Of a stretch of DNA of 64,000 bases, positions 1 through 64,000 are shown piece after piece. Numbering within the stretch: position 1 is the stretch's first letter; each line of letters starts with the position of its first letter. This DNA comes from Olleya sp. YS (GTDB lineage Bacteria; Bacteroidota; Bacteroidia; Flavobacteriales; Flavobacteriaceae). The stretch lies in NCBI RefSeq assembly GCF_029760915.1, contig NZ_CP121685.1, positions 2,939,001-3,003,000 on the forward strand, given 5' to 3'. The translations under genes and the position numbers were made by a program. A model generated the notes under the pieces. The model was not told the origin of the DNA. It saw only the letters and a program-made list of their open reading frames with translations, and did no database searches.

Positions 1-117
1 ATAATTAGAAGGGTTTCGGCTAGTACCATAAACAGTAAACCTTTTATCTGTTAAATACTCACCTATAGATTTGCCTATTCCTGAAGATCCTCCAGTAATT
101 AATACGACTTTGGACAT
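1..117 (-). CDS. Short-chain dehydrogenase/reductase, N-terminal fragment cut by the window edge
   Basis: Only the first 39 codons are visible, reading leftward from an ATG at 117. The translation begins MSKVVLITGGSSGIGKSIGE. TGGSSGIG at residues 8-15 is the glycine-rich nucleotide-binding signature of classical short-chain dehydrogenases. TSRNPSN near residues 32-38 sits where these enzymes choose NADP(H) through an arginine after the second beta strand, which is an inference. The substrate cannot be inferred. The ATG is the first in-frame start after an AT-rich stretch. The gene is transcribed in the same direction as the SRP RNA gene just upstream of it. Confidence 0.85.
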   Translation of the reverse strand, partial: MSKVVLITGGSSGIGKSIGEYLTDKRFTVYGTSRNPSNY

Positions 118-129
118 GTACATTAATTT

Positions 130-151
130 AAAAGTTAAAAGTAAAAAAGTT
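130..151. repeat. Short AAAAGTT/AAAAGTA word tract
   Basis: Three consecutive copies of the word AAAAGT(T/A), the last with one extra A, lie just upstream of the SDR start. The same word forms a longer array at 30643-30684. No gene or RNA is visible between 118 and 225 otherwise. Confidence 0.5.
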
Positions 152-225
152 GAAAGAGTAAAACTAATAACTCACCAAATATCTTGAAGATGCTTCAAAA
201 ATCTAAATTTTGGGTACAAAAAAAA

Positions 226-319
226 GGCAAGCTACCTACATCACACCGCTACGACCGCGTACCTTTGCTTCGTTCCCGACCTGGAGGATTCAGCAGGAGC
301 TGGTTGTGTAGGACTTGCC
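226..319 (-). ncRNA. ffs: Signal recognition particle RNA, small bacterial type (4.5S-like)
   Basis: On the minus strand the 94-nt transcript begins GGCAAGTCC and ends GGTAGCTTGCC, so its two ends pair into a long hairpin. The apical part reads GGTCGGGAACGAAGCA, which matches the universally conserved SRP domain IV core (GGTC, GGAA-type tetraloop, AGCA) that binds Ffh. A run of eight U residues follows the terminal stem and should act as an intrinsic terminator. The RNA works with Ffh and FtsY in co-translational targeting of membrane proteins. The match to the domain IV core fixes the strand. Confidence 0.93.
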
Positions 320-324
320 AGCTG

Positions 325-354
325 CAAAGATACATACTTTTAAATTTTTCACAA
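325..354 (-). promoter_or_regulatory. Promoter of the SRP RNA gene
   Basis: Reading leftward, TTG (354-352) is followed by a 19-nt spacer and then TATCTTTG (332-325). This fits the Bacteroidetes sigma-ABfr consensus TTG-N19-TAnnTTTG. The RNA's first paired base is at 319, five nucleotides after the -7 element, where transcription should start. Confidence 0.78.
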
Positions 355-408
355 TGATTTTTTAAAATGAATTTTAATAAATAACTTGCTCTCAAATAAG
401 TTTACAAC

Positions 409-1446
409 ATGAAAGTATTTAAACACCTCACCATCATATTTTTAGCACTAGTGCTTGTGTCTTGCGGAGCAAATTTAGAACAGCAAAAAAAGAGTTTTTC
501 TATAACAACTAATGCTAAAAACGGAACGATTAGTATCGACAAAACACTAGAATTGGCTCTTAAAAATCCTAAAAATCTTGACGTCTCTTCTATTGTTTAT
601 GAATTGGATGGTAAAACTATTAATACTAAACAACCACTTTCTGATTTTAAATTAGGCGAGCACAATTTAAAAGCAACCATTAATTTTAACGGAGAAACTG
701 CAATTGTTAACCAGCAATTAACCCTATTAAATGATAAAGACCCAAAAATACTGTCTTTAGAAATTGTGAATGTGTTTCCTCATGACAAGACGTCTTTCAC
801 ACAAGGTTTAGAGTTTCATAAAGGTGTTTTGTATGAAAGTACTGGGCAACGAGGCGAATCTAAAATTAGAAAAATAGACTACAAAACGGGAGACGTTATT
901 GCAGAAGTTGCGATTCCAGACAATTATTTTGGAGAAGGTATGACTGTGCTTAACAATACCATTTACCACTTGACTTGGCAAGCTAAAAAAGGATTTACTT
1001 ATGATGCTGAAACTTTAGAGAAAAAAGGAAGCTTTAATTACGGAAAAAGTCAAGAAGGTTGGGGTTTTGCAAATGATGGTAACAAATTATATAAAAGTGA
1101 TGGTACCAGTTTAATATGGACCTTAAATCCAGATACTTTAACTGAAGAGGATTATATCCAAGTGTATTCTACCAAAGGAAAAATTGGGCGTTTAAATGAA
1201 ATTGAATGGGCTAACAACAAATTATATGCTAATATTTGGGAAAAAAACGGAATAGCAATTATAAATCCTAAAAATGGAGCTGAAGAAGCAGTTATTAACT
1301 GCATTCCACTAACGAAACAAATTTCTAATTTTTCTTTAAACGAAAATTGCCTTAACGGAATTGCTTACAATCCAGACACGCAGACGTTTTTCTTAACAGG
1401 AAAACGTTGGGACAAATTGTTTGAGGTTAAGATTGTTGAAAATTAG
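409..1446 (+). CDS. Glutaminyl-peptide cyclotransferase (glutamine cyclotransferase family), lipoprotein
   Basis: The 345-residue protein starts with a lipoprotein signal peptide, with lipobox LVSC and Cys19 as the lipidation site. Residues about 25-115 look like an Ig-type beta domain. From about residue 118 it carries the glutamine cyclotransferase propeller, with the signature FPHDKTSFTQGLEF followed by YESTGQRGESKIRKID. The family, known from plant latex, converts N-terminal glutamine into pyroglutamate and releases ammonia. In Bacteroidetes this activity probably protects exported proteins whose mature N terminus is Gln, which is inference. The extra N-terminal Ig-like domain distinguishes it from minimal family members. 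It reads away from the SRP RNA gene and is followed 88 bp later by another envelope gene. Confidence 0.88.
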   Translation: MKVFKHLTIIFLALVLVSCGANLEQQKKSFSITTNAKNGTISIDKTLELALKNPKNLDVSSIVYELDGKTINTKQPLSDFKLGEHNLKATINFNGETAIVNQQLTLLNDKDPKILSLEIVNVFPHDKTSFTQGLEFHKGVLYESTGQRGESKIRKIDYKTGDVIAEVAIPDNYFGEGMTVLNNTIYHLTWQAKKGFTYDAETLEKKGSFNYGKSQEGWGFANDGNKLYKSDGTSLIWTLNPDTLTEEDYIQVYSTKGKIGRLNEIEWANNKLYANIWEKNGIAIINPKNGAEEAVINCIPLTKQISNFSLNENCLNGIAYNPDTQTFFLTGKRWDKLFEVKIVEN

Positions 1447-1534
1447 TATTCACTCACCCAAAAGTACCATACACTCATTACAGGTTTTAAAACTCTTATA
1501 TCTTTTAGTTATTTGATGTAATAATCAAACCACC

Positions 1535-2581
1535 ATGAGAACTGAAATTAGAGTAACCATTCCAGAACCTTGTCATGAAGACTGGAACACCATGACACCA
1601 AAAGACCGAGGTCGTTATTGCAAAGTTTGCGAAAAAACAGTCGTAGATTTCACTAATAAAACAGATGAGTACATCGTTAAAACCTATGAAAAAGAAGGAA
1701 AACTGTGTGGTCGTTTTAAACAACAACAATTAGATAGACCTTTAGCATACAGCAGAAAAGATAGTACTAATTATTTAGCAGTTGCTAGCACAGCTGTACT
1801 TGCCTACTTGTCTTTTGGTAATACTAATGCTTACGCACAACAAGAACCAAAAACAGATACGACTTCTGTAAATACAACAAATCACATTAAAGGAAAAATT
1901 GCACAATCTATATTAAAAACTAAGATCATTTCTGGACGTGTCATTGGTAATAATAACAAACCGTTACCAAATGTTTTAATATCAGAAAAGGGTACTAACA
2001 ACTTTACTAAAACTAATGTTGAAGGACATTATACCATAAAGGTTAGCAATACTTCCGTACTAGTTTTTTCTCATGAAAGCTATCAAAATTTTGAAATTTT
2101 AGTAGAAAACAATAACTATATTTCTATTGAAATGGTTGAAAAAACAGAAATTAAAGATTCCGACAACACCATTACCATTTCTGGAGTTATAACAGATGAA
2201 AACAATTTACCATTACCAACTGCTAATATTGTAATAAAAGGGACAAACAAAGGAACATCAACCGATTTTGATGGTAATTATTCATTAGAGGTTAACAAAA
2301 ATGATGTATTAACCGCTAGTTATATTGGATATGAAAGTAAAGATTATGTAATTAAAGATAACACATTAGTAAATATTAAACTTGATCCAGATTATTATTA
2401 TGATGAAGTTATTGTTGGTGGTGCTTTCACTGTAAATCGACATTATAGAAAAACAAAAGAAGAAAGGTTAGAAATAAGACGCTTAAAGAAAATAAATAAA
2501 GAGAAAAATAGAGAAAAACGCCAAAAAGCTAAAGCTGAAAGAAAATGCAAACGTCTAGAAAGACGTGCAAATAAAAGTTAA
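1535..2581 (+). CDS. Membrane-anchored protein with a Cys-rich N-terminal domain and two carboxypeptidase-regulatory-like domains
   Basis: The 348-residue product has no N-terminal signal peptide. Its first 75 residues form a small domain with Cys13 and a Cys29-x2-Cys32 pair, so it may bind metal. One hydrophobic stretch at about 82-103, ending AYAQQ, resembles an internal signal or single membrane anchor. Two copies of a CarboxypepD_reg-like beta sandwich follow, at about 130-200 and 225-290. Each starts ISG-V and holds a (D/E)G-Y motif, as in the plug-proximal domains of TonB receptors. The tail of about 40 residues is strongly basic and probably helical. The order suggests a cytoplasmic sensor-like head with a periplasmic beta-sandwich part. 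The function is unknown. The next gene shares the regulatory-like fold and follows 90 bp downstream. Confidence 0.75.
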   Translation: MRTEIRVTIPEPCHEDWNTMTPKDRGRYCKVCEKTVVDFTNKTDEYIVKTYEKEGKLCGRFKQQQLDRPLAYSRKDSTNYLAVASTAVLAYLSFGNTNAYAQQEPKTDTTSVNTTNHIKGKIAQSILKTKIISGRVIGNNNKPLPNVLISEKGTNNFTKTNVEGHYTIKVSNTSVLVFSHESYQNFEILVENNNYISIEMVEKTEIKDSDNTITISGVITDENNLPLPTANIVIKGTNKGTSTDFDGNYSLEVNKNDVLTASYIGYESKDYVIKDNTLVNIKLDPDYYYDEVIVGGAFTVNRHYRKTKEERLEIRRLKKINKEKNREKRQKAKAERKCKRLERRANKS

Positions 2582-2640
2582 CAGTTCTTAAATGCGTTGT
2601 TAAAGTCTCTTAATTTTAATGCTTGATTAGTCGTTAATTC

Positions 2641-2648
2641 TATTTTTG
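2641..2648 (+). promoter_or_regulatory. Candidate -7 element TATTTTTG
   Basis: TATTTTTG matches the Bacteroidetes TAnnTTTG element 23 bp before the TTG start at 2672. A TTG at 2623-2625 lies upstream at a rather short 15-nt spacing, so the -33 part is weak. Confidence 0.4.
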
Positions 2649-2671
2649 GATAGACAACAACTAATCAACTT

Positions 2672-3436
2672 TTGAAAACGTTACTATACTTAATTTTCTT
2701 TCTTGTTGTATTCACAGCATCTTCACAAACTATTAGTGGTATAGTGTACGACTCCATTTCTACAGTAGAAAACATTAAAATTGAAAATTTAGCGAATAAT
2801 AAAATAACTGCGTCTAATGCAAATGGCGAGTTCTCTATTGGCGGAAAAGTAAATGATACTCTTAAAATAAGTTCATTATTTTATCATGAACAAATAATAG
2901 TGGTTAAAGAAATTCACGTTTCAGAATCAATTGTGATTGACCTAAAAAAAATAACCAATACTTTAGAAGAAGTACAATTAATTAATGCTTATAAAGAACA
3001 ATTAGCAGATATAGAAGTTGTTGAAGTAACACTTAAAAATCAAATATTAGAAGACATTAAAAATAACCCTCATTTATACTCTAGAGGAAGTTCAAGTGCT
3101 GATCTTAATATTAAAGCATTATTAGGCTTAGTTTTTAACCTTTTCAAAAACAAAGATAAATATGAAGAAAAGCCATTTGTTGCTATAGATTATTATGCTT
3201 TAGAAACTTTATTTACTACATCTGCGATATTCACAAATGATTTTCTTAATAACACTCTTAGAATAGACAAGAACTATAAACACTTATTTTTAGAATATGT
3301 AGTCGAGCAGAATTTAAATAGTGAATTACTTGAAAAATCCCATGAGATTTATCTTATTGAAAACCTTATTGCTTTGAGTAAAGACTTTAATAAAATTGTA
3401 GATGATTTAAAAAAAGACCTTTTAAAGAAGAATTAA
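2672..3436 (+). CDS. Secreted carboxypeptidase-regulatory-like domain protein
   Basis: The 254-residue protein begins at a TTG codon that is the first residue of a clear signal peptide (MKTLLYLIFFLVVFTASSQ). No in-frame ATG lies in the signal peptide, so TTG is the best start. Residues about 20-95 form a degenerate CarboxypepD_reg-like domain (TISGIVYDSISTVENIKI, then ANGEFSI). The rest is helical and charged, with no recognised catalytic motif. Periplasmic or outer-membrane-associated proteins of this type are numerous in Flavobacteriia, and their exact roles are mostly unknown. A candidate promoter precedes it, so it need not be co-transcribed with the gene at 1535. Confidence 0.7.
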   Translation: MKTLLYLIFFLVVFTASSQTISGIVYDSISTVENIKIENLANNKITASNANGEFSIGGKVNDTLKISSLFYHEQIIVVKEIHVSESIVIDLKKITNTLEEVQLINAYKEQLADIEVVEVTLKNQILEDIKNNPHLYSRGSSSADLNIKALLGLVFNLFKNKDKYEEKPFVAIDYYALETLFTTSAIFTNDFLNNTLRIDKNYKHLFLEYVVEQNLNSELLEKSHEIYLIENLIALSKDFNKIVDDLKKDLLKKN

Positions 3437-3504
3437 ACCTTATAGATACTAAATCATTAATTCAAAAGTTATATTTTAGTCAACCAAAGTTACAATTACA
3501 ATTT

Positions 3505-5067
3505 ATGAAGCGTACGCTATATTTAATCTGCTGTATTGGTTTTATTTTGTTATGGAGTTCTTGTCGTAAGGATTTTGAATTTCAAGCAAGCACCGGAAAC
3601 CTTGGTTTCTCTAAAGACACAGTCTATTTAGATACCATTTTTGCTAACATTGGCTCTAGCACCTATAATTTAAAAGTATATAATTCTAGTGATGAAGATA
3701 TCGCTATCCCTTCTGTTAGATTAGAAAATGGTGATAATTCTGGTTACCGATTAAATGTAGATGGACAAGCTGGTAAAAGCTTTGATAACGTCCAATTATT
3801 AGCCAAAGACAGTCTGTTTATTTTTATAGAAACCACTTTTAATACTAACACAGAGCCATTACTTAGTAATGAGTTTTTATACACAGATAAAATATTATTT
3901 GATACTGGCGAAAACCAGCAAGATGTAGATTTAGTCACCTTAGTTAAAGATGCAACCTTTATCTATCCTGACAGAGATAATACCACAGGAATTGTTGAAA
4001 CACTAACACTAACCATAGATGGTCAACAAGTAGAAACTGAAATACAAGGTCGCGAATTACTTCCTGAAGAGTTAACCTTTACTAATGAAAAACCTTATAT
4101 TATTTATGGTTACGCAGCAGTACCAACTGGTGAAACCTTAATTATAAATGCTGGAGCACGTGTGCATTTTCATGCTAATTCTGGATTGTTAGTTAGTGAA
4201 GGTGCTACTCTAAATATAAATGGTGCTTTAAGTAACGATGAAGAATTATTAGAAAACGAAGTTATTTTTGAAGGCGACCGTCTAGAGCCTTTATTTAGTG
4301 ATGTACCTGGACAATGGGGAACCATTTGGCTATTTGAAAATAGTATAAACAATACTATTAATTATGCGACTATTAAAAATGCAACAGTCGGAATTTTATC
4401 AGATGGTAATGCAGATGCTGCACAAGACAAATTAACCATTACCAATTCTCAAATTTATAATGTGAGTACGTTTGGTATTTTAGGTAGAAACACGTCTATA
4501 ACTGCAGAAAACATTGTACTAAACAATGCTGGACAGTCTAGTTTTGGTGCAACATTTGGTGGAAAATATAACGTCACACACTCTACCATTGCTAATTATT
4601 GGGATAGTAGTTTTAGACAATTTCCAGCGTTATTAATTAATAACTTTGTGACAGATGCAGATAATAACGCGTTTATTACAGAATTAACAGAAGCCAATTT
4701 TAACAACTGTATTATTTACGGAAATGACAATCCAGAGTTATTAATCGACGAGCTTCAGGATGAAACCTCTCCAATCCCATTCAACTTTAAATTTACTAAT
4801 TGTTTATTACGTTTTGAGGATGGTAGCAACTTTTTTAATAGTGACAACTATAATTTTGAAGACACGACACATTATGAAAATATGATTTTTAATCAAGATC
4901 CTAATTTTAGAAATGCATTTGAAAATGATTTAATTATTGGTGATGATTCTGCTGCAAACGGACAAGGTAATACCACATTTGCTAACCAAGTACCAACAGA
5001 TATTTTAGGTGTTAACAGAACTGCAAGTCCAGATTTAGGTGCTTATCAGCATATTACTTTTGAGTAA
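3505..5067 (+). CDS. Right-handed beta-helix lipoprotein (choice-of-anchor-Q-like end)
   Basis: This 520-residue lipoprotein has a signal peptide ending WSSC with Cys20 as the lipid site. Residues about 25-150 form a beta-rich N-terminal domain. From about 215 to 460 there are short repeating strands rich in Asn and Ile (NNTINYATIKNATVGI, then LTITNSQIYNVSTFGI), typical of parallel beta-helix proteins. The C terminus LGVNRTASPDLGAYQ resembles the closing motif of choice-of-anchor Q proteins. No catalytic residues can be assigned, so it may bind surface polysaccharide or be structural. It ends before a strong two-way terminator that separates it from glyA. Confidence 0.75.
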   Translation: MKRTLYLICCIGFILLWSSCRKDFEFQASTGNLGFSKDTVYLDTIFANIGSSTYNLKVYNSSDEDIAIPSVRLENGDNSGYRLNVDGQAGKSFDNVQLLAKDSLFIFIETTFNTNTEPLLSNEFLYTDKILFDTGENQQDVDLVTLVKDATFIYPDRDNTTGIVETLTLTIDGQQVETEIQGRELLPEELTFTNEKPYIIYGYAAVPTGETLIINAGARVHFHANSGLLVSEGATLNINGALSNDEELLENEVIFEGDRLEPLFSDVPGQWGTIWLFENSINNTINYATIKNATVGILSDGNADAAQDKLTITNSQIYNVSTFGILGRNTSITAENIVLNNAGQSSFGATFGGKYNVTHSTIANYWDSSFRQFPALLINNFVTDADNNAFITELTEANFNNCIIYGNDNPELLIDELQDETSPIPFNFKFTNCLLRFEDGSNFFNSDNYNFEDTTHYENMIFNQDPNFRNAFENDLIIGDDSAANGQGNTTFANQVPTDILGVNRTASPDLGAYQHITFE

Positions 5068-5085
5068 GAATATTAATATGATAAA

Positions 5086-5120
5086 ACAAAAAAAAACCAG
5101 CTTAAAAGCTGGCTTTTTTT
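5086..5120. terminator. Bidirectional intrinsic terminator between the beta-helix lipoprotein and glyA
   Basis: CCAGCTT/AAGCTGG pairs at 5097-5112. An A tract lies on the left and a run of seven T on the right (5114-5120), so it can stop transcription from both converging genes. Confidence 0.85.
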
Positions 5121-5134
5121 CCGCGAAAGCGAAA
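5119..5134 (+). repeat. Dispersed GC-rich motif TTCCGCGAAAGCGAAA, copy 1
   Basis: The motif directly follows the terminator T tract. Fourteen bases from 5118 (TTTCCGCGAAAGCG) recur exactly on the minus strand at 60893-60906 inside prmC. A 14/16 match lies at 14204-14219 (minus). Its function is unknown. Confidence 0.55.
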
Positions 5135-5148
5135 TATTAATTTCTATT

Positions 5149-6423
5149 TTATGCACTAAAAAGAGGTAACTCACTCATCATAGCGTTAACTTTAACTGCT
5201 ATCTGGTCAAGCACAGCTTCATTTTCATGGTTTTGTATAACTTGATCTATTAACTCTACTATTGCCTCCATTTCGTTTTCTTTTAAACCTCTTGTTGTAA
5301 TAGCTGCAGTACCTACTCTAATTCCAGAAGTTACAAAAGGCGACTTATCGTCAAAAGGCACCATGTTTTTATTAACGGTTATATCTGCTTTTACTAAAGC
5401 TTTTTCGGCATCTTTACCAGTAATATTTTTGTTACGTAAGTCAATTAACATCATATGGTTGTCTGTACCTCCAGAGATAATTTTATAATCACGCTTTACA
5501 AAAGCTTCTGCCATAGCTGCTGCATTTTTCTTGACTTGTAGCATATAATGCATAAATGGCTCTGTTAATGCTTCTCCAAAAGCTATAGCTTTTGCAGCAA
5601 TAATATGTTCTAACGGTCCACCTTGGTTTCCTGGGAATACTCCAGAATCTAAAAGTGAGGACATCATTCTTAAATTTCCGTTTTTAAGCTTTAGTCCAAA
5701 TGGGTTTTCAAAGTCTTTACCCATTAATATCAATCCTCCTCTTGGTCCACGTAATGTTTTATGTGTAGTTGTTGTTACTATATGACAATGCGGAATCGGA
5801 TCGTTTAAAATACCTTTTGCAATTAATCCTGAAGGATGAGAAATATCTGCTAATAACAATGCACCAACACTATCTGCAATTGCTCTAAAACGTTTAAAAT
5901 CTATATCTCTAGAATAAGCAGATGCACCAGCAATAATCAATTGTGGCTTTTCTTTTGTAGCAATCTCTTGAATTTTGTCATAATTTAAAATACCTGTTGC
6001 CTCTTCTACTCCGTAAAACACAGGATTATATAATTTTCCTGAAAAATTAACAGGAGACCCATGGGTTAAATGTCCACCATGTGACAAATCAAAACCTAAA
6101 ATTTTGTCACCAGGTTTTAATACTGCATGATATACGGCTGTATTAGCTTGACTTCCAGAGTGAGGCTGCACGTTAGCATATTCGGCTCCAAACAACGTTT
6201 TTGCTCTGTCAATTGCAATTTGCTCGACTTCATCTACCACTTCACAACCACCATAATAACGCTTTCCAGGATAGCCTTCAGCATATTTATTGGTTAATAC
6301 AGATCCTGCAGCTTCCATAACTTGGTCACTTACAAAGTTTTCTGATGCTATCAATTCTATTCCGTGTAATTGTCGCTCTTTTTCGGCTTGAATAAGTTCA
6401 AAAATCTGTTCGTCGCGTTGCAT
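5149..6423 (-). CDS. glyA: Serine hydroxymethyltransferase
   Basis: This PLP enzyme interconverts serine and glycine while transferring a one-carbon unit to tetrahydrofolate. At 424 residues it has the normal bacterial length. The cofactor lysine is Lys222 in [14 protein letters not shown]. Other family blocks are present: [36 protein letters not shown] and FPGNQGGP. It is cytoplasmic and central to glycine, thymidylate and purine synthesis. It is a single-gene unit facing the beta-helix lipoprotein, with a shared terminator downstream and a candidate promoter at 6449-6456. Confidence 0.97.
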
Positions 6424-6448
6424 ATTGTAATTAGAGTTAAATTTTTAT

Positions 6449-6456
6449 CAAAAATA
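6449..6456 (-). promoter_or_regulatory. Candidate -7 element of glyA (TATTTTTG)
   Basis: On the minus strand TATTTTTG matches TAnnTTTG 26 bp upstream of the glyA ATG. No convincing TTG lies at the -33 position, so support is the -7 element alone. Confidence 0.4.
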
Positions 6457-6533
6457 AGAAATACTACTCTTAAATAATTCAAAAAACATATATTTACTTA
6501 TAATTTATAAACAACAAATTAACATACCTCAAT

Positions 6534-7826
6534 ATGCCATTATCCGCAAATAATCCAGATAGAAAGTCTTGGCTTCACGTCGATAAAAATTCAGATTTCC
6601 CTATTCAAAATATACCTTTTGGTGTGTTTTTAACAAGAGATGATATTATTACCATCGGAACTCGTATTGGTGATACAGCAATAGATTTGGGTGCTTTGCA
6701 TCAGTTAGGTTATTTTGAGGGGATTCCGTTAACCGACGATATCTTTCTTCAAGATACACTAAACGATTTTATTGCAGATGGACGTAAAACGTGGCGTTTG
6801 GTAAGAAATAGAATTGCTGAAATATTTGATGCTGATAATAATTCATTGAAAAATAATGTTAAGCATAAAGAAATTGTGCTATTTAGATTAGATGAAATTG
6901 AAATGCAATTACCAGTTCAGATTGGTGATTATACCGATTTTTACTCTAGTATAGAACATGCGACCAATGTAGGAACTATGTTTAGAGATCCAGATAATGC
7001 GCTTTTACCTAATTGGTTACATATTCCAGTGGGTTATCATGGAAGAAGTAGTTCTATAATTCCGTCTGGAATACCTGTGCACAGACCTCAAGGTCAAACA
7101 TTACCAGCTGGAGCTTCAGAGCCTGTTTTTGGACCAAGTAAATTAGTGGATTTTGAATTAGAAATGGCGTTTATCACCACAGATGCTAATGATTTAGGCG
7201 AACCAATACCTGTAGATGAAGCAGAAGAATACATCTTTGGGTTGGTACTATTTAACGATTGGTCTGCACGTGATATCCAAAAGTGGGAATACGTTCCTTT
7301 AGGACCGTTTTTAGCCAAAAACTTTGCGTCATCAATTTCTCCTTGGATAGTAACCTTAGATGCGTTACAACCGTTTAAAACAGACAGTCCAAAACCACTT
7401 AAAAAGCTATTACCATACTTACAACAAAACGGTAAAAAAAGTTACGATATAAACTTAGAAGTAGCCATTCAGCCAGAAAAAGCAAAGGAAACTGTTGTGA
7501 CCAAGTCCAACTTTAAATATATGTATTGGAGCATGTCGCAACAATTGGCGCATCATACCGTAAATGGATGTCCAGTAAATTCTGGAGATATGATGGGAAG
7601 TGGTACTATTTCTGGACCAACTCCAGACAGTTATGGATCAATGTTAGAACTATCATGGAGAGGTGAAAAACCTATTAAAATGAAAGATGGCTCTGTGCGT
7701 AAATTTATCAACGATAACGATACTGTTATTATGAGAGGGTATTGCGAAAAAGAAGGCACCAGAATTGGCTTTGGAGAAGTTAAAACAAAACTGTTACCCA
7801 TTTTTGAGCCTAAAAAGAATAAATAA
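6534..7826 (+). CDS. fahA: Fumarylacetoacetase
   Basis: The enzyme hydrolyses 4-fumarylacetoacetate to fumarate and acetoacetate, the last step of tyrosine/homogentisate breakdown. The 430-residue length fits the eukaryote-like FAH family. An N-terminal SH3-like part (NIPFGVFLTRDDIITIGTRI) precedes the catalytic part. The latter has DYTDFYSSIEHATNVGTMFR, the GYHGRSSSI block, LVDFELEMAF with metal-binding acids, and NDWSARDIQKWEYVPLGPF. The other pathway genes are not in the window. A strong hairpin terminator lies 24 bp after the stop, so it appears monocistronic. Confidence 0.95.
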   Translation: MPLSANNPDRKSWLHVDKNSDFPIQNIPFGVFLTRDDIITIGTRIGDTAIDLGALHQLGYFEGIPLTDDIFLQDTLNDFIADGRKTWRLVRNRIAEIFDADNNSLKNNVKHKEIVLFRLDEIEMQLPVQIGDYTDFYSSIEHATNVGTMFRDPDNALLPNWLHIPVGYHGRSSSIIPSGIPVHRPQGQTLPAGASEPVFGPSKLVDFELEMAFITTDANDLGEPIPVDEAEEYIFGLVLFNDWSARDIQKWEYVPLGPFLAKNFASSISPWIVTLDALQPFKTDSPKPLKKLLPYLQQNGKKSYDINLEVAIQPEKAKETVVTKSNFKYMYWSMSQQLAHHTVNGCPVNSGDMMGSGTISGPTPDSYGSMLELSWRGEKPIKMKDGSVRKFINDNDTVIMRGYCEKEGTRIGFGEVKTKLLPIFEPKKNK

Positions 7827-7850
7827 TAACTTACTATAAGTCAAAAACTT

Positions 7851-7882
7851 AACCCTTAAATTATATAATTTAAGGGTTTTTT
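7851..7882 (+). terminator. Intrinsic terminator after fahA
   Basis: A 12-bp perfect stem AACCCTTAAATT/AATTTAAGGGTT with a 4-nt loop runs into a T tract. A start at 7891 for the next gene would lie right behind it, which supports the internal ATG at 7945. Confidence 0.88.
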
Positions 7883-7944
7883 ATTATCGTTTGGCACGCA
7901 TATTGAATTTCTATTATAATAGAAACCAATTAAATCCAAAAAAG

Positions 7945-9126
7945 ATGAAAAATTTTACACGTATTACAGTACTTCTTCTGGTACTAACATCTTGTGTTGG
8001 AAGAAAACAAATCCAGAAGCAATTACATTCTGGTAATTATGATTTAGCCATTACCAATGCGCTAAAAAAATTAGAAACTAATAAAGACAAAAAACGTAAA
8101 TATGATTACGCGTTGATGCTTCAAGATGCTTACTATAAAGTGGTTGAAGAAGATATAATTGCATTAAATCATTTAAAGTCGGATGGTAATCCTGCTAATT
8201 ACGAGATAATATTTAATACGTATTTAGAGTTAGACTCGCGTCAAAATGCCATAAAAAGAGTATTACCACTACAAATTGAGGGTAAAACTTTAAAGTTTGA
8301 CTTTAATAATTATACAGATGAAATTATAGACTATAGAGCAAAAGTCTCTGACTATAAATACACAGAAGCTTTACAATTAATGCAATCTGATGATACATTT
8401 AAAAATCGTGAAGCCTATAGATTACTAAATCAGATAGAAAACATAAATGCAAATTTCAAAGATGTAAGACAACTAATGGATGAGGCACACTTTAAAGGCA
8501 CTGATTTTGTTTTGGTATCTATAGAAAATCAAACCCATCAAATCATACCACAACGTTTAGAAGCAGACTTGTTAAATTTTAACACCTATGGTTTAAATGA
8601 TTTTTGGACAGCTTATCATGCTAATGTGGATGAAAATATTGAGTACGATTATGCGATGCAATTGCAATTAAGACGTATAAATGTCTCTCCAGAGCACATC
8701 ACCGAAAGACAGTTAATACGTAAAAAAAATATTATAGATGGATGGGAATATGTCTTAGATGATAACGGAAATGTTGTTAAAGACAGCTTAGGTAATGATG
8801 TTAAGCAAGACAAAATTGTAACGGTTAAAGCTAGATTTTTTGAAGTTAACCAATTAAAATCGACGCAAGTAGTTGCCAGAGTGGTTTATACAGATTTAAC
8901 TAGAAATCAAATATTAGATAGTTTTCCAATGGATAGTGAGTTTGTATTTGAAAACACTTTTGGAAGGTTTAGAGGAGATGAAAGAGCCTTAACTGAAGAA
9001 GACGTCCAGTTACTTAGAAATAGACAAATACGTTTCCCTAGTAATGAGCAAATGGTTTATGATACAGGTGAAGACCTAAAGTATAAACTAAAAAGCATTA
9101 TAACTAGATATAGTTTTAGAAGTTAA
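7945..9126 (+). CDS. Hypothetical lipoprotein
   Basis: The open frame extends upstream to 7891, but the ATG at 7945 is chosen because it begins a proper lipoprotein signal peptide (MKNFTRITVLLLVLTSC, Cys17), giving 393 residues. The N-terminal half is helical with repeat-like segments (SGNYDLAITNALKKLE, YKYTEALQLMQSDD) resembling tetratricopeptide helices. The C-terminal half is richer in beta strand (IVTVKARFFEVNQLKSTQ, ARVVYTDLT). No family is recognised with confidence. The architecture suggests a periplasm-facing protein-protein interaction role. It is closed by its own strong terminator. Confidence 0.75.
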   Translation: MKNFTRITVLLLVLTSCVGRKQIQKQLHSGNYDLAITNALKKLETNKDKKRKYDYALMLQDAYYKVVEEDIIALNHLKSDGNPANYEIIFNTYLELDSRQNAIKRVLPLQIEGKTLKFDFNNYTDEIIDYRAKVSDYKYTEALQLMQSDDTFKNREAYRLLNQIENINANFKDVRQLMDEAHFKGTDFVLVSIENQTHQIIPQRLEADLLNFNTYGLNDFWTAYHANVDENIEYDYAMQLQLRRINVSPEHITERQLIRKKNIIDGWEYVLDDNGNVVKDSLGNDVKQDKIVTVKARFFEVNQLKSTQVVARVVYTDLTRNQILDSFPMDSEFVFENTFGRFRGDERALTEEDVQLLRNRQIRFPSNEQMVYDTGEDLKYKLKSIITRYSFRS

Positions 9127-9133
9127 AACATCC

Positions 9134-9163
9134 AAAACGCCCAAATTAATTTGGGCGTTTTTA
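9134..9163 (+). terminator. Intrinsic terminator
   Basis: A perfect 14-bp inverted repeat, AAAACGCCCAAATT/AATTTGGGCGTTTT (9134-9161), ends in five T residues. It separates the lipoprotein from the following large envelope gene. Confidence 0.85.
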
Positions 9164-9219
9164 GTAATAAGTAGTAAATTAAGGCATAAATGTTGTGGCA
9201 TTTAAATAAACTAACCATT

Positions 9220-11346
9220 ATGCGCTATTCTATTTTTACTATTATTTTATTTATTTCAATTTCCGCCTTCTGCCAAGACAGTGTTAAAGAAAACCCACTT
9301 TATTCTATAATAAAAAAAAATAAAAAGTTCCATAATTATAATATTGAAAACTTTTATCTGCACACAAATAAAAGCATTTATTTTACTGGGGAAAGTGTGT
9401 TTTTTAAGGCTTATGTAGTCAATGAACATAACAATAAGCCAAACTCAGAAACCACTAATCTTTACATTAATCTCTATGATTTTAATAATATCTTAGTTTT
9501 AAGTCAATTATTTTATGTAGAAAATGGTAAAACTTATGGTTCTGTTAAGTTACCTAAAGATTTAAAATCCGGTGAATATACACTACAGTTAGATACCTAT
9601 TGGAATAAAAACTTTAAAAAAGGATCTAACTTTTCAATTTTGATTCAAAATCTTGACGATTCAAAATCTGTTATCTCTGATAGCAAAACTATTCAAGACA
9701 TTGGTAATTCTATTATTACCAACAATAGCACAGCACAAAATTCTGAAACAGAAACATCGGGTTTCCAGTTAACTAAAAGCAACTCTGACAACTCTGACCG
9801 TATCAACTTTACATTGTTAGCAAATAAAGAGGCTATCGCTAATAGAGAAAATAAGTTTGTTTATGCTGCACTTCATAAAAAAGGATACATTACCAATACT
9901 GCATCATTTGTATTATCAGAAAAGTTTTTAATGTACAGTATTAACTTTCTTAAGAAGGATGTATTAGAGGGTTTAAACACTATATCTCTATTTGATAGTG
10001 ATAATAAACTTTTAGCAGAAAATAGATTTTATTATAAAGCAGAACAACATGCAGATATTTTAGCAAAAAAAATAAACCAAACTAAAGACTCTTTAACCCT
10101 TGACCTTACATTAATTAATATCTATAAAAAAGCTAATGTAAGTATTAGTATACAGCACCAAGATAGCAAAGTAATAGATTACAACTCAACTATAACAAAC
10201 GTACTATTAAATGAAAATTTTAATACTCCAGAACAATTAACTCTAAACTACAACCAACAAAAAAACAGCTTTCCGTATCAATCCATTTTAGATAAAACAC
10301 TTTTGTATGATAATGAAAGAGGGTTAAGAATAAAAGGTCAATTAAATACCAAGTTGGATAATCCTAGCAATTATAAAATTACGTTATACTCTAAGAAGGA
10401 TAATATTTTGATTAGTAAACCACTAAATGAAGATAGAAGTTTTGAATTTAACAATCTGTTTTTAACATATCCATCCCAATATTCATTGACATTGACAGAC
10501 GAAAATGAGAAAAATAAAGAAGGTCATTTTTTTATTTACAATACATTTATAAACTACAAAGCAGATTCTATTTTACAAAAACCACTGTTAAAAATAACTA
10601 AAACAACCGTTTTAGAAAAATCTAATCTACCTACTAAAATTACAGATGATATTGACCTTCCAATATCCAAAAATGTAGAGTTATTAGATGAAGTGGTTTT
10701 AAAAAACGTAGGAAGAAAAAATGATAAAAGAATTAAAGAAATATTAAAAGAAAACTCTTATTTAGGAATAAAAAACGGATTTTCAGATTACTATTTAATT
10801 GATGAAGACAAAGACAAAACAACCCTAGAGCAATACTTAAGAAATGTTAGAGGATTAATTGTTTTTAGTTATTTTGGAGATATTTATGTTATGGACAGGA
10901 GAGACAAAACACTTGTATCTATAGTTATAGATGGACATCCAGAAAGTCAAGTAGGAGGTTTTAGGTTAGCAAATGATCAAGTAACAAACTACGAGTTAAT
11001 AACCTATGACATCACAGGAGTTGGAAGTATGTTTAATAACCGACTAAACCTTGTAAGTAGAAAAAACTTAAGTGGCATAAAAAACAAAAAGGTAATATCA
11101 AAAATTTACAAAACAATAAAAGGCTATAGTTTTAACCAAGAAACATTAAATGATAACAGTTTAATTTACCCAAATAAGACCTCAGAACATTCATTTAGTA
11201 CTTTAGATTGGATTCCAGATTTAGCATTAAATCCAAATACCTCTAACATAATTTCAATTAAAAAACCAGAACATGATAATGTAAAACTAATTATTAATGG
11301 AGTTAGTGAAGATGGAGATTTGATTTATAAGGTGATAGATCTTTAA
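9220..11346 (+). CDS. Secreted envelope protein with MG2-like N-terminal and TonB-plug-like C-terminal regions
   Basis: The frame is open from 9190, but the ATG at 9220 starts a clean signal peptide (MRYSIFTIILFISISAFCQ), giving 708 residues. Residues about 35-145 (FYLHTNKSIYFTGESVFFKA, then SGEYTLQLDTYW) resemble the macroglobulin-type MG2 beta domain. Near residues 500-630 a segment (LEQYLRNVRGLIVF, VSIVIDGHPES, ITGVGSMFNNR) resembles the plug domain of TonB-dependent receptors. There is no following beta barrel. The protein is therefore probably periplasmic or outer-membrane attached. Such MG2/plug proteins recur in Bacteroidetes, and their job is not known to me. Confidence 0.68.
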   Translation: MRYSIFTIILFISISAFCQDSVKENPLYSIIKKNKKFHNYNIENFYLHTNKSIYFTGESVFFKAYVVNEHNNKPNSETTNLYINLYDFNNILVLSQLFYVENGKTYGSVKLPKDLKSGEYTLQLDTYWNKNFKKGSNFSILIQNLDDSKSVISDSKTIQDIGNSIITNNSTAQNSETETSGFQLTKSNSDNSDRINFTLLANKEAIANRENKFVYAALHKKGYITNTASFVLSEKFLMYSINFLKKDVLEGLNTISLFDSDNKLLAENRFYYKAEQHADILAKKINQTKDSLTLDLTLINIYKKANVSISIQHQDSKVIDYNSTITNVLLNENFNTPEQLTLNYNQQKNSFPYQSILDKTLLYDNERGLRIKGQLNTKLDNPSNYKITLYSKKDNILISKPLNEDRSFEFNNLFLTYPSQYSLTLTDENEKNKEGHFFIYNTFINYKADSILQKPLLKITKTTVLEKSNLPTKITDDIDLPISKNVELLDEVVLKNVGRKNDKRIKEILKENSYLGIKNGFSDYYLIDEDKDKTTLEQYLRNVRGLIVFSYFGDIYVMDRRDKTLVSIVIDGHPESQVGGFRLANDQVTNYELITYDITGVGSMFNNRLNLVSRKNLSGIKNKKVISKIYKTIKGYSFNQETLNDNSLIYPNKTSEHSFSTLDWIPDLALNPNTSNIISIKKPEHDNVKLIINGVSEDGDLIYKVIDL

Positions 11347-11439
11347 TGTTTAACGTTTATTGCTTTAGTTACAATCTAACACATAAACAGTTATTACATC
11401 TATAAGTACTGATTCAAATAAAAGAAAAGAAAAATGTGA

Positions 11440-11886
11440 TTACTTCTTTAAACCAAAACCTTTAGGAGCTTTTAATTTACCAGAATCATACATATTAATG
11501 TAAATAGACAACGTGTCTTTTGACCCTTCCCAAGTTACTCGATAATTATCAAGCATAGCACTTCCCATAAATCCATTTTCACTTTTTACTGGACAACAAC
11601 TTCCTGCTCTGAAGTAAGAAATTTCTTCTCCATTAGGACCAGTTAAAGCATTTAAATACCTTCTTTCGTTTAAAGGTCCTTCTTTTGTTTTTGCTCCTCC
11701 AACTTCTACAGGGTTTTTTGAAGTTAGTCCATATGTTTTATCTGTAGAAATTTCATTTATAACAAATGTATTATAGTCCTTAAGAATTTGAGCTTGATTT
11801 TTTGATACATTTTTTGAAGCGCTTTTTGTAGAAGTACACGAAGCAAATAAAATAATAATGCCTACTAATGCTAATTGTTTCATCAT
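11440..11886 (-). CDS. Small conserved Flavobacteriia lipoprotein
   Basis: The 148-residue product has a lipobox FASC with Cys17. The mature part contains NERRYLNALTGPNGEEISYF, then RAGSCCP, and ends YINMYDSGKLKAPKGF. As I recall, proteins like this are often labelled 2-dehydro-3-deoxyphosphooctonate aldolase in Flavobacteriia. At this size, and with a lipid anchor, it cannot be that cytoplasmic TIM-barrel enzyme, so the label would be an error. The SCCP pair may be redox active or bind metal, which is inference. It lies 73 bp downstream of ytxJ on the same strand. Confidence 0.75.
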   Translation of the reverse strand: MMKQLALVGIIILFASCTSTKSASKNVSKNQAQILKDYNTFVINEISTDKTYGLTSKNPVEVGGAKTKEGPLNERRYLNALTGPNGEEISYFRAGSCCPVKSENGFMGSAMLDNYRVTWEGSKDTLSIYINMYDSGKLKAPKGFGLKK

Positions 11887-11959
11887 TTAAAGAGAAGTAT
11901 TAATTAAAGAAAATCTATAACTAAACTAGTCAATAAAAAATTAATACACAAAAGACGTT

Positions 11960-12346
11960 TTACAAAAACCTTTCTAAATCAATCTCATTAATCTCTCCAT
12001 GACTGGCATGCGCAACCACTACTCCATTTTTAATAATTAATAATTGTGGACTTTGATGCATCACTTGAAAATGGTATCCAACCTCATTAGACATCTCTCT
12101 GTAACTTAATAAATCTAAATAGTATACATCTAAATTGGCATCAACATTAAACGCTTGAGTAAATTGGTTAAGTACCATTTTACTAATTCCGCAACGTGTA
12201 GAATGTTTAAAAATAACTTGTGTTTTGCTTTTAGACAACGCTTCAATATCCTTTAACTGATTGACTTCCGTTAAAGGCTTCCATGGAAGCACTTTGTCTT
12301 CTTTTGGTTCAGATGAACCGCCTAATATATTTTTAAAAAAACCCAT
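11960..12346 (-). CDS. ytxJ: Bacilliredoxin-type monothiol protein YtxJ
   Basis: This 128-residue cytoplasmic thioredoxin-fold protein has the single-cysteine motif TRCGIS in place of CxxC, typical of the YtxJ/BrxC family. The helix after it reads KMVLNQF, and the cis-proline region is HQSPQLLII, as expected. In bacillithiol-using bacteria these proteins remove bacillithiol from oxidised protein thiols. Bacillithiol use in Flavobacteriia is consistent with this gene, but no biosynthesis gene is in the window. It sits 38 bp downstream of the GH16 gene on the same strand. Confidence 0.85.
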   Translation of the reverse strand: MGFFKNILGGSSEPKEDKVLPWKPLTEVNQLKDIEALSKSKTQVIFKHSTRCGISKMVLNQFTQAFNVDANLDVYYLDLLSYREMSNEVGYHFQVMHQSPQLLIIKNGVVVAHASHGEINEIDLERFL

Positions 12347-12384
12347 AGTTTAAATGTCGTATAATACTTTTAAACTTACAAAAA

Positions 12385-13989
12385 TTATTCCTTTATAAAC
12401 TTAAAAGTGTTAGAGGTATTATTATCAAACTCCAACTTCATAAAGTAAATTCCTGCATTTAAAGCGGATGTATCATAAACTAAAGTAGTGTTATTAATAT
12501 TAAATTGCTTTTGTGTCACTAAACGACCAGCAACATCTAAAACTTGAAGTGTTCCATGGTGTTGACTAGTATTGCTAATTTTAATATTTAAAATATCAGT
12601 TGCTGGATTCGGAAAAACCAATATATTGTCGTCCAAATTTATATCCGAAACAGATAGTGTGCTTTCTTGATAGACTCTTACATAATCAATTTCCATAGTA
12701 TCTTGGTTAAAACCAGATTGGATTGGTCCACCTAAATTTCCGCCCATCGCTACATTTAATAAAATATAAAACTCTTGATTAAAAGGATCGACCGTCGTTA
12801 ATTGATTAATTAAAGTCCCATCCATGTAAATTTTCATGTTTTGCTCACTCCAAACCAATTCGTAAATATGAAAATTTTGAGATGTATCAGCATTGGATGT
12901 TGCAATACTATTACTATCATACATATAGCCATTACCATTATCCCAATGCCAAGTGGCTAAAATTTGATTTTTAGCAATATTGGGTTCCATAATATCAATT
13001 TCTCCACAAGCTGGCCAAGAGGTGGTACCAAATCCTTGATTATCCCAATAACCACCATCCTCGTTAATGTTTTTACCTAATAACCACATTGCTGGCCAAG
13101 TTCCTGCTATAGATGGTAGTTTAGCACGAATTTCTACTCGTCCATTCTTAAAAGAAAACTTAGAATTTAATCGTGCAGAGGTATAATTTTTAGTCACACC
13201 TTGATCTGTGTATGTTTCGCCTTTTGCTACAATCTTTAAGCTTCCGTTATCTCTGTAAGCATTATCAATACGATTAGTATAGTGTTGCTGTTCGCCATTT
13301 GCCCAACTATCACCTGCAATTAATTGTGTTTGCATAAACCATTTATTGGTATCTATTGCACCAGACCCATCAAACTCGTCAGACCACACTAAATTATCAT
13401 AAATAGGATCTGTACTAATACTATCATAATACAATACATCGTCTAAATAGGCTAATACGTAATCATAGTTATTCTCACCATTTACCTGAATTACAACTCT
13501 GTTGAAATCAGTTCTTTGCACAGGTGGTGGCGAATTTCCATCTAAATTTATATAATTGTCATTCTCAAAATCAAAAGTCACTTCTTGCCAAGCATTTAAT
13601 GCAATGGGTTTAATAATTTCAGATTGAGTCGTCCAAGGTTGTGCTAAGTTTTTATCCTGAAGTTTTAACGATATTTGATTAGTCTGATTACCAGTCAATC
13701 CACTAGATGGTACATAAATCTTTAAACTAAAACTGTTTTTAACAGTTAAATCAAAGTTAGTATTTACATCAAATTGCACATTAGCGTATTGTCCACCAAC
13801 ATCACTATACTCTAAAACAGTATTGGAAGTATTTATACCTTGTTGGTAGGGATTTGCATAATTAATATTCATCCCACAATTATCTCCATACCATGAGGTA
13901 ATGGTTCCGCCACCTTCAAAATCGTCTTGAACAACTTGAGCATTAACTAAAGAACAAAGAAAAAATAGTAACAAATAAAAATGGCGCAT
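12385..13989 (-). CDS. Secreted GH16 endo-beta-glucanase (laminarinase-like) with T9SS sorting domain
   Basis: The frame extends to 14091, but the ATG at 13989 begins the signal peptide (MRHFYLLLFFLCSLVNAQ), giving 534 residues. Residues about 20-190 form a jelly-roll, carbohydrate-binding-like domain. Residues about 205-455 are glycoside hydrolase family 16, with the catalytic motif GEIDIME (nucleophile Glu330, acid/base Glu335) and the WPAMWLLG block. The last 75 residues (VFPNPATDILNI to FKFIKE) are a type IX secretion C-terminal domain, so the enzyme leaves through the T9SS. Retention of the EIDIME beta-bulge form suggests laminarin-type beta-1,3-glucan as substrate. No SusCD pair or other sugar genes are adjacent, so it is an isolated hydrolase. 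Confidence 0.9.
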   Translation of the reverse strand: MRHFYLLLFFLCSLVNAQVVQDDFEGGGTITSWYGDNCGMNINYANPYQQGINTSNTVLEYSDVGGQYANVQFDVNTNFDLTVKNSFSLKIYVPSSGLTGNQTNQISLKLQDKNLAQPWTTQSEIIKPIALNAWQEVTFDFENDNYINLDGNSPPPVQRTDFNRVVIQVNGENNYDYVLAYLDDVLYYDSISTDPIYDNLVWSDEFDGSGAIDTNKWFMQTQLIAGDSWANGEQQHYTNRIDNAYRDNGSLKIVAKGETYTDQGVTKNYTSARLNSKFSFKNGRVEIRAKLPSIAGTWPAMWLLGKNINEDGGYWDNQGFGTTSWPACGEIDIMEPNIAKNQILATWHWDNGNGYMYDSNSIATSNADTSQNFHIYELVWSEQNMKIYMDGTLINQLTTVDPFNQEFYILLNVAMGGNLGGPIQSGFNQDTMEIDYVRVYQESTLSVSDINLDDNILVFPNPATDILNIKISNTSQHHGTLQVLDVAGRLVTQKQFNINNTTLVYDTSALNAGIYFMKLEFDNNTSNTFKFIKE

Positions 13990-14203
13990 AATTATAATTT
14001 TACTCAAAAATAAGGTTAATCGGTTCAAGTGTCTAAAATAGATACTATACACAAGCCATACAGTCCATTTAAAAACTATTAAAACAGACAAAATGTCTTT
14101 AAAATCAATACCTAAGATGACTTTTTGGCATTAAAATAGTAGAATTTACAATTGGTAAGATAATTGACCTATAGTGATAGTAATTAAAAAAATTAAAAAT
14201 CAT

Positions 14204-14219
14204 TTTCGCTGTAGCGGAA
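14204..14219 (-). repeat. Dispersed GC-rich motif, copy 2 (TTCCGCTACAGCGAAA)
   Basis: It matches the copy at 5119-5134 at 14 of 16 positions and lies just upstream of clpB. The rest of 13990-14234 is AT-rich with no recognisable operator. Confidence 0.45.
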
Positions 14220-14234
14220 GTAAAAAATAAAAAT

Positions 14235-16844
14235 ATGAACCCAAATAATTATACAATTAAATCGCAAGAAGCCATACAACGTGCGCAACAAATTGCGCAA
14301 AGTTATGGGCATCAACAAATAGAAAATGAGCACTTTTTTAAAGCTATTTTTGAAGTTGATGAAAACGTATTACCATTCATCTTAAAAAAACTGAATGTAA
14401 ATATTAATGTTTTAGAACAAGCTTTAGACAAACAACTAGAAAGCTTTTCTAAAGTTACAGGAGCAGATATTATGTTATCCAGAGAAGCTGGAAAAACCTT
14501 AAACGAAGCCTCAATTATTGCAAAAGCAATGAATGATGATTACGTCTCTGTCGAGCATTTTATACTAGCAATATTTAAATCTAATAGCAAAATAGCACAA
14601 ATGCTTAAAGACCAAAGCGTAACCGAAAAAGGTTTAAAAGCTGCTATTGACGAATTAAGAAAAGGAGACCGAGTAACCTCTCAAAGTCAAGAAGAGACGT
14701 ACAACTCTTTAAATAAATATGCTAAAAATTTAAATCAATTAGCCAAAGACGGAAAACTAGATCCAGTGATTGGTCGTGATGAAGAGATTAGACGTATCCT
14801 TCAAATCTTATCCAGACGCACAAAAAATAATCCTATTTTAGTGGGTGAACCAGGAACTGGTAAAACCGCTATTGCAGAAGGATTAGCACATAGAATTGTT
14901 GATGGTGATGTCCCAGAAAACCTAGTAGATAAACAAATTTTTGCTCTAGATATGGGAGCATTAATTGCAGGTGCAAAATTTAAAGGCGAATTTGAAGAAC
15001 GTCTTAAAGCTGTCATCAAAGAAGTAACCGAGAGTGATGGCGACATCGTATTATTTATTGACGAAATCCACACATTGGTTGGTGCTGGTGGTGGACAAGG
15101 TGCAATGGATGCTGCAAATATCTTAAAACCAGCTTTAGCTCGTGGAGAATTACGTGCTATTGGAGCGACTACTTTAGACGAGTACCAAAAGTACTTTGAA
15201 AAAGATAAAGCATTAGAGCGTCGTTTCCAGAAAGTAATGGTTGATGAGCCTGATACAGAAAGTGCCATTTCTATTTTAAGAGGTATTAAAGAAAAGTATG
15301 AGACACACCACAAAGTACGTATTAAAGATGATGCTATTATTGGCGCAGTCGAGTTATCTACAAGATACATTACTAACAGATTTCTTCCAGACAAAGCAAT
15401 TGACTTAATGGATGAAGCTGCTTCTAAATTGCGCATGGAAATTAATTCTAAACCAGAAGAATTAGATGTTTTAGATAGAAAAATCATGCAATTAGAAATT
15501 GAAATTGAAGCGATTAAGCGTGAAAAAGATGAAGTAAAACTTAAGAGTCTACGCTCTGAATTAGCTAATCTTAAAGAAGAACGCAATGAGATAAATGCCA
15601 AGTGGAAAAGTGAAAAAGAAGTTGTCGATAATATTCAAAACACTAAACAAAATATCGAAAACTTCAAGCTAGAAGCTGAAAAAGCTGAGCGTGATGGCGA
15701 TTATGGTAAGGTAGCAGAGTTACGTTACGGAAAGATTAAAGAAGCGCAAGAAGAACTGGAAAAGCTTCAGAAAAACTTGCAAGACAATCAGTCGGAAAGC
15801 TCTTTAATTAAAGAAGAAGTAACTTATGAAGATATTGCTGAAGTTGTGGCTAAATGGACAGGAATTCCTGTCACTAAAATGTTGCAATCAGATAGAGAGA
15901 AGCTTTTAAAATTGGAAGACGAATTACACAAACGTGTTGTTGGTCAAGACGAAGCTATTGTAGCTGTAAGTGATGCGGTTAGACGTAGTCGTGCAGGTTT
16001 ACAAAACCCACAAAAACCTATTGGTACCTTCTTATTTTTAGGAACCACAGGAGTTGGTAAAACCGAGTTGGCTAAAGCATTAGCAGAATATCTGTTTGAT
16101 GATGAAAGCGCAATGACCAGAATAGATATGAGCGAGTACCAAGAGCGTCATGCAGTAAGCAGATTAGTTGGTGCACCTCCAGGATACGTTGGTTATGACG
16201 AAGGCGGACAATTGACCGAAGCAGTTAGACGTAAACCGTATTCTGTAGTATTGTTAGATGAAATTGAAAAAGCACATCCAGACACGTTTAATATCTTATT
16301 ACAAGTATTGGATGAAGGTCACTTAACGGATAATAAAGGACGTACTGCCGACTTTAAAAACACCATTATTATTATGACATCCAATATGGGAAGTCAAATC
16401 ATACAAGAGCGATTTGAAGCAACTAAAGATGTTGACTCAGCAATAGAAGCTGCAAAAGTAGATGTATTAGCGTTATTAAAACAAACGGTTAGACCTGAGT
16501 TTTTAAACAGAATTGATGATACCATCATGTTTACACCTTTAACGCAAGATAATATTACAGAAATTGTAGGCTTACAGTTAAAAGGTGTCACCAAAATGAT
16601 TGCAAAACAAGGTATCACCTTTGATGCAACACCAGAAGCTATCGAGTATCTAGCAGAAAAAGGATATCATCCAGAATATGGTGCACGCCCAGTAAAACGA
16701 GTGATTCAAAAAGAAGTACTTAATCAATTAAGTAAAGAGATTTTATCAGGAAAAGTAAGCACAGATAGTATTATACTATTAGATGCGTTTGATGGTCAAT
16801 TAGTGTTTAGAAATCAAGGAGATTTAGTGACAGAAGAATTTTAA
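14235..16844 (+). CDS. clpB: ATP-dependent disaggregase ClpB
   Basis: ClpB pulls polypeptides out of aggregates as a hexamer, together with DnaK, after heat or other stress. The 869-residue length is normal. The order is an N-terminal Clp repeat domain (1-150), the first AAA+ module with Walker A GEPGTGKT at 204-211, a coiled-coil middle domain (about 410-530), and the second AAA+ module with Walker A GTTGVGKT at 603-610. The pore motif [11 protein letters not shown] and the second-module motif [11 protein letters not shown] are present. The ClpP-binding loop of ClpA/X is absent. No CIRCE-like operator is seen upstream. Confidence 0.97.
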
Positions 16845-16869
16845 TCATAAACTTCTGTTAATATAAAAT

Positions 16870-16892
16870 AAAGCGTGAAATGACACGTTTTT
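16870..16892 (+). terminator. Possible weak terminator after clpB
   Basis: AAAGCGTG pairs with CACGTTTT (one G-T pair) around a 5-nt loop, followed by further T residues. It is less convincing than the hairpin at 16913. Confidence 0.4.
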
Positions 16893-16912
16893 AATTTGGT
16901 TGGTTAGTTAAG

Positions 16913-16955
16913 AAGCAACACAATACTTTCTAAAAGTGGCGTGTTGCTTTTTTTA
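16913..16955 (+). terminator. Intrinsic terminator between clpB and the dikinase-like gene
   Basis: AAGCAACAC (16913-16921) pairs with GTGTTGCTT (16941-16949) across a 19-nt loop, followed by six more T residues. Confidence 0.7.
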
Positions 16956-16999
16956 TAAGCTACATTTCTGCTATATTGCTTTAACCTAATACACATAAC

Positions 17000-18916
17000 T
17001 TGACTTTATCTCAATTAAAAAAACAACTAATAGTATTTTTTATAATTGCTTCAACTTTTGTTAATGCTCAAACTAAATATAAAAGCGTTTTACAATCGGA
17101 AGCAGATTTTAATGCATTAAAAACAAATCCAATTACTAACAAATATGGTAATGTTGACGCTTTAAAAGTGGCTTTCGATATAAAAGATAACAAGCTATAT
17201 TTTATAAATAGTAAAACGTTTAAGTATCACTTTAACTTTTGCAAAGGGTATTTAGAAATTCCGGAAAACATCAAACAATTTAATAGTGCAAATTATAAAG
17301 CACAGCATCCTAATAAACGGTTTTTATTAGGAAACATCAATCATTACTTAGCTGATGATTCTTATAATTTAGAACTATCACCAATTGATGAGATGCAAAT
17401 AGAAGACATTAAAATCTTTTATGAAGCCATACAAAAAGCAACGTACTTTAAAACGTTTAATTTCTTTTTAAACACGTCACGATTAGAAAAATTGAAATCG
17501 GTGTTACAAATCCCAACACAATCTGCATCAGATTTGTATGGTAACCAAACCTATCAAGCAGTGAGTACTCATAAGAGTTATGGATGTTTAAAATTTGTAT
17601 CTGTAGACTCGTTAAAACATAACAATATATCTAAGTATGATATTATTGTTATTGACCAACCCATTTTAGAATTACCAATAACTGCAGGTGTTATAACCAC
17701 TATTTTACAAACGCCTTTAAGTCACATTTCTGTTTTAGGAAAAAATCGACAAATACCAATTGCAGCTTATACAAAAGCGATGCAATCTGATATTTTAAAA
17801 GGTTTTGATAACCAATATGTATCGTTTGAAGTCGCTATGGACACTTTTTACATCAAGCCAATCTCAAAAGAACAGTTTGAAAGAAAAACTAAAAAGAAAA
17901 AGAAGGATATTCTATTTCTTGAAAAAAACACAACTGTAAAAACACTTATAAATGCTGACGATTTAAATTCTAAACTAGTCAATACCGTTGGCGGAAAAGC
18001 AGCCAATTTTGGAGTGCTTTATGATTTAGCAAAAAACAATAATTTTAAAGTGCCTGAATCCGCTTTTGCGATTCCGTTTTACTATTATGAAGCACATTTA
18101 AAAGCATCTGGAGCTGATAGAATGGTAAAGGATATGATATATAACTATCGTATCAATCAAGATAAAAACGTGTTAACCGAACAACTAAAAGCCATTCAAA
18201 AAACAATTAAGAAAACACCTATTGATCCAGATTTAATCACAAAAGTAGAAGCAAAAATTATAGAAATTGGAGATTTTAAACGCATGCGCTTTAGAAGCTC
18301 GACAAACGCAGAAGATATTGTTGGGTTTTCTGGTGCAGGTTTATATGATTCTAAAACAGGAATTGTAGGCGACTCTATTAAAACCATTGAAAAAGCCATT
18401 AAAAAGGTATGGTCCAGTCTATGGTACGAACGTGCTTTTTTAGAACGCGAGTATTTTAATATCGATCAAAATAGTATTGCAATGGGTGTTTTAGTACATC
18501 GCTCCTTCCCTAACGAAAAAGCCAATGGTGTAGCTATTACCAAGAATTTATATCGCAAACAGTATTTAGGTAATGTCATAAACGTACAGCTTGGCGAAGC
18601 CAGTGTGGTACAGCCAGAAGATGGTGTTACTTGCGACCAGATTATTTGCTATTCTGGATCATCCTCTAAATTATATAACGACAAACGCATTGTGGAAATC
18701 ATCTCACATTCCAACCTTAATAATGGCGAATTAGTAATGTCTGAAGCAGAAATTATCCACTTGTCTGAACAACTTGAAAAGATCAAAAAACACTATTATT
18801 ATAACGTATATAAATCTAAAAAGAAATATTTAGATTTTGGTTTAGATATCGAGTTTAAATTAATGGATGAGGATAGAAAATTGTATATTAAACAGGTGCG
18901 ATATTTTAACGACTAA
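17000..18916 (+). CDS. Secreted PEP/pyruvate dikinase-type protein with glucan-water-dikinase-like domain order
   Basis: The 638-residue protein starts at TTG, the first residue of a signal peptide (MTLSQLKKQLIVFFIIASTF, then VNAQ). Residues about 30-200 are an unassigned N-terminal domain. Residues about 205-260 hold a swivelling phosphohistidine-type segment, LQTPLSHISVLGKNRQIPIA, with His242 as the likely phosphorylated residue. Residues about 320-638 are a PPDK_N-type ATP-binding domain, with GGKAANFGVL and MRFRSSTNAEDIVGFSGAGL. In PEP synthase and PPDK the ATP domain precedes the His domain. Here the order is reversed, as in plant glucan, water dikinases. Export of an ATP-dependent enzyme would be odd, so it may be cofactor-independent or use a periplasmic donor. 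The true substrate is unknown. Confidence 0.72.
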   Translation: MTLSQLKKQLIVFFIIASTFVNAQTKYKSVLQSEADFNALKTNPITNKYGNVDALKVAFDIKDNKLYFINSKTFKYHFNFCKGYLEIPENIKQFNSANYKAQHPNKRFLLGNINHYLADDSYNLELSPIDEMQIEDIKIFYEAIQKATYFKTFNFFLNTSRLEKLKSVLQIPTQSASDLYGNQTYQAVSTHKSYGCLKFVSVDSLKHNNISKYDIIVIDQPILELPITAGVITTILQTPLSHISVLGKNRQIPIAAYTKAMQSDILKGFDNQYVSFEVAMDTFYIKPISKEQFERKTKKKKKDILFLEKNTTVKTLINADDLNSKLVNTVGGKAANFGVLYDLAKNNNFKVPESAFAIPFYYYEAHLKASGADRMVKDMIYNYRINQDKNVLTEQLKAIQKTIKKTPIDPDLITKVEAKIIEIGDFKRMRFRSSTNAEDIVGFSGAGLYDSKTGIVGDSIKTIEKAIKKVWSSLWYERAFLEREYFNIDQNSIAMGVLVHRSFPNEKANGVAITKNLYRKQYLGNVINVQLGEASVVQPEDGVTCDQIICYSGSSSKLYNDKRIVEIISHSNLNNGELVMSEAEIIHLSEQLEKIKKHYYYNVYKSKKKYLDFGLDIEFKLMDEDRKLYIKQVRYFND

Positions 18917-18974
18917 TGTATTAAAATCCTATATTTTTATGACAATTATCAGCAGGACTGTTTTACAAAAAGTG

Positions 18975-18982
18975 TAAATTTG
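18975..18982 (+). promoter_or_regulatory. Candidate -7 element of deoC (TAAATTTG)
   Basis: TAAATTTG matches TAnnTTTG and ends four bases before the deoC ATG, so the mRNA would be almost leaderless. A matching TTG at -33 is not evident. Confidence 0.45.
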
Positions 18983-18986
18983 ATTT

Positions 18987-19655
18987 ATGAAATTACATCA
19001 ATACATAGATCATACATTACTAAAAGCAACTGCTACAAAAGCAGACATCATTAAACTATGTCAAGAGGCTAAACAACATCAGTTTTTTTCGGTTTGTGTT
19101 AATAGTTGTTATGTAAACTTAGCTAAAGTTGAATTAAAACAAAGCAATGTTAAAGTCTGTAGTGTTATTGGATTTCCGTTAGGAGCTATGAGTACTGCTG
19201 CTAAAGTCGAAGAAACCAAACAAGCACTAAAAGATGGAGCTGATGAAATTGATATGGTTTTAAACATTGGACTTTTAAAAAGTAACGATTTTGAAGCAGT
19301 TTTAAAAGATATTGAAGCGGTAAAAAACCAAATGCCTAACAACGTTTTGAAAGTAATTTTAGAAACCTGTTATTTAAATGAAGAAGAAATCACCAAAGCA
19401 AGTACATTAGCCATAAAAGCAGGCGCAGATTTTATTAAAACATCCACAGGATTTGGTACTGATGGTGCCACGATAAAGGACGTCAAACTAATGAAAAATG
19501 CAATTGGTAATGGTACTACTAAAATAAAAGCATCTGGTGGTATTAGAGATACAAAAACTGCTTTAAAATATATCAATATTGGCGTGCAACGCATAGGTAC
19601 TTCAAACGGAATTGCTATTGTAACTGGCAACGCTTCAACAGGAAATAATTATTAA
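18987..19655 (+). CDS. deoC: Deoxyribose-phosphate aldolase
   Basis: The enzyme cleaves 2-deoxyribose-5-phosphate to glyceraldehyde-3-phosphate and acetaldehyde in deoxynucleoside breakdown. The 222-residue TIM barrel has the Schiff-base lysine Lys151 in DFIKTSTGF. Other family blocks present are IDHTLLKATAT, VCVNSCYV and IGFPLGAMSTAAK, plus KASGGIRD near the C terminus. It is followed 73 bp later by deoD on the same strand, a logical pairing because purine nucleoside phosphorylase supplies the sugar phosphate after mutase action. No deoB is visible in the window. Confidence 0.96.
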   Translation: MKLHQYIDHTLLKATATKADIIKLCQEAKQHQFFSVCVNSCYVNLAKVELKQSNVKVCSVIGFPLGAMSTAAKVEETKQALKDGADEIDMVLNIGLLKSNDFEAVLKDIEAVKNQMPNNVLKVILETCYLNEEEITKASTLAIKAGADFIKTSTGFGTDGATIKDVKLMKNAIGNGTTKIKASGGIRDTKTALKYINIGVQRIGTSNGIAIVTGNASTGNNY

Positions 19656-19728
19656 TTATATAATTTTCCCCTTAGGGAAATGTCCACAAGGACAAAGGAA
19701 ATAACTTTAAATACTTCAAACTTAAAAC

Positions 19729-20427
19729 ATGAGCATACACATAGGAGCCAATTCAGGCGATATTGCAGAAACTATATTATTACCAGGTGATCCTTTACGT
19801 GCAAAATGGATAGCCGAAACGTTTTTAGACAATCCAATTTGCTTCAATGAAGTCAGAGGTATGTTGGGTTATACTGGTACCTATCAAGGTAAACGTGTCT
19901 CTGTTATGGGAACCGGAATGGGTGTACCTAGTATCTCGATATACGCACACGAACTCATCACTCAATTTGGTGTTAAAAACCTAATTCGTGTTGGTAGTTC
20001 TGGCTCATACCAAGAACATGTAAAAATTAGAGACGTTGTTTTAGCTATGGCTGCATCGTCAAACTCTGGTGTTAACGAGTTGCGATTTGGTGGTGCAGAC
20101 TACGCACCTACAGCTAGTTTTGAATTGTTTCAAAAAGCTGTAGAAACTGCAAAAACAAAAAACATCCCAATTAAAGCTGGTAATGTATTTACGTCTGACG
20201 AGTTTTATGCAGATGATTTTGAATCTTACAAAAAATGGAGCAAATTTGGTGTATTGTGTGTCGAAATGGAAACTGCTGGACTATACACGGTTGCTGCAAA
20301 ACATAATGTCAATGCATTATCTATACTAACCATATCAGACTCTTTAGTCACAGGAGAGAAAACAACAAGTAAAGAACGCGAAACTACGTTTAAAGACATG
20401 GTAGAAATTGCTTTAGAACTTGCTTAA
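19729..20427 (+). CDS. deoD: Purine-nucleoside phosphorylase (DeoD type)
   Basis: The enzyme splits purine (deoxy)nucleosides with phosphate into a free base and (deoxy)ribose-1-phosphate. At 232 residues it matches the hexameric, high-molecular-mass bacterial family. Supporting blocks are [51 protein letters not shown] and [11 protein letters not shown] with the nucleoside-binding Glu-Met-Glu, then SDSL. It lies between deoC and a small phosphatase gene that starts 12 bp after its stop. Confidence 0.96.
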
Positions 20428-20439
20428 ACTATATTTAAA

Positions 20440-20952
20440 ATGAAAAAAATAATAGTACTATTTCTTTTACTTAATTGTATAGTATTTTCTGCTGAAGCAC
20501 AACAAGATGAAACAAACCAAACCACAACCTATTACTTTATTCGTCATGCAGAAAAAGACCGTAGTGATGCCACAAATAAAAATCCTGAGTTAACCAGAAA
20601 AGGAAAACGACGTGCTAGACGATGGAAACGTTATTTTAAAAGAAAAAAATTAGATGCCATTTATTCTACCAATTACAAACGTACGTTGGCAACTGCATTC
20701 CCAACTTCTGTAAATAAAAAACTTCCAATAATACTATACAATCCAAGAAATACAGATTATGAAGCGTTTAAAAAACAAACCCAAGGACAAAACGTATTAA
20801 TCGTTGGACATAGCAACACCACTCCAAGCTTTGTTAATGCTATTATTAATCAAAAAAAATATCAAGATATTGATGATACCGTTAACTATAAACTGTTTAT
20901 CATTACCATTTCTAACGGTCAAATTACAGATGAAGTCATCGACATCATTTAA
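20440..20952 (+). CDS. Exported histidine phosphatase family protein
   Basis: The 170-residue protein has a signal peptide (MKKIIVLFLLLNCIVFSAEAQ) and a phosphoglycerate-mutase-like fold. The phosphorylated histidine is His36 in FIRHAEKDR. A second histidine is His124 in IVGHSNTTPSF, and YSTNYKRTLATA matches the conserved arginine loop. It is short, like SixA-type phosphatases. The substrate in the periplasm is unknown, although its closeness to deoD makes a nucleotide or sugar-phosphate ester conceivable. It starts 12 bp after deoD and is probably co-transcribed. Confidence 0.85.
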   Translation: MKKIIVLFLLLNCIVFSAEAQQDETNQTTTYYFIRHAEKDRSDATNKNPELTRKGKRRARRWKRYFKRKKLDAIYSTNYKRTLATAFPTSVNKKLPIILYNPRNTDYEAFKKQTQGQNVLIVGHSNTTPSFVNAIINQKKYQDIDDTVNYKLFIITISNGQITDEVIDII

Positions 20953-20998
20953 AGCTTTAGTTTCAATCATTTTATTTAGCTAAATACCTTAATTTATA

Positions 20999-21006
20999 TA
21001 ACTTTG
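20999..21006 (+). promoter_or_regulatory. Candidate -7 element of smpB (TAACTTTG)
   Basis: TAACTTTG fits TAnnTTTG and ends five bases before the ATG at 21012, giving a very short leader. A TTTAG at about 20975 is near the expected -33 position. Confidence 0.5.
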
Positions 21007-21011
21007 CTCTG

Positions 21012-21470
21012 ATGCAAAAAAAGATTAATATACTTAATAAAAAGGCTAAATTTCAGTATGAAATTTTAGACAAATATACTGCTGGAATTGTTTTAACTGG
21101 TACAGAGATTAAATCTATTAGAAACAGTCAAGCCTCTATTGCAGAGTCGTTTTGTGAGTTTAATGAACAAGGCGAACTGTTTGTAATAAATATGACTGTA
21201 CAAGAGTATGCTTATGGTAATTACTATAACCATAGACCAAAAGCAGAACGCAAACTTCTACTCAATAAAAAAGAACTTAAAAAACTTCAAAAAGAAGTTA
21301 ACACCTCTGGTTTAACTATCATTCCATTACGGTTATTTTTAAATGAAAAGGGCTTAGCAAAACTAGATATAGCATTAGCTAAGGGTAAAAAATTATACGA
21401 TAAGCGTGAAACCATCAAGGACAGAGATAACAAGCGTAACTTAGATCGTATTAAGAAAATTTATAAATAA
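21012..21470 (+). CDS. smpB: SsrA-binding protein SmpB
   Basis: SmpB binds tmRNA and brings it to stalled ribosomes for trans-translation. The 152-residue protein shows the OB-fold signature (YEILDKYTAGIVLTGTEIKS, IRNSQASIAESFC, NYYNHRPKAERKLLL). It also has the basic C-terminal tail (KGKKLYDKRETIKDRDNKRN) that mimics the anticodon side in the ribosome. The tmRNA gene itself is not in this window. The candidate promoter next to the ATG suggests independent transcription from the deo cluster. Confidence 0.96.
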   Translation: MQKKINILNKKAKFQYEILDKYTAGIVLTGTEIKSIRNSQASIAESFCEFNEQGELFVINMTVQEYAYGNYYNHRPKAERKLLLNKKELKKLQKEVNTSGLTIIPLRLFLNEKGLAKLDIALAKGKKLYDKRETIKDRDNKRNLDRIKKIYK

Positions 21471-21575
21471 TTTATAGTTTTTATAACAATTAGCAATAAC
21501 TTAAAGTTATATGTTTGAAGCTAGGCAACCATTGTATAAAAATGTGCGTCTATACTATTAAACAACCAACTTTAA

Positions 21576-24041
21576 ATGAAATATTCTTTTTTTACGCTAT
21601 TTGCTTTTGTCTGTTCGTTATCTTTTGCTCAAATTACAGGAACCGTTACTTCAGACCAAAACCAACCACTTCCAGTCGTTAATATTTTTATAGAAAATAC
21701 TTACACTGGAACTACTACAAACAATGATGGTCAGTATGCTTTAGAATTATCCAAAACAGGAGATTACATCGTAACATTTCAATATTTAGGCTATAAAACG
21801 GTTAAGAAAAGTGTTTCTATTAAAACATTTCCATACGTTTTAGATGTTATTTTATACGAGGAAGATATTAATTTAGACGAAGTAGTTATAAATTCTGATG
21901 AGAATCCAGCAAACGACATTATCAGAAAAACCATTGCCAATCGAAAAGACAACCTCAATAAACTTAAGGCTTATAAAGCCAATTTCTATTCCAGAGGATT
22001 ATTACAATTGGTTGATGTTCCAGAAAAAATATTAGGACAAGAAATTGGTGATTTAGAAGGTGCTTTAGACTCGACCAGAAGTGGTATTGTTTATTTATCC
22101 GAAACCATTTCTAAACTAGAATACTTATCGCCTAAACCAATAAAAGAGACTATTACAGCTTCAAAAATAAGTGGAGACAGTAATGGGTTTAGTTTTAATA
22201 ATGCAACTGATGTCGAATTCAATTTTTACAAAAACACCTTTGAGTTAGGTAGCGAGATTGTCTCGCCAATTGCAGACTTTGCCTTTAATTACTATAGATA
22301 CAAGCTAGTTGGAACATTTTATGACGACTTAGGAAACTTAATAAACAAAATAGAGTTACTTCCAAAACGAGAAAACGACAAAGCGTTTGGTGGCTTTATT
22401 TACGTTATAGAAGATCAATGGAGTTTGTTTGGTGTAGATGTCACCTTAACGGGTCAGCAAGCACAGATTCCAGCAGTAGATATATTTAAAATTAAACAGA
22501 CCTTTACTTACTACGATGCTGAAAAACTATGGGTAAAAACCACACAGTTATTTGATTTTAAATTTGGAATTTTCGGTATTAAAGGTGATGGTCGTTTTAC
22601 AGCAGCTTACAGCGACTATAACTTTAATCCAAATTTTGATAAAAATAATTTTGGAAGAGAAATCCTATCGTTTGAAGATAATGCTAACAAAAAAGATTCG
22701 CTGTTTTGGGAAGACAAAAGACCTGTTCCGTTAACCAATGCAGAGGTTGAAGACTATGTTAGAAAAGACAGTATCCAATTAGTTAGAGAATCAAAACCTT
22801 ATTTAGACTCAATAGATGGTGTGAATAACAAATTTAAATTAGGTAATATTCTAGGTGGTTACAGTTACAACAACTCATACAATAAAACCTATTTTAATAT
22901 TTCCTCTCCTCTCAGTAAAATGGCGTTTAATACTGTCCAAGGATGGAATGGAGCTGTTACTGCCAACTATACAAAACGATATGAAGATAATCAGAAATAC
23001 TTCAACATGTCTTCAACAATCAATTATGGAGCGTCTGATGACAGACTAAGAGCTACAGGACAAATTAATTATAGATTCAATAGAAAAAACAGAGCCTTCA
23101 TATCCTTATCTGGAGGTAGTAAAGTAGAACAATTTAATCCTAGTTTGACCAGTTTAGAGTCATTAAACACGTCCTACTCAAACTTTGCTGAGAAAAACTT
23201 TTTAAAGATTTACGATCGTAGTTACGTACAGTTAAATTATAGTCAAGAATTGGTCAATGGACTGTTTATAAATTCAGCCTTAAGCTATAATCGCAGACAA
23301 CCATTATTTAATACCACAGATCAAACTTGGTATCCGCAAGATAACAGAGATTACACTAGCAATAATCCAGTAGACCCAACTGCTTATGGTGTTGCGTCGT
23401 TTGACACACATAATATCATGAAGTTTAATTTAAATACACGAATTAATTTTGGTCAGAATTATATGAGTTATCCTTTCGGGAAATTTAACATTCCAAATGG
23501 TAAAATACCAACACTATATTTAGGCTACGAAAAAGGGTTTGCAAGTACTAACGACAACTACAATTTTGATCAGTTTAAGGCACAACTCTACCAGAATGTA
23601 AACTTGGGTAACAAAGGGGATTTTACCTACTTTATTAAAGGAGGAGTTTTTAATAACGCAGACAATATTGCCTTTATGGATTACCACCATTTTAATGGTA
23701 ATCAAACCAATGTGGTATTAGATGGTAATTACATCAATAATTTTAAAATCTTACCGTATTATACGTTAAGTACCAATAAGGCTTACGCCGAAATCCATTC
23801 AGAACATAACTTTAAAGGGTATATTTTAAATAAAATCCCTTTATTAAATAAACTTAATTACAACTTGGTTTTAGGGTTTAATGCAGCAGCAACCAAAGAA
23901 AACAAACCATATACCGAATACTCTATTGGATTAAGCAATTTAGGTTGGGGAAAAGTACGTTTTTTACGAGTGGATTATGTTAGAGCGTACCAAGGAAGTG
24001 GTTTGGTTAATGATACCTTTTTATTTGGGTTTAGTTTCTAA
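21576..24041 (+). CDS. DUF5686 / carboxypeptidase-regulatory-like outer-membrane protein
   Basis: The 821-residue protein has a signal peptide (MKYSFFTLFAFVCSLSFAQ) and a CarboxypepD_reg-like domain (residues 20-105, ITGTVTSDQNQPLPVVNIFI). A DUF5686-type region rich in alternating beta strands runs to the C terminus, which ends in an aromatic residue (LFGFSF) as outer-membrane barrels do. The conserved start of the DUF region reads ANDIIRKTIANRKDNLNKL. These proteins are widespread in Bacteroidetes and are thought to sit in the outer membrane; the substrate, if any, is unknown. It is single, with about 105 bp of free sequence upstream. Confidence 0.85.
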   Translation: MKYSFFTLFAFVCSLSFAQITGTVTSDQNQPLPVVNIFIENTYTGTTTNNDGQYALELSKTGDYIVTFQYLGYKTVKKSVSIKTFPYVLDVILYEEDINLDEVVINSDENPANDIIRKTIANRKDNLNKLKAYKANFYSRGLLQLVDVPEKILGQEIGDLEGALDSTRSGIVYLSETISKLEYLSPKPIKETITASKISGDSNGFSFNNATDVEFNFYKNTFELGSEIVSPIADFAFNYYRYKLVGTFYDDLGNLINKIELLPKRENDKAFGGFIYVIEDQWSLFGVDVTLTGQQAQIPAVDIFKIKQTFTYYDAEKLWVKTTQLFDFKFGIFGIKGDGRFTAAYSDYNFNPNFDKNNFGREILSFEDNANKKDSLFWEDKRPVPLTNAEVEDYVRKDSIQLVRESKPYLDSIDGVNNKFKLGNILGGYSYNNSYNKTYFNISSPLSKMAFNTVQGWNGAVTANYTKRYEDNQKYFNMSSTINYGASDDRLRATGQINYRFNRKNRAFISLSGGSKVEQFNPSLTSLESLNTSYSNFAEKNFLKIYDRSYVQLNYSQELVNGLFINSALSYNRRQPLFNTTDQTWYPQDNRDYTSNNPVDPTAYGVASFDTHNIMKFNLNTRINFGQNYMSYPFGKFNIPNGKIPTLYLGYEKGFASTNDNYNFDQFKAQLYQNVNLGNKGDFTYFIKGGVFNNADNIAFMDYHHFNGNQTNVVLDGNYINNFKILPYYTLSTNKAYAEIHSEHNFKGYILNKIPLLNKLNYNLVLGFNAAATKENKPYTEYSIGLSNLGWGKVRFLRVDYVRAYQGSGLVNDTFLFGFSF

Positions 24042-24129
24042 TACATATTCTAAAACAGTAGATATTATTTTATTAAAAATAAATACTAATTTCATTCAAC
24101 TTCAGATATCAAACACTTTTATTAAACCA

Positions 24130-24158
24130 GTCGAAGTAATTAAACGATTTTCATCAAA
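24130..24158. repeat. Short repeat GTCGAAGTA..AAACG..TTTCAT, copy 1
   Basis: This stretch in the 24042-24302 gap matches 24972-25000 closely, with a few substitutions and single-base gaps. Both lie upstream of small genes (24303 and 25009). I see no other structure in this intergenic gap. Confidence 0.45.
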
Positions 24159-24302
24159 GACATTTTAATGTAATTAGAAAAACACCGACACATAACTCAC
24201 TGATTAGGTTGTTTTTAAAAATAAATTTAAAAAAACTATGTTTATAGTTAAGGAGTTTTGTCGACTTAATTGTTATATAAATGAATAATAAAATTAATAA
24301 AT

Positions 24303-24731
24303 ATGAAAACCTCAAATTTTAAACTACTTACAACTCTAACTGCATTGGTCTTACTTATTGTAACATTTTCATCTTGTTCTGATGACGATGAACCAATTGC
24401 TAACATAACCGTTAATGAAGGACCATCTGGAGATATTGGTGGCGATTTTACTGGAAATGGCGGTAATGCTTCTCGAATAATAAGTTGGACAAATAATTTA
24501 ACGACAGCTGACTACAATGCAGATATAACTACAAATGCATCTGGAACATTTAACATCGTAGTCGCAGATTCTGAAGGAACCATAGTGCTTAATAAAACTT
24601 TAAACGGAACAACTGAACCTGATAGTATTGATGGTGTAACTCAAGCAGGAGAACCCGGAAATTGGACTGTTACCATTACTGTTACCTCTTTCAATGGAGA
24701 TGGAAGTTATTCTTTAAGCGAAGGAAATTAA
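24303..24731 (+). CDS. Small hypothetical lipoprotein
   Basis: The 142-residue product starts with a long signal peptide ending FSSC (Cys25), followed by the acidic SDDDEP that Bacteroidetes use to export lipoproteins to the surface. The mature part is beta-rich (ISWTNNLTTADYNADIT, GTFNIVVADSEGTIVL, WTVTITVTSFNGDGSYSL), resembling pre-peptidase or jelly-roll beta sandwiches. No enzyme motif is seen. It may be a surface-exposed binding or structural protein. A strong terminator follows 12 bp after the stop. Confidence 0.7.
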   Translation: MKTSNFKLLTTLTALVLLIVTFSSCSDDDEPIANITVNEGPSGDIGGDFTGNGGNASRIISWTNNLTTADYNADITTNASGTFNIVVADSEGTIVLNKTLNGTTEPDSIDGVTQAGEPGNWTVTITVTSFNGDGSYSLSEGN

Positions 24732-24742
24732 TTAATAATTTG

Positions 24743-24774
24743 AAAGGCTATCTGATAATGATAGCCTTTTTTTT
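24743..24774 (+). terminator. Intrinsic terminator after the small lipoprotein
   Basis: The 10-bp stem AAAGGCTATC/GATAGCCTTT with a 7-nt loop is followed by a T tract. Confidence 0.88.
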
Positions 24775-24787
24775 AAAATAAACTACA

Positions 24788-24849
24788 GCTAACAAAAATT
24801 AGTAATAATTGTTATATCACATGACTACTAATAGCTAATACTGTTAAGC
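24788..24849 (+). other. Imperfect palindrome ending GTTAAGC, possible recombination (attC-like) site A
   Basis: GCTAACA...ATTAG at 24788-24804 can pair imperfectly with the arm that ends CTGTTAAGC at 24849. GTTAAGC fits the GTTRRRY core of integron attC sites. The tract is AT-rich, so chance pairing is possible. It matters because homology between the two pcm ends begins exactly at this GTT. Confidence 0.3.
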
Positions 24850-24869
24850 GAAACTTCAAAAAAACTTAA

Positions 24870-24962
24870 TTAATTCTTATCCTCCAAAAGCGGTACAAAT
24901 TCAGGCTTGACTTTATCAAAAAAATCAGCTAACTTCGTCTGACGTCTGATATAAAACACTTG
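24870..24962 (-). pseudogene. Remnant of a second, divergent pcm 3' end
   Basis: On the minus strand the last 30 codons read QVFYIRRQ..DFFDKV-KPEFVPLLEDKN and a TAA stop. The intact pcm downstream ends LFVRTS..EFGEFRFVPLLEDKN. The final eleven codons and the 3' flank to GTTAARCGAAACT are shared, while the upstream residues are only distantly similar. This is therefore the truncated C terminus of another pcm allele rather than a recent duplicate of the intact gene. It has no start and cannot encode an enzyme. Confidence 0.8.
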
Positions 24963-25000
24963 TACTGAGCTTGTCGAAGTATTAAAACGTTTTCATATCA
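24961..25000. repeat. Short repeat TGTACTGAGCTTGTCGAAGTAT and flank, copy 2
   Basis: The repeat abuts the broken 5' end of the pcm remnant. From 24972 on it matches 24130-24158. It may mark the deletion or insertion junction. Confidence 0.5.
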
Positions 25001-25008
25001 TATAAGTT

Positions 25009-25554
25009 ATGCATAATTACTTACTCATGTGGGAATGGAATTACATATATGGAGCAATCTTAATCAAGGATTTTAATAAAACCTTTGAAGTTATTGAATC
25101 GCTTAAAAAAGACAAGGAATATCCTTTCATTAATACTAATATGTTCAACTTCGGTGAAACTGAAATTCCATATTGCTATGATGATATAATTTTAACATTC
25201 GGAGCTACTTATAAAAATTTCGGCTATGATGAATCGGAATGGAAAATATTTATTTTAAAAATTGAGCATATATTAAGAAGAATAGGTTTTAAAAGTGCTC
25301 AATTTCATGCTTCAGGTGTCTTTGATGACGTAACATTATATTGGCATGATATAAGTGATGCGAGTGATGAAATAAATAAAAACTACCATACTAACGAATA
25401 TGACTTAATAAAAACCAATGAATGGTATTTTGGTTATGGTGAAAGAAATTTACATTTCCCACGATTAAAAACAAAGGATTATCCGAAACTTGAGTTGGTT
25501 TACCCTATTGATTATAAAAAAGATATTATCAGAGAATTTGAAGACCGAATATAG
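25009..25554 (+). CDS. Orphan hypothetical protein, candidate cassette cargo
   Basis: The 181-residue protein is soluble, with no signal peptide or membrane segment. It is rich in aromatic and acidic residues (MHNYLLMWEWNYIYGAILI, then YPFINTNMFNFGETEIPYCY). It has no motif I recognise. The size and composition resemble immunity-type or small stand-alone cargo proteins, but that is only an impression. It lies alone between a pcm remnant and a long palindrome that begins two bases after its stop. This is the usual gene-then-recombination-site order of an integron cassette. Confidence 0.65.
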   Translation: MHNYLLMWEWNYIYGAILIKDFNKTFEVIESLKKDKEYPFINTNMFNFGETEIPYCYDDIILTFGATYKNFGYDESEWKIFILKIEHILRRIGFKSAQFHASGVFDDVTLYWHDISDASDEINKNYHTNEYDLIKTNEWYFGYGERNLHFPRLKTKDYPKLELVYPIDYKKDIIREFEDRI

Positions 25555-25556
25555 CT

Positions 25557-25692
25557 ATGCACAACAACGTGTATGATTAATTGCTTTGGTCGTTGCTTAT
25601 TTAGAAAATTCCCTCGGAATTTTCTAGCGTTCGTTTTTGTTTACTAAATTAGTTGCTGAAACACGCAACTAACCATACACAAGACCGTTAAA
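25557..25692 (+). other. Long imperfect palindrome, attC-like site B
   Basis: The outer arms GCACAACAACGTGTATG (25559-25575) and CATACACAAGACCGTTAAAC pair through GTGTATG/CATACAC and AAC/GTT, with an unpaired spacer between. This is the R-spacer-L layout of attC. The right end GTTAAAC fits GTTRRRY; the left GCACAAC misses RYYYAAC by one base. Inside are two further hairpins: AGAAAATTCC/GGAATTTTCT and TTAGTTGC/GCAACTAA. At about 136 bp it falls within the size range of attC sites. No integrase gene is in the window. Confidence 0.5.
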
Positions 25693-25717
25693 CGAAACTC
25701 TAAAATCTTAATCTTCT

Positions 25718-26359
25718 TTAATTCTTATCTTCCAAAAGCGGTACAAACCTAAACTCACCAAACTCAGTCTTTTCAAATTCTTTTTGACTTGTTCTAACAA
25801 ACAACGTCATAATTTGTACATCATCACCAACTGGTATTACTAAACGTCCACCAATTGCTAATTGTGCTAATAATGGTTTTGGTACAAATGGTGCACCAGC
25901 AGTTACAATGATACTATCAAAAGGCGCTTCTTCTTTTAGCCCTTTATATCCATCTCCAAAAATTAGTTTTTTAGCTCTGTAACCCAGTTTTGGTAAAAAA
26001 CGACTGGTTATTTTAAACAGTTCTTGTTGTCTTTCTATACTAAATACTTTAGCACCAAGCTCGCACAACACAGCTGTTTGGTAGCCACTTCCTGTACCAA
26101 TTTCTAATACTTTATCACCTTTTTTAACTTGCATTAACTCGGTTTGAAAAGCAACTGTATAGGGTTGAGAAATGGTTTGGTTTGCAGCAATCGGGAAAGC
26201 TTTATCTTGATACGCATGATCCAAAAAACTAGAATCCATAAATAAGTGTCTTGGTATCTTGCCAATAGCAGTTAAAACTGCTTCGTTTGTGATGCCTTTT
26301 GCTTTTAAGACAGTTACTAGTTGCTGACGTAAACCTTGATGTTTAAAAGTATCTTTCAA
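25718..26359 (-). CDS. pcm: Protein-L-isoaspartate O-methyltransferase
   Basis: The enzyme methylates isoaspartyl residues in damaged proteins using S-adenosylmethionine so they can revert to aspartate. The 213-residue length is normal. The SAM-binding motif is VLEIGTGSGYQTAVL. The family pre-motif TISQPYTVAFQTELM and the post-motif FDSIIVTAGAPFVPKPLL are intact. The C terminus FVPLLEDKN is repeated in the remnant at 24870. The gene is alone on the minus strand, with the cassette-like insert directly beyond its 3' end. Confidence 0.95.
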   Translation of the reverse strand: MKDTFKHQGLRQQLVTVLKAKGITNEAVLTAIGKIPRHLFMDSSFLDHAYQDKAFPIAANQTISQPYTVAFQTELMQVKKGDKVLEIGTGSGYQTAVLCELGAKVFSIERQQELFKITSRFLPKLGYRAKKLIFGDGYKGLKEEAPFDSIIVTAGAPFVPKPLLAQLAIGGRLVIPVGDDVQIMTLFVRTSQKEFEKTEFGEFRFVPLLEDKN

Positions 26360-26492
26360 TAGTTTGTAATAGTTTAGTGCCTAAAATTACTTCATTTTTT
26401 AATAGTTAAAAAGCAAAATCATTCAATTTATAAATTCTTTTAAAATCGTGTATTTAATTATTAATTTCATATAAATTACTACATAAAAAACT

Positions 26493-26500
26493 TATTTTTG
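26493..26500 (+). promoter_or_regulatory. Candidate -7 element (TATTTTTG) of the oxidoreductase gene
   Basis: TATTTTTG matches TAnnTTTG 18 bp before the ATG at 26519. No clear TTG lies at the -33 distance. Confidence 0.42.
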
Positions 26501-26518
26501 TTGAAAACGATATAAACT

Positions 26519-27478
26519 ATGCTAAAAGCTGGTGTATTAGGTGCTGGACACCTTGGAAAAATTCATCTTAGATTATTAAATCAATCAGAAAAATACAACC
26601 TTGTTGGGTTTTACGATGCAGATGAAGATAATGCTAAAAAAGTAGAAGCCGAATTTGGTTATAAATACTTTAATACTATTGAAAGTTTAATAGAGGCTGT
26701 AGACGTTGTAGATATTGTCACGCCTACGCTATCGCATTACGATTGTGCTAAACAAGCTATTTCTAAAGGCAAACATATTTTTATTGAAAAGCCTATTACA
26801 AATACGGTTCAAGAGGCTGAAGCTTTAAGAACTTTGGTTGCAGAATTTGGTGTGAAAGGTCAAGTTGGACATGTCGAGCGTTTTAATCCTGCGTTTATTG
26901 CAGTTAAAGACCAATTAGACAGTCCTATGTTTATTGAAGCCCATCGTTTGGCAGAATTTAATCCTCGTGGTACAGATGTACCTGTGGTTTTAGACTTAAT
27001 GATTCATGATATTGATGTGATTTTAAGTGTGGTAAAATCTAAGGTTAAAAATGTATCTGCAAGCGGAGTTTCAGTTATAAGCGATACACCAGATATTGCT
27101 AATGCTCGTATAGAATTTGTTAATGGTTGTGTTGCCAATTTAACAGCTAGTAGAATTTCACTTAAAAATATGCGAAAAACACGATTTTTTCAGCGAGATG
27201 CGTATATCTCTGTCGATTTTTTAGAAAAGAAATGTGAAGTGGTAAAAATGAAAGATGCACCTGAGAATCCTGGAGATTTTGACATGATTTTACAAAATGC
27301 AGAAGGCGTTAAAAAACAAATCTATTTTGATAACCCAGACATCTCTAGCAACAACGCTATTTTAGATGAGTTGGAATCGTTTGCTGAAGCAATAAATAAT
27401 AACACCACACCAATAGTAACACTCCATGATGGTACAGAAGCTTTGCGTGTGGCAACCATGATTATTGATCAGTTTTAA
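26519..27478 (+). CDS. Gfo/Idh/MocA family oxidoreductase
   Basis: The 319-residue protein has an N-terminal Rossmann domain (AGVLGAGHLGKIHLRLL) and the family motif EKPITNTVQEAE, whose lysine is catalytic in relatives. A C-terminal beta-sheet domain includes GQVGHVERFNPAF and DLMIHDIDVILSV. Members oxidise or reduce sugars or related alcohols with NAD(P). The substrate cannot be set from sequence. It is the first gene of a long rightward series and is followed at once by a 31-codon frame and hbd, which share its direction but not an obvious pathway. Confidence 0.88.
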   Translation: MLKAGVLGAGHLGKIHLRLLNQSEKYNLVGFYDADEDNAKKVEAEFGYKYFNTIESLIEAVDVVDIVTPTLSHYDCAKQAISKGKHIFIEKPITNTVQEAEALRTLVAEFGVKGQVGHVERFNPAFIAVKDQLDSPMFIEAHRLAEFNPRGTDVPVVLDLMIHDIDVILSVVKSKVKNVSASGVSVISDTPDIANARIEFVNGCVANLTASRISLKNMRKTRFFQRDAYISVDFLEKKCEVVKMKDAPENPGDFDMILQNAEGVKKQIYFDNPDISSNNAILDELESFAEAINNNTTPIVTLHDGTEALRVATMIIDQF

Positions 27479-27486
27479 ATAGCAGT

Positions 27487-27582
27487 ATGATGACAAAACA
27501 AAAAGAACAACAAAAAAAATCGCTTTGGTCTTACATCGTCGATTTTTTTGCAAAAGTACTATTTGGTAACAAAAAAAAGTAA
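27487..27582 (+). CDS. Candidate 31-residue amphipathic small protein
   Basis: ATGATG at 27487 opens a frame of 31 codons ending TAA. The product starts MMTKQKEQQKKSLWSYIVD and continues with FFAKVLFG before a lysine-rich end. The pattern is a charged head, a short aromatic and hydrophobic stretch of about 15 residues, and a basic tail. This suggests a peripheral membrane peptide. It lies nine bases after the oxidoreductase stop, so it could be translated from the same mRNA. The frame is short enough to be chance. Confidence 0.4.
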   Translation: MMTKQKEQQKKSLWSYIVDFFAKVLFGNKKK

Positions 27583-27595
27583 TCAATAAAAGTGT

Positions 27596-27612
27596 TCCCG
27601 ATGCTTTGGGAT
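27596..27612. repeat. Small palindromic element TCCCGATGCTTTGGGA
   Basis: TCCC and GGGA pair around a short loop in the gap before hbd. No T tract follows, so it is not a typical terminator. Confidence 0.35.
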
Positions 27613-27638
27613 AACAGAATTAAAAACATAATATTTTA

Positions 27639-28529
27639 ATGAAACATGTAGCAGTAATTGGTGCAGGCACAATGGGTAATGGTATTGCCCACACGTTTGC
27701 ACAGTCAGGATTTAAAGTACAATTAATAGACATTAGTGAAGCGTCATTACAACGCGGAATGGATACGATTGCTAAAAATTTAGACCGCATGGTCGCTAAA
27801 GAAAAAATCACTGAAGCTAATAAAGCAGAAACTTTAGGAAACATTACCACGTTTACCAATATTGAAGCTGGTGTAAAAAATGTAAGTTTAGTTGTTGAAG
27901 CTGCAACAGAAAATATTGATTTAAAACTGAAGATTTTTAAGCAATTAGACAACGCTTGTCCAAAAGACACCATTCTGGCTACTAACACCTCCTCTATTTC
28001 TATAACACAAATTGGTGCAGCTACCTCTAGACCTGAAAAGGTTATTGGAATGCATTTTATGAATCCTGTTCCAATCATGAAGTTAGTCGAGATTATTCGT
28101 GGGTATAACACCAGTGACGACGTGACTAATACCATTATGGAGTTATCTAAAACCCTAGGAAAAACACCTACAGAAGTTAATGATTATCCTGGTTTTGTAG
28201 CTAACAGAATTTTAATGCCAATGCTAAATGAGTCTATAGAAACTTTATACAATGGTGTTGCTGGTGTCGAAGAAATTGACACAGTTATGAAACTAGGAAT
28301 GGCACACCCAATGGGTCCATTACAATTAGCAGATTTTATTGGGTTAGACGTGTGTTTATCCATATTAAATGTGATGTACGACGGATTTAAAAACCCAAAA
28401 TATGCGCCTTGCCCATTATTAGTTAATATGGTACGTGCAGGTAAATTAGGTGTTAAATCTGGTGAAGGTTTTTATGATTATACTGAGTCGAGTAAAGCGG
28501 AAAAAATTGCATCGCAATTTTTGAAATAA
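27639..28529 (+). CDS. hbd: 3-hydroxybutyryl-CoA (3-hydroxyacyl-CoA) dehydrogenase
   Basis: The 296-residue enzyme has the NAD-binding motif VIGAGTMGNGIAHTFA, the catalytic-histidine block GMHFMNPVPIMKLVE, and the C-terminal domain with DYPGFVANRILMPMLNE and GMAHPMGPLQLADFIGLD. It oxidises (S)-3-hydroxyacyl-CoA to 3-oxoacyl-CoA, in butyrate-type or fatty/phenylacetate metabolism. The short stand-alone form points to 3-hydroxybutyryl-CoA-type substrates. The gene symbol is by family; the physiological pathway is not shown by its neighbours. Confidence 0.92.
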   Translation: MKHVAVIGAGTMGNGIAHTFAQSGFKVQLIDISEASLQRGMDTIAKNLDRMVAKEKITEANKAETLGNITTFTNIEAGVKNVSLVVEAATENIDLKLKIFKQLDNACPKDTILATNTSSISITQIGAATSRPEKVIGMHFMNPVPIMKLVEIIRGYNTSDDVTNTIMELSKTLGKTPTEVNDYPGFVANRILMPMLNESIETLYNGVAGVEEIDTVMKLGMAHPMGPLQLADFIGLDVCLSILNVMYDGFKNPKYAPCPLLVNMVRAGKLGVKSGEGFYDYTESSKAEKIASQFLK

Positions 28530-28536
28530 AATTTCT

Positions 28537-28613
28537 AGTCACAGTTTTCAGTCTCAGTTTGCAGCCTTACTTAATCCTTAAACTGTAAACTGCGACTGAG
28601 ACTGAGACTGACC
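28537..28613. repeat. Inverted repeat of CAGTCTCAGT-type words
   Basis: CAGTCTCAGTTTGCAG on the left is inverted on the right as CTGTAAACTGCGACTG with two mismatches, followed by extra ACTGAG words. It fills the gap between hbd and the DUF1015 gene and can form a hairpin, but it lacks a T tract. Confidence 0.6.
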
Positions 28614-28623
28614 ACTAAAAAAT

Positions 28624-29862
28624 ATGACCAAAATCCTACCATTTAAAGCAGTTAGACCAACCAGAGATAAAGTTAGTTTGGTTGCGTCACGCTCTTATCA
28701 AAGTTATACGCAAGCAGAACGAGAAGCACGTTTGGATTATAATCCATTTTCGTTTTTACACATAGTAAATCCAGGGTATAAATATGACAAAGAAATTTCT
28801 GGAGAAGCACGTTATAAACTGGTAAAAAACAGGTATTCTGAGTTTAAAGAAGATGGTGTATTTATTCAAGACCAAAACCCTTGTTTTTACATTTATAAAA
28901 TAGTCGATAGAGATTTACAAGAGTTTAATGGTATTGTGGCTGCTGCAAGTGTTGAAGATTATAACAATAACGTTATTAAACGACACGAAGACACGATTGC
29001 TTCTAGAGAAGTTATTTTTAAAGACTATCTAAAAACGGTTGGTTTTAATGCAGAACCTGTACTACTCACCTATCCTGATAACCATACGATTTCTCAAATA
29101 ATTACTGAAAAACAAAAGGAACGCGCAGAATTTGAGTTTACAACAACGTACAGAGACACACATTATTTATGGCTGATTGAAGACAAAAAAGATATAAAGG
29201 CAATTGCTGAAAACTTTAGCAAAATGAATACGCTTTATATTGCAGATGGACATCATCGGTCTTCTTCGTCTCAGTTATTAGCAGAAGAATTAAAAAAAGA
29301 AAACCCAAATCATTCTGGTAATGAGCCTTATAATTTTTTTATGAGTTATTTGATTTCGGAATCAGAGTTACGTATACATGAGTTTAATCGCTTGGTCAAA
29401 GACTTAAATGGATTAACAAAAGAGGAGTTTTTAATACAATTAGATACTATATATCGTATAGAAAATAGAGGCATCATGCCTTATCAACCGTCTAAACCAC
29501 ATCATTTTAGTATGTATTTGGATGGCGAGTTCTACTCGTTGTACCTTAGAAAAACAGAATATGAAATTAAAACGTCTTTAGATGAATTGGATGCGCAAAT
29601 ACTATACAAAACCATATTACAACCTATTCTAGGCATTACCGATTTACGTAACGATAATCGTATTTTTTATTTAAGCGGAAAAAAAGATATTGTAAACCTA
29701 AAAAGTAAAGTTGATAGTCAAGAATTTACCGTTGGATTTGGCATGGTTCCTGCGACTATTGAGCAAATGAAACAAATTGCTGACGATGGACTAACTATGC
29801 CACCAAAAAGCACCTATATTGAGCCAAAAATTAGAAGTGGTGTTACTATTTATGAGTTTTGA
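28624..29862 (+). CDS. DUF1015 family protein
   Basis: The 412-residue protein matches the DUF1015 pattern: an N-terminal ILPFKAVRPTRDKVSLVASR, then FLHIVNPG, and a central IADGHHRSSSSQLLAEE. The GHHR histidines suggest metal or phosphate handling. The family is common near serine/phosphoglycerate metabolism genes, and its enzymatic role is unproven to my knowledge. It appears cytoplasmic. In this window it stands between hbd and yggS without an overlapping reading frame. Confidence 0.85.
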   Translation: MTKILPFKAVRPTRDKVSLVASRSYQSYTQAEREARLDYNPFSFLHIVNPGYKYDKEISGEARYKLVKNRYSEFKEDGVFIQDQNPCFYIYKIVDRDLQEFNGIVAAASVEDYNNNVIKRHEDTIASREVIFKDYLKTVGFNAEPVLLTYPDNHTISQIITEKQKERAEFEFTTTYRDTHYLWLIEDKKDIKAIAENFSKMNTLYIADGHHRSSSSQLLAEELKKENPNHSGNEPYNFFMSYLISESELRIHEFNRLVKDLNGLTKEEFLIQLDTIYRIENRGIMPYQPSKPHHFSMYLDGEFYSLYLRKTEYEIKTSLDELDAQILYKTILQPILGITDLRNDNRIFYLSGKKDIVNLKSKVDSQEFTVGFGMVPATIEQMKQIADDGLTMPPKSTYIEPKIRSGVTIYEF

Positions 29863-29865
29863 TAT

Positions 29866-29985
29866 AAGTGAAAAGTCGAAAGTAATAAGGCATTAGTGGT
29901 CATTTCGACGTTAGGAGAAAACGCATTATTTTTACAAAATAAACGACAACATTAATAAGATTCTTGCCTATGCAGGAAATAGTAT
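29866..29985. repeat. Intergenic stretch with small repeat words (GTGAAAAGT, TTTCGACG..GGAGAAA, CCTATGCAGG)
   Basis: Between DUF1015 and yggS lie a GTGAAAAGT word, a degenerate TCATTTCGACGTTAGGAGAAA, and a CCTATGCAGGAA hairpin related in form to the element at 48201. No promoter or terminator is clear. Confidence 0.35.
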
Positions 29986-30637
29986 GAGTATAAAACAAAA
30001 CCTAAATAACATAAAACAATCTCTTCCAGAACACGTCACTTTGGTAGCTGTGTCTAAAACAAAACCAGTTAGTGATTTAATGGAAGCCTATGATGCTGGT
30101 CAGCGTATTTTTGGAGAAAACAAAATCCAAGAAATGACAGAAAAACACCAGCAAATGCCAAAAGACATCAAATGGCACATGATTGGTCATGTACAACGCA
30201 ATAAAGTGAAATATATGGCTGAATTTGTAGATTTAATTCATGGTGTGGAAAGCTTCAAACTATTAAAAGAAATAAATAAACAAGCCAAAAAGCATGATAG
30301 AATTATCGACTGTTTGCTTCAAATTAAAATAGCTGAGGAAGATTCTAAATTTGGGATGTCACCAAGTGAAGCTTCAACTATTTTGCAGTCAGAAGACTTT
30401 TCAGCTTTAAAAAACGTCAATATTATTGGTGTTATGGGAATGGCAACTTTTACTGATAATCAAGAACAAATTAAACAAGAGTTTGATTTACTAAAATCTA
30501 CTTTTGACCATCTTAAAACAATACAACCAGACCTTAACGCAATTAGTATGGGAATGAGTGGCGATTATAAATTAGCAATTGACAGTGGTAGCACAATGAT
30601 TCGCGTGGGAAGTAGTATATTTGGCGTACGCAACTAA
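29984..30637 (+). CDS. YggS-type PLP homeostasis protein
   Basis: The 217-residue protein is a single-domain alanine-racemase-like TIM barrel that holds pyridoxal phosphate on Lys25 (VAVSKTKPVSD). Other conserved blocks are GENKIQEM, WHMIGHVQRNKVKY and GMSGDYKLAIDSGSTMIRVG. Members have no strong catalytic activity but keep free PLP and amino-acid pools balanced. It is cytoplasmic. A heptamer-like repeat array begins six bases after its stop. Confidence 0.92.
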   Translation: MSIKQNLNNIKQSLPEHVTLVAVSKTKPVSDLMEAYDAGQRIFGENKIQEMTEKHQQMPKDIKWHMIGHVQRNKVKYMAEFVDLIHGVESFKLLKEINKQAKKHDRIIDCLLQIKIAEEDSKFGMSPSEASTILQSEDFSALKNVNIIGVMGMATFTDNQEQIKQEFDLLKSTFDHLKTIQPDLNAISMGMSGDYKLAIDSGSTMIRVGSSIFGVRN

Positions 30638-30642
30638 TAGTT

Positions 30643-30684
30643 AAAAGTGAAAAGTTAAAAGTGAAAAGTGAAAAGTGAAAAGTT
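30643..30684. repeat. Six tandem AAAAGTG/AAAAGTT heptamers
   Basis: The array reads AAAAGT(G/T) six times without gaps and ends 12 bp before the four-helix-bundle gene. The complementary words (CTTTTAACT and relatives) follow that gene. Confidence 0.7.
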
Positions 30685-30696
30685 TGCAATAAATTT

Positions 30697-31053
30697 ATGA
30701 GAGAGTCCATTTTAAAAACAAAAAGTTACGATTTTGCTTTGCTTATCATCAAATCCTATAAATTAATATCTTCAGAAAAAAAAGAATTTACTTTATCTAA
30801 ACAATTATTAAGAAGTGGGACTTCTATTGGTGCAAACATAAGAGAAGCCGAATTTGCACAATCTAACAAAGATTTTATTAGCAAAATGAGTATTGCTTTA
30901 AAAGAAGCAAATGAAACTGATTATTGGATATCATTAATTCACGATTCCAATTATATTGATGAGAGTACGTTTAAATTATTGATTTTTTCAAATAAAGAGT
31001 TAATAAAAATGTTAGTTTCGACAATTAATACCATGAAATCAAAAACTAATTAA
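30697..31053 (+). CDS. Four-helix-bundle protein (23S rRNA intervening-sequence protein family)
   Basis: The 118-residue, all-helical protein has the family signature LRSGTSIGANIREAEFAQS, followed by FISKMSIALKEANETDYWI. The family includes proteins encoded by 23S rRNA intervening sequences and is related to the Avd accessory protein of diversity-generating retroelements. Its biochemical role is unclear; basic pentamers that bind nucleic acid are known for Avd. There is no reverse transcriptase nearby. It sits between yggS and an exonuclease gene, flanked by inverted AAAAGT-type words, as if it were a small inserted element. Confidence 0.85.
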   Translation: MRESILKTKSYDFALLIIKSYKLISSEKKEFTLSKQLLRSGTSIGANIREAEFAQSNKDFISKMSIALKEANETDYWISLIHDSNYIDESTFKLLIFSNKELIKMLVSTINTMKSKTN

Positions 31054-31083
31054 CTTTTAATTATTAACTATTAGCTTTTAACT
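31051..31083. repeat. Right-hand inverted word cluster (TAACTTTTAA..TTAGCTTTTAACT)
   Basis: The cluster contains CTTTTAACT and related words, which are the reverse complement of AGTTAAAAG at 30639-30647. It overlaps the stop codon of the four-helix-bundle gene. Confidence 0.5.
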
Positions 31084-31086
31084 GAA

Positions 31087-32451
31087 TTGTATACAATAAT
31101 TGACATAGAAACCACAGGTGGTAAGTACAATGAAGAAGGAATAACCGAAATAGCCATCTATAAATATGATGGTCATGAGGTGGTAGATAAGTTTATCAGT
31201 TTAGTTAATCCAGAGCGAGAGATACAACCCTTTGTAGTTAATCTTACAGGTATAAATAGTAATATGCTACGTCACGCACCAAAATTTTATGAAGTGGCTA
31301 AACGTATTGTAGAAATTACCGAAGACACAATACTGGTGGCTCACAATGCTAAATTTGATTATAGGATATTAAAAACCGAATTTAAAAGATTAGGATTTCC
31401 TTTTGAACGTAGAACACTATGTACAGTAGAATTAGCAAAAGATTTAATTCCGGATCAAAAGTCGTACAGTTTAGGTAAATTGGTACGTTCTCTTGGTATT
31501 CCTGTAACAGACAGACATCGTGCATCTGGTGATGCTTTGGCTACTGTTAAGCTATTTAAATTATTACTTAATAAAGACACTACTAAATCCATTATAAAAG
31601 ACTCTATTAGAAAAGAACCAAAATTCCAGATGGAACCAAGGTTAATAGATATAATAGATCAGCTTCCATCCATAACAGGTGTATATTACATGCACAAAGA
31701 AGATGGTGAAATAATTTACATTGGTAAAAGTAAAAACATTAAAAATAGAGTCAATCAACACTTTACAGGTATCACACCAAAATCCAAAAAAATGCAAGCC
31801 CAAGTTGCTGCAGTAACTTATGAAGCTACTGGAAGCGAGTTGGTAGCACTTTTAAAAGAAAGTGAAGAGATTAAACGAAACAAACCTATACTTAACAGAG
31901 CATTAAGTAGAAGCGTTTTTACGCATGCGTTATATAGCTTTACAGACCACAACGGTTATGTTAATTTAACAATTGAAAAAGCAGACGAAAAAAAAGCATG
32001 TGTGACAACATTTACTACAAGACAAAGTGGACGACATTTTTTAGAAAAAATGGTTGAGCAATACCAGTTATGTCAAAAACTATCAGGTTTGTATAAAACG
32101 AGCTCTAGTTGTTTCCATTATGAGGTCAAAAAATGCGAAGGTGCTTGTATCCAAAAAGAACCTGCAGTAAGTTACAACAGTCGTGTGGAGCAATTATTAG
32201 AAAAATACAGCTACAAAAACAAGAACATGGTTATTGTGGACAGAGGTCGTGAGGTTGATGAGCGCAGTGCTATTTTAATACAAAACGGTATTTTTAAAGG
32301 ATTTGGCTTTTTTAATTTAAATTATCAAATTAATAATTTAGAAATTTTAGAAACTATTATTACTCCAATGGAGAATAATAGAGACCAACAACACATCATT
32401 CAAAGCTACTTAAGAAAAAATAAACGATTAAAAATTATTCAGTTACAATGA
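31087..32451 (+). CDS. DEDD exonuclease / GIY-YIG nuclease fusion (DnaQ-UvrC/Cho-like)
   Basis: The 454-residue protein begins at TTG with MYTIIDIETTGG, where Asp6 and Glu8 are the first metal ligands of a DnaQ-type 3'-5' exonuclease (1-165). The HRASGDALATVKLF block supplies the last Asp. A GIY-YIG nuclease domain follows at about 195-285 (ITGVYYMHKEDGEIIYIGKS). A Cys-containing tail of unknown fold contains KCEGACIQ, as in UvrC. The combination is found in many Bacteroidetes and suggests a nucleotide-excision or incision-repair role. It overlaps the next gene by four bases (ATGA). Confidence 0.88.
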   Translation: MYTIIDIETTGGKYNEEGITEIAIYKYDGHEVVDKFISLVNPEREIQPFVVNLTGINSNMLRHAPKFYEVAKRIVEITEDTILVAHNAKFDYRILKTEFKRLGFPFERRTLCTVELAKDLIPDQKSYSLGKLVRSLGIPVTDRHRASGDALATVKLFKLLLNKDTTKSIIKDSIRKEPKFQMEPRLIDIIDQLPSITGVYYMHKEDGEIIYIGKSKNIKNRVNQHFTGITPKSKKMQAQVAAVTYEATGSELVALLKESEEIKRNKPILNRALSRSVFTHALYSFTDHNGYVNLTIEKADEKKACVTTFTTRQSGRHFLEKMVEQYQLCQKLSGLYKTSSSCFHYEVKKCEGACIQKEPAVSYNSRVEQLLEKYSYKNKNMVIVDRGREVDERSAILIQNGIFKGFGFFNLNYQINNLEILETIITPMENNRDQQHIIQSYLRKNKRLKIIQLQ

Positions 32452-34412
32452 AAAAACTATTCCTATTTCTATTACTTCTATTCTCAAACTTAACCATTTC
32501 ACAAAATAAATTTAATACAGAAAGTTTAAGTGTTAGTAATTTAGATTTACAATCAAATACATTTAAACAAGACACTACTGCTAATGCTTTAGTAATATAT
32601 GAATTTGGAAATGCAGAAATAGATAAAAAAAAATTTAATTTAATTTTTAATTATAAGAAAAAGGTTAAGATTTTAAATCGTAATGGTTTTGATAAAGCTA
32701 ATGTCTCAATTTATTTATATAATTCAGGAAAAAACAAGGAGAAAATAAAAAATTTAGTAGCTACAACTACCAACTTGGAAAATGGCACCCTAAGGCGTAC
32801 AAGTTTAGATGCATCTCAAGTATTTGAAGAAAAAATAAATGCCAATTATACAATTTATAAATTCACTTTACCAGATATTAAAGAAGGTTCTGTTATAACC
32901 TATAGTTATACACTTGAAAGTCCATTTATTTATAAATTTCAACCATGGTACTTTCAAGAAGATATTCCTAAACTTTACAGTGAATATAACACAAGCATAC
33001 CAGGAAACTATAACTATAATATAAAGTTAGTTGGAGAATTAGAAATGACAACAAATACAAGTGTCATAAAAAAACTTTGTATCCAACGTAATAATGGAGC
33101 AAGTGCAGATTGTACCGTATCAAAATACGTTATGGAAAATATTCCTGCTTTTATTGAAGAAGAGTATATGACTGCAGCAAAAAATTACTTATCTAGAATT
33201 GAATATGAATTAAAAATAGTGAAAGGATTTGATGGATCTGTAAAAAATATAACTAAATCATGGAAAACTGCTGATGTGGAGCTAAAAACCGATGATAATT
33301 TTGGAAAACAATTAAAAAAACAAAAATTAGTTAAAAATCTTATTGATACAGAATCATTACGGGAATTTACAAATGATTTAGATAAAGCTAAATACATCTT
33401 TAATTTTGTAAAAGACAACTATACATGGAATAAGTATTATAGAATATTTAAAGACGTATCCATAAAAGATATAATTGAAGAAAAGACTGGCAATGTTGCA
33501 GAGATTAACTTGCTGTTATACAATCTTTTAACAAAAAATAATATTACAGTTTATCCAGTATTAATATCTACTAGAGATAATGGTTTTGTTACTAAACTAT
33601 ATCCTGTAATTTCAGAATTTAACTATATTATTTTAAGAGCAGATATTGATGGCGAATCCTATTTTTTAGACGCAACAAACCCATCTTTAGTATTTGGCCA
33701 AATACCTTTTGATTGTTTGAACGAATATGGAAGAGAAATAAATTTTGAGGATGGTAGTCGATGGGTTGATATTAATTTAGACACCTATACATCTTCCCAA
33801 TATAATGTTGATATTAAGATTAATGATGACAATACATTTTCTGGAACAGTCTCTATCATTAAAACTGGATATAAAGCATTAGAAGCTAAAAAAAGATTTA
33901 GAAAAAACGAAACGGACTATTTAAAATATTATAAGAATACATATCCTGACTGTAGCTTTGAAGATTTAAAAATTGAACAAGATGATTCCAACAACTCAAC
34001 TTTTACAGAAACTTTTTCAATTTCTGCACCTTTAACTACCATTGGAGATAAAATTTATTTTGATCCCTTCATTTTTAAATTTTTATCAAAAAATCCTTTA
34101 CAACTTAACACTAGAACTTATCCTGTAGATTTTGGTTATAAAGACTTATTAGTTTATAATATAAAAATCAATACAAATAATAAGTATAAAATCTTAGATT
34201 CACCAGAAGATAAATCAATTCAACTAGTAGGTAATTCTGGATTACTTGTTTTTAAAAATAAGAAAGAAGATAATTTAGCAGAATTATATTTTAGAACCAA
34301 TTTTAAAAATTCAATATATCCAACAAGTTACTACACTGAACTTAAATCTTTTTTTAAAAACATGGTTGACATTCAGAACAACTCCGTTTTTGTTCTTCAA
34401 AAAAACAACTAA
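32448..34412 (+). CDS. Exported DUF3857 transglutaminase-like protein
   Basis: The 654-residue product has a signal peptide (MKKLFLFLLLLFSNLTIS) and a DUF3857 N-terminal region (about 50-240, with LPDIKEGSVITYSYTLESPF). It also has a transglutaminase-core-like stretch (about 300-430, KAKYIFNFVKDNYTWN, then YNLLTKNNITVYPVLISTRD). The Cys of the canonical Cys-His-Asp triad is replaced: the region that normally reads GxC reads NVAEINLL, so it is probably not an active transglutaminase or protease. The C-terminal part is beta-rich. It is translationally coupled to the nuclease gene, without an obvious functional link. Confidence 0.82.
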   Translation: MKKLFLFLLLLFSNLTISQNKFNTESLSVSNLDLQSNTFKQDTTANALVIYEFGNAEIDKKKFNLIFNYKKKVKILNRNGFDKANVSIYLYNSGKNKEKIKNLVATTTNLENGTLRRTSLDASQVFEEKINANYTIYKFTLPDIKEGSVITYSYTLESPFIYKFQPWYFQEDIPKLYSEYNTSIPGNYNYNIKLVGELEMTTNTSVIKKLCIQRNNGASADCTVSKYVMENIPAFIEEEYMTAAKNYLSRIEYELKIVKGFDGSVKNITKSWKTADVELKTDDNFGKQLKKQKLVKNLIDTESLREFTNDLDKAKYIFNFVKDNYTWNKYYRIFKDVSIKDIIEEKTGNVAEINLLLYNLLTKNNITVYPVLISTRDNGFVTKLYPVISEFNYIILRADIDGESYFLDATNPSLVFGQIPFDCLNEYGREINFEDGSRWVDINLDTYTSSQYNVDIKINDDNTFSGTVSIIKTGYKALEAKKRFRKNETDYLKYYKNTYPDCSFEDLKIEQDDSNNSTFTETFSISAPLTTIGDKIYFDPFIFKFLSKNPLQLNTRTYPVDFGYKDLLVYNIKINTNNKYKILDSPEDKSIQLVGNSGLLVFKNKKEDNLAELYFRTNFKNSIYPTSYYTELKSFFKNMVDIQNNSVFVLQKNN

Positions 34413-34435
34413 AGTTAATTTAGTATTTTTACAAT

Positions 34436-35305
34436 ATGAGTATTAAAAAGCTAAACCTAAGCTGGCAAGATAAACTTCATGAAATTATTTATGAAGCAGA
34501 TACACCTGCAGGAAAATTGTTTGATGTGGTATTGCTAATTCTAATTTTAGCAAGTATAGTATTAGTTATGCTAGAAAGCGTTAACCGTATTGATGCTGTT
34601 TACCATAACGCGCTATACATTGGCGAATGGATTATTACTATATTTTTTAGTATCGAATATATTTTACGAATTATAACTGTAAAGAAACCTTTTAAATATA
34701 TTCTTAGTTTTTATGGTATAATTGATTTTTTATCAACTATCCCAATGTACATTTCGTTTATATTTGCAGGAAGTACAGCTTTAATTACATTACGAGCATT
34801 ACGTTTACTTCGAGTTTTCAGAATATTAAAATTAGCTAGATATTTAGGCGCATCAAATCAGTTGCGAGATTCTATTATAGCAAGTCGCGTTAAAATTTTT
34901 GTGTTTTTATTTGCTGTTTTAGTCTCTTCTGTCATTTTTGGAACCATTATGTATTTAGTAGAAGGTGAAGAAAATGGTTTTACAAATATTCCAAAAAGTG
35001 TATATTGGTGTATAGTCACATTAACTACTGTTGGCTTTGGTGATATTGCACCTCAAACTCCTCTTGGACAACTTATCACGTCTTTTATTATGATTTTAGG
35101 TTATGGTATAATTGCTGTCCCAACAGGAATAGTATCTGCAGAATATGTTAGAAGTAGTAATAAAACAGATAAAGATAAAGCTGAAAAAAATATCGAGGAT
35201 ATAAAACCGCATTTAAACTCGCAATGCTGTATAAATTGTTTAGCAGAAACACATAAAGATGGTGCTGAATTCTGCTACAAATGTGGCTGTAAATTAAACA
35301 AATAA
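34436..35305 (+). CDS. Voltage-gated-type potassium channel with C-terminal zinc ribbon
   Basis: The 289-residue protein has six membrane segments. Segment S4 is basic (LRALRLLRVFRILKLARYL), and the pore has the selectivity filter TTVGFGD at 197-203, typical of K+ channels. After S6 (about 205-230) comes a short linker. The C terminus then carries Cys265-x2-Cys268 and Cys280-x2-Cys283, a zinc-ribbon-like tail in place of the RCK or cyclic-nucleotide domain of many bacterial channels. It is in the cytoplasmic membrane. It starts 24 bp after the DUF3857 gene and is followed by miaA. Confidence 0.9.
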   Translation: MSIKKLNLSWQDKLHEIIYEADTPAGKLFDVVLLILILASIVLVMLESVNRIDAVYHNALYIGEWIITIFFSIEYILRIITVKKPFKYILSFYGIIDFLSTIPMYISFIFAGSTALITLRALRLLRVFRILKLARYLGASNQLRDSIIASRVKIFVFLFAVLVSSVIFGTIMYLVEGEENGFTNIPKSVYWCIVTLTTVGFGDIAPQTPLGQLITSFIMILGYGIIAVPTGIVSAEYVRSSNKTDKDKAEKNIEDIKPHLNSQCCINCLAETHKDGAEFCYKCGCKLNK

Positions 35306-35324
35306 TCGCTTAAGTTTAAAATAA

Positions 35325-36236
35325 TTGAAAGTCACTGACAAATACTTATTATCTATTGTTGGTCCAACTGCTATAGGAAAAACAGCACTTAGTATTCAAT
35401 TGGCTAATCATTTTAACACAGATATCGTTTCAGCAGACTCTAGACAGTTTTTTAAAGAAATGAGTATTGGTACCGCTACGCCTTCAAAAGAAGAGTTGGC
35501 AGCTGCTAAACATCATTTTATTCATCATAAATCTATAACTGAGGATTATAATGTTGGTGCTTTTGAAAAAGACGCTATAAAACAAATTAAAACACTTCAT
35601 CAATCACACGATACTGTAATTATGGTTGGTGGTTCTGGTTTGTATGTTGATGCAGTTACTAAAGGATTAGATAACTTTCCTGAGGTAGACAAATCTATCA
35701 GACAGCAACTTAATAATCAATTAGAGCAAGAGGGTTTAAAAGCACTTCAACGTCAACTTAAACAATTAGATCCTATCTCTTATAATACTATTACAATTGA
35801 TAATCCACATCGTGTAATTAGAGCACTTGAGATTTGTATTGGTAGTGGACAACCCTATTCATCGTTTTTAAATAAGGACAAAAACAAAAGACCTTTTAAA
35901 ACTATAACCATAGGTTTAGAAGCAGAAAGACCCATTATTTACGACCGAATTAACCAACGTGTAATAAAAATGGTTGAAGCCGGTTTAGTTGATGAAGTTA
36001 AATTACTACTACCTTATAAAAACCTTAACAGCTTAAAAACAGTAGGTTATAAAGAAGTTTTTAAATATTTAGAAGGTGAATGGTCTTTAGAAGTTGCTAT
36101 TTCAGAGATACAAAAAAACTCAAGACGCTTTGCAAAACGACAATTAACTTGGTTTAAAAAAAACCCTGAAACATTTTGGTTTGATTATAAAACTTCTTTA
36201 AAAGATATAATTTTTAAAATTGAATCTCAATTTTAA
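35325..36236 (+). CDS. miaA: tRNA dimethylallyltransferase
   Basis: MiaA transfers a dimethylallyl group to N6 of A37 in tRNAs that read codons starting with U. The 303-residue protein starts at TTG, 19 bp after the channel gene. The P-loop is GPTAIGKT at 13-20. Also conserved are SADSRQFFKEMSIGTA, VGGSGLYVDAV, NPHRVIRALEI and the C-terminal KRQLTWFKK. No ATG fits the family start, so TTG is used. A strong terminator follows. Confidence 0.95.
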   Translation: MKVTDKYLLSIVGPTAIGKTALSIQLANHFNTDIVSADSRQFFKEMSIGTATPSKEELAAAKHHFIHHKSITEDYNVGAFEKDAIKQIKTLHQSHDTVIMVGGSGLYVDAVTKGLDNFPEVDKSIRQQLNNQLEQEGLKALQRQLKQLDPISYNTITIDNPHRVIRALEICIGSGQPYSSFLNKDKNKRPFKTITIGLEAERPIIYDRINQRVIKMVEAGLVDEVKLLLPYKNLNSLKTVGYKEVFKYLEGEWSLEVAISEIQKNSRRFAKRQLTWFKKNPETFWFDYKTSLKDIIFKIESQF

Positions 36237-36242
36237 TAAATC

Positions 36243-36270
36243 AAAAAAACCAGCAAAAGCTGGTTTTTTA
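36243..36270. terminator. Bidirectional terminator between miaA and the response-regulator gene
   Basis: AAAAAACCAGC/GCTGGTTTTTT pairs around an AAAA loop and has both A and T tracts, so it can serve both converging genes. Confidence 0.9.
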
Positions 36271-36287
36271 ATTATTTAATAAATGTT

Positions 36288-36998
36288 TTAAGCATCTTGA
36301 TTAACCACTAATCTAAAGCCTTCTCCATGAATATTTAAAATTTCTACTTTTGGGTCTGGTTTTAAATATTTTCTAAGTTTAGCAATGTAAACATCCATAC
36401 TTCTTGAGGTGAAATAATTATCATCTCTCCATATCTTTGTTAATGCTAATTCACGTGGCATTAAATCGTTTTCATGTAATGCAAGCATGCGTAATAACTC
36501 ATTTTCCTTTGGAGATAGTTTTACTGGTTCCTCATCTTTAAACTTTAAAAAACGGAGTTTTGAGTTTAAGTCAAAAGACCCTATTTTAAATTCAAATTGT
36601 TTGCTGTCTGCAACAGAGTCGTTAGCCTTGCGTTGCATGATGGCTTTTATCTTCATTAATAAGACTTCGCTATCAAAAGGTTTATTTAAATAGTCATCTG
36701 CTCCTACTTTATACCCTTTGAGGACGTCTTCTTTCATTGCTTTTGCAGTTAAGAAAACGATTGGTACATCTGCGTTTTTTTCTCTAATTTCTTTAGCTAA
36801 TGTAAACCCGTCTTTATATGGCATCATGACATCTAAAATGCATAGGTCAAAATCACCACGTTTAAACTTTTCAAAGCCTTCCATACCATTTTTAGCATGT
36901 GTTACTTCGTAATCGTTCATGGTTAAATAATCTTTTAAAACGGTTCCAAAATTTGGGTCGTCCTCTACTAATAATATTCTTTTTAATTGTTCATCCAT
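36288..36998 (-). CDS. OmpR-family response regulator, RprY-like
   Basis: The 236-residue protein has a receiver domain with acceptor Asp56 (LCILDVMMP) and the conserved Lys in VFLTAKAMKEDVLKG. A winged-helix DNA-binding domain follows (about 140-232), with ENELLRMLALHENDLMPRELAL and RSMDVYIAKLRKYL. The overall pattern (DVMMPYKDGFTLAKEIR, GADDYLNKPF) closely resembles the Bacteroidetes RprY regulator. It lies four bases after the kinase gene, so the pair is one operon. The target genes are unknown; an envelope or stress role is likely. Confidence 0.9.
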   Translation of the reverse strand: MDEQLKRILLVEDDPNFGTVLKDYLTMNDYEVTHAKNGMEGFEKFKRGDFDLCILDVMMPYKDGFTLAKEIREKNADVPIVFLTAKAMKEDVLKGYKVGADDYLNKPFDSEVLLMKIKAIMQRKANDSVADSKQFEFKIGSFDLNSKLRFLKFKDEEPVKLSPKENELLRMLALHENDLMPRELALTKIWRDDNYFTSRSMDVYIAKLRKYLKPDPKVEILNIHGEGFRLVVNQDA

Positions 36999-37002
36999 AA
37001 TA

Positions 37003-38571
37003 TTAAGAGATTAACGGAAGCTTTATTGTAAAAGTACTTCCTTTTTCTTTTTCACTTTCTACTGATATGTGACCTTGGTGGTCTTCTACTATTCTTTTAA
37101 CGTAAGCCAATCCTAATCCATGACCTTTAACGTTATGTATATTTCCTGTATGTTCTCTATAAAACTTTTCGAACACACGCTTTTGTGCTGCTTTACTCAT
37201 GCCACTTCCATGGTCTTTGACATGTACTAAAATGGTGTTACCAACAACTTCTGTTGTAACTATTATTTTTGGTGCTTCTGGAGAATACTTAATAGCATTA
37301 TCCAGAACATTAACTAATACATTAGTAAAATGTGTTTCGTTAGCCAATACAGACGATTGTTCTGCATTAAGGTTTACCTCTATATGACCACCTCTATCTT
37401 CTATAATTAACTCAACGTGCGTAATAGCATCTTCAACTAAGTCGTTTAAGTCAACACGTTCCTTACTAATATTTAGTTCATTTTTTTCAAGTTTAGATAT
37501 TCTAAGCACATTTTCTACCTGTGCGTGCATACGTTTATTCTCCTCTTTTATCATTCCTAAATAACGTAAAACCTTTTCTTTGTCATCAATTATTTTAGGA
37601 TTTTTTATAGAATCTAAAGCCAAATTGATGGTGGCAATTGGTGTTTTAAATTCATGCGTCATATTATTAATAAAATCTGTTTTGATTTGCGAAATTTGAC
37701 GTTGCCTAATTAATTGGTACAAAGCACTAGAATATGCTATTATTATGATTAACGTAAACACTATAGATAAAATTAGCATCGTTAATATTGATGAGAAAAT
37801 AAACTTTTTACGTTCTGGAAAATTAACTAACAACCTGTAGTTACTCTTGTCATTTTCATTGTAAAAAAAAGGCACACTAAACGTAGATGCTTTTTCGTAC
37901 TGGAAATCTTGTGTTTTAATTTTAGTCGCCAAATCGTTACTGTAGATTGCAAACTCATAACCTATATCTATATCATCTTCTAGTAGTTTTAATGCTAGTA
38001 ACCTATCTATTTTGTCCACATTAACACGCTTATGTATGGGCTTTAAATAGGCTTTATCTTTATAAACAGTTTCAAGTGCTATTTGCGTACTTTCGTTTAG
38101 CTTACTTAATCTAGAAAGCATTGCTGATAAGTTTTTGCTTCCATCAATGGTATTATTTTCTACAATTTCAGTTTCGCGTTTTTGTAAAATTCTTTTTACG
38201 TTTAAACTATCTAAACCTATGTCAAAGAGCGCTGAGGAAACTTTAAAATTTTCCTCTAATATTCCGTTTCTGTAGATTACCGTTTCGTTAGAGTCGCTAT
38301 TATCCTCTTTAATATATATGTTGATAATAGCTGTAGTGTCATTAATATCTCCTTGATTTAATAACTCAGTAAACTTAATTAGGTATTCTTCCTTTTCATC
38401 ATTTTCAATGGTATTGGATACATAACTTAATGCTTTTTTTACATTAAAGTTAAATTGCTTCTCTGTATTTTGAAGCGAATTGTTAATATAATAAGCTTGC
38501 ACTAAAATAATTCCTATTAAAGAACAGCTCATTAAAATGACCAATACAAGAAAAATCCTTTTATTCATCAT
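37003..38571 (-). CDS. Sensor histidine kinase, RprX-like
   Basis: The 522-residue membrane kinase has one transmembrane helix at about 5-27, a periplasmic sensor of about 225 residues, and a second helix at about 255-285. The HisKA phospho-acceptor is His306 (NNMTHEFKTPIATINL). The ATPase domain has the N box (LVNVLDNAIKYSPE), G1 (VKDHGSGM) and G2 (KGHGLGLAYVKRI). There is no HAMP or PAS domain. It is the first gene of a two-gene unit with the response regulator. Confidence 0.92.
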   Translation of the reverse strand: MMNKRIFLVLVILMSCSLIGIILVQAYYINNSLQNTEKQFNFNVKKALSYVSNTIENDEKEEYLIKFTELLNQGDINDTTAIINIYIKEDNSDSNETVIYRNGILEENFKVSSALFDIGLDSLNVKRILQKRETEIVENNTIDGSKNLSAMLSRLSKLNESTQIALETVYKDKAYLKPIHKRVNVDKIDRLLALKLLEDDIDIGYEFAIYSNDLATKIKTQDFQYEKASTFSVPFFYNENDKSNYRLLVNFPERKKFIFSSILTMLILSIVFTLIIIIAYSSALYQLIRQRQISQIKTDFINNMTHEFKTPIATINLALDSIKNPKIIDDKEKVLRYLGMIKEENKRMHAQVENVLRISKLEKNELNISKERVDLNDLVEDAITHVELIIEDRGGHIEVNLNAEQSSVLANETHFTNVLVNVLDNAIKYSPEAPKIIVTTEVVGNTILVHVKDHGSGMSKAAQKRVFEKFYREHTGNIHNVKGHGLGLAYVKRIVEDHQGHISVESEKEKGSTFTIKLPLIS

Positions 38572-38638
38572 TCAAAATTAAGATTTTAACATTTACCAAT
38601 CTTACCATTTAACCTTACATTAACAAAAATGTTAAAAT

Positions 38639-39238
38639 TTAATGATTTGCTATTGATTTTAAGAGTTTTTCGTGAATTATAGCAACTTGATTTTTTGTTT
38701 TTTTTAAATCTGTGTTAGTAATTACAAAATCTGAAAGTGCTATTTTTTTGTCATCATCCCATTGATTTTTTATAATAGCTGCTACTTTTTTTGCTGATGT
38801 ATTATCGCGCTGTATTACTCTTTTTAATCTGATGTCCTCTGGTGCAACAACTGTAATAATATAGTCATATTTTTTATAACTACCATTTTCAAACAGTATT
38901 GCTGCCTCACTTATAACGTAGTCCGTGTTCTGTTTTTTTACCCATCGTTTAAAATGCGTGGCAACTTTTGGATGTATAATAGCGTTCATTTTTTCTAGTA
39001 ACTCTTGGTTATTAAAAATTTGTTTAGCAATAAAAGGTCTATTTATTTTATGATCTAAATAAGCATTATTACCAAACAATTGTAACAGTTTTCGTTTTAT
39101 GATTTTAGAACGATTCATTAGTGCTTTGGCTTCTGTATCTGCTGTATAAACAGGGACTCCTAATTCTTTAAAAAAATTAGCTACAGTAGTTTTACCACTA
39201 CCAATTCCACCTGTTAGTCCTATTATTTTTGGTGTCAT
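38639..39238 (-). CDS. coaE: Dephospho-CoA kinase
   Basis: The enzyme phosphorylates dephospho-CoA at the 3' hydroxyl of ribose, the last step of coenzyme A synthesis. The 199-residue protein has the P-loop GGIGSGKTT at 10-18 and family blocks FKELGVPVYTADTEA and VISEAAILFENGSYKKYD. The first four bases of its frame overlap the end of the YbbR gene (ATGA), so the genes are coupled. Another CoA-synthesis gene (coaBC) is 12 kb away. Confidence 0.95.
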   Translation of the reverse strand: MTPKIIGLTGGIGSGKTTVANFFKELGVPVYTADTEAKALMNRSKIIKRKLLQLFGNNAYLDHKINRPFIAKQIFNNQELLEKMNAIIHPKVATHFKRWVKKQNTDYVISEAAILFENGSYKKYDYIITVVAPEDIRLKRVIQRDNTSAKKVAAIIKNQWDDDKKIALSDFVITNTDLKKTKNQVAIIHEKLLKSIANH

Positions 39239-40194
39239 TCTGTTATAATAAATTCTATTTTTTGCTGTAATAATCTTGTATTTTTAACATCCTTGGGTTG
39301 TTTTACAATTTGAGGTGTGAGATAAGAATTGTCAATTGCTTCTTCAAAATTACAAACTACTTTAAAATCTTGATTAGCTATATTATTATAATTTTCTAAA
39401 CTGGTTGTATAGCTTAAGGATACTTGCTTTGGAAAATAATTAATTGATTTTCCTTTAGGGATATTTATAATCTCTATTGGTAAGCTTATAATATCCTCTG
39501 AAAATTTAGAAACTTTAATGGATAAATTAGTACGTGTAATATTAGTTTTTACCGTTTTATTTAAACTATCTAATTTTAATTGGAGACTTTGATTAATATT
39601 GTTTTTGATATCCTCTAAACTTATTTTTTGAGTTTTAATGTACTGGATATCTTTTAATGTAGAACTAGGACCAATTAATTTAATACTATCTGGATTTGTT
39701 TTAATCTCATCCAAGGTATTGTAGCCTTGAGCATATTGGATATTAGCATCTAATATAATAGGAACGTATTTTACATCATTTACATCAAATTTAAAAGCTA
39801 CTGCTTCAGGATTAATGCTAATAACCTTAACATCTTTACCAAATTGATTGTTAATACTTGAAAACCCCTTAGAAGTATTCCAAATTATAGTAGAGTCTTT
39901 TTTTGAGATGTCATTTTCAAAGTTTACATCTAATTCTGGTCGCTTAAAAGCATATGTTAACCATTTAAAACCATATGTCTCTAGAGTAACATCTAAAGTT
40001 ATAGCTTCTGCATCAACAATAACATGAGTGTCGTTAGTGTGTTTTGCATTAACTTTAAATGAAAGTGTCGCTGTATAGGTCTTTGATAATTTGGTTAAAA
40101 TTAAAATTGAAAAGGCCAACAGCAAAAACAATAAAAACATATTTAACTTTTTGCTTCTAAATAACCTTAATATTTTTGATTTTAACTCTGGCAT
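39235..40194 (-). CDS. YbbR-like domain membrane protein (CdaR type)
   Basis: The 319-residue protein has one N-terminal membrane helix (about 18-36, KLNMFLLFLLLAFSILIL) and an extracytoplasmic part with YbbR-like beta repeats (SIKLIGPSSTLKDIQYI). In Firmicutes the related CdaR controls the diadenylate cyclase CdaA; a similar role here is inference, and no cyclase gene is present. It lies between glycosyltransferase and coaE genes with 1- and 4-base overlaps, so the three are one transcript. Confidence 0.82.
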   Translation of the reverse strand: MPELKSKILRLFRSKKLNMFLLFLLLAFSILILTKLSKTYTATLSFKVNAKHTNDTHVIVDAEAITLDVTLETYGFKWLTYAFKRPELDVNFENDISKKDSTIIWNTSKGFSSINNQFGKDVKVISINPEAVAFKFDVNDVKYVPIILDANIQYAQGYNTLDEIKTNPDSIKLIGPSSTLKDIQYIKTQKISLEDIKNNINQSLQLKLDSLNKTVKTNITRTNLSIKVSKFSEDIISLPIEIINIPKGKSINYFPKQVSLSYTTSLENYNNIANQDFKVVCNFEEAIDNSYLTPQIVKQPKDVKNTRLLQQKIEFIITE

Positions 40195-41201
40195 TATTTG
40201 TTTTTGAAAAATAAATGTGGAAAAATTAGCTCTGGTTTACTTTTACTAAATTGTAATAGCAACGTGGATTTTATAAATCCGTAACCATATCCAAAAAACT
40301 GAATAGACATTGCTAATACTGTTTGTAATGCAATAATAATGCTTTTGGTTTTTATTAAAGCTAAAATAAAAACAATACCATAATAAGCAGATAGAAGATA
40401 TAATGGTAGATAAATTTTAAAAAATGATAAAGCTATTGCAACTATTACACCTAAACTAAACAGCGTTGGAAACCAATAAGTCAACTTTTTAGTTTGTGGA
40501 TGCCATAAATTTAAAATAGGTCTTACAGAACCAAATTTATTAACTTGCTTGTAAAATTTAGACCAAGAAATACGACGTTTATGATACACATATGCTTCAG
40601 AAATTAGTTTAGTTTTGAAACCTAAATTCCATAGGCGAATTGACAAATCTGGATCTTCTCCTGGATGAATATTTCCAAAACCATTCGTGGCTTCAAAAGC
40701 TATTTTAGACAAACCCATATTAAAGCTTCTCGGTTGAAACTGATTAATACTAGCTTTACCGCCTCTTATTCCACCTGTAGTAATAAAAGAGGTCATACTA
40801 AAATCTATAGCTTTTTGAATGTTTGAGAAAGAATGGTGACATGTATCAGGTCCACCAAAACAATCTACATAATCTGCTTTTAGGCTTTTTACAACTTCAT
40901 TTAAATAATTATTAGGTAATAAACAGTCACTATCTAAAATGATAAAGTAATTACCCTTTGCTTTAGACATACCATAATTTCTGGAATCTCCTGGACCAGA
41001 ATTTGGTTTGTAGAAATATGAAATATTTAGTTTATTATTATACTTATCTACTATAGCTTCTGAAGTTATAGAAGAGCCATCTTCAACGATAACAATTTCA
41101 TAATCATAATTACCCTCTAATTTAGAAAAGCTTTCTAAAAGCTCTTCAATTTCATTAGGACGATTATAAACTGGTATAATAAAAGAAAAACTTAATTCCA
41201 T
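40194..41201 (-). CDS. Membrane-bound family 2 glycosyltransferase
   Basis: The 335-residue protein has a GT-A domain (about 1-230). This starts FSFIIPVYNRPNEIEELLES, and the nucleotide-sugar metal motif is LDSDCLLP. It also has the PGEDPDLSIRLWNLGF acceptor-region motif of family 2. Two to three hydrophobic segments after residue 235 anchor it in the membrane. Its sugar and acceptor are unknown; envelope glycan synthesis is likely. Its stop overlaps the YbbR start by one base (TAATG). A -7 element sits next to its ATG. Confidence 0.88.
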   Translation of the reverse strand: MELSFSFIIPVYNRPNEIEELLESFSKLEGNYDYEIVIVEDGSSITSEAIVDKYNNKLNISYFYKPNSGPGDSRNYGMSKAKGNYFIILDSDCLLPNNYLNEVVKSLKADYVDCFGGPDTCHHSFSNIQKAIDFSMTSFITTGGIRGGKASINQFQPRSFNMGLSKIAFEATNGFGNIHPGEDPDLSIRLWNLGFKTKLISEAYVYHKRRISWSKFYKQVNKFGSVRPILNLWHPQTKKLTYWFPTLFSLGVIVAIALSFFKIYLPLYLLSAYYGIVFILALIKTKSIIIALQTVLAMSIQFFGYGYGFIKSTLLLQFSKSKPELIFPHLFFKNK

Positions 41202-41205
41202 ATAA

Positions 41206-41213
41206 CAAATGTA
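41206..41213 (-). promoter_or_regulatory. Candidate -7 element TACATTTG of the glycosyltransferase operon
   Basis: On the minus strand TACATTTG fits TAnnTTTG and ends four bases from the ATG at 41201. No TTG lies at the usual -33 spacing. Confidence 0.4.
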
Positions 41214-41271
41214 AGTTAATCGAATAAAAAAGCCACCTAAACAAATAGCTTTTAGTTTATTTTGGGGTTAG

Positions 41272-43488
41272 TTAATCCTTTATAACTTTTATTATTTTTG
41301 AAATATTATTAATGGTAACATTAACAAAATATACTCCAGATTGCAAGTTGGACATATTAATAATACTCATTAAAGTATGAGGAGAGTCTTTATAAACCTC
41401 TTGTCCAATGACATTAAAAATAGTAATATTAGAAATTTTAAGTTTTGATTTTATAGTAAAACTATTATAAACTGGATTAGGATAGTATGAAAACAGTGTG
41501 TTTAAATTAAATGTTTCTGTTGAAAGTGATGATGCTGCAGCTGCTGCAGAAATTTGAAACGTTCCGTCTTGTGGACCTAATATTTTAGAATTTGCTGCTC
41601 CATATTCATTTACTCTTAAATACAATACTTGACCAGGCGAAACATCTATACCTTCTGTAAGTGTTACCTGAGAAAAATTTCCAATACCTAAATCGTCATC
41701 ACATGCTATTTCTGTTCCGCTACAATCTGAATATATTGATAAAACCGTATCTGTTAATGGTGATGTACCTGAAGGGTCTGGTTGAGTCGCTATAATATAA
41801 TCTTCTCCTGCAATCAAGTCTGCAGGCACTGTTACTGCAAACCAAGTATCTCTACCACTTCCGTTAGAACCACAAGTGGCAATTATTCCAGAAGCTGTAT
41901 TACTTATTGTTGTACCTGTTACCCAAACTTCTTGTCCTAAAATAGAGGATATTACTATCTCTGCAGTATTACAGTTATCATTAGAAGGTACACAATTATA
42001 TAATAATGTTTCACTATTGCTAAAACAAGATGAATCGTCACCATTTATAGCATTTACATTAACAGATAGTCCAGATTGATAAGGTCCAAAAGTGACCATT
42101 CCGATACTATTCACAGATTGCGGTGCACTTCCTTGGTTGTCAGTAATATCAATAGTGCTGGCTGAACCCATATCTATAACATCAGCTACTACACTAAATT
42201 CGTTATTTATGCAATCATCAACGATACTATAAGTTACAGTAGGGTTTATACAACTGTCTTCAGAGATATCTAATGTATATGTAGTTGTTTGAGGTTGAGG
42301 AAAAGTAGAAATCACAATGTAATATGTTATTCCTATAGAAACCAATAAATCAATTTCTCTTGCATCTGAGTTAGGATTAGCAATTCCAGCAATACAATTT
42401 ACACCTATATCATTACAACTTGTATACACGAATAGTCCTGAAAAAGGTGCTGCAGGATTTAAATTAATGCTTATTTGGGTATCTGAAGTCGCAGTGTAAG
42501 CATACACAACATCATCTCCATCTAAATAATTATCAGTTGTTCCGCAATTAGTATTACCTGGAGAATTAGAATAATCGTCTCCATAGCCATTAGTGCTATT
42601 ATTATCGTTAAAAGGTAAAGAATTAATAACTAAAGGATTTGAGCATAATGCGCCTATTGGTGGTCCAATAGTCGTAAAATCCCAATAGCTACAAGTCGTG
42701 TTTTCTGATGGTCCATTTTTAGGGACTACTCTCCAATACACAGTTTCATTAAAGCCAATATTAGTTAAGTCAAAAGTAGTAACCGTTGTATTACCTCTTA
42801 ATGTTTGATCAGAATAATTGGATAAAACACCTGAATATACATCATAGCTAGTTATTGAAGCTCCAGAGCTAGAATTTGACCAATTTAGAGTCACGATTCC
42901 AGCAGTTACATTAGTGTCATTATTATTTGGAGAAGGGTTAATAACACAATCTGGTGCTATCGGTAAAGTATACTCTGACAAGCAAAATGATAATGGATTG
43001 ACCATAGATGTTCCAAAATCGTAAACTTGTATAATTAAATCTTGACCAATGGTCCATCCACTTAAAATATAATCTACAGAAGCAAACGTATCAATACAAG
43101 TAATTTCATTTCCAGAAGATGCATCTCTAATAATAATTCCAGGATTACCAGCTCCATCATTCCAAATTAAAGCATCTGAAGTTGCTGTCCAAGAAAAGAA
43201 AATATCTAACCCTGTATTTGTTCCATCACAACCTCCATCTAAACCACTATCAGTAAAACCAGTTGAAAAGTCATAAGAAAACGTGTATGCATTTGTATTA
43301 CATACTGTATTTTCTGGAGAAGGCGTAATTGGAAGCGGATTAGAAATGAAATCTCCATTCATAAAATCTGAAGACTTTTTTTCAAAATGTTTTAAAGTTA
43401 AAGTTGTTGTTTTAACAACTTCTAATTTGGCAAAGCCATAAAACCCGAAGATGACAACTAATAAGGCTAGTAATGCATATTTTTTCAT
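41272..43488 (-). CDS. Secreted T9SS adhesin-like protein
   Basis: The 738-residue protein has a signal or anchor stretch (ALLALLVVIFGFYGFA, residues 4-19). A module of about 130 residues at 50-185 (PLPITPSPENTVCNTNAYTF, then FFSWTATSDALIWNDGAG) is shared with the next gene upstream. A fibronectin-III-like domain follows at about 190-275 (VTAGIVTLNWSNSSSGASIT), then Cys-containing beta modules. The C terminus (YYPNPVYNSFTIKSKLKISN onward) is a type IX secretion sorting domain. It is probably attached to or released from the cell surface for adhesion. No catalytic site is seen. Confidence 0.82.
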   Translation of the reverse strand: MKKYALLALLVVIFGFYGFAKLEVVKTTTLTLKHFEKKSSDFMNGDFISNPLPITPSPENTVCNTNAYTFSYDFSTGFTDSGLDGGCDGTNTGLDIFFSWTATSDALIWNDGAGNPGIIIRDASSGNEITCIDTFASVDYILSGWTIGQDLIIQVYDFGTSMVNPLSFCLSEYTLPIAPDCVINPSPNNNDTNVTAGIVTLNWSNSSSGASITSYDVYSGVLSNYSDQTLRGNTTVTTFDLTNIGFNETVYWRVVPKNGPSENTTCSYWDFTTIGPPIGALCSNPLVINSLPFNDNNSTNGYGDDYSNSPGNTNCGTTDNYLDGDDVVYAYTATSDTQISINLNPAAPFSGLFVYTSCNDIGVNCIAGIANPNSDAREIDLLVSIGITYYIVISTFPQPQTTTYTLDISEDSCINPTVTYSIVDDCINNEFSVVADVIDMGSASTIDITDNQGSAPQSVNSIGMVTFGPYQSGLSVNVNAINGDDSSCFSNSETLLYNCVPSNDNCNTAEIVISSILGQEVWVTGTTISNTASGIIATCGSNGSGRDTWFAVTVPADLIAGEDYIIATQPDPSGTSPLTDTVLSIYSDCSGTEIACDDDLGIGNFSQVTLTEGIDVSPGQVLYLRVNEYGAANSKILGPQDGTFQISAAAAASSLSTETFNLNTLFSYYPNPVYNSFTIKSKLKISNITIFNVIGQEVYKDSPHTLMSIINMSNLQSGVYFVNVTINNISKIIKVIKD

Positions 43489-43610
43489 CTTTTAATTAGT
43501 TAAGAAGATATCGTTAAACAATATACATAATATTACATTACAAACAACTAACTAAAAACTAAACCTCAAGACTATATTCTCAATTTAAGATTAGAACACT
43601 CAAAAATAAA

Positions 43611-43638
43611 AAAGCCACCTTTTACAAGGTGGCTTTTA
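43611..43638 (-). terminator. Intrinsic terminator after the large T9SS adhesin gene
   Basis: The 11-bp stem AAAGCCACCTT/AAGGTGGCTTT with a TTAC loop is followed on the minus strand by a short T-rich stretch. It lies 22 bp beyond the stop at 43660. Confidence 0.85.
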
Positions 43639-43659
43639 AAATTTATAAAAAGTCTAAGA

Positions 43660-46600
43660 TTATTTCTTAATTACTTTTATAGTTTCTGTTACATTCTCAA
43701 TAGTTACTTTAACAAAGTAAGCTCCTGATTGTAAGTTAGACATGTCTACAGTATTATTAACACTATTAGGTGCATTTCTGTAAACCTCTTGACCTAACAT
43801 ATTGTAAACTGATACATTATTAATCTCCTTTTGAGCTTTTAATGTTAAATTATCATTTACTGGGTTAGGATAGTAAGAGAATAAAGATTCTGTGTTAAAT
43901 TCGTTAGTTCCTAACGACGATTCAGCTACTAATAAAGTAAATGAACCTGGAGCTAAAGCTCTAGCAGTACCATCGTCACTAACTCTTACATAATATGTCG
44001 TACCATCAGTTAAACCACTAACAACAGATGTGTTACATGCACCAACTTGAGTACCAGCACAATCGCTATACACTCCGTATTGAGCTGCAGTAGTTGTAAT
44101 AGTTACTTCTCCTGTAGACGTCGCTACAAAAGAATACCATAAATCTGCAATAGCACCTGTAAAGCAATCTCCAGCAACCATAGAATCTGTTCCTCCAGTA
44201 TTATCTGCTGTAATTTCAGTTCCTAAAGTTAAAGCTTCTGCAGTTGCACACTCGTCGTTTGCAGGAGGTGAAATATCAACTGATAAACAGAAAGTTCCTT
44301 CCGCTCCATTATATCCAGATACTTGAATATAATATGTACCAGCAGTCACAGCTTGATTAGTAATCAATGAGTTCCATGAAGAACCATTTGACAGTATCAC
44401 AACTCCTTCGTCTTGACTACAAGCTACTTGGGTCAAAGCACCTGATGTACCAGAGAAAATAGCAATTTGAGTATCCACTAATGTGCCACCTAAGTAATCT
44501 GTAGATACATCTACATTAGAATCAGAAGCAACTGTAAACGTATACCAAACATCTGATCCTGCACCACCAACATAACATGTTCCGGCTCCTTCACCAGAAT
44601 CTGTAGCGCCTTCATTTGTTCCATTGTTGGTAGTTCCGTCACAAATCATTTCTCCAATTGTAATAGCTGTAGCATTTGCTATGTCATCATTGTCTGGAGG
44701 ACATACAGATTGAGTTAAGGTTCCGCTTGTAAATGTACAGTTAGAATCATTATCATCTGCTACTGTTATTACCACATCTGTAGCGTTTGCGTATGGTCCA
44801 AATTGAAATGTTCCTACTGCTGTTACATTAAATGTTGTAGCATCTTGATCGTTAGATACTGTTAAAGCTGTTGCTGTACCTAAATCGGTAATCTCTACGT
44901 CTATTAAGAAACCTCCACTGTTGTCACAATCATTAACAATAGTGTAAGTAGCGGTTGCAGGAGTACATGTCGGTTCTGAAGCACAAATAGTAAAATCACC
45001 AGGTGTTTCAAAACCATCATTCCAAACCATTAAATAATATGTTGTTCCAGCTGTTAAACCAGTAATTTCTGCTCCATTTAGCGGATCAGAACAATATAAT
45101 TGAGTTGTTCCAGCACAATCGTCAAAAATTGCGTATTCTAATGGGTTACCAGTACCTAAAGTTACCGTAAAGTCTACATTTCCAGATGATGGTGCAACAA
45201 AGCTATACCACACGTCCCATTCTGTACCTGTATCACAAGTTGGATTAATGGTAGACTCCGTAGAAGATACTAACGTACCAGAAGTTGTTAATGTACAAGT
45301 ACCATCTGTATTTACTGAAAGCATTTCTGCATCATCACAATTGTCATTTGCAGGTGGTGGTGGTGGTGTACCAATACAAATATCAAATATTGAAGTTTGT
45401 CCAGCTGTTCCTGTCCAAGAATAGACTTGTACGAAGTAAGTGTTACCAATAGTTAAACCAGATGTCGTACTTGTATTTGGATCAGAACATGTTAAAGCTG
45501 CTGCTAAAGACCCACATCCAGGATCTGCATCATAAACTGCATGATATAAATCTGTAGTACCACCAGTAATATTAATTAATGAAACTTGATGTGTTTCATT
45601 CGTCGCAACAAAACTATACCAAACATCATCGTCTTCTGTTCCTCCACAGTTATCAACACCAGAGTTCGTTGCTCCTACTATTGTACCATTTGTTACCTCA
45701 GCACATGTTAAATCTTCGTTGACTGTTAAAGCAACTGCTGCTGAACAATCATCGTTTTCTGGTGCATCAGGTAATGTAAATTCTGCTAGACAGAAAGATA
45801 CTGGATTTGTACCAGTTGTACCAAAATCATAAACTTGTATAATTAAATCATCTCCAATGGTCCAACCACTTAATTGAGCATCTGTAGCTGCAAAGGTACC
45901 TAAACATATTATTTGTGTTCCAGTCGCGTCATAAACTGCAACTCCTGGGTTTGAAGCACCATCATTCCAGATTAAAGCGTCACTTGTTGCTGTCCATGAA
46001 AAGAACATATCAAAAGTAGATGTTGTACCACAAGTACTACTTGTACCACTATCTGAAACTCCGGTTGAATAGTCATAAGAAAAAGTATATGCTGACGTAT
46101 CGCAAGTACTTCCTTCGGCAGAAGGTGTAATTGGTAATGGGTCATTAAAAGTATCACCTTGAACTGGATCAAAAGTAACAAAACTTTGTTCAACACATCC
46201 AGTAGCAGAACCATTTGCATTGTATGGTGTAATAGTAGCATAATAAGTTGTTGCAGGTGATAATGCACCTAAATTATATGCTAAAACATTTCCTACATCA
46301 ACGTTGTCTAAGATATCAGTACCACCAGTAGTTGAACCTACTGTTAGTATGTATCCACCTGCTGATCCTGTAGCACCACTCCAAGATATGTCACCATTTA
46401 CAGGCACATCAGTAGTTTGTGTTAAAGTAGCGTCACAGTTTGGTGGAGTAGCAGCTGTTAAACCACCAAAGATTGCATTTGCAAAATATAAACCTCTAGA
46501 TGTAGCAGTTGGTGGAGCTGCTGGATCAGGGTTTGTACTATCATTTCTGTACCAAATACTTCTATTCACTGCAGAATCTGTTTTGTTCCAAGCAATTGAG

Positions 46601-47043
46601 CAATCCCAACCAGGTTGGTTTTCATCTACAGCAACTATTAAATTATCCACGTTATTATATGCAAATGGAGTATCAAAAATAATTTCCATCCAGTTACCGT
46701 TAGCAGGATAAGTTACATTTCCAGTATAAACTTGAGTTAAGTTTGCATTAGCTTCCCAATCTGTAGTAGAAGCAAATTCAGTTTTAGTTGAATGTCCTAG
46801 ATATACTGTCCAGTCAAAACTTTCATTGTTTGTTGCAGGAGCCGAAGCCATATAAAAAGAAATAGAAGTTATATTTCCTGCTGAATTAATCTCACTCTGA
46901 TAATATACTTGTTGAGCATAAGTATATCCATAACAACTAACGATTGGAACGTTAGTAGTAGTTGTAGTTCCAGTTCCTACTTGTACTTGCGCAAAAGCAA
47001 AAGCTGTAAACAACATAAAAATTAATAAAGTAATTTTTTTCAT
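43660..47043 (-). CDS. Large multi-domain T9SS adhesin
   Basis: The 1127-residue protein has a signal peptide (MKKITLLIFMLFTAFAFAQ) and an N-terminal beta domain (30-200). A fibronectin-III-like part follows at about 205-290, then the same 130-residue module as in the neighbouring gene (PLPITPSAEGSTCDTSAYTF). After this come about four related Cys-rich modules that each open ND(D/N/E)xC or similar (NDDCSAAVAL, NDNCDDAEML, NDECATAEAL). The C terminus (YYPNPVNDNLTLKAQKEINN onward) is a T9SS sorting domain. The ligand is unknown; repetition with two-Cys modules suggests a stalk-like cell-surface adhesin. Confidence 0.85.
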   Translation of the reverse strand: MKKITLLIFMLFTAFAFAQVQVGTGTTTTTNVPIVSCYGYTYAQQVYYQSEINSAGNITSISFYMASAPATNNESFDWTVYLGHSTKTEFASTTDWEANANLTQVYTGNVTYPANGNWMEIIFDTPFAYNNVDNLIVAVDENQPGWDCSIAWNKTDSAVNRSIWYRNDSTNPDPAAPPTATSRGLYFANAIFGGLTAATPPNCDATLTQTTDVPVNGDISWSGATGSAGGYILTVGSTTGGTDILDNVDVGNVLAYNLGALSPATTYYATITPYNANGSATGCVEQSFVTFDPVQGDTFNDPLPITPSAEGSTCDTSAYTFSYDYSTGVSDSGTSSTCGTTSTFDMFFSWTATSDALIWNDGASNPGVAVYDATGTQIICLGTFAATDAQLSGWTIGDDLIIQVYDFGTTGTNPVSFCLAEFTLPDAPENDDCSAAVALTVNEDLTCAEVTNGTIVGATNSGVDNCGGTEDDDVWYSFVATNETHQVSLINITGGTTDLYHAVYDADPGCGSLAAALTCSDPNTSTTSGLTIGNTYFVQVYSWTGTAGQTSIFDICIGTPPPPPANDNCDDAEMLSVNTDGTCTLTTSGTLVSSTESTINPTCDTGTEWDVWYSFVAPSSGNVDFTVTLGTGNPLEYAIFDDCAGTTQLYCSDPLNGAEITGLTAGTTYYLMVWNDGFETPGDFTICASEPTCTPATATYTIVNDCDNSGGFLIDVEITDLGTATALTVSNDQDATTFNVTAVGTFQFGPYANATDVVITVADDNDSNCTFTSGTLTQSVCPPDNDDIANATAITIGEMICDGTTNNGTNEGATDSGEGAGTCYVGGAGSDVWYTFTVASDSNVDVSTDYLGGTLVDTQIAIFSGTSGALTQVACSQDEGVVILSNGSSWNSLITNQAVTAGTYYIQVSGYNGAEGTFCLSVDISPPANDECATAEALTLGTEITADNTGGTDSMVAGDCFTGAIADLWYSFVATSTGEVTITTTAAQYGVYSDCAGTQVGACNTSVVSGLTDGTTYYVRVSDDGTARALAPGSFTLLVAESSLGTNEFNTESLFSYYPNPVNDNLTLKAQKEINNVSVYNMLGQEVYRNAPNSVNNTVDMSNLQSGAYFVKVTIENVTETIKVIKK

Positions 47044-47251
47044 ATTAAATTTAGTATTAGTTAATAATTAATTAATCATCCTCTAAAAATATTGATTAAT
47101 TCCTAACTACAAAGTCTAACTATTACCAAATCGATAAAGCACAAATAAAAAGGTTTAAGTGTTAATTAATTTAACAAAAAAACACAACTATTTGAGTGTA
47201 AGATTTTTCTACAATACAAAACATAATCTATTGATTAAATATGGCAAAAAA

Positions 47252-47278
47252 AAAGCCTTACGAATATCGTAAGGCTTT
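47252..47278 (-). terminator. Intrinsic terminator after fabI
   Basis: A perfect 12-bp stem AAAGCCTTACGA/TCGTAAGGCTTT with a 3-nt loop lies 22 bp beyond the fabI stop. The minus-strand side ends in eight or more T residues. The rest of 47044-47251 is AT-rich, and I see no gene in it. Confidence 0.88.
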
Positions 47279-47299
47279 CAGGTATTTGTTACTAAATTG

Positions 47300-48124
47300 T
47301 TATTTACTTTCTGACTCTACAAAAGCATCCATCACTGCATCACTAACTCCCATGTTACTAAAGCCTCCATCATTGTATAAATTTTGTAGTGTAACCCGTT
47401 TAGTTAAATCGCTAAACAAAGATACTGTGTAGTTAGCACAATCCATAGCTGTAGCATTTCCTAAAGGCGACATTTTTTCAGCGTAAGCGATAAATCCATC
47501 AAATCCTTTTACTCCACTTCCTGCAGTAGTAGGTGTTGGAGATTGAGATATGGTATTAACACGTACTTTTTTATCTCTTCCAAAGAAATATCCAAAACTA
47601 CGTGCAATGCTTTCTAAGTAGGCTTTATTATCTGCCATATCATTATAATCAGGAAATACACGTTGTGCTGCCATATAGGTTAATGCAACGATACTTCCCC
47701 ATTCATTCATTGCATCATGCTTATATAATGTTTGCATTGTTTTATGAAAAGACATTGCAGACACATCGGTTCCTTTTTGAGTCCAGTCATAATTTTGGTC
47801 TGTGTAATGTTTTCCTTTTCTAACATTAATAGACATACCAATAGAATGTAATACAAAATCTAGTTTACCGCCTAATAACTCCACTGATTTTGTTACTAAG
47901 TTCTCTAAATCTTCTAAAGAAGTTGCATCTGCTGGAATTATGTGTGATCCTGTTTTTGAGGCTAAAGCATCTATTTGACCCATACGCATGGCTACAGGAG
48001 CATTGGTTAGCACAAAAGTTCCTCCTTCTTCATGTACACGTTCTGCGGTTTTCCATGCTATTGAGTTTTCGTCTAATGCGCCAAATATGATTCCTCGTTT
48101 TCCTTTTAGTAAGTTGTATGACAT
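47300..48124 (-). CDS. fabI: Enoyl-[acyl-carrier-protein] reductase (NADH)
   Basis: The enzyme carries out the last step of each fatty-acid elongation cycle. The 274-residue SDR-type protein has the FabI dinucleotide pattern (GIIFGALDENSIAWKTAERV) and the catalytic Tyr-x6-Lys region (PDYNDMADNKAYLESIARSF). VNTISQSPTPT stands where other FabI proteins read VNAISAGPI. The latter difference in the substrate-loop region could affect inhibitor fit, which is inference. It has its own terminator. A candidate promoter is at 48168. Confidence 0.92.
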   Translation of the reverse strand: MSYNLLKGKRGIIFGALDENSIAWKTAERVHEEGGTFVLTNAPVAMRMGQIDALASKTGSHIIPADATSLEDLENLVTKSVELLGGKLDFVLHSIGMSINVRKGKHYTDQNYDWTQKGTDVSAMSFHKTMQTLYKHDAMNEWGSIVALTYMAAQRVFPDYNDMADNKAYLESIARSFGYFFGRDKKVRVNTISQSPTPTTAGSGVKGFDGFIAYAEKMSPLGNATAMDCANYTVSLFSDLTKRVTLQNLYNDGGFSNMGVSDAVMDAFVESESK

Positions 48125-48167
48125 AATGTATAAGTTGTTTGTCCGTTTAGTTTATTTAATTATAGTT

Positions 48168-48175
48168 CAAAGATA
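48168..48175 (-). promoter_or_regulatory. Candidate -7 element TATCTTTG of fabI
   Basis: On the minus strand TATCTTTG fits TAnnTTTG 43 bp before the fabI ATG. It is identical to the SRP RNA -7 element. A TTTTG upstream is too close to be the -33 box. Confidence 0.4.
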
Positions 48176-48200
48176 GTATTAAATTCAAAATAAATTGATG

Positions 48201-48228
48201 AGATACCTGCTTTCGTAGGAATGACAAG
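48201..48228. repeat. Small palindrome CCTGCTTTCGTAGGAATGACAA at the recN stop
   Basis: CCTGC..GTAGG can form a short hairpin immediately before the recN stop codon (TCA at 48229). A related element is CCTATGCAGGAA near 29975. Confidence 0.4.
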
Positions 48229-49881
48229 TCAATTCAGTAATTGTTTAGCATGTGCTATTGCAGAATCTGACAATTGAGCACCTCCAAGCATTTGTGCTAG
48301 TTCTACAACACGCTGGTCATAATTTAATTTAACTAAATTAGTAGTTGTAACTTCATTTACATCTTCTTTATAAACTTTAAAATGCGTATTACCTTTAGCA
48401 GCAATTTGTGGTAAATGTGTGATACTAAACACTTGCATTTTAGTACTCATTTGCGACATGATACTTGCCATTTTATTAGAAATCTCGCCTGAGACACCAG
48501 TATCAATTTCGTCAAACATAATACTTGGTAATTTGACATATTTTGAAAGAATAAATTTTATGGCTAACATAATTCTAGATAATTCTCCGCCTGAAGCAGC
48601 TTTTTTAAGCTGATTAAATTGTCCACCTTTATTTGCTGAAAATAAGAAATTTAAATTATCTTTTCCATTATACAGAAACTCTTTTGCAACATTTAAACTA
48701 ATATCAAATTGTGCATTTGGCATACCTAGTTGACTCAAAATAGTTTCTAATTGCTTTTTTAATTCTGGTATAGCTTTATTTCGTTTTTCAGTAATGTTTT
48801 TTGCTTCTTTATTTAAAAGGTGCTTAACAGAATTAATCTCTTGCTCTTTTTCTAAAATATCTTCGTCTACACTTTCTGTTGCTTCAACTTTTTTAGATAG
48901 CTTTTCTTTTATTTCTAATAATTCGTCTACAGAATTTACCAAATGCTTCTGCATCAAGTTATTTAACGTAGACAATTTGGTATTTACTTCTTCTAACCTG
49001 TTTGGATCTGCATCTAAAGCTTCTTGAAAACGCTCTATATCCACCAAAACATCATCCAATTCTATTAAACTACTGGCAACTCGGTCTAAGATAGGTTGAT
49101 AATTAGCAGAAATAGTGGTTAATTTTTGTAGTGCTATTTTAATTGTTCTTAAGTTAGTTAATACGCCTATTTGCTCTTCACTTAACAAAACGTTGGTTTC
49201 TTCTAACTTTTGCTGAATAGCTTCTACATTATTTAAAACTTCATACTCTTCTTCTAAGCTTTGGAGTTCGCCTGTTCTTAAGTTAGCAGCTGTTAATTCA
49301 CTTAATAAAAATGAATTATAGTCATGTTCTTTAATAGCCTCTGCTTGAAACTGTTTTAATTCTTTTAGCTGTTTTTGTAGCGCTTTATACTGTTTTAAAT
49401 GAAGTGAGTACGTCTCTAAATTAACTTCAGTATTAGCTAATGCGTCAATAACTTGAAATTGAAATGCATCATCAACTAACTGTAATGTTTCGTGTTGCGA
49501 GTGGATATCTATAAGATGCGCTCCTAATAACTGTAGACTAGATAAATTTACAGGAGAATCGTTAACAAAAGCTCTAGATTTACCAGATGGTAAAATCTCG
49601 CGTCTAATGATGGTTAGTGACTCATAGTCTAAATCTTCAGACTTAAATAACGGTTGTAATTTATATTTAGAAACATCAAAAGTCGCTTCAATAATACATT
49701 TAGTTTCTGGATCTCGTAAACTTGATAAGTCTGCACGTTTTCCTAATATTAAAGATAAACCGCCTAAAAGTATTGACTTACCTGCTCCAGTTTCTCCAGT
49801 AATAATGGTAAAACCATCATTAAAGCTAACCTGAAGCTGATCTATTAACGCGTAGTTTTTTATGGTTAGTCCAGTAAGCAT
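48229..49881 (-). CDS. recN: DNA repair protein RecN
   Basis: RecN is an SMC-like ATPase that holds DNA ends during double-strand-break repair. The 550-residue protein has an N-terminal Walker A GETGAGKS at 29-36, a coiled-coil middle (about 155-370), and a C-terminal head. The head has AASGGELSRIMLAIKFIL (signature motif) and PSIMFDEIDTGVSG (Walker B). It follows porD by 37 bp on the same strand, a neighbour order common in Flavobacteriia. Confidence 0.95.
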   Translation of the reverse strand: MLTGLTIKNYALIDQLQVSFNDGFTIITGETGAGKSILLGGLSLILGKRADLSSLRDPETKCIIEATFDVSKYKLQPLFKSEDLDYESLTIIRREILPSGKSRAFVNDSPVNLSSLQLLGAHLIDIHSQHETLQLVDDAFQFQVIDALANTEVNLETYSLHLKQYKALQKQLKELKQFQAEAIKEHDYNSFLLSELTAANLRTGELQSLEEEYEVLNNVEAIQQKLEETNVLLSEEQIGVLTNLRTIKIALQKLTTISANYQPILDRVASSLIELDDVLVDIERFQEALDADPNRLEEVNTKLSTLNNLMQKHLVNSVDELLEIKEKLSKKVEATESVDEDILEKEQEINSVKHLLNKEAKNITEKRNKAIPELKKQLETILSQLGMPNAQFDISLNVAKEFLYNGKDNLNFLFSANKGGQFNQLKKAASGGELSRIMLAIKFILSKYVKLPSIMFDEIDTGVSGEISNKMASIMSQMSTKMQVFSITHLPQIAAKGNTHFKVYKEDVNEVTTTNLVKLNYDQRVVELAQMLGGAQLSDSAIAHAKQLLN

Positions 49882-49918
49882 TAGTTTGATTAGTTAGTGA
49901 GTCACTAAAAAAATAGTT

Positions 49919-50806
49919 CTAAAATTTAATGTTTCTCCATTTAGAAGAATGCATTGGTGCTACTTTATTTAAAGTGTCTACCAATTCTGCAATATCTACA
50001 CTTGGTCCATCAGAAAATATTTGTTCAATCTCTTCTGCTTTAGCATCGAAAAATACACGTAACAAGTAAGAGTTTGGACGTCTTCTATTCATATCTTTAA
50101 AATATCCTAGTGCAATAGCAATTTCGTTTTTGGCATCTTTCTGGTTATCGCTCATAATATCTAGACCACGTCTGTGATAATTGTACATTACAGATCTAAA
50201 CTCTTTAAAAGTTGGCGATAATAAATTATCTATTAAAGCAAATCTGCTTTGTAAACCATCTTCTAATTTCCATCCAGAATAATTTTCTTGTTGTGAGAAG
50301 TTGACAATGTTCTGTGCTTGCCTAAAATAATCATCTCCTCCTTCTTTTTCAAAAGATTCTGCATCCATGCCTAATATCATGTGTATATGAAATGCTAATA
50401 CTGAGATTAAGTTTGATGCATATTGTGTAGGATTGTAAATCAATTGCTGAAACTCGACATAATCAAAAGTAAAATCCTTATCGTTTACATTATAAACAGG
50501 CGTTGTGTAGCTTGCACCAAATACAGGTCTAGACGACTGTACTTGCAATGTGGCTTTATAACTATTACCAGAATATTCACTTATATTAATTACAAAATTA
50601 CAATCTATACGCTCTTGTGGTTTAACTGTTTTGTTAGTCCATTTAGTACTAGAAATAAATTCTTTTAATTGTTTTTCTAAGGTTTTAAATTGCTGTAAAT
50701 TTTCATCACCAGTTTGTTGTGCATTAACGACTACAGTAGCATTTAACTCCTGTGCTTGTAAAGACACAGATAAACAAAATAAAAAAAGTATTAATAGATT
50801 ACGCAT
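49919..50806 (-). CDS. porD: PorD-like protein (DUF4835), T9SS-associated
   Basis: The 295-residue protein has a signal peptide (MRNLLILFLFCLSVSLQAQ). The DUF4835 features are ELNATVVVNAQQTGDENLQQFK at the start, the central GMDAESFEKEGGDDYFRQAQ and the end VAPMHSSKWRNIKF. In Bacteroidetes the family is linked to type IX secretion and gliding. Three T9SS cargo genes are in this window, so the system is present in the genome. It overlaps coaBC by eight bases, so it belongs to the coaBC operon. Confidence 0.9.
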   Translation of the reverse strand: MRNLLILFLFCLSVSLQAQELNATVVVNAQQTGDENLQQFKTLEKQLKEFISSTKWTNKTVKPQERIDCNFVINISEYSGNSYKATLQVQSSRPVFGASYTTPVYNVNDKDFTFDYVEFQQLIYNPTQYASNLISVLAFHIHMILGMDAESFEKEGGDDYFRQAQNIVNFSQQENYSGWKLEDGLQSRFALIDNLLSPTFKEFRSVMYNYHRRGLDIMSDNQKDAKNEIAIALGYFKDMNRRRPNSYLLRVFFDAKAEEIEQIFSDGPSVDIAELVDTLNKVAPMHSSKWRNIKF

Positions 50807-52010
50807 GTATTGTTTTTATTATCGTATTAAAAATATCAGCAGCTACTTCTGTCTTAGATTTTAACTTATAAACTGTTTCTTGTTCTTCTTTATTAATTAA
50901 AGTTACTTTATTGGTGTCTGATTTAAAACCAGCACCTTTGTCGTTTAACGAATTTAAAACAATTAAATCTAAATTCTTCTTTTTTAGTTTCAATTTTGCA
51001 TGTTCTAATTCGTTATTAGTCTCTAAAGCAAAGCCAACTAAAAACTGATTAGTTTTTATTTGACCTAAAGACGCTAATATGTCTTTAGTTTTTTCTAGCT
51101 CTAAAGTTAACGTAGACTCTTTCTTTTTTATTTTCTGAGTAGCTATATTTTTGGGCTTATAATCTGCTACTGCTGCAGATAAAATTGCTATATCAGAATT
51201 ATTAAAATGAAGATGAGCAGCTTCATACATCTCTTGAGCGCTTGTAACTGGAACTACTGTAATTAAGTTATGATTAACTGTTTGATGTGTTGGACCAGTT
51301 ATTAATATAACTGTAGCACCTAAGCTTGCAGCAGTTTTAGCTAATTCAAATCCCATTTTTCCTGAAGAATGATTGCCAATAAATCTAACAGGATCTATAG
51401 CTTCATACGTTGGGCCAGCTGTAATTAGTACCGTTTTGTCTTTTAAAGGTAATCCATCAATGATATCTTGTTCTATAAAATCAACAATATCTTCTGGCTC
51501 TGCCATACGACCTTGCCCAATCAATCCGCTAGCCAACTCGCCTGAAGTGGCAGGAATCATTATATTACCAAAACTTTTTAATTTACTAAATGAAGCTATA
51601 GATGAAGGATGTTTATACATATCCAAGTCCATAGCTGGTGCAAAATACACTTTGCATTTTGCAGACAAGTAAGTTGCTAATAATAAATTATCGCAAGTAC
51701 CATTTGCCATTTTAGACAAGGTATTAGCTGTAGCTGGTGCAATAACAAAATAATCTGCCCAAAGACCTAACTCTACATGGTTATTCCACATAGCATTATC
51801 ATCATCGTCATTGGTAAAAGTTGAATGTACTGGGTTTTTGGAAAGTGTAGATAGTGTAAGCGGAGTTACAAAATCCTTAGAAGCAGGTGTCATCACAACT
51901 TTTACGTTAGCACCTGCTTTTATAAATGCCCTAACTAATGTAGCAGTCTTGTAAGCAGCTATACCAGCACTAATGCCTAATAGTATATTTTTGCCACTTA
52001 ATACAGACAT
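50799..52010 (-). CDS. coaBC: Bifunctional phosphopantothenoylcysteine decarboxylase / phosphopantothenate-cysteine ligase
   Basis: The frame can start at 52061, but the ATG at 52010 is preferred because it gives MSVLSGKNILLGISAGIAAYK, the normal CoaC start, four bases after the rpoZ stop. The protein is 403 residues. The N-terminal flavin-binding decarboxylase has ISAGIAAYKTATLVRAF, APATANTLSKMANG and PAMDLDMY. The C-terminal CTP-dependent ligase has KTVLITAGPTYEAIDPVRFI and ILSAAVADYKP. It makes 4'-phosphopantetheine for CoA. It sits between rpoZ and porD. Confidence 0.95.
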   Translation of the reverse strand: MSVLSGKNILLGISAGIAAYKTATLVRAFIKAGANVKVVMTPASKDFVTPLTLSTLSKNPVHSTFTNDDDDNAMWNNHVELGLWADYFVIAPATANTLSKMANGTCDNLLLATYLSAKCKVYFAPAMDLDMYKHPSSIASFSKLKSFGNIMIPATSGELASGLIGQGRMAEPEDIVDFIEQDIIDGLPLKDKTVLITAGPTYEAIDPVRFIGNHSSGKMGFELAKTAASLGATVILITGPTHQTVNHNLITVVPVTSAQEMYEAAHLHFNNSDIAILSAAVADYKPKNIATQKIKKKESTLTLELEKTKDILASLGQIKTNQFLVGFALETNNELEHAKLKLKKKNLDLIVLNSLNDKGAGFKSDTNKVTLINKEEQETVYKLKSKTEVAADIFNTIIKTIHA

Positions 52011-52014
52011 AGTT

Positions 52015-52344
52015 TTAGTCTTGGTTATCTTGCTCTGTGTTTCTGTGGTAGATTTTATCATCTAACCACTCTTGCACTGCTAAAGCATGAGGTTTAGGTA
52101 ATTTTTCGTAAAATTTAGACACCTCGATTTGCTCTTTGTTTTCAAAAATTTCTTCTAAGCTATCGTTATACGTTGCAAACTCTTCCAGCTTTTCAATTAA
52201 TTCTTTTTTAATTTCAGAATTGATTTGCTCTGCTCTTCTAGATATAACCGAAATAGCTTCGTAGATGTTGTTGGTTGGTGCATCTACTTCGTTTCTATTA
52301 TAAGTAGTTGTTGTTAATGGAGCGTCGATTTTTTTTAAATCCAT
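52015..52344 (-). CDS. rpoZ: RNA polymerase omega subunit, Bacteroidetes type
   Basis: The 109-residue protein contains the omega core NNIYEAISVISRRAEQIN, equivalent to the conserved N-(V/I)-hydrophobic-EA helix-turn-helix of omega. The remaining segments (NDSLEEIFENKEQIEVSKFYE, LPKPHALAVQEWLDDKIYHR) are characteristic of the longer Bacteroidetes form. It assists assembly and stability of the polymerase. It starts six bases after bamD and is followed four bases later by coaBC, so all are co-transcribed. Confidence 0.9.
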   Translation of the reverse strand: MDLKKIDAPLTTTTYNRNEVDAPTNNIYEAISVISRRAEQINSEIKKELIEKLEEFATYNDSLEEIFENKEQIEVSKFYEKLPKPHALAVQEWLDDKIYHRNTEQDNQD

Positions 52345-52350
52345 AATATA

Positions 52351-53151
52351 TTAGCTTTTGGTACTGTATTGTTGTAATTGTTGTTTTAAATCTTCCACCA
52401 TCTTTTCTGCATTTTCAGTATATTCTGAAGCTGGATAAGATTTTTTGAAAGCGTTGTAATATGATATCGCTGAGTTTAAGCGTTCTTCTTTTTTGTATTC
52501 TACACTTTTAATTGCTAATTGATAAGCCGAGTCAAATCTGTAGTAAGCAGCATTTTCACGCAGTGTTGTACCTGGAAAATCTGCAATAAAATTATTAAAC
52601 GAGCTTATAGCCGCTTTGTAATCTGCTATATGATTATACTGCTTAGCAATACTGTAGGCTTTCATCTCTAATTTAAATTGCAACTCTTTTACCAACTCGT
52701 TAATTTCAGGCATGTACTGAGACTCTGGATATAAGTTAGCAAATAATTGTAATTTTTCTAAAGCATGATTGGTTTCGTGCTGTTCTTTTGAGTATACAGG
52801 AGATAACTCAGCGTAACTTATGGCACTTTTATATAAGGCTTCTTCTAATTTTTCACTTCTTGGATAAGAGGTTGCAAAACGCTCAAATCTATAACCAGCC
52901 AAATAATGTTGTCCTGTGTGAAAATAACAATCTGCATCTAAATACATTAATTTCTCAGCTTGAGGCTTTCCTCTGTAAGCAGGTACAATCTGTGTAAATA
53001 AACGACTGGCTTTGTTGTATTTACCGTCTTTATACAGTTGTTCTCCCATTTTAAATTTAACTGCAACGTCTTCAGACTTTAAGGCCTTTTGATACTCGTT
53101 ACAAGAGGTGAATACTAAAAAAGTAATTAAGATGTAAAATAAATTCTTCAT
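52351..53151 (-). CDS. bamD: Outer-membrane assembly lipoprotein BamD
   Basis: The 266-residue lipoprotein (lipobox FTSC, Cys17) has tetratricopeptide-like repeats. These include EQLYKDGKYNKASRLFTQIV, AGYRFERFATSYPRSEKLEE and NFIADFPGTTLRENAAYYRFD. BamD helps BamA fold outer-membrane proteins. In this cluster it heads rpoZ-coaBC-porD-recN on the same strand. No promoter is obvious in the 108 bp before it. Confidence 0.92.
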   Translation of the reverse strand: MKNLFYILITFLVFTSCNEYQKALKSEDVAVKFKMGEQLYKDGKYNKASRLFTQIVPAYRGKPQAEKLMYLDADCYFHTGQHYLAGYRFERFATSYPRSEKLEEALYKSAISYAELSPVYSKEQHETNHALEKLQLFANLYPESQYMPEINELVKELQFKLEMKAYSIAKQYNHIADYKAAISSFNNFIADFPGTTLRENAAYYRFDSAYQLAIKSVEYKKEERLNSAISYYNAFKKSYPASEYTENAEKMVEDLKQQLQQYSTKS

Positions 53152-53259
53152 AAATTTTAAACGAAGCGCAAAAATACGCTATTTAAATGGATTTTAAAAA
53201 TATAATTTGATTGCTAATTTAATTGAAGAAATCAAGTTTGACATAGGTTTAAGTATAAT

Positions 53260-54147
53260 TTAACTTTTAGAAAAATGAGCCATAAAATTATCAATCTTAG
53301 TTTGTAATTGATCTGTTACAGGAACTAAAGGTAATCTTACTATTTTATCACAAAGATTTAAGTTACTTAATACTGCTTTTATACCTGCTGGATTATTTTC
53401 TTCAAAAATTAAATTAATGATGTCCATCATTTTAAAATGCAGTGCATAAGCTTCTTTAGCTTTACCTTCTAGACCTAAATTAATCATGGTTGAAAACGCT
53501 TTAGGCAAACCTTGTCCAATAACAGAAATTACTCCTGCTCCACCTGCTAATACTACTCCTAATGCTAAATCGTCATCTCCAGAAATAACAGAAAAATCTT
53601 CTGGTTTATCTCTTAACAATTCTAAATATTGCGCTACATTATTACCAGCTTCTTTTACTGCTACTATATTTTCAAAGTCTCTAGCTAAACGCAAGGTGGT
53701 CTCTGGCAACATGTTTTTAGAGGTTCTTCCTGGTACATTATATAATATAATTGGAACTGGACACACCTCTGCTATAGCTTTAAAATGTTGATACAAACCT
53801 TCTTGTGTTGGTTTGCTGTAATAAGGCGAAACAGATAAAATACCTGCAAATTTAGATAAGTCTGTTGCTTTAATTTCTTCAATGACTGCTGAAGTATTGT
53901 TACCTCCAATACCTAACACTAAAGGCAAACGTCCTTTATTTACCTGACTTATAACTTGTATTATCTCCTTTTTTTCTTGTTTGGTAACTGTTACACTCTC
54001 ACCAGTAGTTCCACTAATGACTATATAGTCAATACCATTATTAATATTGTACTCCACGATATTTTCTAACGCTTGAAAATCTACTGATAAATCAGCTTTA
54101 AATGGAGTCACAATTGCTATTCCTGTGCCTAAAAAAGGGTTATTCAT
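53260..54147 (-). CDS. dapA: 4-hydroxy-tetrahydrodipicolinate synthase
   Basis: The enzyme condenses pyruvate with aspartate semialdehyde in lysine and diaminopimelate synthesis. The 295-residue TIM barrel has the pyruvate Schiff-base lysine Lys165 in AVKEAGNNVAQYL. Also present are GTTGESVTV, YNVPGRTSKNML (with the tyrosine and arginine of the active site) and SGDDDLALG. The first eight bases of its frame overlap the end of the 54140 gene. Confidence 0.96.
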   Translation of the reverse strand: MNNPFLGTGIAIVTPFKADLSVDFQALENIVEYNINNGIDYIVISGTTGESVTVTKQEKKEIIQVISQVNKGRLPLVLGIGGNNTSAVIEEIKATDLSKFAGILSVSPYYSKPTQEGLYQHFKAIAEVCPVPIILYNVPGRTSKNMLPETTLRLARDFENIVAVKEAGNNVAQYLELLRDKPEDFSVISGDDDLALGVVLAGGAGVISVIGQGLPKAFSTMINLGLEGKAKEAYALHFKMMDIINLIFEENNPAGIKAVLSNLNLCDKIVRLPLVPVTDQLQTKIDNFMAHFSKS

Positions 54148-54667
54148 TACTTATTTTGTTTAAAATGTTTAGGTATTTTATTAATTCTGATTTAAATATT
54201 GCTTTGTCTTTAATTGTAGTTTCAATAATTAAATCGTTTATTTTTTGGTTTGCATTGTTTATCCCTACTTTTAATTGTGCATTTGTAGTTGCTGAGGCTA
54301 CTTGTAAGGCCAAAGTATTGGTTTCATAAAAATTAATAAGTAAATCAAATTGTGTTGATACAAAATCTTTTACCACTTGACTTTTAAAGTGACCTTTCCA
54401 ACCTAACTCTTTTTCAGAAAAGGTATTGTTATAAACAGAGGTTTCTTCTTTTTTATTATTAAAAAGAGATAAAATTTTAATGTTGTTTTGATTAACATTT
54501 AATTCATTTATCAAACTATTAATCCATTCTAAATCAGAAAATTCCTTATTATCCACTAAAACACCTACACGTTTTATAGTATCATTATTAGTAGCTACAA
54601 CCCTATTGTTTACACATTTGTTAATATACTTTTTATTAGATTTTTCTTTAAATCCTTTTAAAATCAT
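54140..54667 (-). CDS. Small cytoplasmic hypothetical protein (DUF6913-like)
   Basis: The 175-residue protein has a basic N terminus (MILKGFKEKSNKKYINKCV) and alternating beta/alpha segments (RVGVLVDNKEFSDLEWINSL, QFDLLINFYETNTLALQVAS). It has no signal peptide. The family name DUF6913 is recalled, not proven here. It is translated just ahead of dapA with an 8-base overlap, so it should be made with DapA. The function is unknown. Confidence 0.72.
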   Translation of the reverse strand: MILKGFKEKSNKKYINKCVNNRVVATNNDTIKRVGVLVDNKEFSDLEWINSLINELNVNQNNIKILSLFNNKKEETSVYNNTFSEKELGWKGHFKSQVVKDFVSTQFDLLINFYETNTLALQVASATTNAQLKVGINNANQKINDLIIETTIKDKAIFKSELIKYLNILNKISNE

Positions 54668-54688
54668 TTATCTTTATTCCTTTGCTAC

Positions 54689-54696
54689 AAATGTAG
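54689..54696 (-). promoter_or_regulatory. Candidate -7 element TACATTTG before the DUF6913-like gene and dapA
   Basis: TACATTTG fits TAnnTTTG 21 bp before the ATG at 54667 and lies in a small palindrome, CTACAAATGTAG. Support for a -33 box is weak. Confidence 0.4.
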
Positions 54697-54739
54697 TGAT
54701 TGTAACTAAATATTGACTTTAAAATATTCAACTTTAAAT

Positions 54740-55498
54740 ATGAATTTAAAACACTATATCTTCTTACTTTGTTTTGTTGTTATAACATCTTGTAAGCAGG
54801 AACCTTATGCTTTGAGTAAGATTGAAGGTCGGCAAATCAATATAAATGATTCAATAGTATTGGATGATGCTATCGATGCCTACATCAAACCTTATAGAGA
54901 AAGTATAAATAAAGATATGGAAGCCATATTATCTTATGCACCTGACACCTACAGTAAAACAGATGGTGAGTTTAATACAGCTATAGGTAACTTGATGGCA
55001 GATGCTGTTTTTGAACAAAGTAATCCGATTTATAAAAAACGTACAGGCAATGACATAGATATGGTTTTACTTAATCACGGTGGAATTAGAGCTATTATAT
55101 CTAAAGGAAACATTACTACCAGAACCGCTTTTGAAGTTATGCCTTTTGAAAATAGCATTGTAGTTGTAGAACTTAAAGGACAACAGATAGATAGTTTAAC
55201 TAATTATTTAAGTAAAGCTAAACGTGCACATCCCATACAAGGTTTAAAATTAACTTTAGATAAAGATTTTAGTGTTAAAGAAGCATTAATTAATGGACAA
55301 AAAATTGAAAAAGATAAAGTGTATCATGTGGCAACTAACGATTATTTATATAATGGTGGTGATCGCATGCGGTTTTTTCAAGTGAATGATAGTGTACATG
55401 TTTTAGACTATAAAATACGAAATGCCTTATTAGACTACTTCAAAAAAGTAGATACTATTAAACCCGTAATTGACGATAGATTTATCCAAATTAAATAA
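54740..55498 (+). CDS. 5'-nucleotidase C-terminal-domain lipoprotein (half of a split UshA-like enzyme)
   Basis: The frame extends upstream, but the ATG at 54740 starts the lipoprotein signal (MNLKHYIFLLCFVVITSC, Cys18), giving 252 residues. The mature protein matches only the C-terminal substrate-binding domain of 5'-nucleotidases. Supporting segments are FNTAIGNLMADAVFEQ, DMVLLNHGGIRAIISKGNIT, AFEVMPFENSIVVVELKGQQ and YHVATNDYLYNGGDRM. It lacks the metal-binding phosphatase domain, which is encoded by the next gene nine bases on. Together they should make a periplasmic nucleotidase. Confidence 0.88.
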   Translation: MNLKHYIFLLCFVVITSCKQEPYALSKIEGRQININDSIVLDDAIDAYIKPYRESINKDMEAILSYAPDTYSKTDGEFNTAIGNLMADAVFEQSNPIYKKRTGNDIDMVLLNHGGIRAIISKGNITTRTAFEVMPFENSIVVVELKGQQIDSLTNYLSKAKRAHPIQGLKLTLDKDFSVKEALINGQKIEKDKVYHVATNDYLYNGGDRMRFFQVNDSVHVLDYKIRNALLDYFKKVDTIKPVIDDRFIQIK

Positions 55499-55507
55499 CC
55501 CAACCTA

Positions 55508-56425
55508 ATGAAACGTAGAGACTTTATACAACAAGCAACAGCTGCTACTGCTTTAATTACAGTTGGTGGTTATGGATTACAATCGTTTGCCACTTCAACA
55601 AAAACTAAAAAAATCACTATTCTGCATACAAATGATGTGCATAGCCATATCGATGTGTTTGGACCAGAAGATGGACGTAATGCAAATCAAGGAGGTGTTG
55701 CAAGGCGTGCCACTTTAATTGAAAAGATCAGAGCCAATAACCCAAACACTTTATTATTGGATGCAGGAGATATTTTTCAAGGAACACCTTACTTTAATTA
55801 TTATGGAGGTGAATTGGAATTTAAATTAATGAGTAAGCTTAAATATGATGTAGCAACTATTGGAAACCATGATTTTGATAATGGTATAGACGGGTTATAC
55901 GCCCAACTTCCACATGCTAGTTTTAACTTTGTATCTGCTAATTATGATTTTTCAAACACCATTATGGACACCCATGTTAAACCATATCAAGTCTTTAAAA
56001 AAGATGGAATTAAAATAGGTGTATTTGGATTAGGTATTAAACTACAGGGCTTGGTTGATAAAAACATGTATAAAGAAACAGAATATCTAGACCCTATTGA
56101 ATCTGCCCAAGAGATGACACGAGTTTTAAAAACAGAAGAACAATGCGATTTAATTATCTGTTTGTCACATTTAGGATATTACTATAGTAAGTTTCCAGAG
56201 AAAATTAGCGATTTAAATTTAGCCAAAGCGACTAAAGACATAGATCTTATAATTGGTGGACATACGCATACGTTTTTACCAAAACCTACAGTAGCACAAA
56301 ATAGTGAAGGTAAAAATGTTTTAGTAAATCAAGTGGGATGTTATGGTATAAATCTTGGTAAAATAGATTTTTACTTTGAGCCTGACAGCACTAAAAAAGC
56401 TGAAGGTACTTCAATAATAGTTTAA
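55508..56425 (+). CDS. 5'-nucleotidase metallophosphatase-domain protein, Tat-exported
   Basis: The 305-residue protein starts MKRRDFIQQATAATALITVG, a twin-arginine-type signal. The mature part is the two-metal phosphatase domain of UshA-like enzymes. The Asp43-x-His45 site is in LHTNDVHSHIDV, followed by LLLDAGDIFQGTPYF, TIGNHDFDNGIDGL and LIIGGHTHTFLPKP. It stops where UshA would continue into the substrate-binding domain, which the preceding gene supplies. The order of the halves is reversed relative to the fused enzyme. A Tat signal suits a protein folded around metals before export. Confidence 0.9.
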   Translation: MKRRDFIQQATAATALITVGGYGLQSFATSTKTKKITILHTNDVHSHIDVFGPEDGRNANQGGVARRATLIEKIRANNPNTLLLDAGDIFQGTPYFNYYGGELEFKLMSKLKYDVATIGNHDFDNGIDGLYAQLPHASFNFVSANYDFSNTIMDTHVKPYQVFKKDGIKIGVFGLGIKLQGLVDKNMYKETEYLDPIESAQEMTRVLKTEEQCDLIICLSHLGYYYSKFPEKISDLNLAKATKDIDLIIGGHTHTFLPKPTVAQNSEGKNVLVNQVGCYGINLGKIDFYFEPDSTKKAEGTSIIV

Positions 56426-56427
56426 GT

Positions 56428-57150
56428 TTAAGCTAATTTAGCTTGTTTTTGTATGGCTAAATATTTCATTTTTATATACACATACAAAAAGTAAAACCCA
56501 ATACCCATTAATATGGAATATGTGATTTGTAACAGTTGTTCTGATGAAATAAACAAATAAGCTACTTGTACCATTTCTGAAAATACAATACACACACTAG
56601 CTAAAAATAACAATAATCCATGCTTAGTTTCGTGGTATAAATAATGTACTAACGAAAGCGATAACACCAATAAAATTAATACATTATAAGTCACTTCCAT
56701 TGCAAAATCTAAGGTATTAACTACAAGCGTCTCATCTTGCATAATCATTTGATTTAAAGCATAAATAATATATGTATTAAAAACAGTTAATACTATTAAA
56801 TGCAATTTAAATTCTTTAACTAACAACCTTAAGTTTATATCTTTTACAAGAAAGATAACTAATGATAAATAGGCAGCAATTATCAATGTGTTAGAACAAT
56901 GATAGGACAATAATTGATTACCCTTAAAGACTATTTTAAGTATTTCTGCTATTGAAAAACTTAACAGAAAAAACCCAAAAAAATGATTTTTTTGTTTGGC
57001 TTGTCCATAATACAAATAAGCAAAAAATGGAAAAATTGTTATCCATGCATAATTGGACAATTCTGGAACATTAAACAGTCTTCCAACCATTGTAAGTACC
57101 ACAAGAATTATTAAAAGTGTCGATACAATATTGAACTTCGTTAATTTCAT
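56428..57150 (-). CDS. Hypothetical seven-helix membrane protein
   Basis: The 240-residue protein is almost wholly hydrophobic, with about seven membrane helices (for example YAWITIFPFFAYLYYG, FLLSFSIAEILKIVF, ILLVLSLSLVHYLYH). It has no conserved charged motif that I recognise. YhhN-like or other small lysoplasmalogenase-type families share this topology, but identity is not shown. It faces the 5'-nucleotidase gene, with a two-base gap between the stop codons. Confidence 0.7.
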   Translation of the reverse strand: MKLTKFNIVSTLLIILVVLTMVGRLFNVPELSNYAWITIFPFFAYLYYGQAKQKNHFFGFFLLSFSIAEILKIVFKGNQLLSYHCSNTLIIAAYLSLVIFLVKDINLRLLVKEFKLHLIVLTVFNTYIIYALNQMIMQDETLVVNTLDFAMEVTYNVLILLVLSLSLVHYLYHETKHGLLLFLASVCIVFSEMVQVAYLFISSEQLLQITYSILMGIGFYFLYVYIKMKYLAIQKQAKLA

Positions 57151-57231
57151 TTTCTAAGATTTGGGATTACAAATATAGAATTAAAATGCAATTAAACGTG
57201 TAAATATGTATTTAATCGATGAAATGCAATG

Positions 57232-59232
<2,001 letters not shown>

Positions 59233-59249
59233 TTATAATACTCTAAATA

Positions 59250-60476
59250 TTATATTTTTATTTTAAATTTTAAAAAATAGGGTTTAGAAAGTTTTTCAGG
59301 ATTGTAACACTCACCAACATAATTGACCACATTTATTATAAACTCATCATCATCTAACCAATACAACGAAAAAATATCATCCATACCTGCACTATTATTT
59401 TTTTTAAATGGATAGGACCATGATTCTGGTGTAAAGCTTATTAAACGTGTGTAAGAATTATCTATGCTTTTTTTATGTACTTCAAAATAAGTATCATGAT
59501 AACATTCTGTTAGATCATGAGTTACTAATATTACATATTTTTTATTGGGAGAAACATAAGGATAGCCATTAAATGTATTTAAAGTATCTCCATTTTTTAT
59601 GCTAATTTCAGTATGAGTATTTGGCATAAAAAACATATTTTCTGAGACCATATAACTATTAGGAAAGTCCCTATGATGAAATACATTAAAGCTTTTTGTT
59701 GGATTATATTCTGAGTGATAAGTTGTATCTTTTAAAATTAAATGTTCTCCATTTTCAAAAGATAGTGTAATGGTTCCGTCTATTTTTTTTGGTGCTTCTA
59801 TTGGTGTAATTTTTTGTTTATCTAGTATTTGGTTCTTATATTTTTCAAAATCTATTTTCTTAATTTCTAACACTTTTTGTAAGTCAATTTTAGAATCTTC
59901 TCCTTTCTCTCCTAACACCAAATAACCATATTTATAAATAGTATTATCATTGGTATTTTGACTGTTTTCGTACAAAAAGCCATCAAATATAAAGCCTATA
60001 TTATCTTTTAAAACATACCAATTGTGTTTGTATTTGTTGTCACTAACTTTAATACTTTCATAACTCCATTTAGTCACTATTTTGGCAGTACGTCCTTTTA
60101 TGACATTACTATTATCTACTATTGTTGTGGAATCTTTTGAGTAATTTAAAATATATATCACTTCACCAAAATCTAATTTACCAATTTTATTACCTAACGA
60201 ATCTCTAATAAGAAGTCCGCTTTTTGCTTTAACAGTTCTTCTATCTAATTTTGAAAATTCCTTTGGTGCAATCCATTTAAAAATAGAATCTTTGTCATTT
60301 TTTGCCAGCTCTACCGATTTGTAAATTGGATTTGAGCCTCTATTATTATCTAGTTTAACGGTATCTTTTATTGCAATACTCTCTTGCTTGTCACTATTTA
60401 ATTCAACACTATTATTTTTTTCCTTTTTGCATGAAAAATTTAATAGTAAAATTATTATGTACAAGAATTGCTTCAT
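59250..60476 (-). CDS. Hypothetical lipoprotein with an SH3-like segment
   Basis: The 408-residue lipoprotein has lipobox NFSC (Cys16) followed by KKEKNN. Residues about 75-135 (RRTVKAKSGLLIRDSLGNKI, then GKLDFGEVIYIL) fit the bacterial SH3 pattern found in wall-associated proteins. The C-terminal part is beta-rich, with many aromatic residues (FTPESWSYPFKKNNSAG, SLYWLDDDEFIINVVNYVGE). Its function is unknown. Its start overlaps the prmC stop by one base (TAATG), so it is translated in a coupled manner. Confidence 0.72.
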   Translation of the reverse strand: MKQFLYIIILLLNFSCKKEKNNSVELNSDKQESIAIKDTVKLDNNRGSNPIYKSVELAKNDKDSIFKWIAPKEFSKLDRRTVKAKSGLLIRDSLGNKIGKLDFGEVIYILNYSKDSTTIVDNSNVIKGRTAKIVTKWSYESIKVSDNKYKHNWYVLKDNIGFIFDGFLYENSQNTNDNTIYKYGYLVLGEKGEDSKIDLQKVLEIKKIDFEKYKNQILDKQKITPIEAPKKIDGTITLSFENGEHLILKDTTYHSEYNPTKSFNVFHHRDFPNSYMVSENMFFMPNTHTEISIKNGDTLNTFNGYPYVSPNKKYVILVTHDLTECYHDTYFEVHKKSIDNSYTRLISFTPESWSYPFKKNNSAGMDDIFSLYWLDDDEFIINVVNYVGECYNPEKLSKPYFLKFKIKI

Positions 60477-61348
60477 TAATTTTTAGTTCCTATTATCATT
60501 CTATCTTTTCCAAACATATCCTGCTTTAATTGGACATCTTTAAAACCATGGTTTTCTAAAAGCTGTATCATCTCCTGACCAAGATATTCATTAATTTCAA
60601 AATATAATTCGCCTTTAGGCGTTAAGTTTTTAACAGCAAAATCAGTTATAGCTTTGTAAAATAGCAACGGATTATCATCCTCTACAAACAACGCTAAATG
60701 AGGCTCGTTATTTAATACATTTGGTTGCATTTGTGTTTTCTCTTGGTGTCTTACGTATGGTGGATTGGATACTATGATGTCAAATTTCAAGTCATTAAAA
60801 TTTAAATCCCAATTTGACTTATTTAATATATTGGCTTCTATAAATTGTACTTCTACGTTATTTAACGTAGCGTTTTCGCTTGCTTTTTCTAACGCTTTCG
60901 CGGAAACATCTAGCGCAAAAACAGAACTGGTTGATAAATGTTTAGCTAAACTTATAGCAATACAACCACTTCCTGTACCAATATCTAATATCTTAAGAGA
61001 CTTATCGACTGTGCTTGAAGTGACATTTGATATAATTAAGTCTACTAATTCTTCCGTTTCGGGACGAGGTATTAGTGTATGCTCATTTACTTTAAATGGT
61101 AAACCGTAGAACTCGGTTTCACCTATTATGTATTGTATGGGTTTATGGTGCTTTAAAAGGTCTAAAGCCTTAAAAATAGGTTCTTGCTCCTGTTTGGTGA
61201 TTGCAAGGTCAGGATGTAAAGCCAAATCTAATCGACTGTATTTATAGTAAGCTTGAGTTAATATAAAAAAAAAGGACTGCACCTCGTCTTTTCCATAAAT
61301 AGCATCTAATTCGTTATGAAAAATGTTTTTTAAATCTGTTAATCTCAT
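60476..61348 (-). CDS. prmC: Peptide chain release factor N5-glutamine methyltransferase
   Basis: PrmC methylates the GGQ glutamine of release factors. The frame could start at 61366, but the ATG at 61348 gives MRLTDLKNIF and a 4-base ATGA overlap with the upstream GNAT gene, typical of coupled genes. The protein is 290 residues. The SAM motif is ILDIGTGSGCIAISLA. The catalytic motif is NPPY at about 195-198, preceded by a helical substrate-binding N domain with LIPRPETEELVDLI. A dispersed GC-rich motif lies within its coding sequence. Confidence 0.95.
   Translation of the reverse strand: MRLTDLKNIFHNELDAIYGKDEVQSFFFILTQAYYKYSRLDLALHPDLAITKQEQEPIFKALDLLKHHKPIQYIIGETEFYGLPFKVNEHTLIPRPETEELVDLIISNVTSSTVDKSLKILDIGTGSGCIAISLAKHLSTSSVFALDVSAKALEKASENATLNNVEVQFIEANILNKSNWDLNFNDLKFDIIVSNPPYVRHQEKTQMQPNVLNNEPHLALFVEDDNPLLFYKAITDFAVKNLTPKGELYFEINEYLGQEMIQLLENHGFKDVQLKQDMFGKDRMIIGTKN
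60893..60906 (-). repeat. Dispersed GC-rich motif TTTCCGCGAAAGCG, copy 3, inside prmC
   Basis: The 14 bases are identical to 5118-5131 and encode part of DVSAKALEKA in PrmC. The GC content is higher than that of the surrounding gene. It could be chance or an acquired repeat. Confidence 0.5.
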
Positions 61349-61836
61349 AGTGTTTTTATCATCCAAACTCCACAGTTAAAATGTCCAGTTTGGCCTAAAG
61401 GAGCATTTAAATGGGTAAATCCATAACTTTCATAAATATGTATAGCTTCTTTTAATTTTGGGATAGTTTCTAGATAGGCTTGTTTAAAACCTAATGATTG
61501 TCCTTTGTTAAGACATTTTTCGAATAGTTTCTTACCAAAACCTTTTCCGCGTAAGCGATTAGAAAAATACATTTTTTGTATTTCAAACACCTCATCTTCC
61601 ATTCCGTTTAAAGGCTTTAATCCACCTCCTCCTTCAATAACTCCATCTATAGTCACAACGTAGTAGGCTTCATTGTGTTTAGCATAAGATTGGTACATTT
61701 TCGGTGTTTCTTCATCTGCATAAGCTGTACCTACTAAAGGCAAACCATATTCAATAAAAACCTCACGTATAATAGCTTCCATTTGAGGATTATCTTGTGG
61801 CTGTATTTCTCTTATTTCAATAATAGCATTACTCAC
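61345..61836 (-). CDS. GNAT family N-acetyltransferase
   Basis: The 163-residue protein shows the acetyl-CoA fold, with the pyrophosphate-binding motif SNRLRGKGFGKKLFEKC and the C-terminal IHIYESYGFTHL. Members transfer acetyl groups to small molecules or proteins. The substrate is not set by sequence. Being coupled to prmC by an ATGA overlap may hint at a translation-related target, but this is inference. Confidence 0.88.
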   Translation of the reverse strand: MSNAIIEIREIQPQDNPQMEAIIREVFIEYGLPLVGTAYADEETPKMYQSYAKHNEAYYVVTIDGVIEGGGGLKPLNGMEDEVFEIQKMYFSNRLRGKGFGKKLFEKCLNKGQSLGFKQAYLETIPKLKEAIHIYESYGFTHLNAPLGQTGHFNCGVWMIKTL

Positions 61837-61846
61837 TTATAAATAG

Positions 61847-61854
61847 TATTTTTG
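61847..61854 (+). promoter_or_regulatory. Candidate -7 element TATTTTTG of the LEA-like lipoprotein gene
   Basis: TATTTTTG fits TAnnTTTG about 47 bp before the ATG at 61902. No clear -33 element is present. It lies in the 65-bp divergent gap between the GNAT gene and the next gene. Confidence 0.35.
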
Positions 61855-61901
61855 CTTCATATTTTAGAGGTTCAAGATACATTAAATCTAAAAATGTCAT
61901 A

Positions 61902-62357
61902 ATGAAAAACACACTAATCTTATTAACATTATTGTTCACTTTTTTTAGCTGTAAGGTTAGAGAAACTCCAGAATTTATTAAGGTTGAGAATATTAAAATT
62001 ACTGAAACTTCTCCAAAATATATTACGATTACCGCAGATGCTTTTTTCTTGAATCCTAATAATATTGGAGGTGAATTGGAAACAGATGGTATTAAAGTAT
62101 TAGTGAATGACAACGAGTTAACCTCAGTCACTGCCAAAAGCTTTAAAGTTCCAGCAAATAAAGAGTTTTCTATTCCATTACAAGCAAGTATCCCAATTGA
62201 TAGTTTATTAAGCAATAAAAGCCTAAGCAGTTTATTAGGTAGTTTTATAAATAAAAAAATGAAAGTCCAATATGTTGGTGATATCAAATATAAAATCCTT
62301 GGGTTTTCAAGAAAATATCATATTGACAGAACCGAAGACGTTAAAATAAAGCTATAA
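61902..62357 (+). CDS. LEA type 2-like lipoprotein
   Basis: The 151-residue lipoprotein has lipobox FFSC (Cys17). The mature part has the beta-sandwich pattern of LEA14/WHy-type proteins (FIKVENIKITETSPKYITIT, ADAFFLNPNNIGGELETDGI, KVLVNDNELTSVTA). These domains occur in desiccation or stress proteins, but the bacterial lipoprotein form has no set role. It ends one base before the TTG start of ribD, so the two are probably co-transcribed. Confidence 0.78.
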   Translation: MKNTLILLTLLFTFFSCKVRETPEFIKVENIKITETSPKYITITADAFFLNPNNIGGELETDGIKVLVNDNELTSVTAKSFKVPANKEFSIPLQASIPIDSLLSNKSLSSLLGSFINKKMKVQYVGDIKYKILGFSRKYHIDRTEDVKIKL

Positions 62358-62358
62358 A

Positions 62359-63339
62359 TTGTCTCACGAATATTACATAACACGTTGTTTACAAATTGCT
62401 AAAAATGGATTAGGTACTACTCGCCCAAATCCTATGGTTGGTTGTGCTATAGTACACAATAACACCATTATTGGAGAAGGCTTTACTAGTCCGTATGGTG
62501 GTAATCATGCAGAGGTCAATGCCATACAATCTGTAAAAGATCAATCCCTTTTAAAAACAGCAACTATTTATGTGACTTTAGAGCCTTGTAGCCATTTTGG
62601 TAAAACACCACCTTGTAGCGATTTAATTATACAGTATAACATACCAAATGTAGTTATTGGTTGTATAGATGATAATCCAGAAGTTGCAGGACAAGGCATT
62701 AAAAAGTTAAAAGAAGCAGGTTGCAATGTCACTGTTGGCGTTTTAGAAGCTGACTGTAAAGCGCACCACAAACGGTTTTTTACATTTCATAATAAAAAAC
62801 GTCCTTACGTTATATTAAAATGGGCAGAAACTAAAGATGGTTTTATAGCACCTAGTTTTAAAGATGAAAAAAAGCCAGTTTGGATAACAAATCTATACTC
62901 ACGTCAATTAGTGCATAAATGGCGTGCTGAAGAACAAGCCATTTTAGTTGGAACTAATACTGTTTTGGAGGACAATCCTAGTTTAACAGTAAGAGATTGG
63001 ATAGGTTACAATCCTGTTAGAGTGGTTTTGGATAAACATGATACACTAAATCGTAATTTTACAGTATTTGATTCTGAAGCAGAAACCATTATTTTGAAAG
63101 AAAACACTGCCAAACTCATTTGTGACACATTATACAATGCCAATATTAACTCCATAATTATTGAAGGCGGAAGTAAAACCTTACAACTTTTTATCAACGA
63201 AGGGCTTTGGGATGAAGCACGTGTTTTTACTGGACCTGTTACTTTTAAAGAAGGTATAAAAACGCCTGTCTTTTCTGGTAAATTAGCTTCTGAACAACAC
63301 ATAAAACAAGACACTTTAAAACTATATACTAATGATTAA
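62359..63339 (+). CDS. ribD: Bifunctional diaminohydroxyphosphoribosylaminopyrimidine deaminase / reductase
   Basis: RibD carries out deamination and side-chain reduction in riboflavin synthesis. The 326-residue protein starts at TTG, one base after the previous stop. The zinc-binding deaminase site is His50-Ala-Glu52 (GNHAEVNAIQ) with Cys77 and Cys86 in PCSHFGKTPPC. The reductase domain (about 150-326) has KWAETKDGFIAP, LVGTNTVLEDNPSLTVR and IIIEGGSKTLQLF. No FMN riboswitch is visible upstream. It overlaps the HAD gene by eight bases. Confidence 0.95.
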   Translation: MSHEYYITRCLQIAKNGLGTTRPNPMVGCAIVHNNTIIGEGFTSPYGGNHAEVNAIQSVKDQSLLKTATIYVTLEPCSHFGKTPPCSDLIIQYNIPNVVIGCIDDNPEVAGQGIKKLKEAGCNVTVGVLEADCKAHHKRFFTFHNKKRPYVILKWAETKDGFIAPSFKDEKKPVWITNLYSRQLVHKWRAEEQAILVGTNTVLEDNPSLTVRDWIGYNPVRVVLDKHDTLNRNFTVFDSEAETIILKENTAKLICDTLYNANINSIIIEGGSKTLQLFINEGLWDEARVFTGPVTFKEGIKTPVFSGKLASEQHIKQDTLKLYTND

Positions 63340-63943
63340 AACCATAATCTTCGATTTTGGAGATGTGTTTATCAATTTAGATAAAGAAGGCGCAATGACT
63401 AATGCATTGGAGCTATTTGAATTGGATGAATTATCTGAAGAACTTATCGCTTTTAATGCCTTTTACGAACAAGGATTGATTGACACCAACGAGTTTTTAG
63501 ATTTTTACCTTAATAACTTTCCTAAATTATCTAAAAAAGATATTATTGAAGCTTGGAATTATATTATCTGCGATTTTCCACCTAAACGATTAGAGTTTAT
63601 ACAACAATTAGCTAAAGACAAACAGTACCAACTTATATTATTAAGTAACACTAACGAGTTGCACATTAATCATATCAAAGAATATATTCCGTTTTACGAA
63701 GAATTTAAAGCGTGTTTTGATCAATTTTATCTGTCTCATGAAATCATTCTACGCAAACCAAACGCAGATATTTTTCAGTTTGTTTTAGATGAAAATAATT
63801 TAAATCCAAAAGACTGTTTATTTATTGATGATACAAAAGAAAATACTGAAACTGCCAATAAATTAGGTATTCACGTTTGGAACAATAACCCAAAGACTGA
63901 AGACATTATTGATTTGTTTACCATTAAAAAAGATCTATTTTAA
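63332..63943 (+). CDS. HAD-superfamily hydrolase
   Basis: The 203-residue protein has the HAD motif I IIFDFGDVFINLD with nucleophile Asp8 and acid Asp at the +3 position, later LILLSNTNELHI (motif II) and DCLFIDDTKENTETANKLG (motif IV). It could dephosphorylate the 5-amino-6-ribitylaminouracil phosphate made by RibD, a step filled by HAD enzymes in other bacteria. That is inferred from its coupling to ribD. The cap is small and helical. Confidence 0.88.
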   Translation: MIKTIIFDFGDVFINLDKEGAMTNALELFELDELSEELIAFNAFYEQGLIDTNEFLDFYLNNFPKLSKKDIIEAWNYIICDFPPKRLEFIQQLAKDKQYQLILLSNTNELHINHIKEYIPFYEEFKACFDQFYLSHEIILRKPNADIFQFVLDENNLNPKDCLFIDDTKENTETANKLGIHVWNNNPKTEDIIDLFTIKKDLF

Positions 63944-64000
63944 TGTATTTACTACTTAGTATTTGTGCTTCGACATTAATTTTTGTCATTTTTAAAACTA
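63943..64000 (+). CDS. Start of a membrane protein gene, cut by the window edge
   Basis: A frame opens at ATG 63943, overlapping the HAD stop by one base (TAATG). The 19 visible codons read MYLLLSICASTLIFVIFKT, the start of a first membrane helix. The pattern resembles EamA/DMT-type transporters, but 19 residues cannot settle it. Coupling to ribD makes a metabolite exporter possible. Confidence 0.6.
   Translation, partial: MYLLLSICASTLIFVIFKT

Follow-up and report, generated by a model that had tools for sequence, protein, structure and literature searches.

The window, by which we mean the whole stretch of 64,000 nucleotides of Olleya sp. YS that was analysed, carries the resident gene pcm (protein-L-isoaspartate O-methyltransferase) and, convergent with it, a gene for an orphan protein that is directly followed by an imperfect palindrome. 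The features of this region are listed below, with a bar marking the point at which two sequences are joined.

24098..24162, + strand: degenerate docking site, copy 1 (resemblance, by eye)
24163..24843, + strand: possible second insert at the duplicated docking site, with a 142-aa gene at 24303-24731 (by eye)
24843..24905, + strand: duplicated right half-site and pcm 3′ end, with the joint G24843|T24844
24906..25006, + strand: docking site, left half (dispersed repeat, 16 sites in the genome; empty copy in relative G108), with promoter-like TTG at 24907-24909 and TAACTTCG at 24930-24937 (promoter by resemblance only), hairpin arms at 24948-24957 and 24989-24999, then ATATAAG|
25007..25687, + strand: probable gene cassette of 681 bp between two G|TT joints (own 5′ start compared with own R″; folds)
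25027..25554, + strand: cassette gene, 175-aa orphan protein MWEWNYIYG... (list of open reading frames, own-end rule)
25558..25692, + strand, folded strand bottom (-): attC-like site (covariance model, 141.8 bits; covariation; bottom-strand wobbles), with boxes R″ 25559-25565, L″ 25569-25575, L′ 25674-25680 and R′ GTT 25687-25689
25688..25698, + strand: docking site, right half TTAAACGAAAC (TTAAAC(G/A)A after attC at 7 of 16 docking sites)
25718..26359, - strand: pcm (PF01135, E=6e-58)

The cassette protein matches no Pfam family above the cut-off. In the mechanical list its reading frame runs from 25009 to 25554, with a start codon that lies inside the left joint. The original prediction had this gene as the cargo of a cassette, directly 5′ of an attC-like palindrome, and pointed to similar ends behind orphan genes in other Bacteroidetes. 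The position of the gene is confirmed by the covariance-model match, and both the attC-like nature of the palindrome and the existence of a family are supported by what is found elsewhere in the genome and the genus. BLAST (E≤0.02) places the palindrome at 19 positions of the 3.0-Mb genome, the window copy included and some copies partial. Their surroundings differ, and the shared GTT is followed either by TTAAACGAAAC-like bases and another gene or, where the next cassette begins, by a new start (for example GTTGTGCAAC) that precedes an ATG by some 25-30 bases. The element occurs in all ten genomes of the genus, and a covariance model built from 12 of the genome's own copies, a search that had been proposed for the palindrome, was run over fetched loci totalling 477 kb and matched 123 elements (E≤0.05), one of them in the window.

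Long co-oriented arrays, with one attC-like element per cassette, are found in the relatives. In G104 (contig C2, 1490-1576 kb) 67 elements extend over 86 kb, all in one orientation and with two gaps (24 and 6 kb). When two intervals of more than 3.6 kb are left out, the longest open reading frame of at least 80 aa lies on the array strand in 41 of the remaining 64 of 66 intervals and on the opposite strand in none, 23 having no such frame. Many of the intervals without a frame represent one cassette of about 355 bp. This cassette is strongly conserved, with at least 21 copies (21 were aligned) between gene cassettes in loci L112, L113 and L115 (G104 C2:1498-1558 kb), and is possibly a promoter or small-RNA cassette. 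Of ten cargo proteins of the array that were scanned, one is Eco57I/MmeI-like, a restriction-modification protein with 1060 aa (L112:3422-6601), and the others include an ion channel, a GNAT enzyme and an IrrE-like peptidase.

In the G104 array each cassette begins, after GTT, with the reverse complement of the bases that precede AAC in its own attC. Counted from GTT, own start and own R″ agree over 5 or more consecutive bases in 60 of 63 cassettes (mean 6.6), whereas the start of the next cassette gives a mean of 1.4 against the same R″, with such runs in 4 of 63, and 2000 shuffles give a mean of 1.6 and a maximum of 2.5. The 355-bp cassette accounts for many of the 63; the 37 distinct pairs have a mean of 6.4, and 34 of them reach 5 or more. 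The eighth base is often, by eye, an A against a G, which is a G.T wobble of the bottom strand. This match fixes the joint at G|TT. Own-end complementarity is the prediction of a circle closed at G|TT, and it delimits each cassette without a model. The integron-like joint that had been proposed stands in so far as it falls at G|TT. Its proposed core, GTTRRRY, which is the core site consensus of canonical integrons, is found at 2 of the 67 joints in G104, where GTT is usually followed by cassette-specific bases. The docking-site half GTTAAAC does fit GTTRRRY.

In the window, the R″ box predicts a start GTTGTGCATAGCT (reverse complement), and the cassette's own 5′ start, GTTATGCATAATT at 25006, is the top-scoring place for it. 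Seven of the ten bases after GTT match R″, and two of the three misfits are bottom-strand G.T; the first base differs, and the joint would score 0 under the strict-run criterion used for the G104 array. Because the own-end match is best at 25006, the cassette is taken to be 25007-25687, with G25687|T25688 as its right joint. Among 11 solo cassettes of this genome examined by the same rule, the best own start lies at the docking repeat in six (L001, L002, L005, L006, L011, L012) and elsewhere in five (L004, L008, L015, L016, L017), with a docking repeat and a plausible start visible by eye in L008 and L015.

The original prediction had rested on two copies of GTTAARCGAAACT plus a pcm 3′ end bracketing the gene. 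Both copies are present, at 24843 and 25687, with a 38-nt core that is 89% identical, and the sequences to the left of the two GTTs are indeed unrelated. The left edge of the insertion at 24843 was not borne out, since own-end complementarity puts this joint at G25006|T25007. The docking region has been duplicated together with 63 bp of the pcm end, and the joint at 24843 would be the right end of a possible further insert (about 24163-24843) at the duplicated landing site. That insert was placed, by eye, by its position between docking copy 1 and G|TTAAGCGAAAC. It has no recognisable attC, the sole covariance-model match of the window being 25558-25692, and docking copy 1 (24098-24162) is absent from the BLAST matches by which the docking repeats were collected.

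The repeat to the left of the cassette (24906-25006) consists of TTGACTTTGTC, then CTAACTTCG, a hairpin and ATATAAG|TT or AGAGACA|TT. Sixteen such docking sites were collected in the genome, each followed by what is by eye a cassette-like start; seven of them end, in the sequence examined, with an attC joined to TTAAAC(G/A)A. Their spacing would fit the Bacteroidetes promoter type, TTG / TAnnTTTG. A docking site would combine a promoter-like sequence with an attI-like joint, in a place without a recombinase. The motif GTTAAACGAAAC was also considered alone as a mobile end and rejected; it has only six exact sites in the genome, three of them at an attC, and the pattern read backwards has three sites. 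It gained meaning as the right half of the docking repeat.

The pcm locus differs among the species of the genus. G108 has an empty docking site (..TTTTTTATCAGAGAAATTAAACGAACC), the one case seen of the unoccupied pcm site that had been anticipated in close relatives. G102 has a different cassette, with a lipoprotein gene (MKNTLVLL..), and G105 a third (MKHSITFI..), both ending at TTAAAC in the same place. G106 contains a degenerate element (by eye), no docking site is found beside pcm in G100, G101, G103 and G104, and the contig of G107 ends at the locus. An empty site in one species and different cassettes in three suggest that cassettes are exchanged at a fixed site, which supports the proposal that a gene cassette, or something related to it, was inserted beside the 3′ end of pcm.

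As single strands, both strands of the window palindrome fold better than 200 of 200 dinucleotide shuffles (z -3.0 bottom, -3.6 top). The RNAalifold consensus of 16 copies separates them, at -15.6 kcal/mol for the bottom strand versus -3.1 kcal/mol for the top. Of the 123 sequences, 78 that are less than 90% alike were compared. Cells of their outer stem number 1251 with Watson-Crick pairs, 211 with G.T on the bottom strand, 29 with G.T on the top strand and 58 others; two positions are near-invariant G.T (69 and 74 of 78 sequences). Paired cells make up 94.4%, and the covariation score is 0.329 versus 0.135 when shuffled and at most 0.071 with the partner slid, in an alignment fitted to the model and thus favouring structure. 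The excess of bottom-strand G.T and the covariation point to a conserved fold on the non-transcribed strand, as in attC, and consensus fold, wobbles and covariation agree with the layout R″-L″-loop-L′-R′ on a folded bottom strand. For the window copy the full attC stem is optimal only for the bottom strand of the circular form (-25.8); in the integrated copy the best folds on either strand differ from it. In canonical integrons the choice of strand is set by extrahelical bases. Folding of the bottom strand and a look for such bases had been proposed. The bottom-strand fold is seen in the consensus; in the alignment some copies have one extra base and others have none, the near-invariant feature being the two G.T wobbles. 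The attC arm TAGTTGC (window 25650-25671) also pairs with a nearby GCAACTA, giving a small competing hairpin that is common to several copies.

All nine relatives in the genus carry a tyrosine recombinase of a kind missing from the window's genome, where the query matches the XerC and XerD genes only; the cassette there would accordingly be a fixed remnant. The enzyme is 376-396 aa long in seven relatives, and open frames are short in G103 (185 aa) and G105 (188-205 aa). Short-frame copies lie near arrays at G104:C1:307716-308051, L106 (G105) and L093 (G103). The gene is located 0.5-10 kb upstream of the elements and co-directional with them in G101, G103, G104, G105, G106 and G108, and a recombinase frame followed by attC elements is seen in G104, G108, G103 and G100. 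Among 71 recombinases whose flank measures 900 bp or more, a putative attI-like G|TT start matched to a downstream attC follows 26, versus 3 of 71 control windows, and 21 of the 26 starts are 33-128 bp after the stop codon. The other 45 have no matched start; some of these are other XerA-like enzymes, and some have short flanks or no array.

The closest solved sequences are of the XerA type (4a8e and 5hxy, 229 and 225 bits), with which the recombinase shares its core fold, followed by IntI4 (2a3v, 207 bits). Four of the recombinases score 195-209 bits with TIGR02249 (cut-off 265), versus 117-139 for the resident XerC and XerD, and 203-231 bits with NF040815, the name of which mentions integron integrase and the cut-off of which (220) one of them passes. 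The TIGR02249 matches are split, profile positions of about 180-238 remaining unmatched, and none of 100 family genomes exceeds the cut-off. From the KG.KDR to the H.LRH motif there are 57-59 residues in 35 and 63 in one of the 36 measurable rows among 42 from Bacteroidota; the gap is 100 aa in six canonical IntI, the other 7 of 13 IntI-clade rows not being measurable. Judged by this spacing, the Bacteroidota recombinases lack the insertion of about 42 aa that is present in integron integrases. In PMC9668308 an IntI-specific domain located in this region is called necessary, and PMC8138268 describes the insertion as essential though not fully conserved in its integron-like subgroup. In a tree of 92 rows the IntI clade has 100/100 support and contains no Bacteroidota enzyme; constraining IntI and 53 Bacteroidota rows to one clade is not rejected (p-AU 0.179), and between one and two origins of integrons the tree and this test decide for neither. 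A tyrosine recombinase does stand at the head of arrays, as had been suggested, and differs from the suggested IntI type in lacking the insertion and in lying outside the clade.

Of the 20 recombinases in alignment A3, 18 have some 75 additional N-terminal residues, which L036 and L041 lack. These residues are predicted to form a domain of the order b-b-a-b-b-a-b (pLDDT 87.5), for which no Pfam family scores above its cut-off. We had presumed a HARP motif before the Foldseek search, in which 2fwr (XPB) ranked first and 4o66 (the HARP domain of SMARCAL1) fifth and sixth, the likeness being weak (E 0.2-0.6, TM about 0.5). The predicted domain is possibly HARP-like. Recombinases of 456-542 aa with apparent tandem copies of it occur in L216, L223 and L229 (Bacteroidales, Aquiflexum).

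From comparison of sequences we consider it very probable that what lies beside pcm in the window is one gene cassette of the integron type, that site-specific recombination at G|TT placed it in a chromosomal docking site with a promoter-like sequence and an attI-like hairpin, and that it belongs to an integron-like system of Bacteroidota. The palindrome does lie directly 3′ of genes on the coding strand, and both of its strands fold, as might a transcription terminator or RNA element copied along by ordinary horizontal transfer. We give this explanation next to no credence, since the 211 bottom-strand G.T pairs would be A.C in RNA, versus 29 of the other kind, so that pairing is kept on the strand that is not transcribed, while the R″ box agrees with the far-off 5′ start of its own cassette and the joints fall at G|TT. 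It is also very unlikely that homologous recombination alone, between imported DNA with two pcm ends and the pcm locus, produced the region; the two bracketing pcm 3′ ends would be explained, but neither the G|TT joints elsewhere nor the own-end match. It may, nevertheless, be the source of the docking-site duplication.

Two further explanations accept mobility and differ about its agent. Solo cassettes may have spread within a MITE-like unit, in which a transposase moved the docking repeat, bounded by inverted ends (TTCGTTTAAC ... GTTAAACGAA), together with the cassette. The 16 dispersed sites with these ends, each before a cassette-like start, are what such a unit would leave, but the conservation reaches about 25 bp to the left of the inverted repeat, and the pcm site is empty in one species and differently filled in three; we regard this as improbable. 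The layout and logic of the system, the raised TIGR02249 scores and the p-AU value would all suit a degenerated canonical integron (IntI/attC) with ordinary CALINs (attC clusters lacking integrases) for arrays. Against this are the missing insertion, the position of the recombinases outside the IntI clade, the family genomes without a single score above the IntI cut-off, and the rarity of GTTRRRY at joints, and there is in our opinion very little chance that it is correct.

Returning to the integron-type cassette, the sequences show directly the arrays and their joints, the complementarity of own ends, the covariation on the bottom strand, sites that are empty or hold different cassettes, and recombinases heading arrays. 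Catalysis, strand exchange and promoter activity, and likewise the recombination of the window cassette, we infer from them. The system would have three parts: a tyrosine recombinase, some 300-500 aa long, that often carries the extra N-terminal domain and lacks the integron-integrase insertion; an attI-like joint, mostly 30-130 bp past its stop codon, followed by cassettes co-directional with the recombinase gene; and the cassettes, mostly of one gene and an attC-like site of about 120-200 bp, the bottom strand of which would form the hairpin. In the excised circle the cassette's own 5′ end would pair again with the R″ box and complete this hairpin. The recombinase would cut between G and TT and join the circle to attI, to a further attC or to one of the dispersed docking sites, the promoter of which would then drive the gene of the inserted cassette.

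Sedentary chromosomal integrons possess IntI, attI and attC, with one-gene cassettes in arrays and a bottom-strand attC hairpin. The present system resembles them, for example the Vibrio superintegron, in its recombinase gene, attI, long arrays of one-gene cassettes, gene-less cassettes and a hairpin with R and L boxes on the folded bottom strand. Unlike IntI integrons, it has an enzyme without the insertion, outside the IntI clade and often with an added domain, a core of GTT plus variable bases matched to the cassette's own R″, two near-invariant G.T wobbles in its sites, and dispersed docking sites without a recombinase. Its recombinase gene is co-directional with the array, unlike that of Vibrio-type integrons. 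The window's genome, which keeps cassettes and short arrays without such a recombinase, resembles a CALIN, from which it differs in a core that is mostly not GTTRRRY and in several single cassettes, each in its own promoter-like docking site. We know of no link between recombinases of the XerA type, closest to these enzymes in sequence and core fold, and cassette arrays. The Treponema intI also reads in the same direction as its cassettes, according to PMC3607928; these are intI systems, and the R′ site of T. brennaborense given there, GTTAGGT, fits GTTRRRY. Gene-less Vibrio cassettes with promoter activity are described in PMC11014356.

The IntegronFinder 2.0 survey (PMC9024848) lists one complete Bacteroidetes integron (Salinibacter ruber M1) and others in Chlorobi and Ignavibacteriae, and mentions that earlier only integrases, without cassettes, were known from Bacteroidetes. 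A review includes Bacteroidota among integron-bearing phyla (PMC8618304). In the open-access literature without preprints, as far as its accessible text goes, we found no report of this cassette system; a subscription paper or preprint may exist.

Recombinases with E <1e-66 were counted by hand in 115 of 395 genomes of the phylum, in which XerC/XerD-like enzymes score lower; not all of them head arrays. Linked joints are present at 17 of 34 loci tested and none at the other 17. A reverse-strand control for the detection of cassettes (182 forward, 136 reverse) was rejected because the test is symmetric, and first-order resampled sequences replaced it; 14 of 170 of these gave 2-4 joints, so that a locus with 2-4 joints carries no weight on its own. 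The joints of L180 are, by eye, unlike attC. Outside the family, the joints are clear in L184 and L185 at the level of the phylum, and in L169 and L170 at that of the class, the last two with small joint numbers, yet with attC and joints legible. The genomes of L184 and L185 (G279 and G443) could be from groups with already known integrons. Linked joints behind recombinases, uncollapsed and without control, number 13 in Rufibacter, 9 in Algibacter, 5 in Seonamhaeicola and 4 in Winogradskyella, and two linked cassettes are located on plasmid pls1 of Pontibacter kalidii, which has transfer genes. Thirteen phage records have a match at E≤1e-30; in no case is 80% of the recombinase covered, and identity is 32-38% in the ten matches listed.

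The cassette system thus appears, on sequence comparison, to be widespread in Bacteroidota and to work like an integron with another enzyme and other sites. Conceivable, though on balance we lean against it, is a second, separately evolved integron system of this phylum, with a XerA-like recombinase in which a HARP-like branched-DNA domain would replace the IntI insertion, folded strands that would be read by G.T wobbles instead of extrahelical bases, and arrays together with dispersed promoter-bearing docking sites, the whole hidden from existing tools. Loading of cassettes also into the docking sites would then give each genome many one-cassette expression slots. The system would add a large unseen gene pool and a route of gene exchange. 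Here the recombinase is counted in more than a hundred genomes, one array runs to dozens of cassettes, one copy is carried by a plasmid, and one cargo gene is restriction-modification-like. Whether integrons arose once or twice would become testable, and the question is raised how folded single-stranded sites are recognised by a recombinase without the IntI insertion.

Related recombinases were also noticed outside Bacteroidota, in L233 (Undinarchaeales MAG), L236 (Spirochaetota MAG) and L239 (Firmicutes MAG), where contamination of the MAGs is possible; all three match the query from the N-terminal part onward, and in L236 there is an attI-like start that matches an element downstream. On pRL10 of Rhizobium johnstonii (L203) another related recombinase (36% identical) lies directly before an IS91-family transposase, where the enzyme type may serve a purpose other than integrons. 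Some elements of the IS110 group target attC, and an IS110 transposase is located inside the plasmid-borne cassette array of Pontibacter kalidii pls1 (L202:14568-15923).
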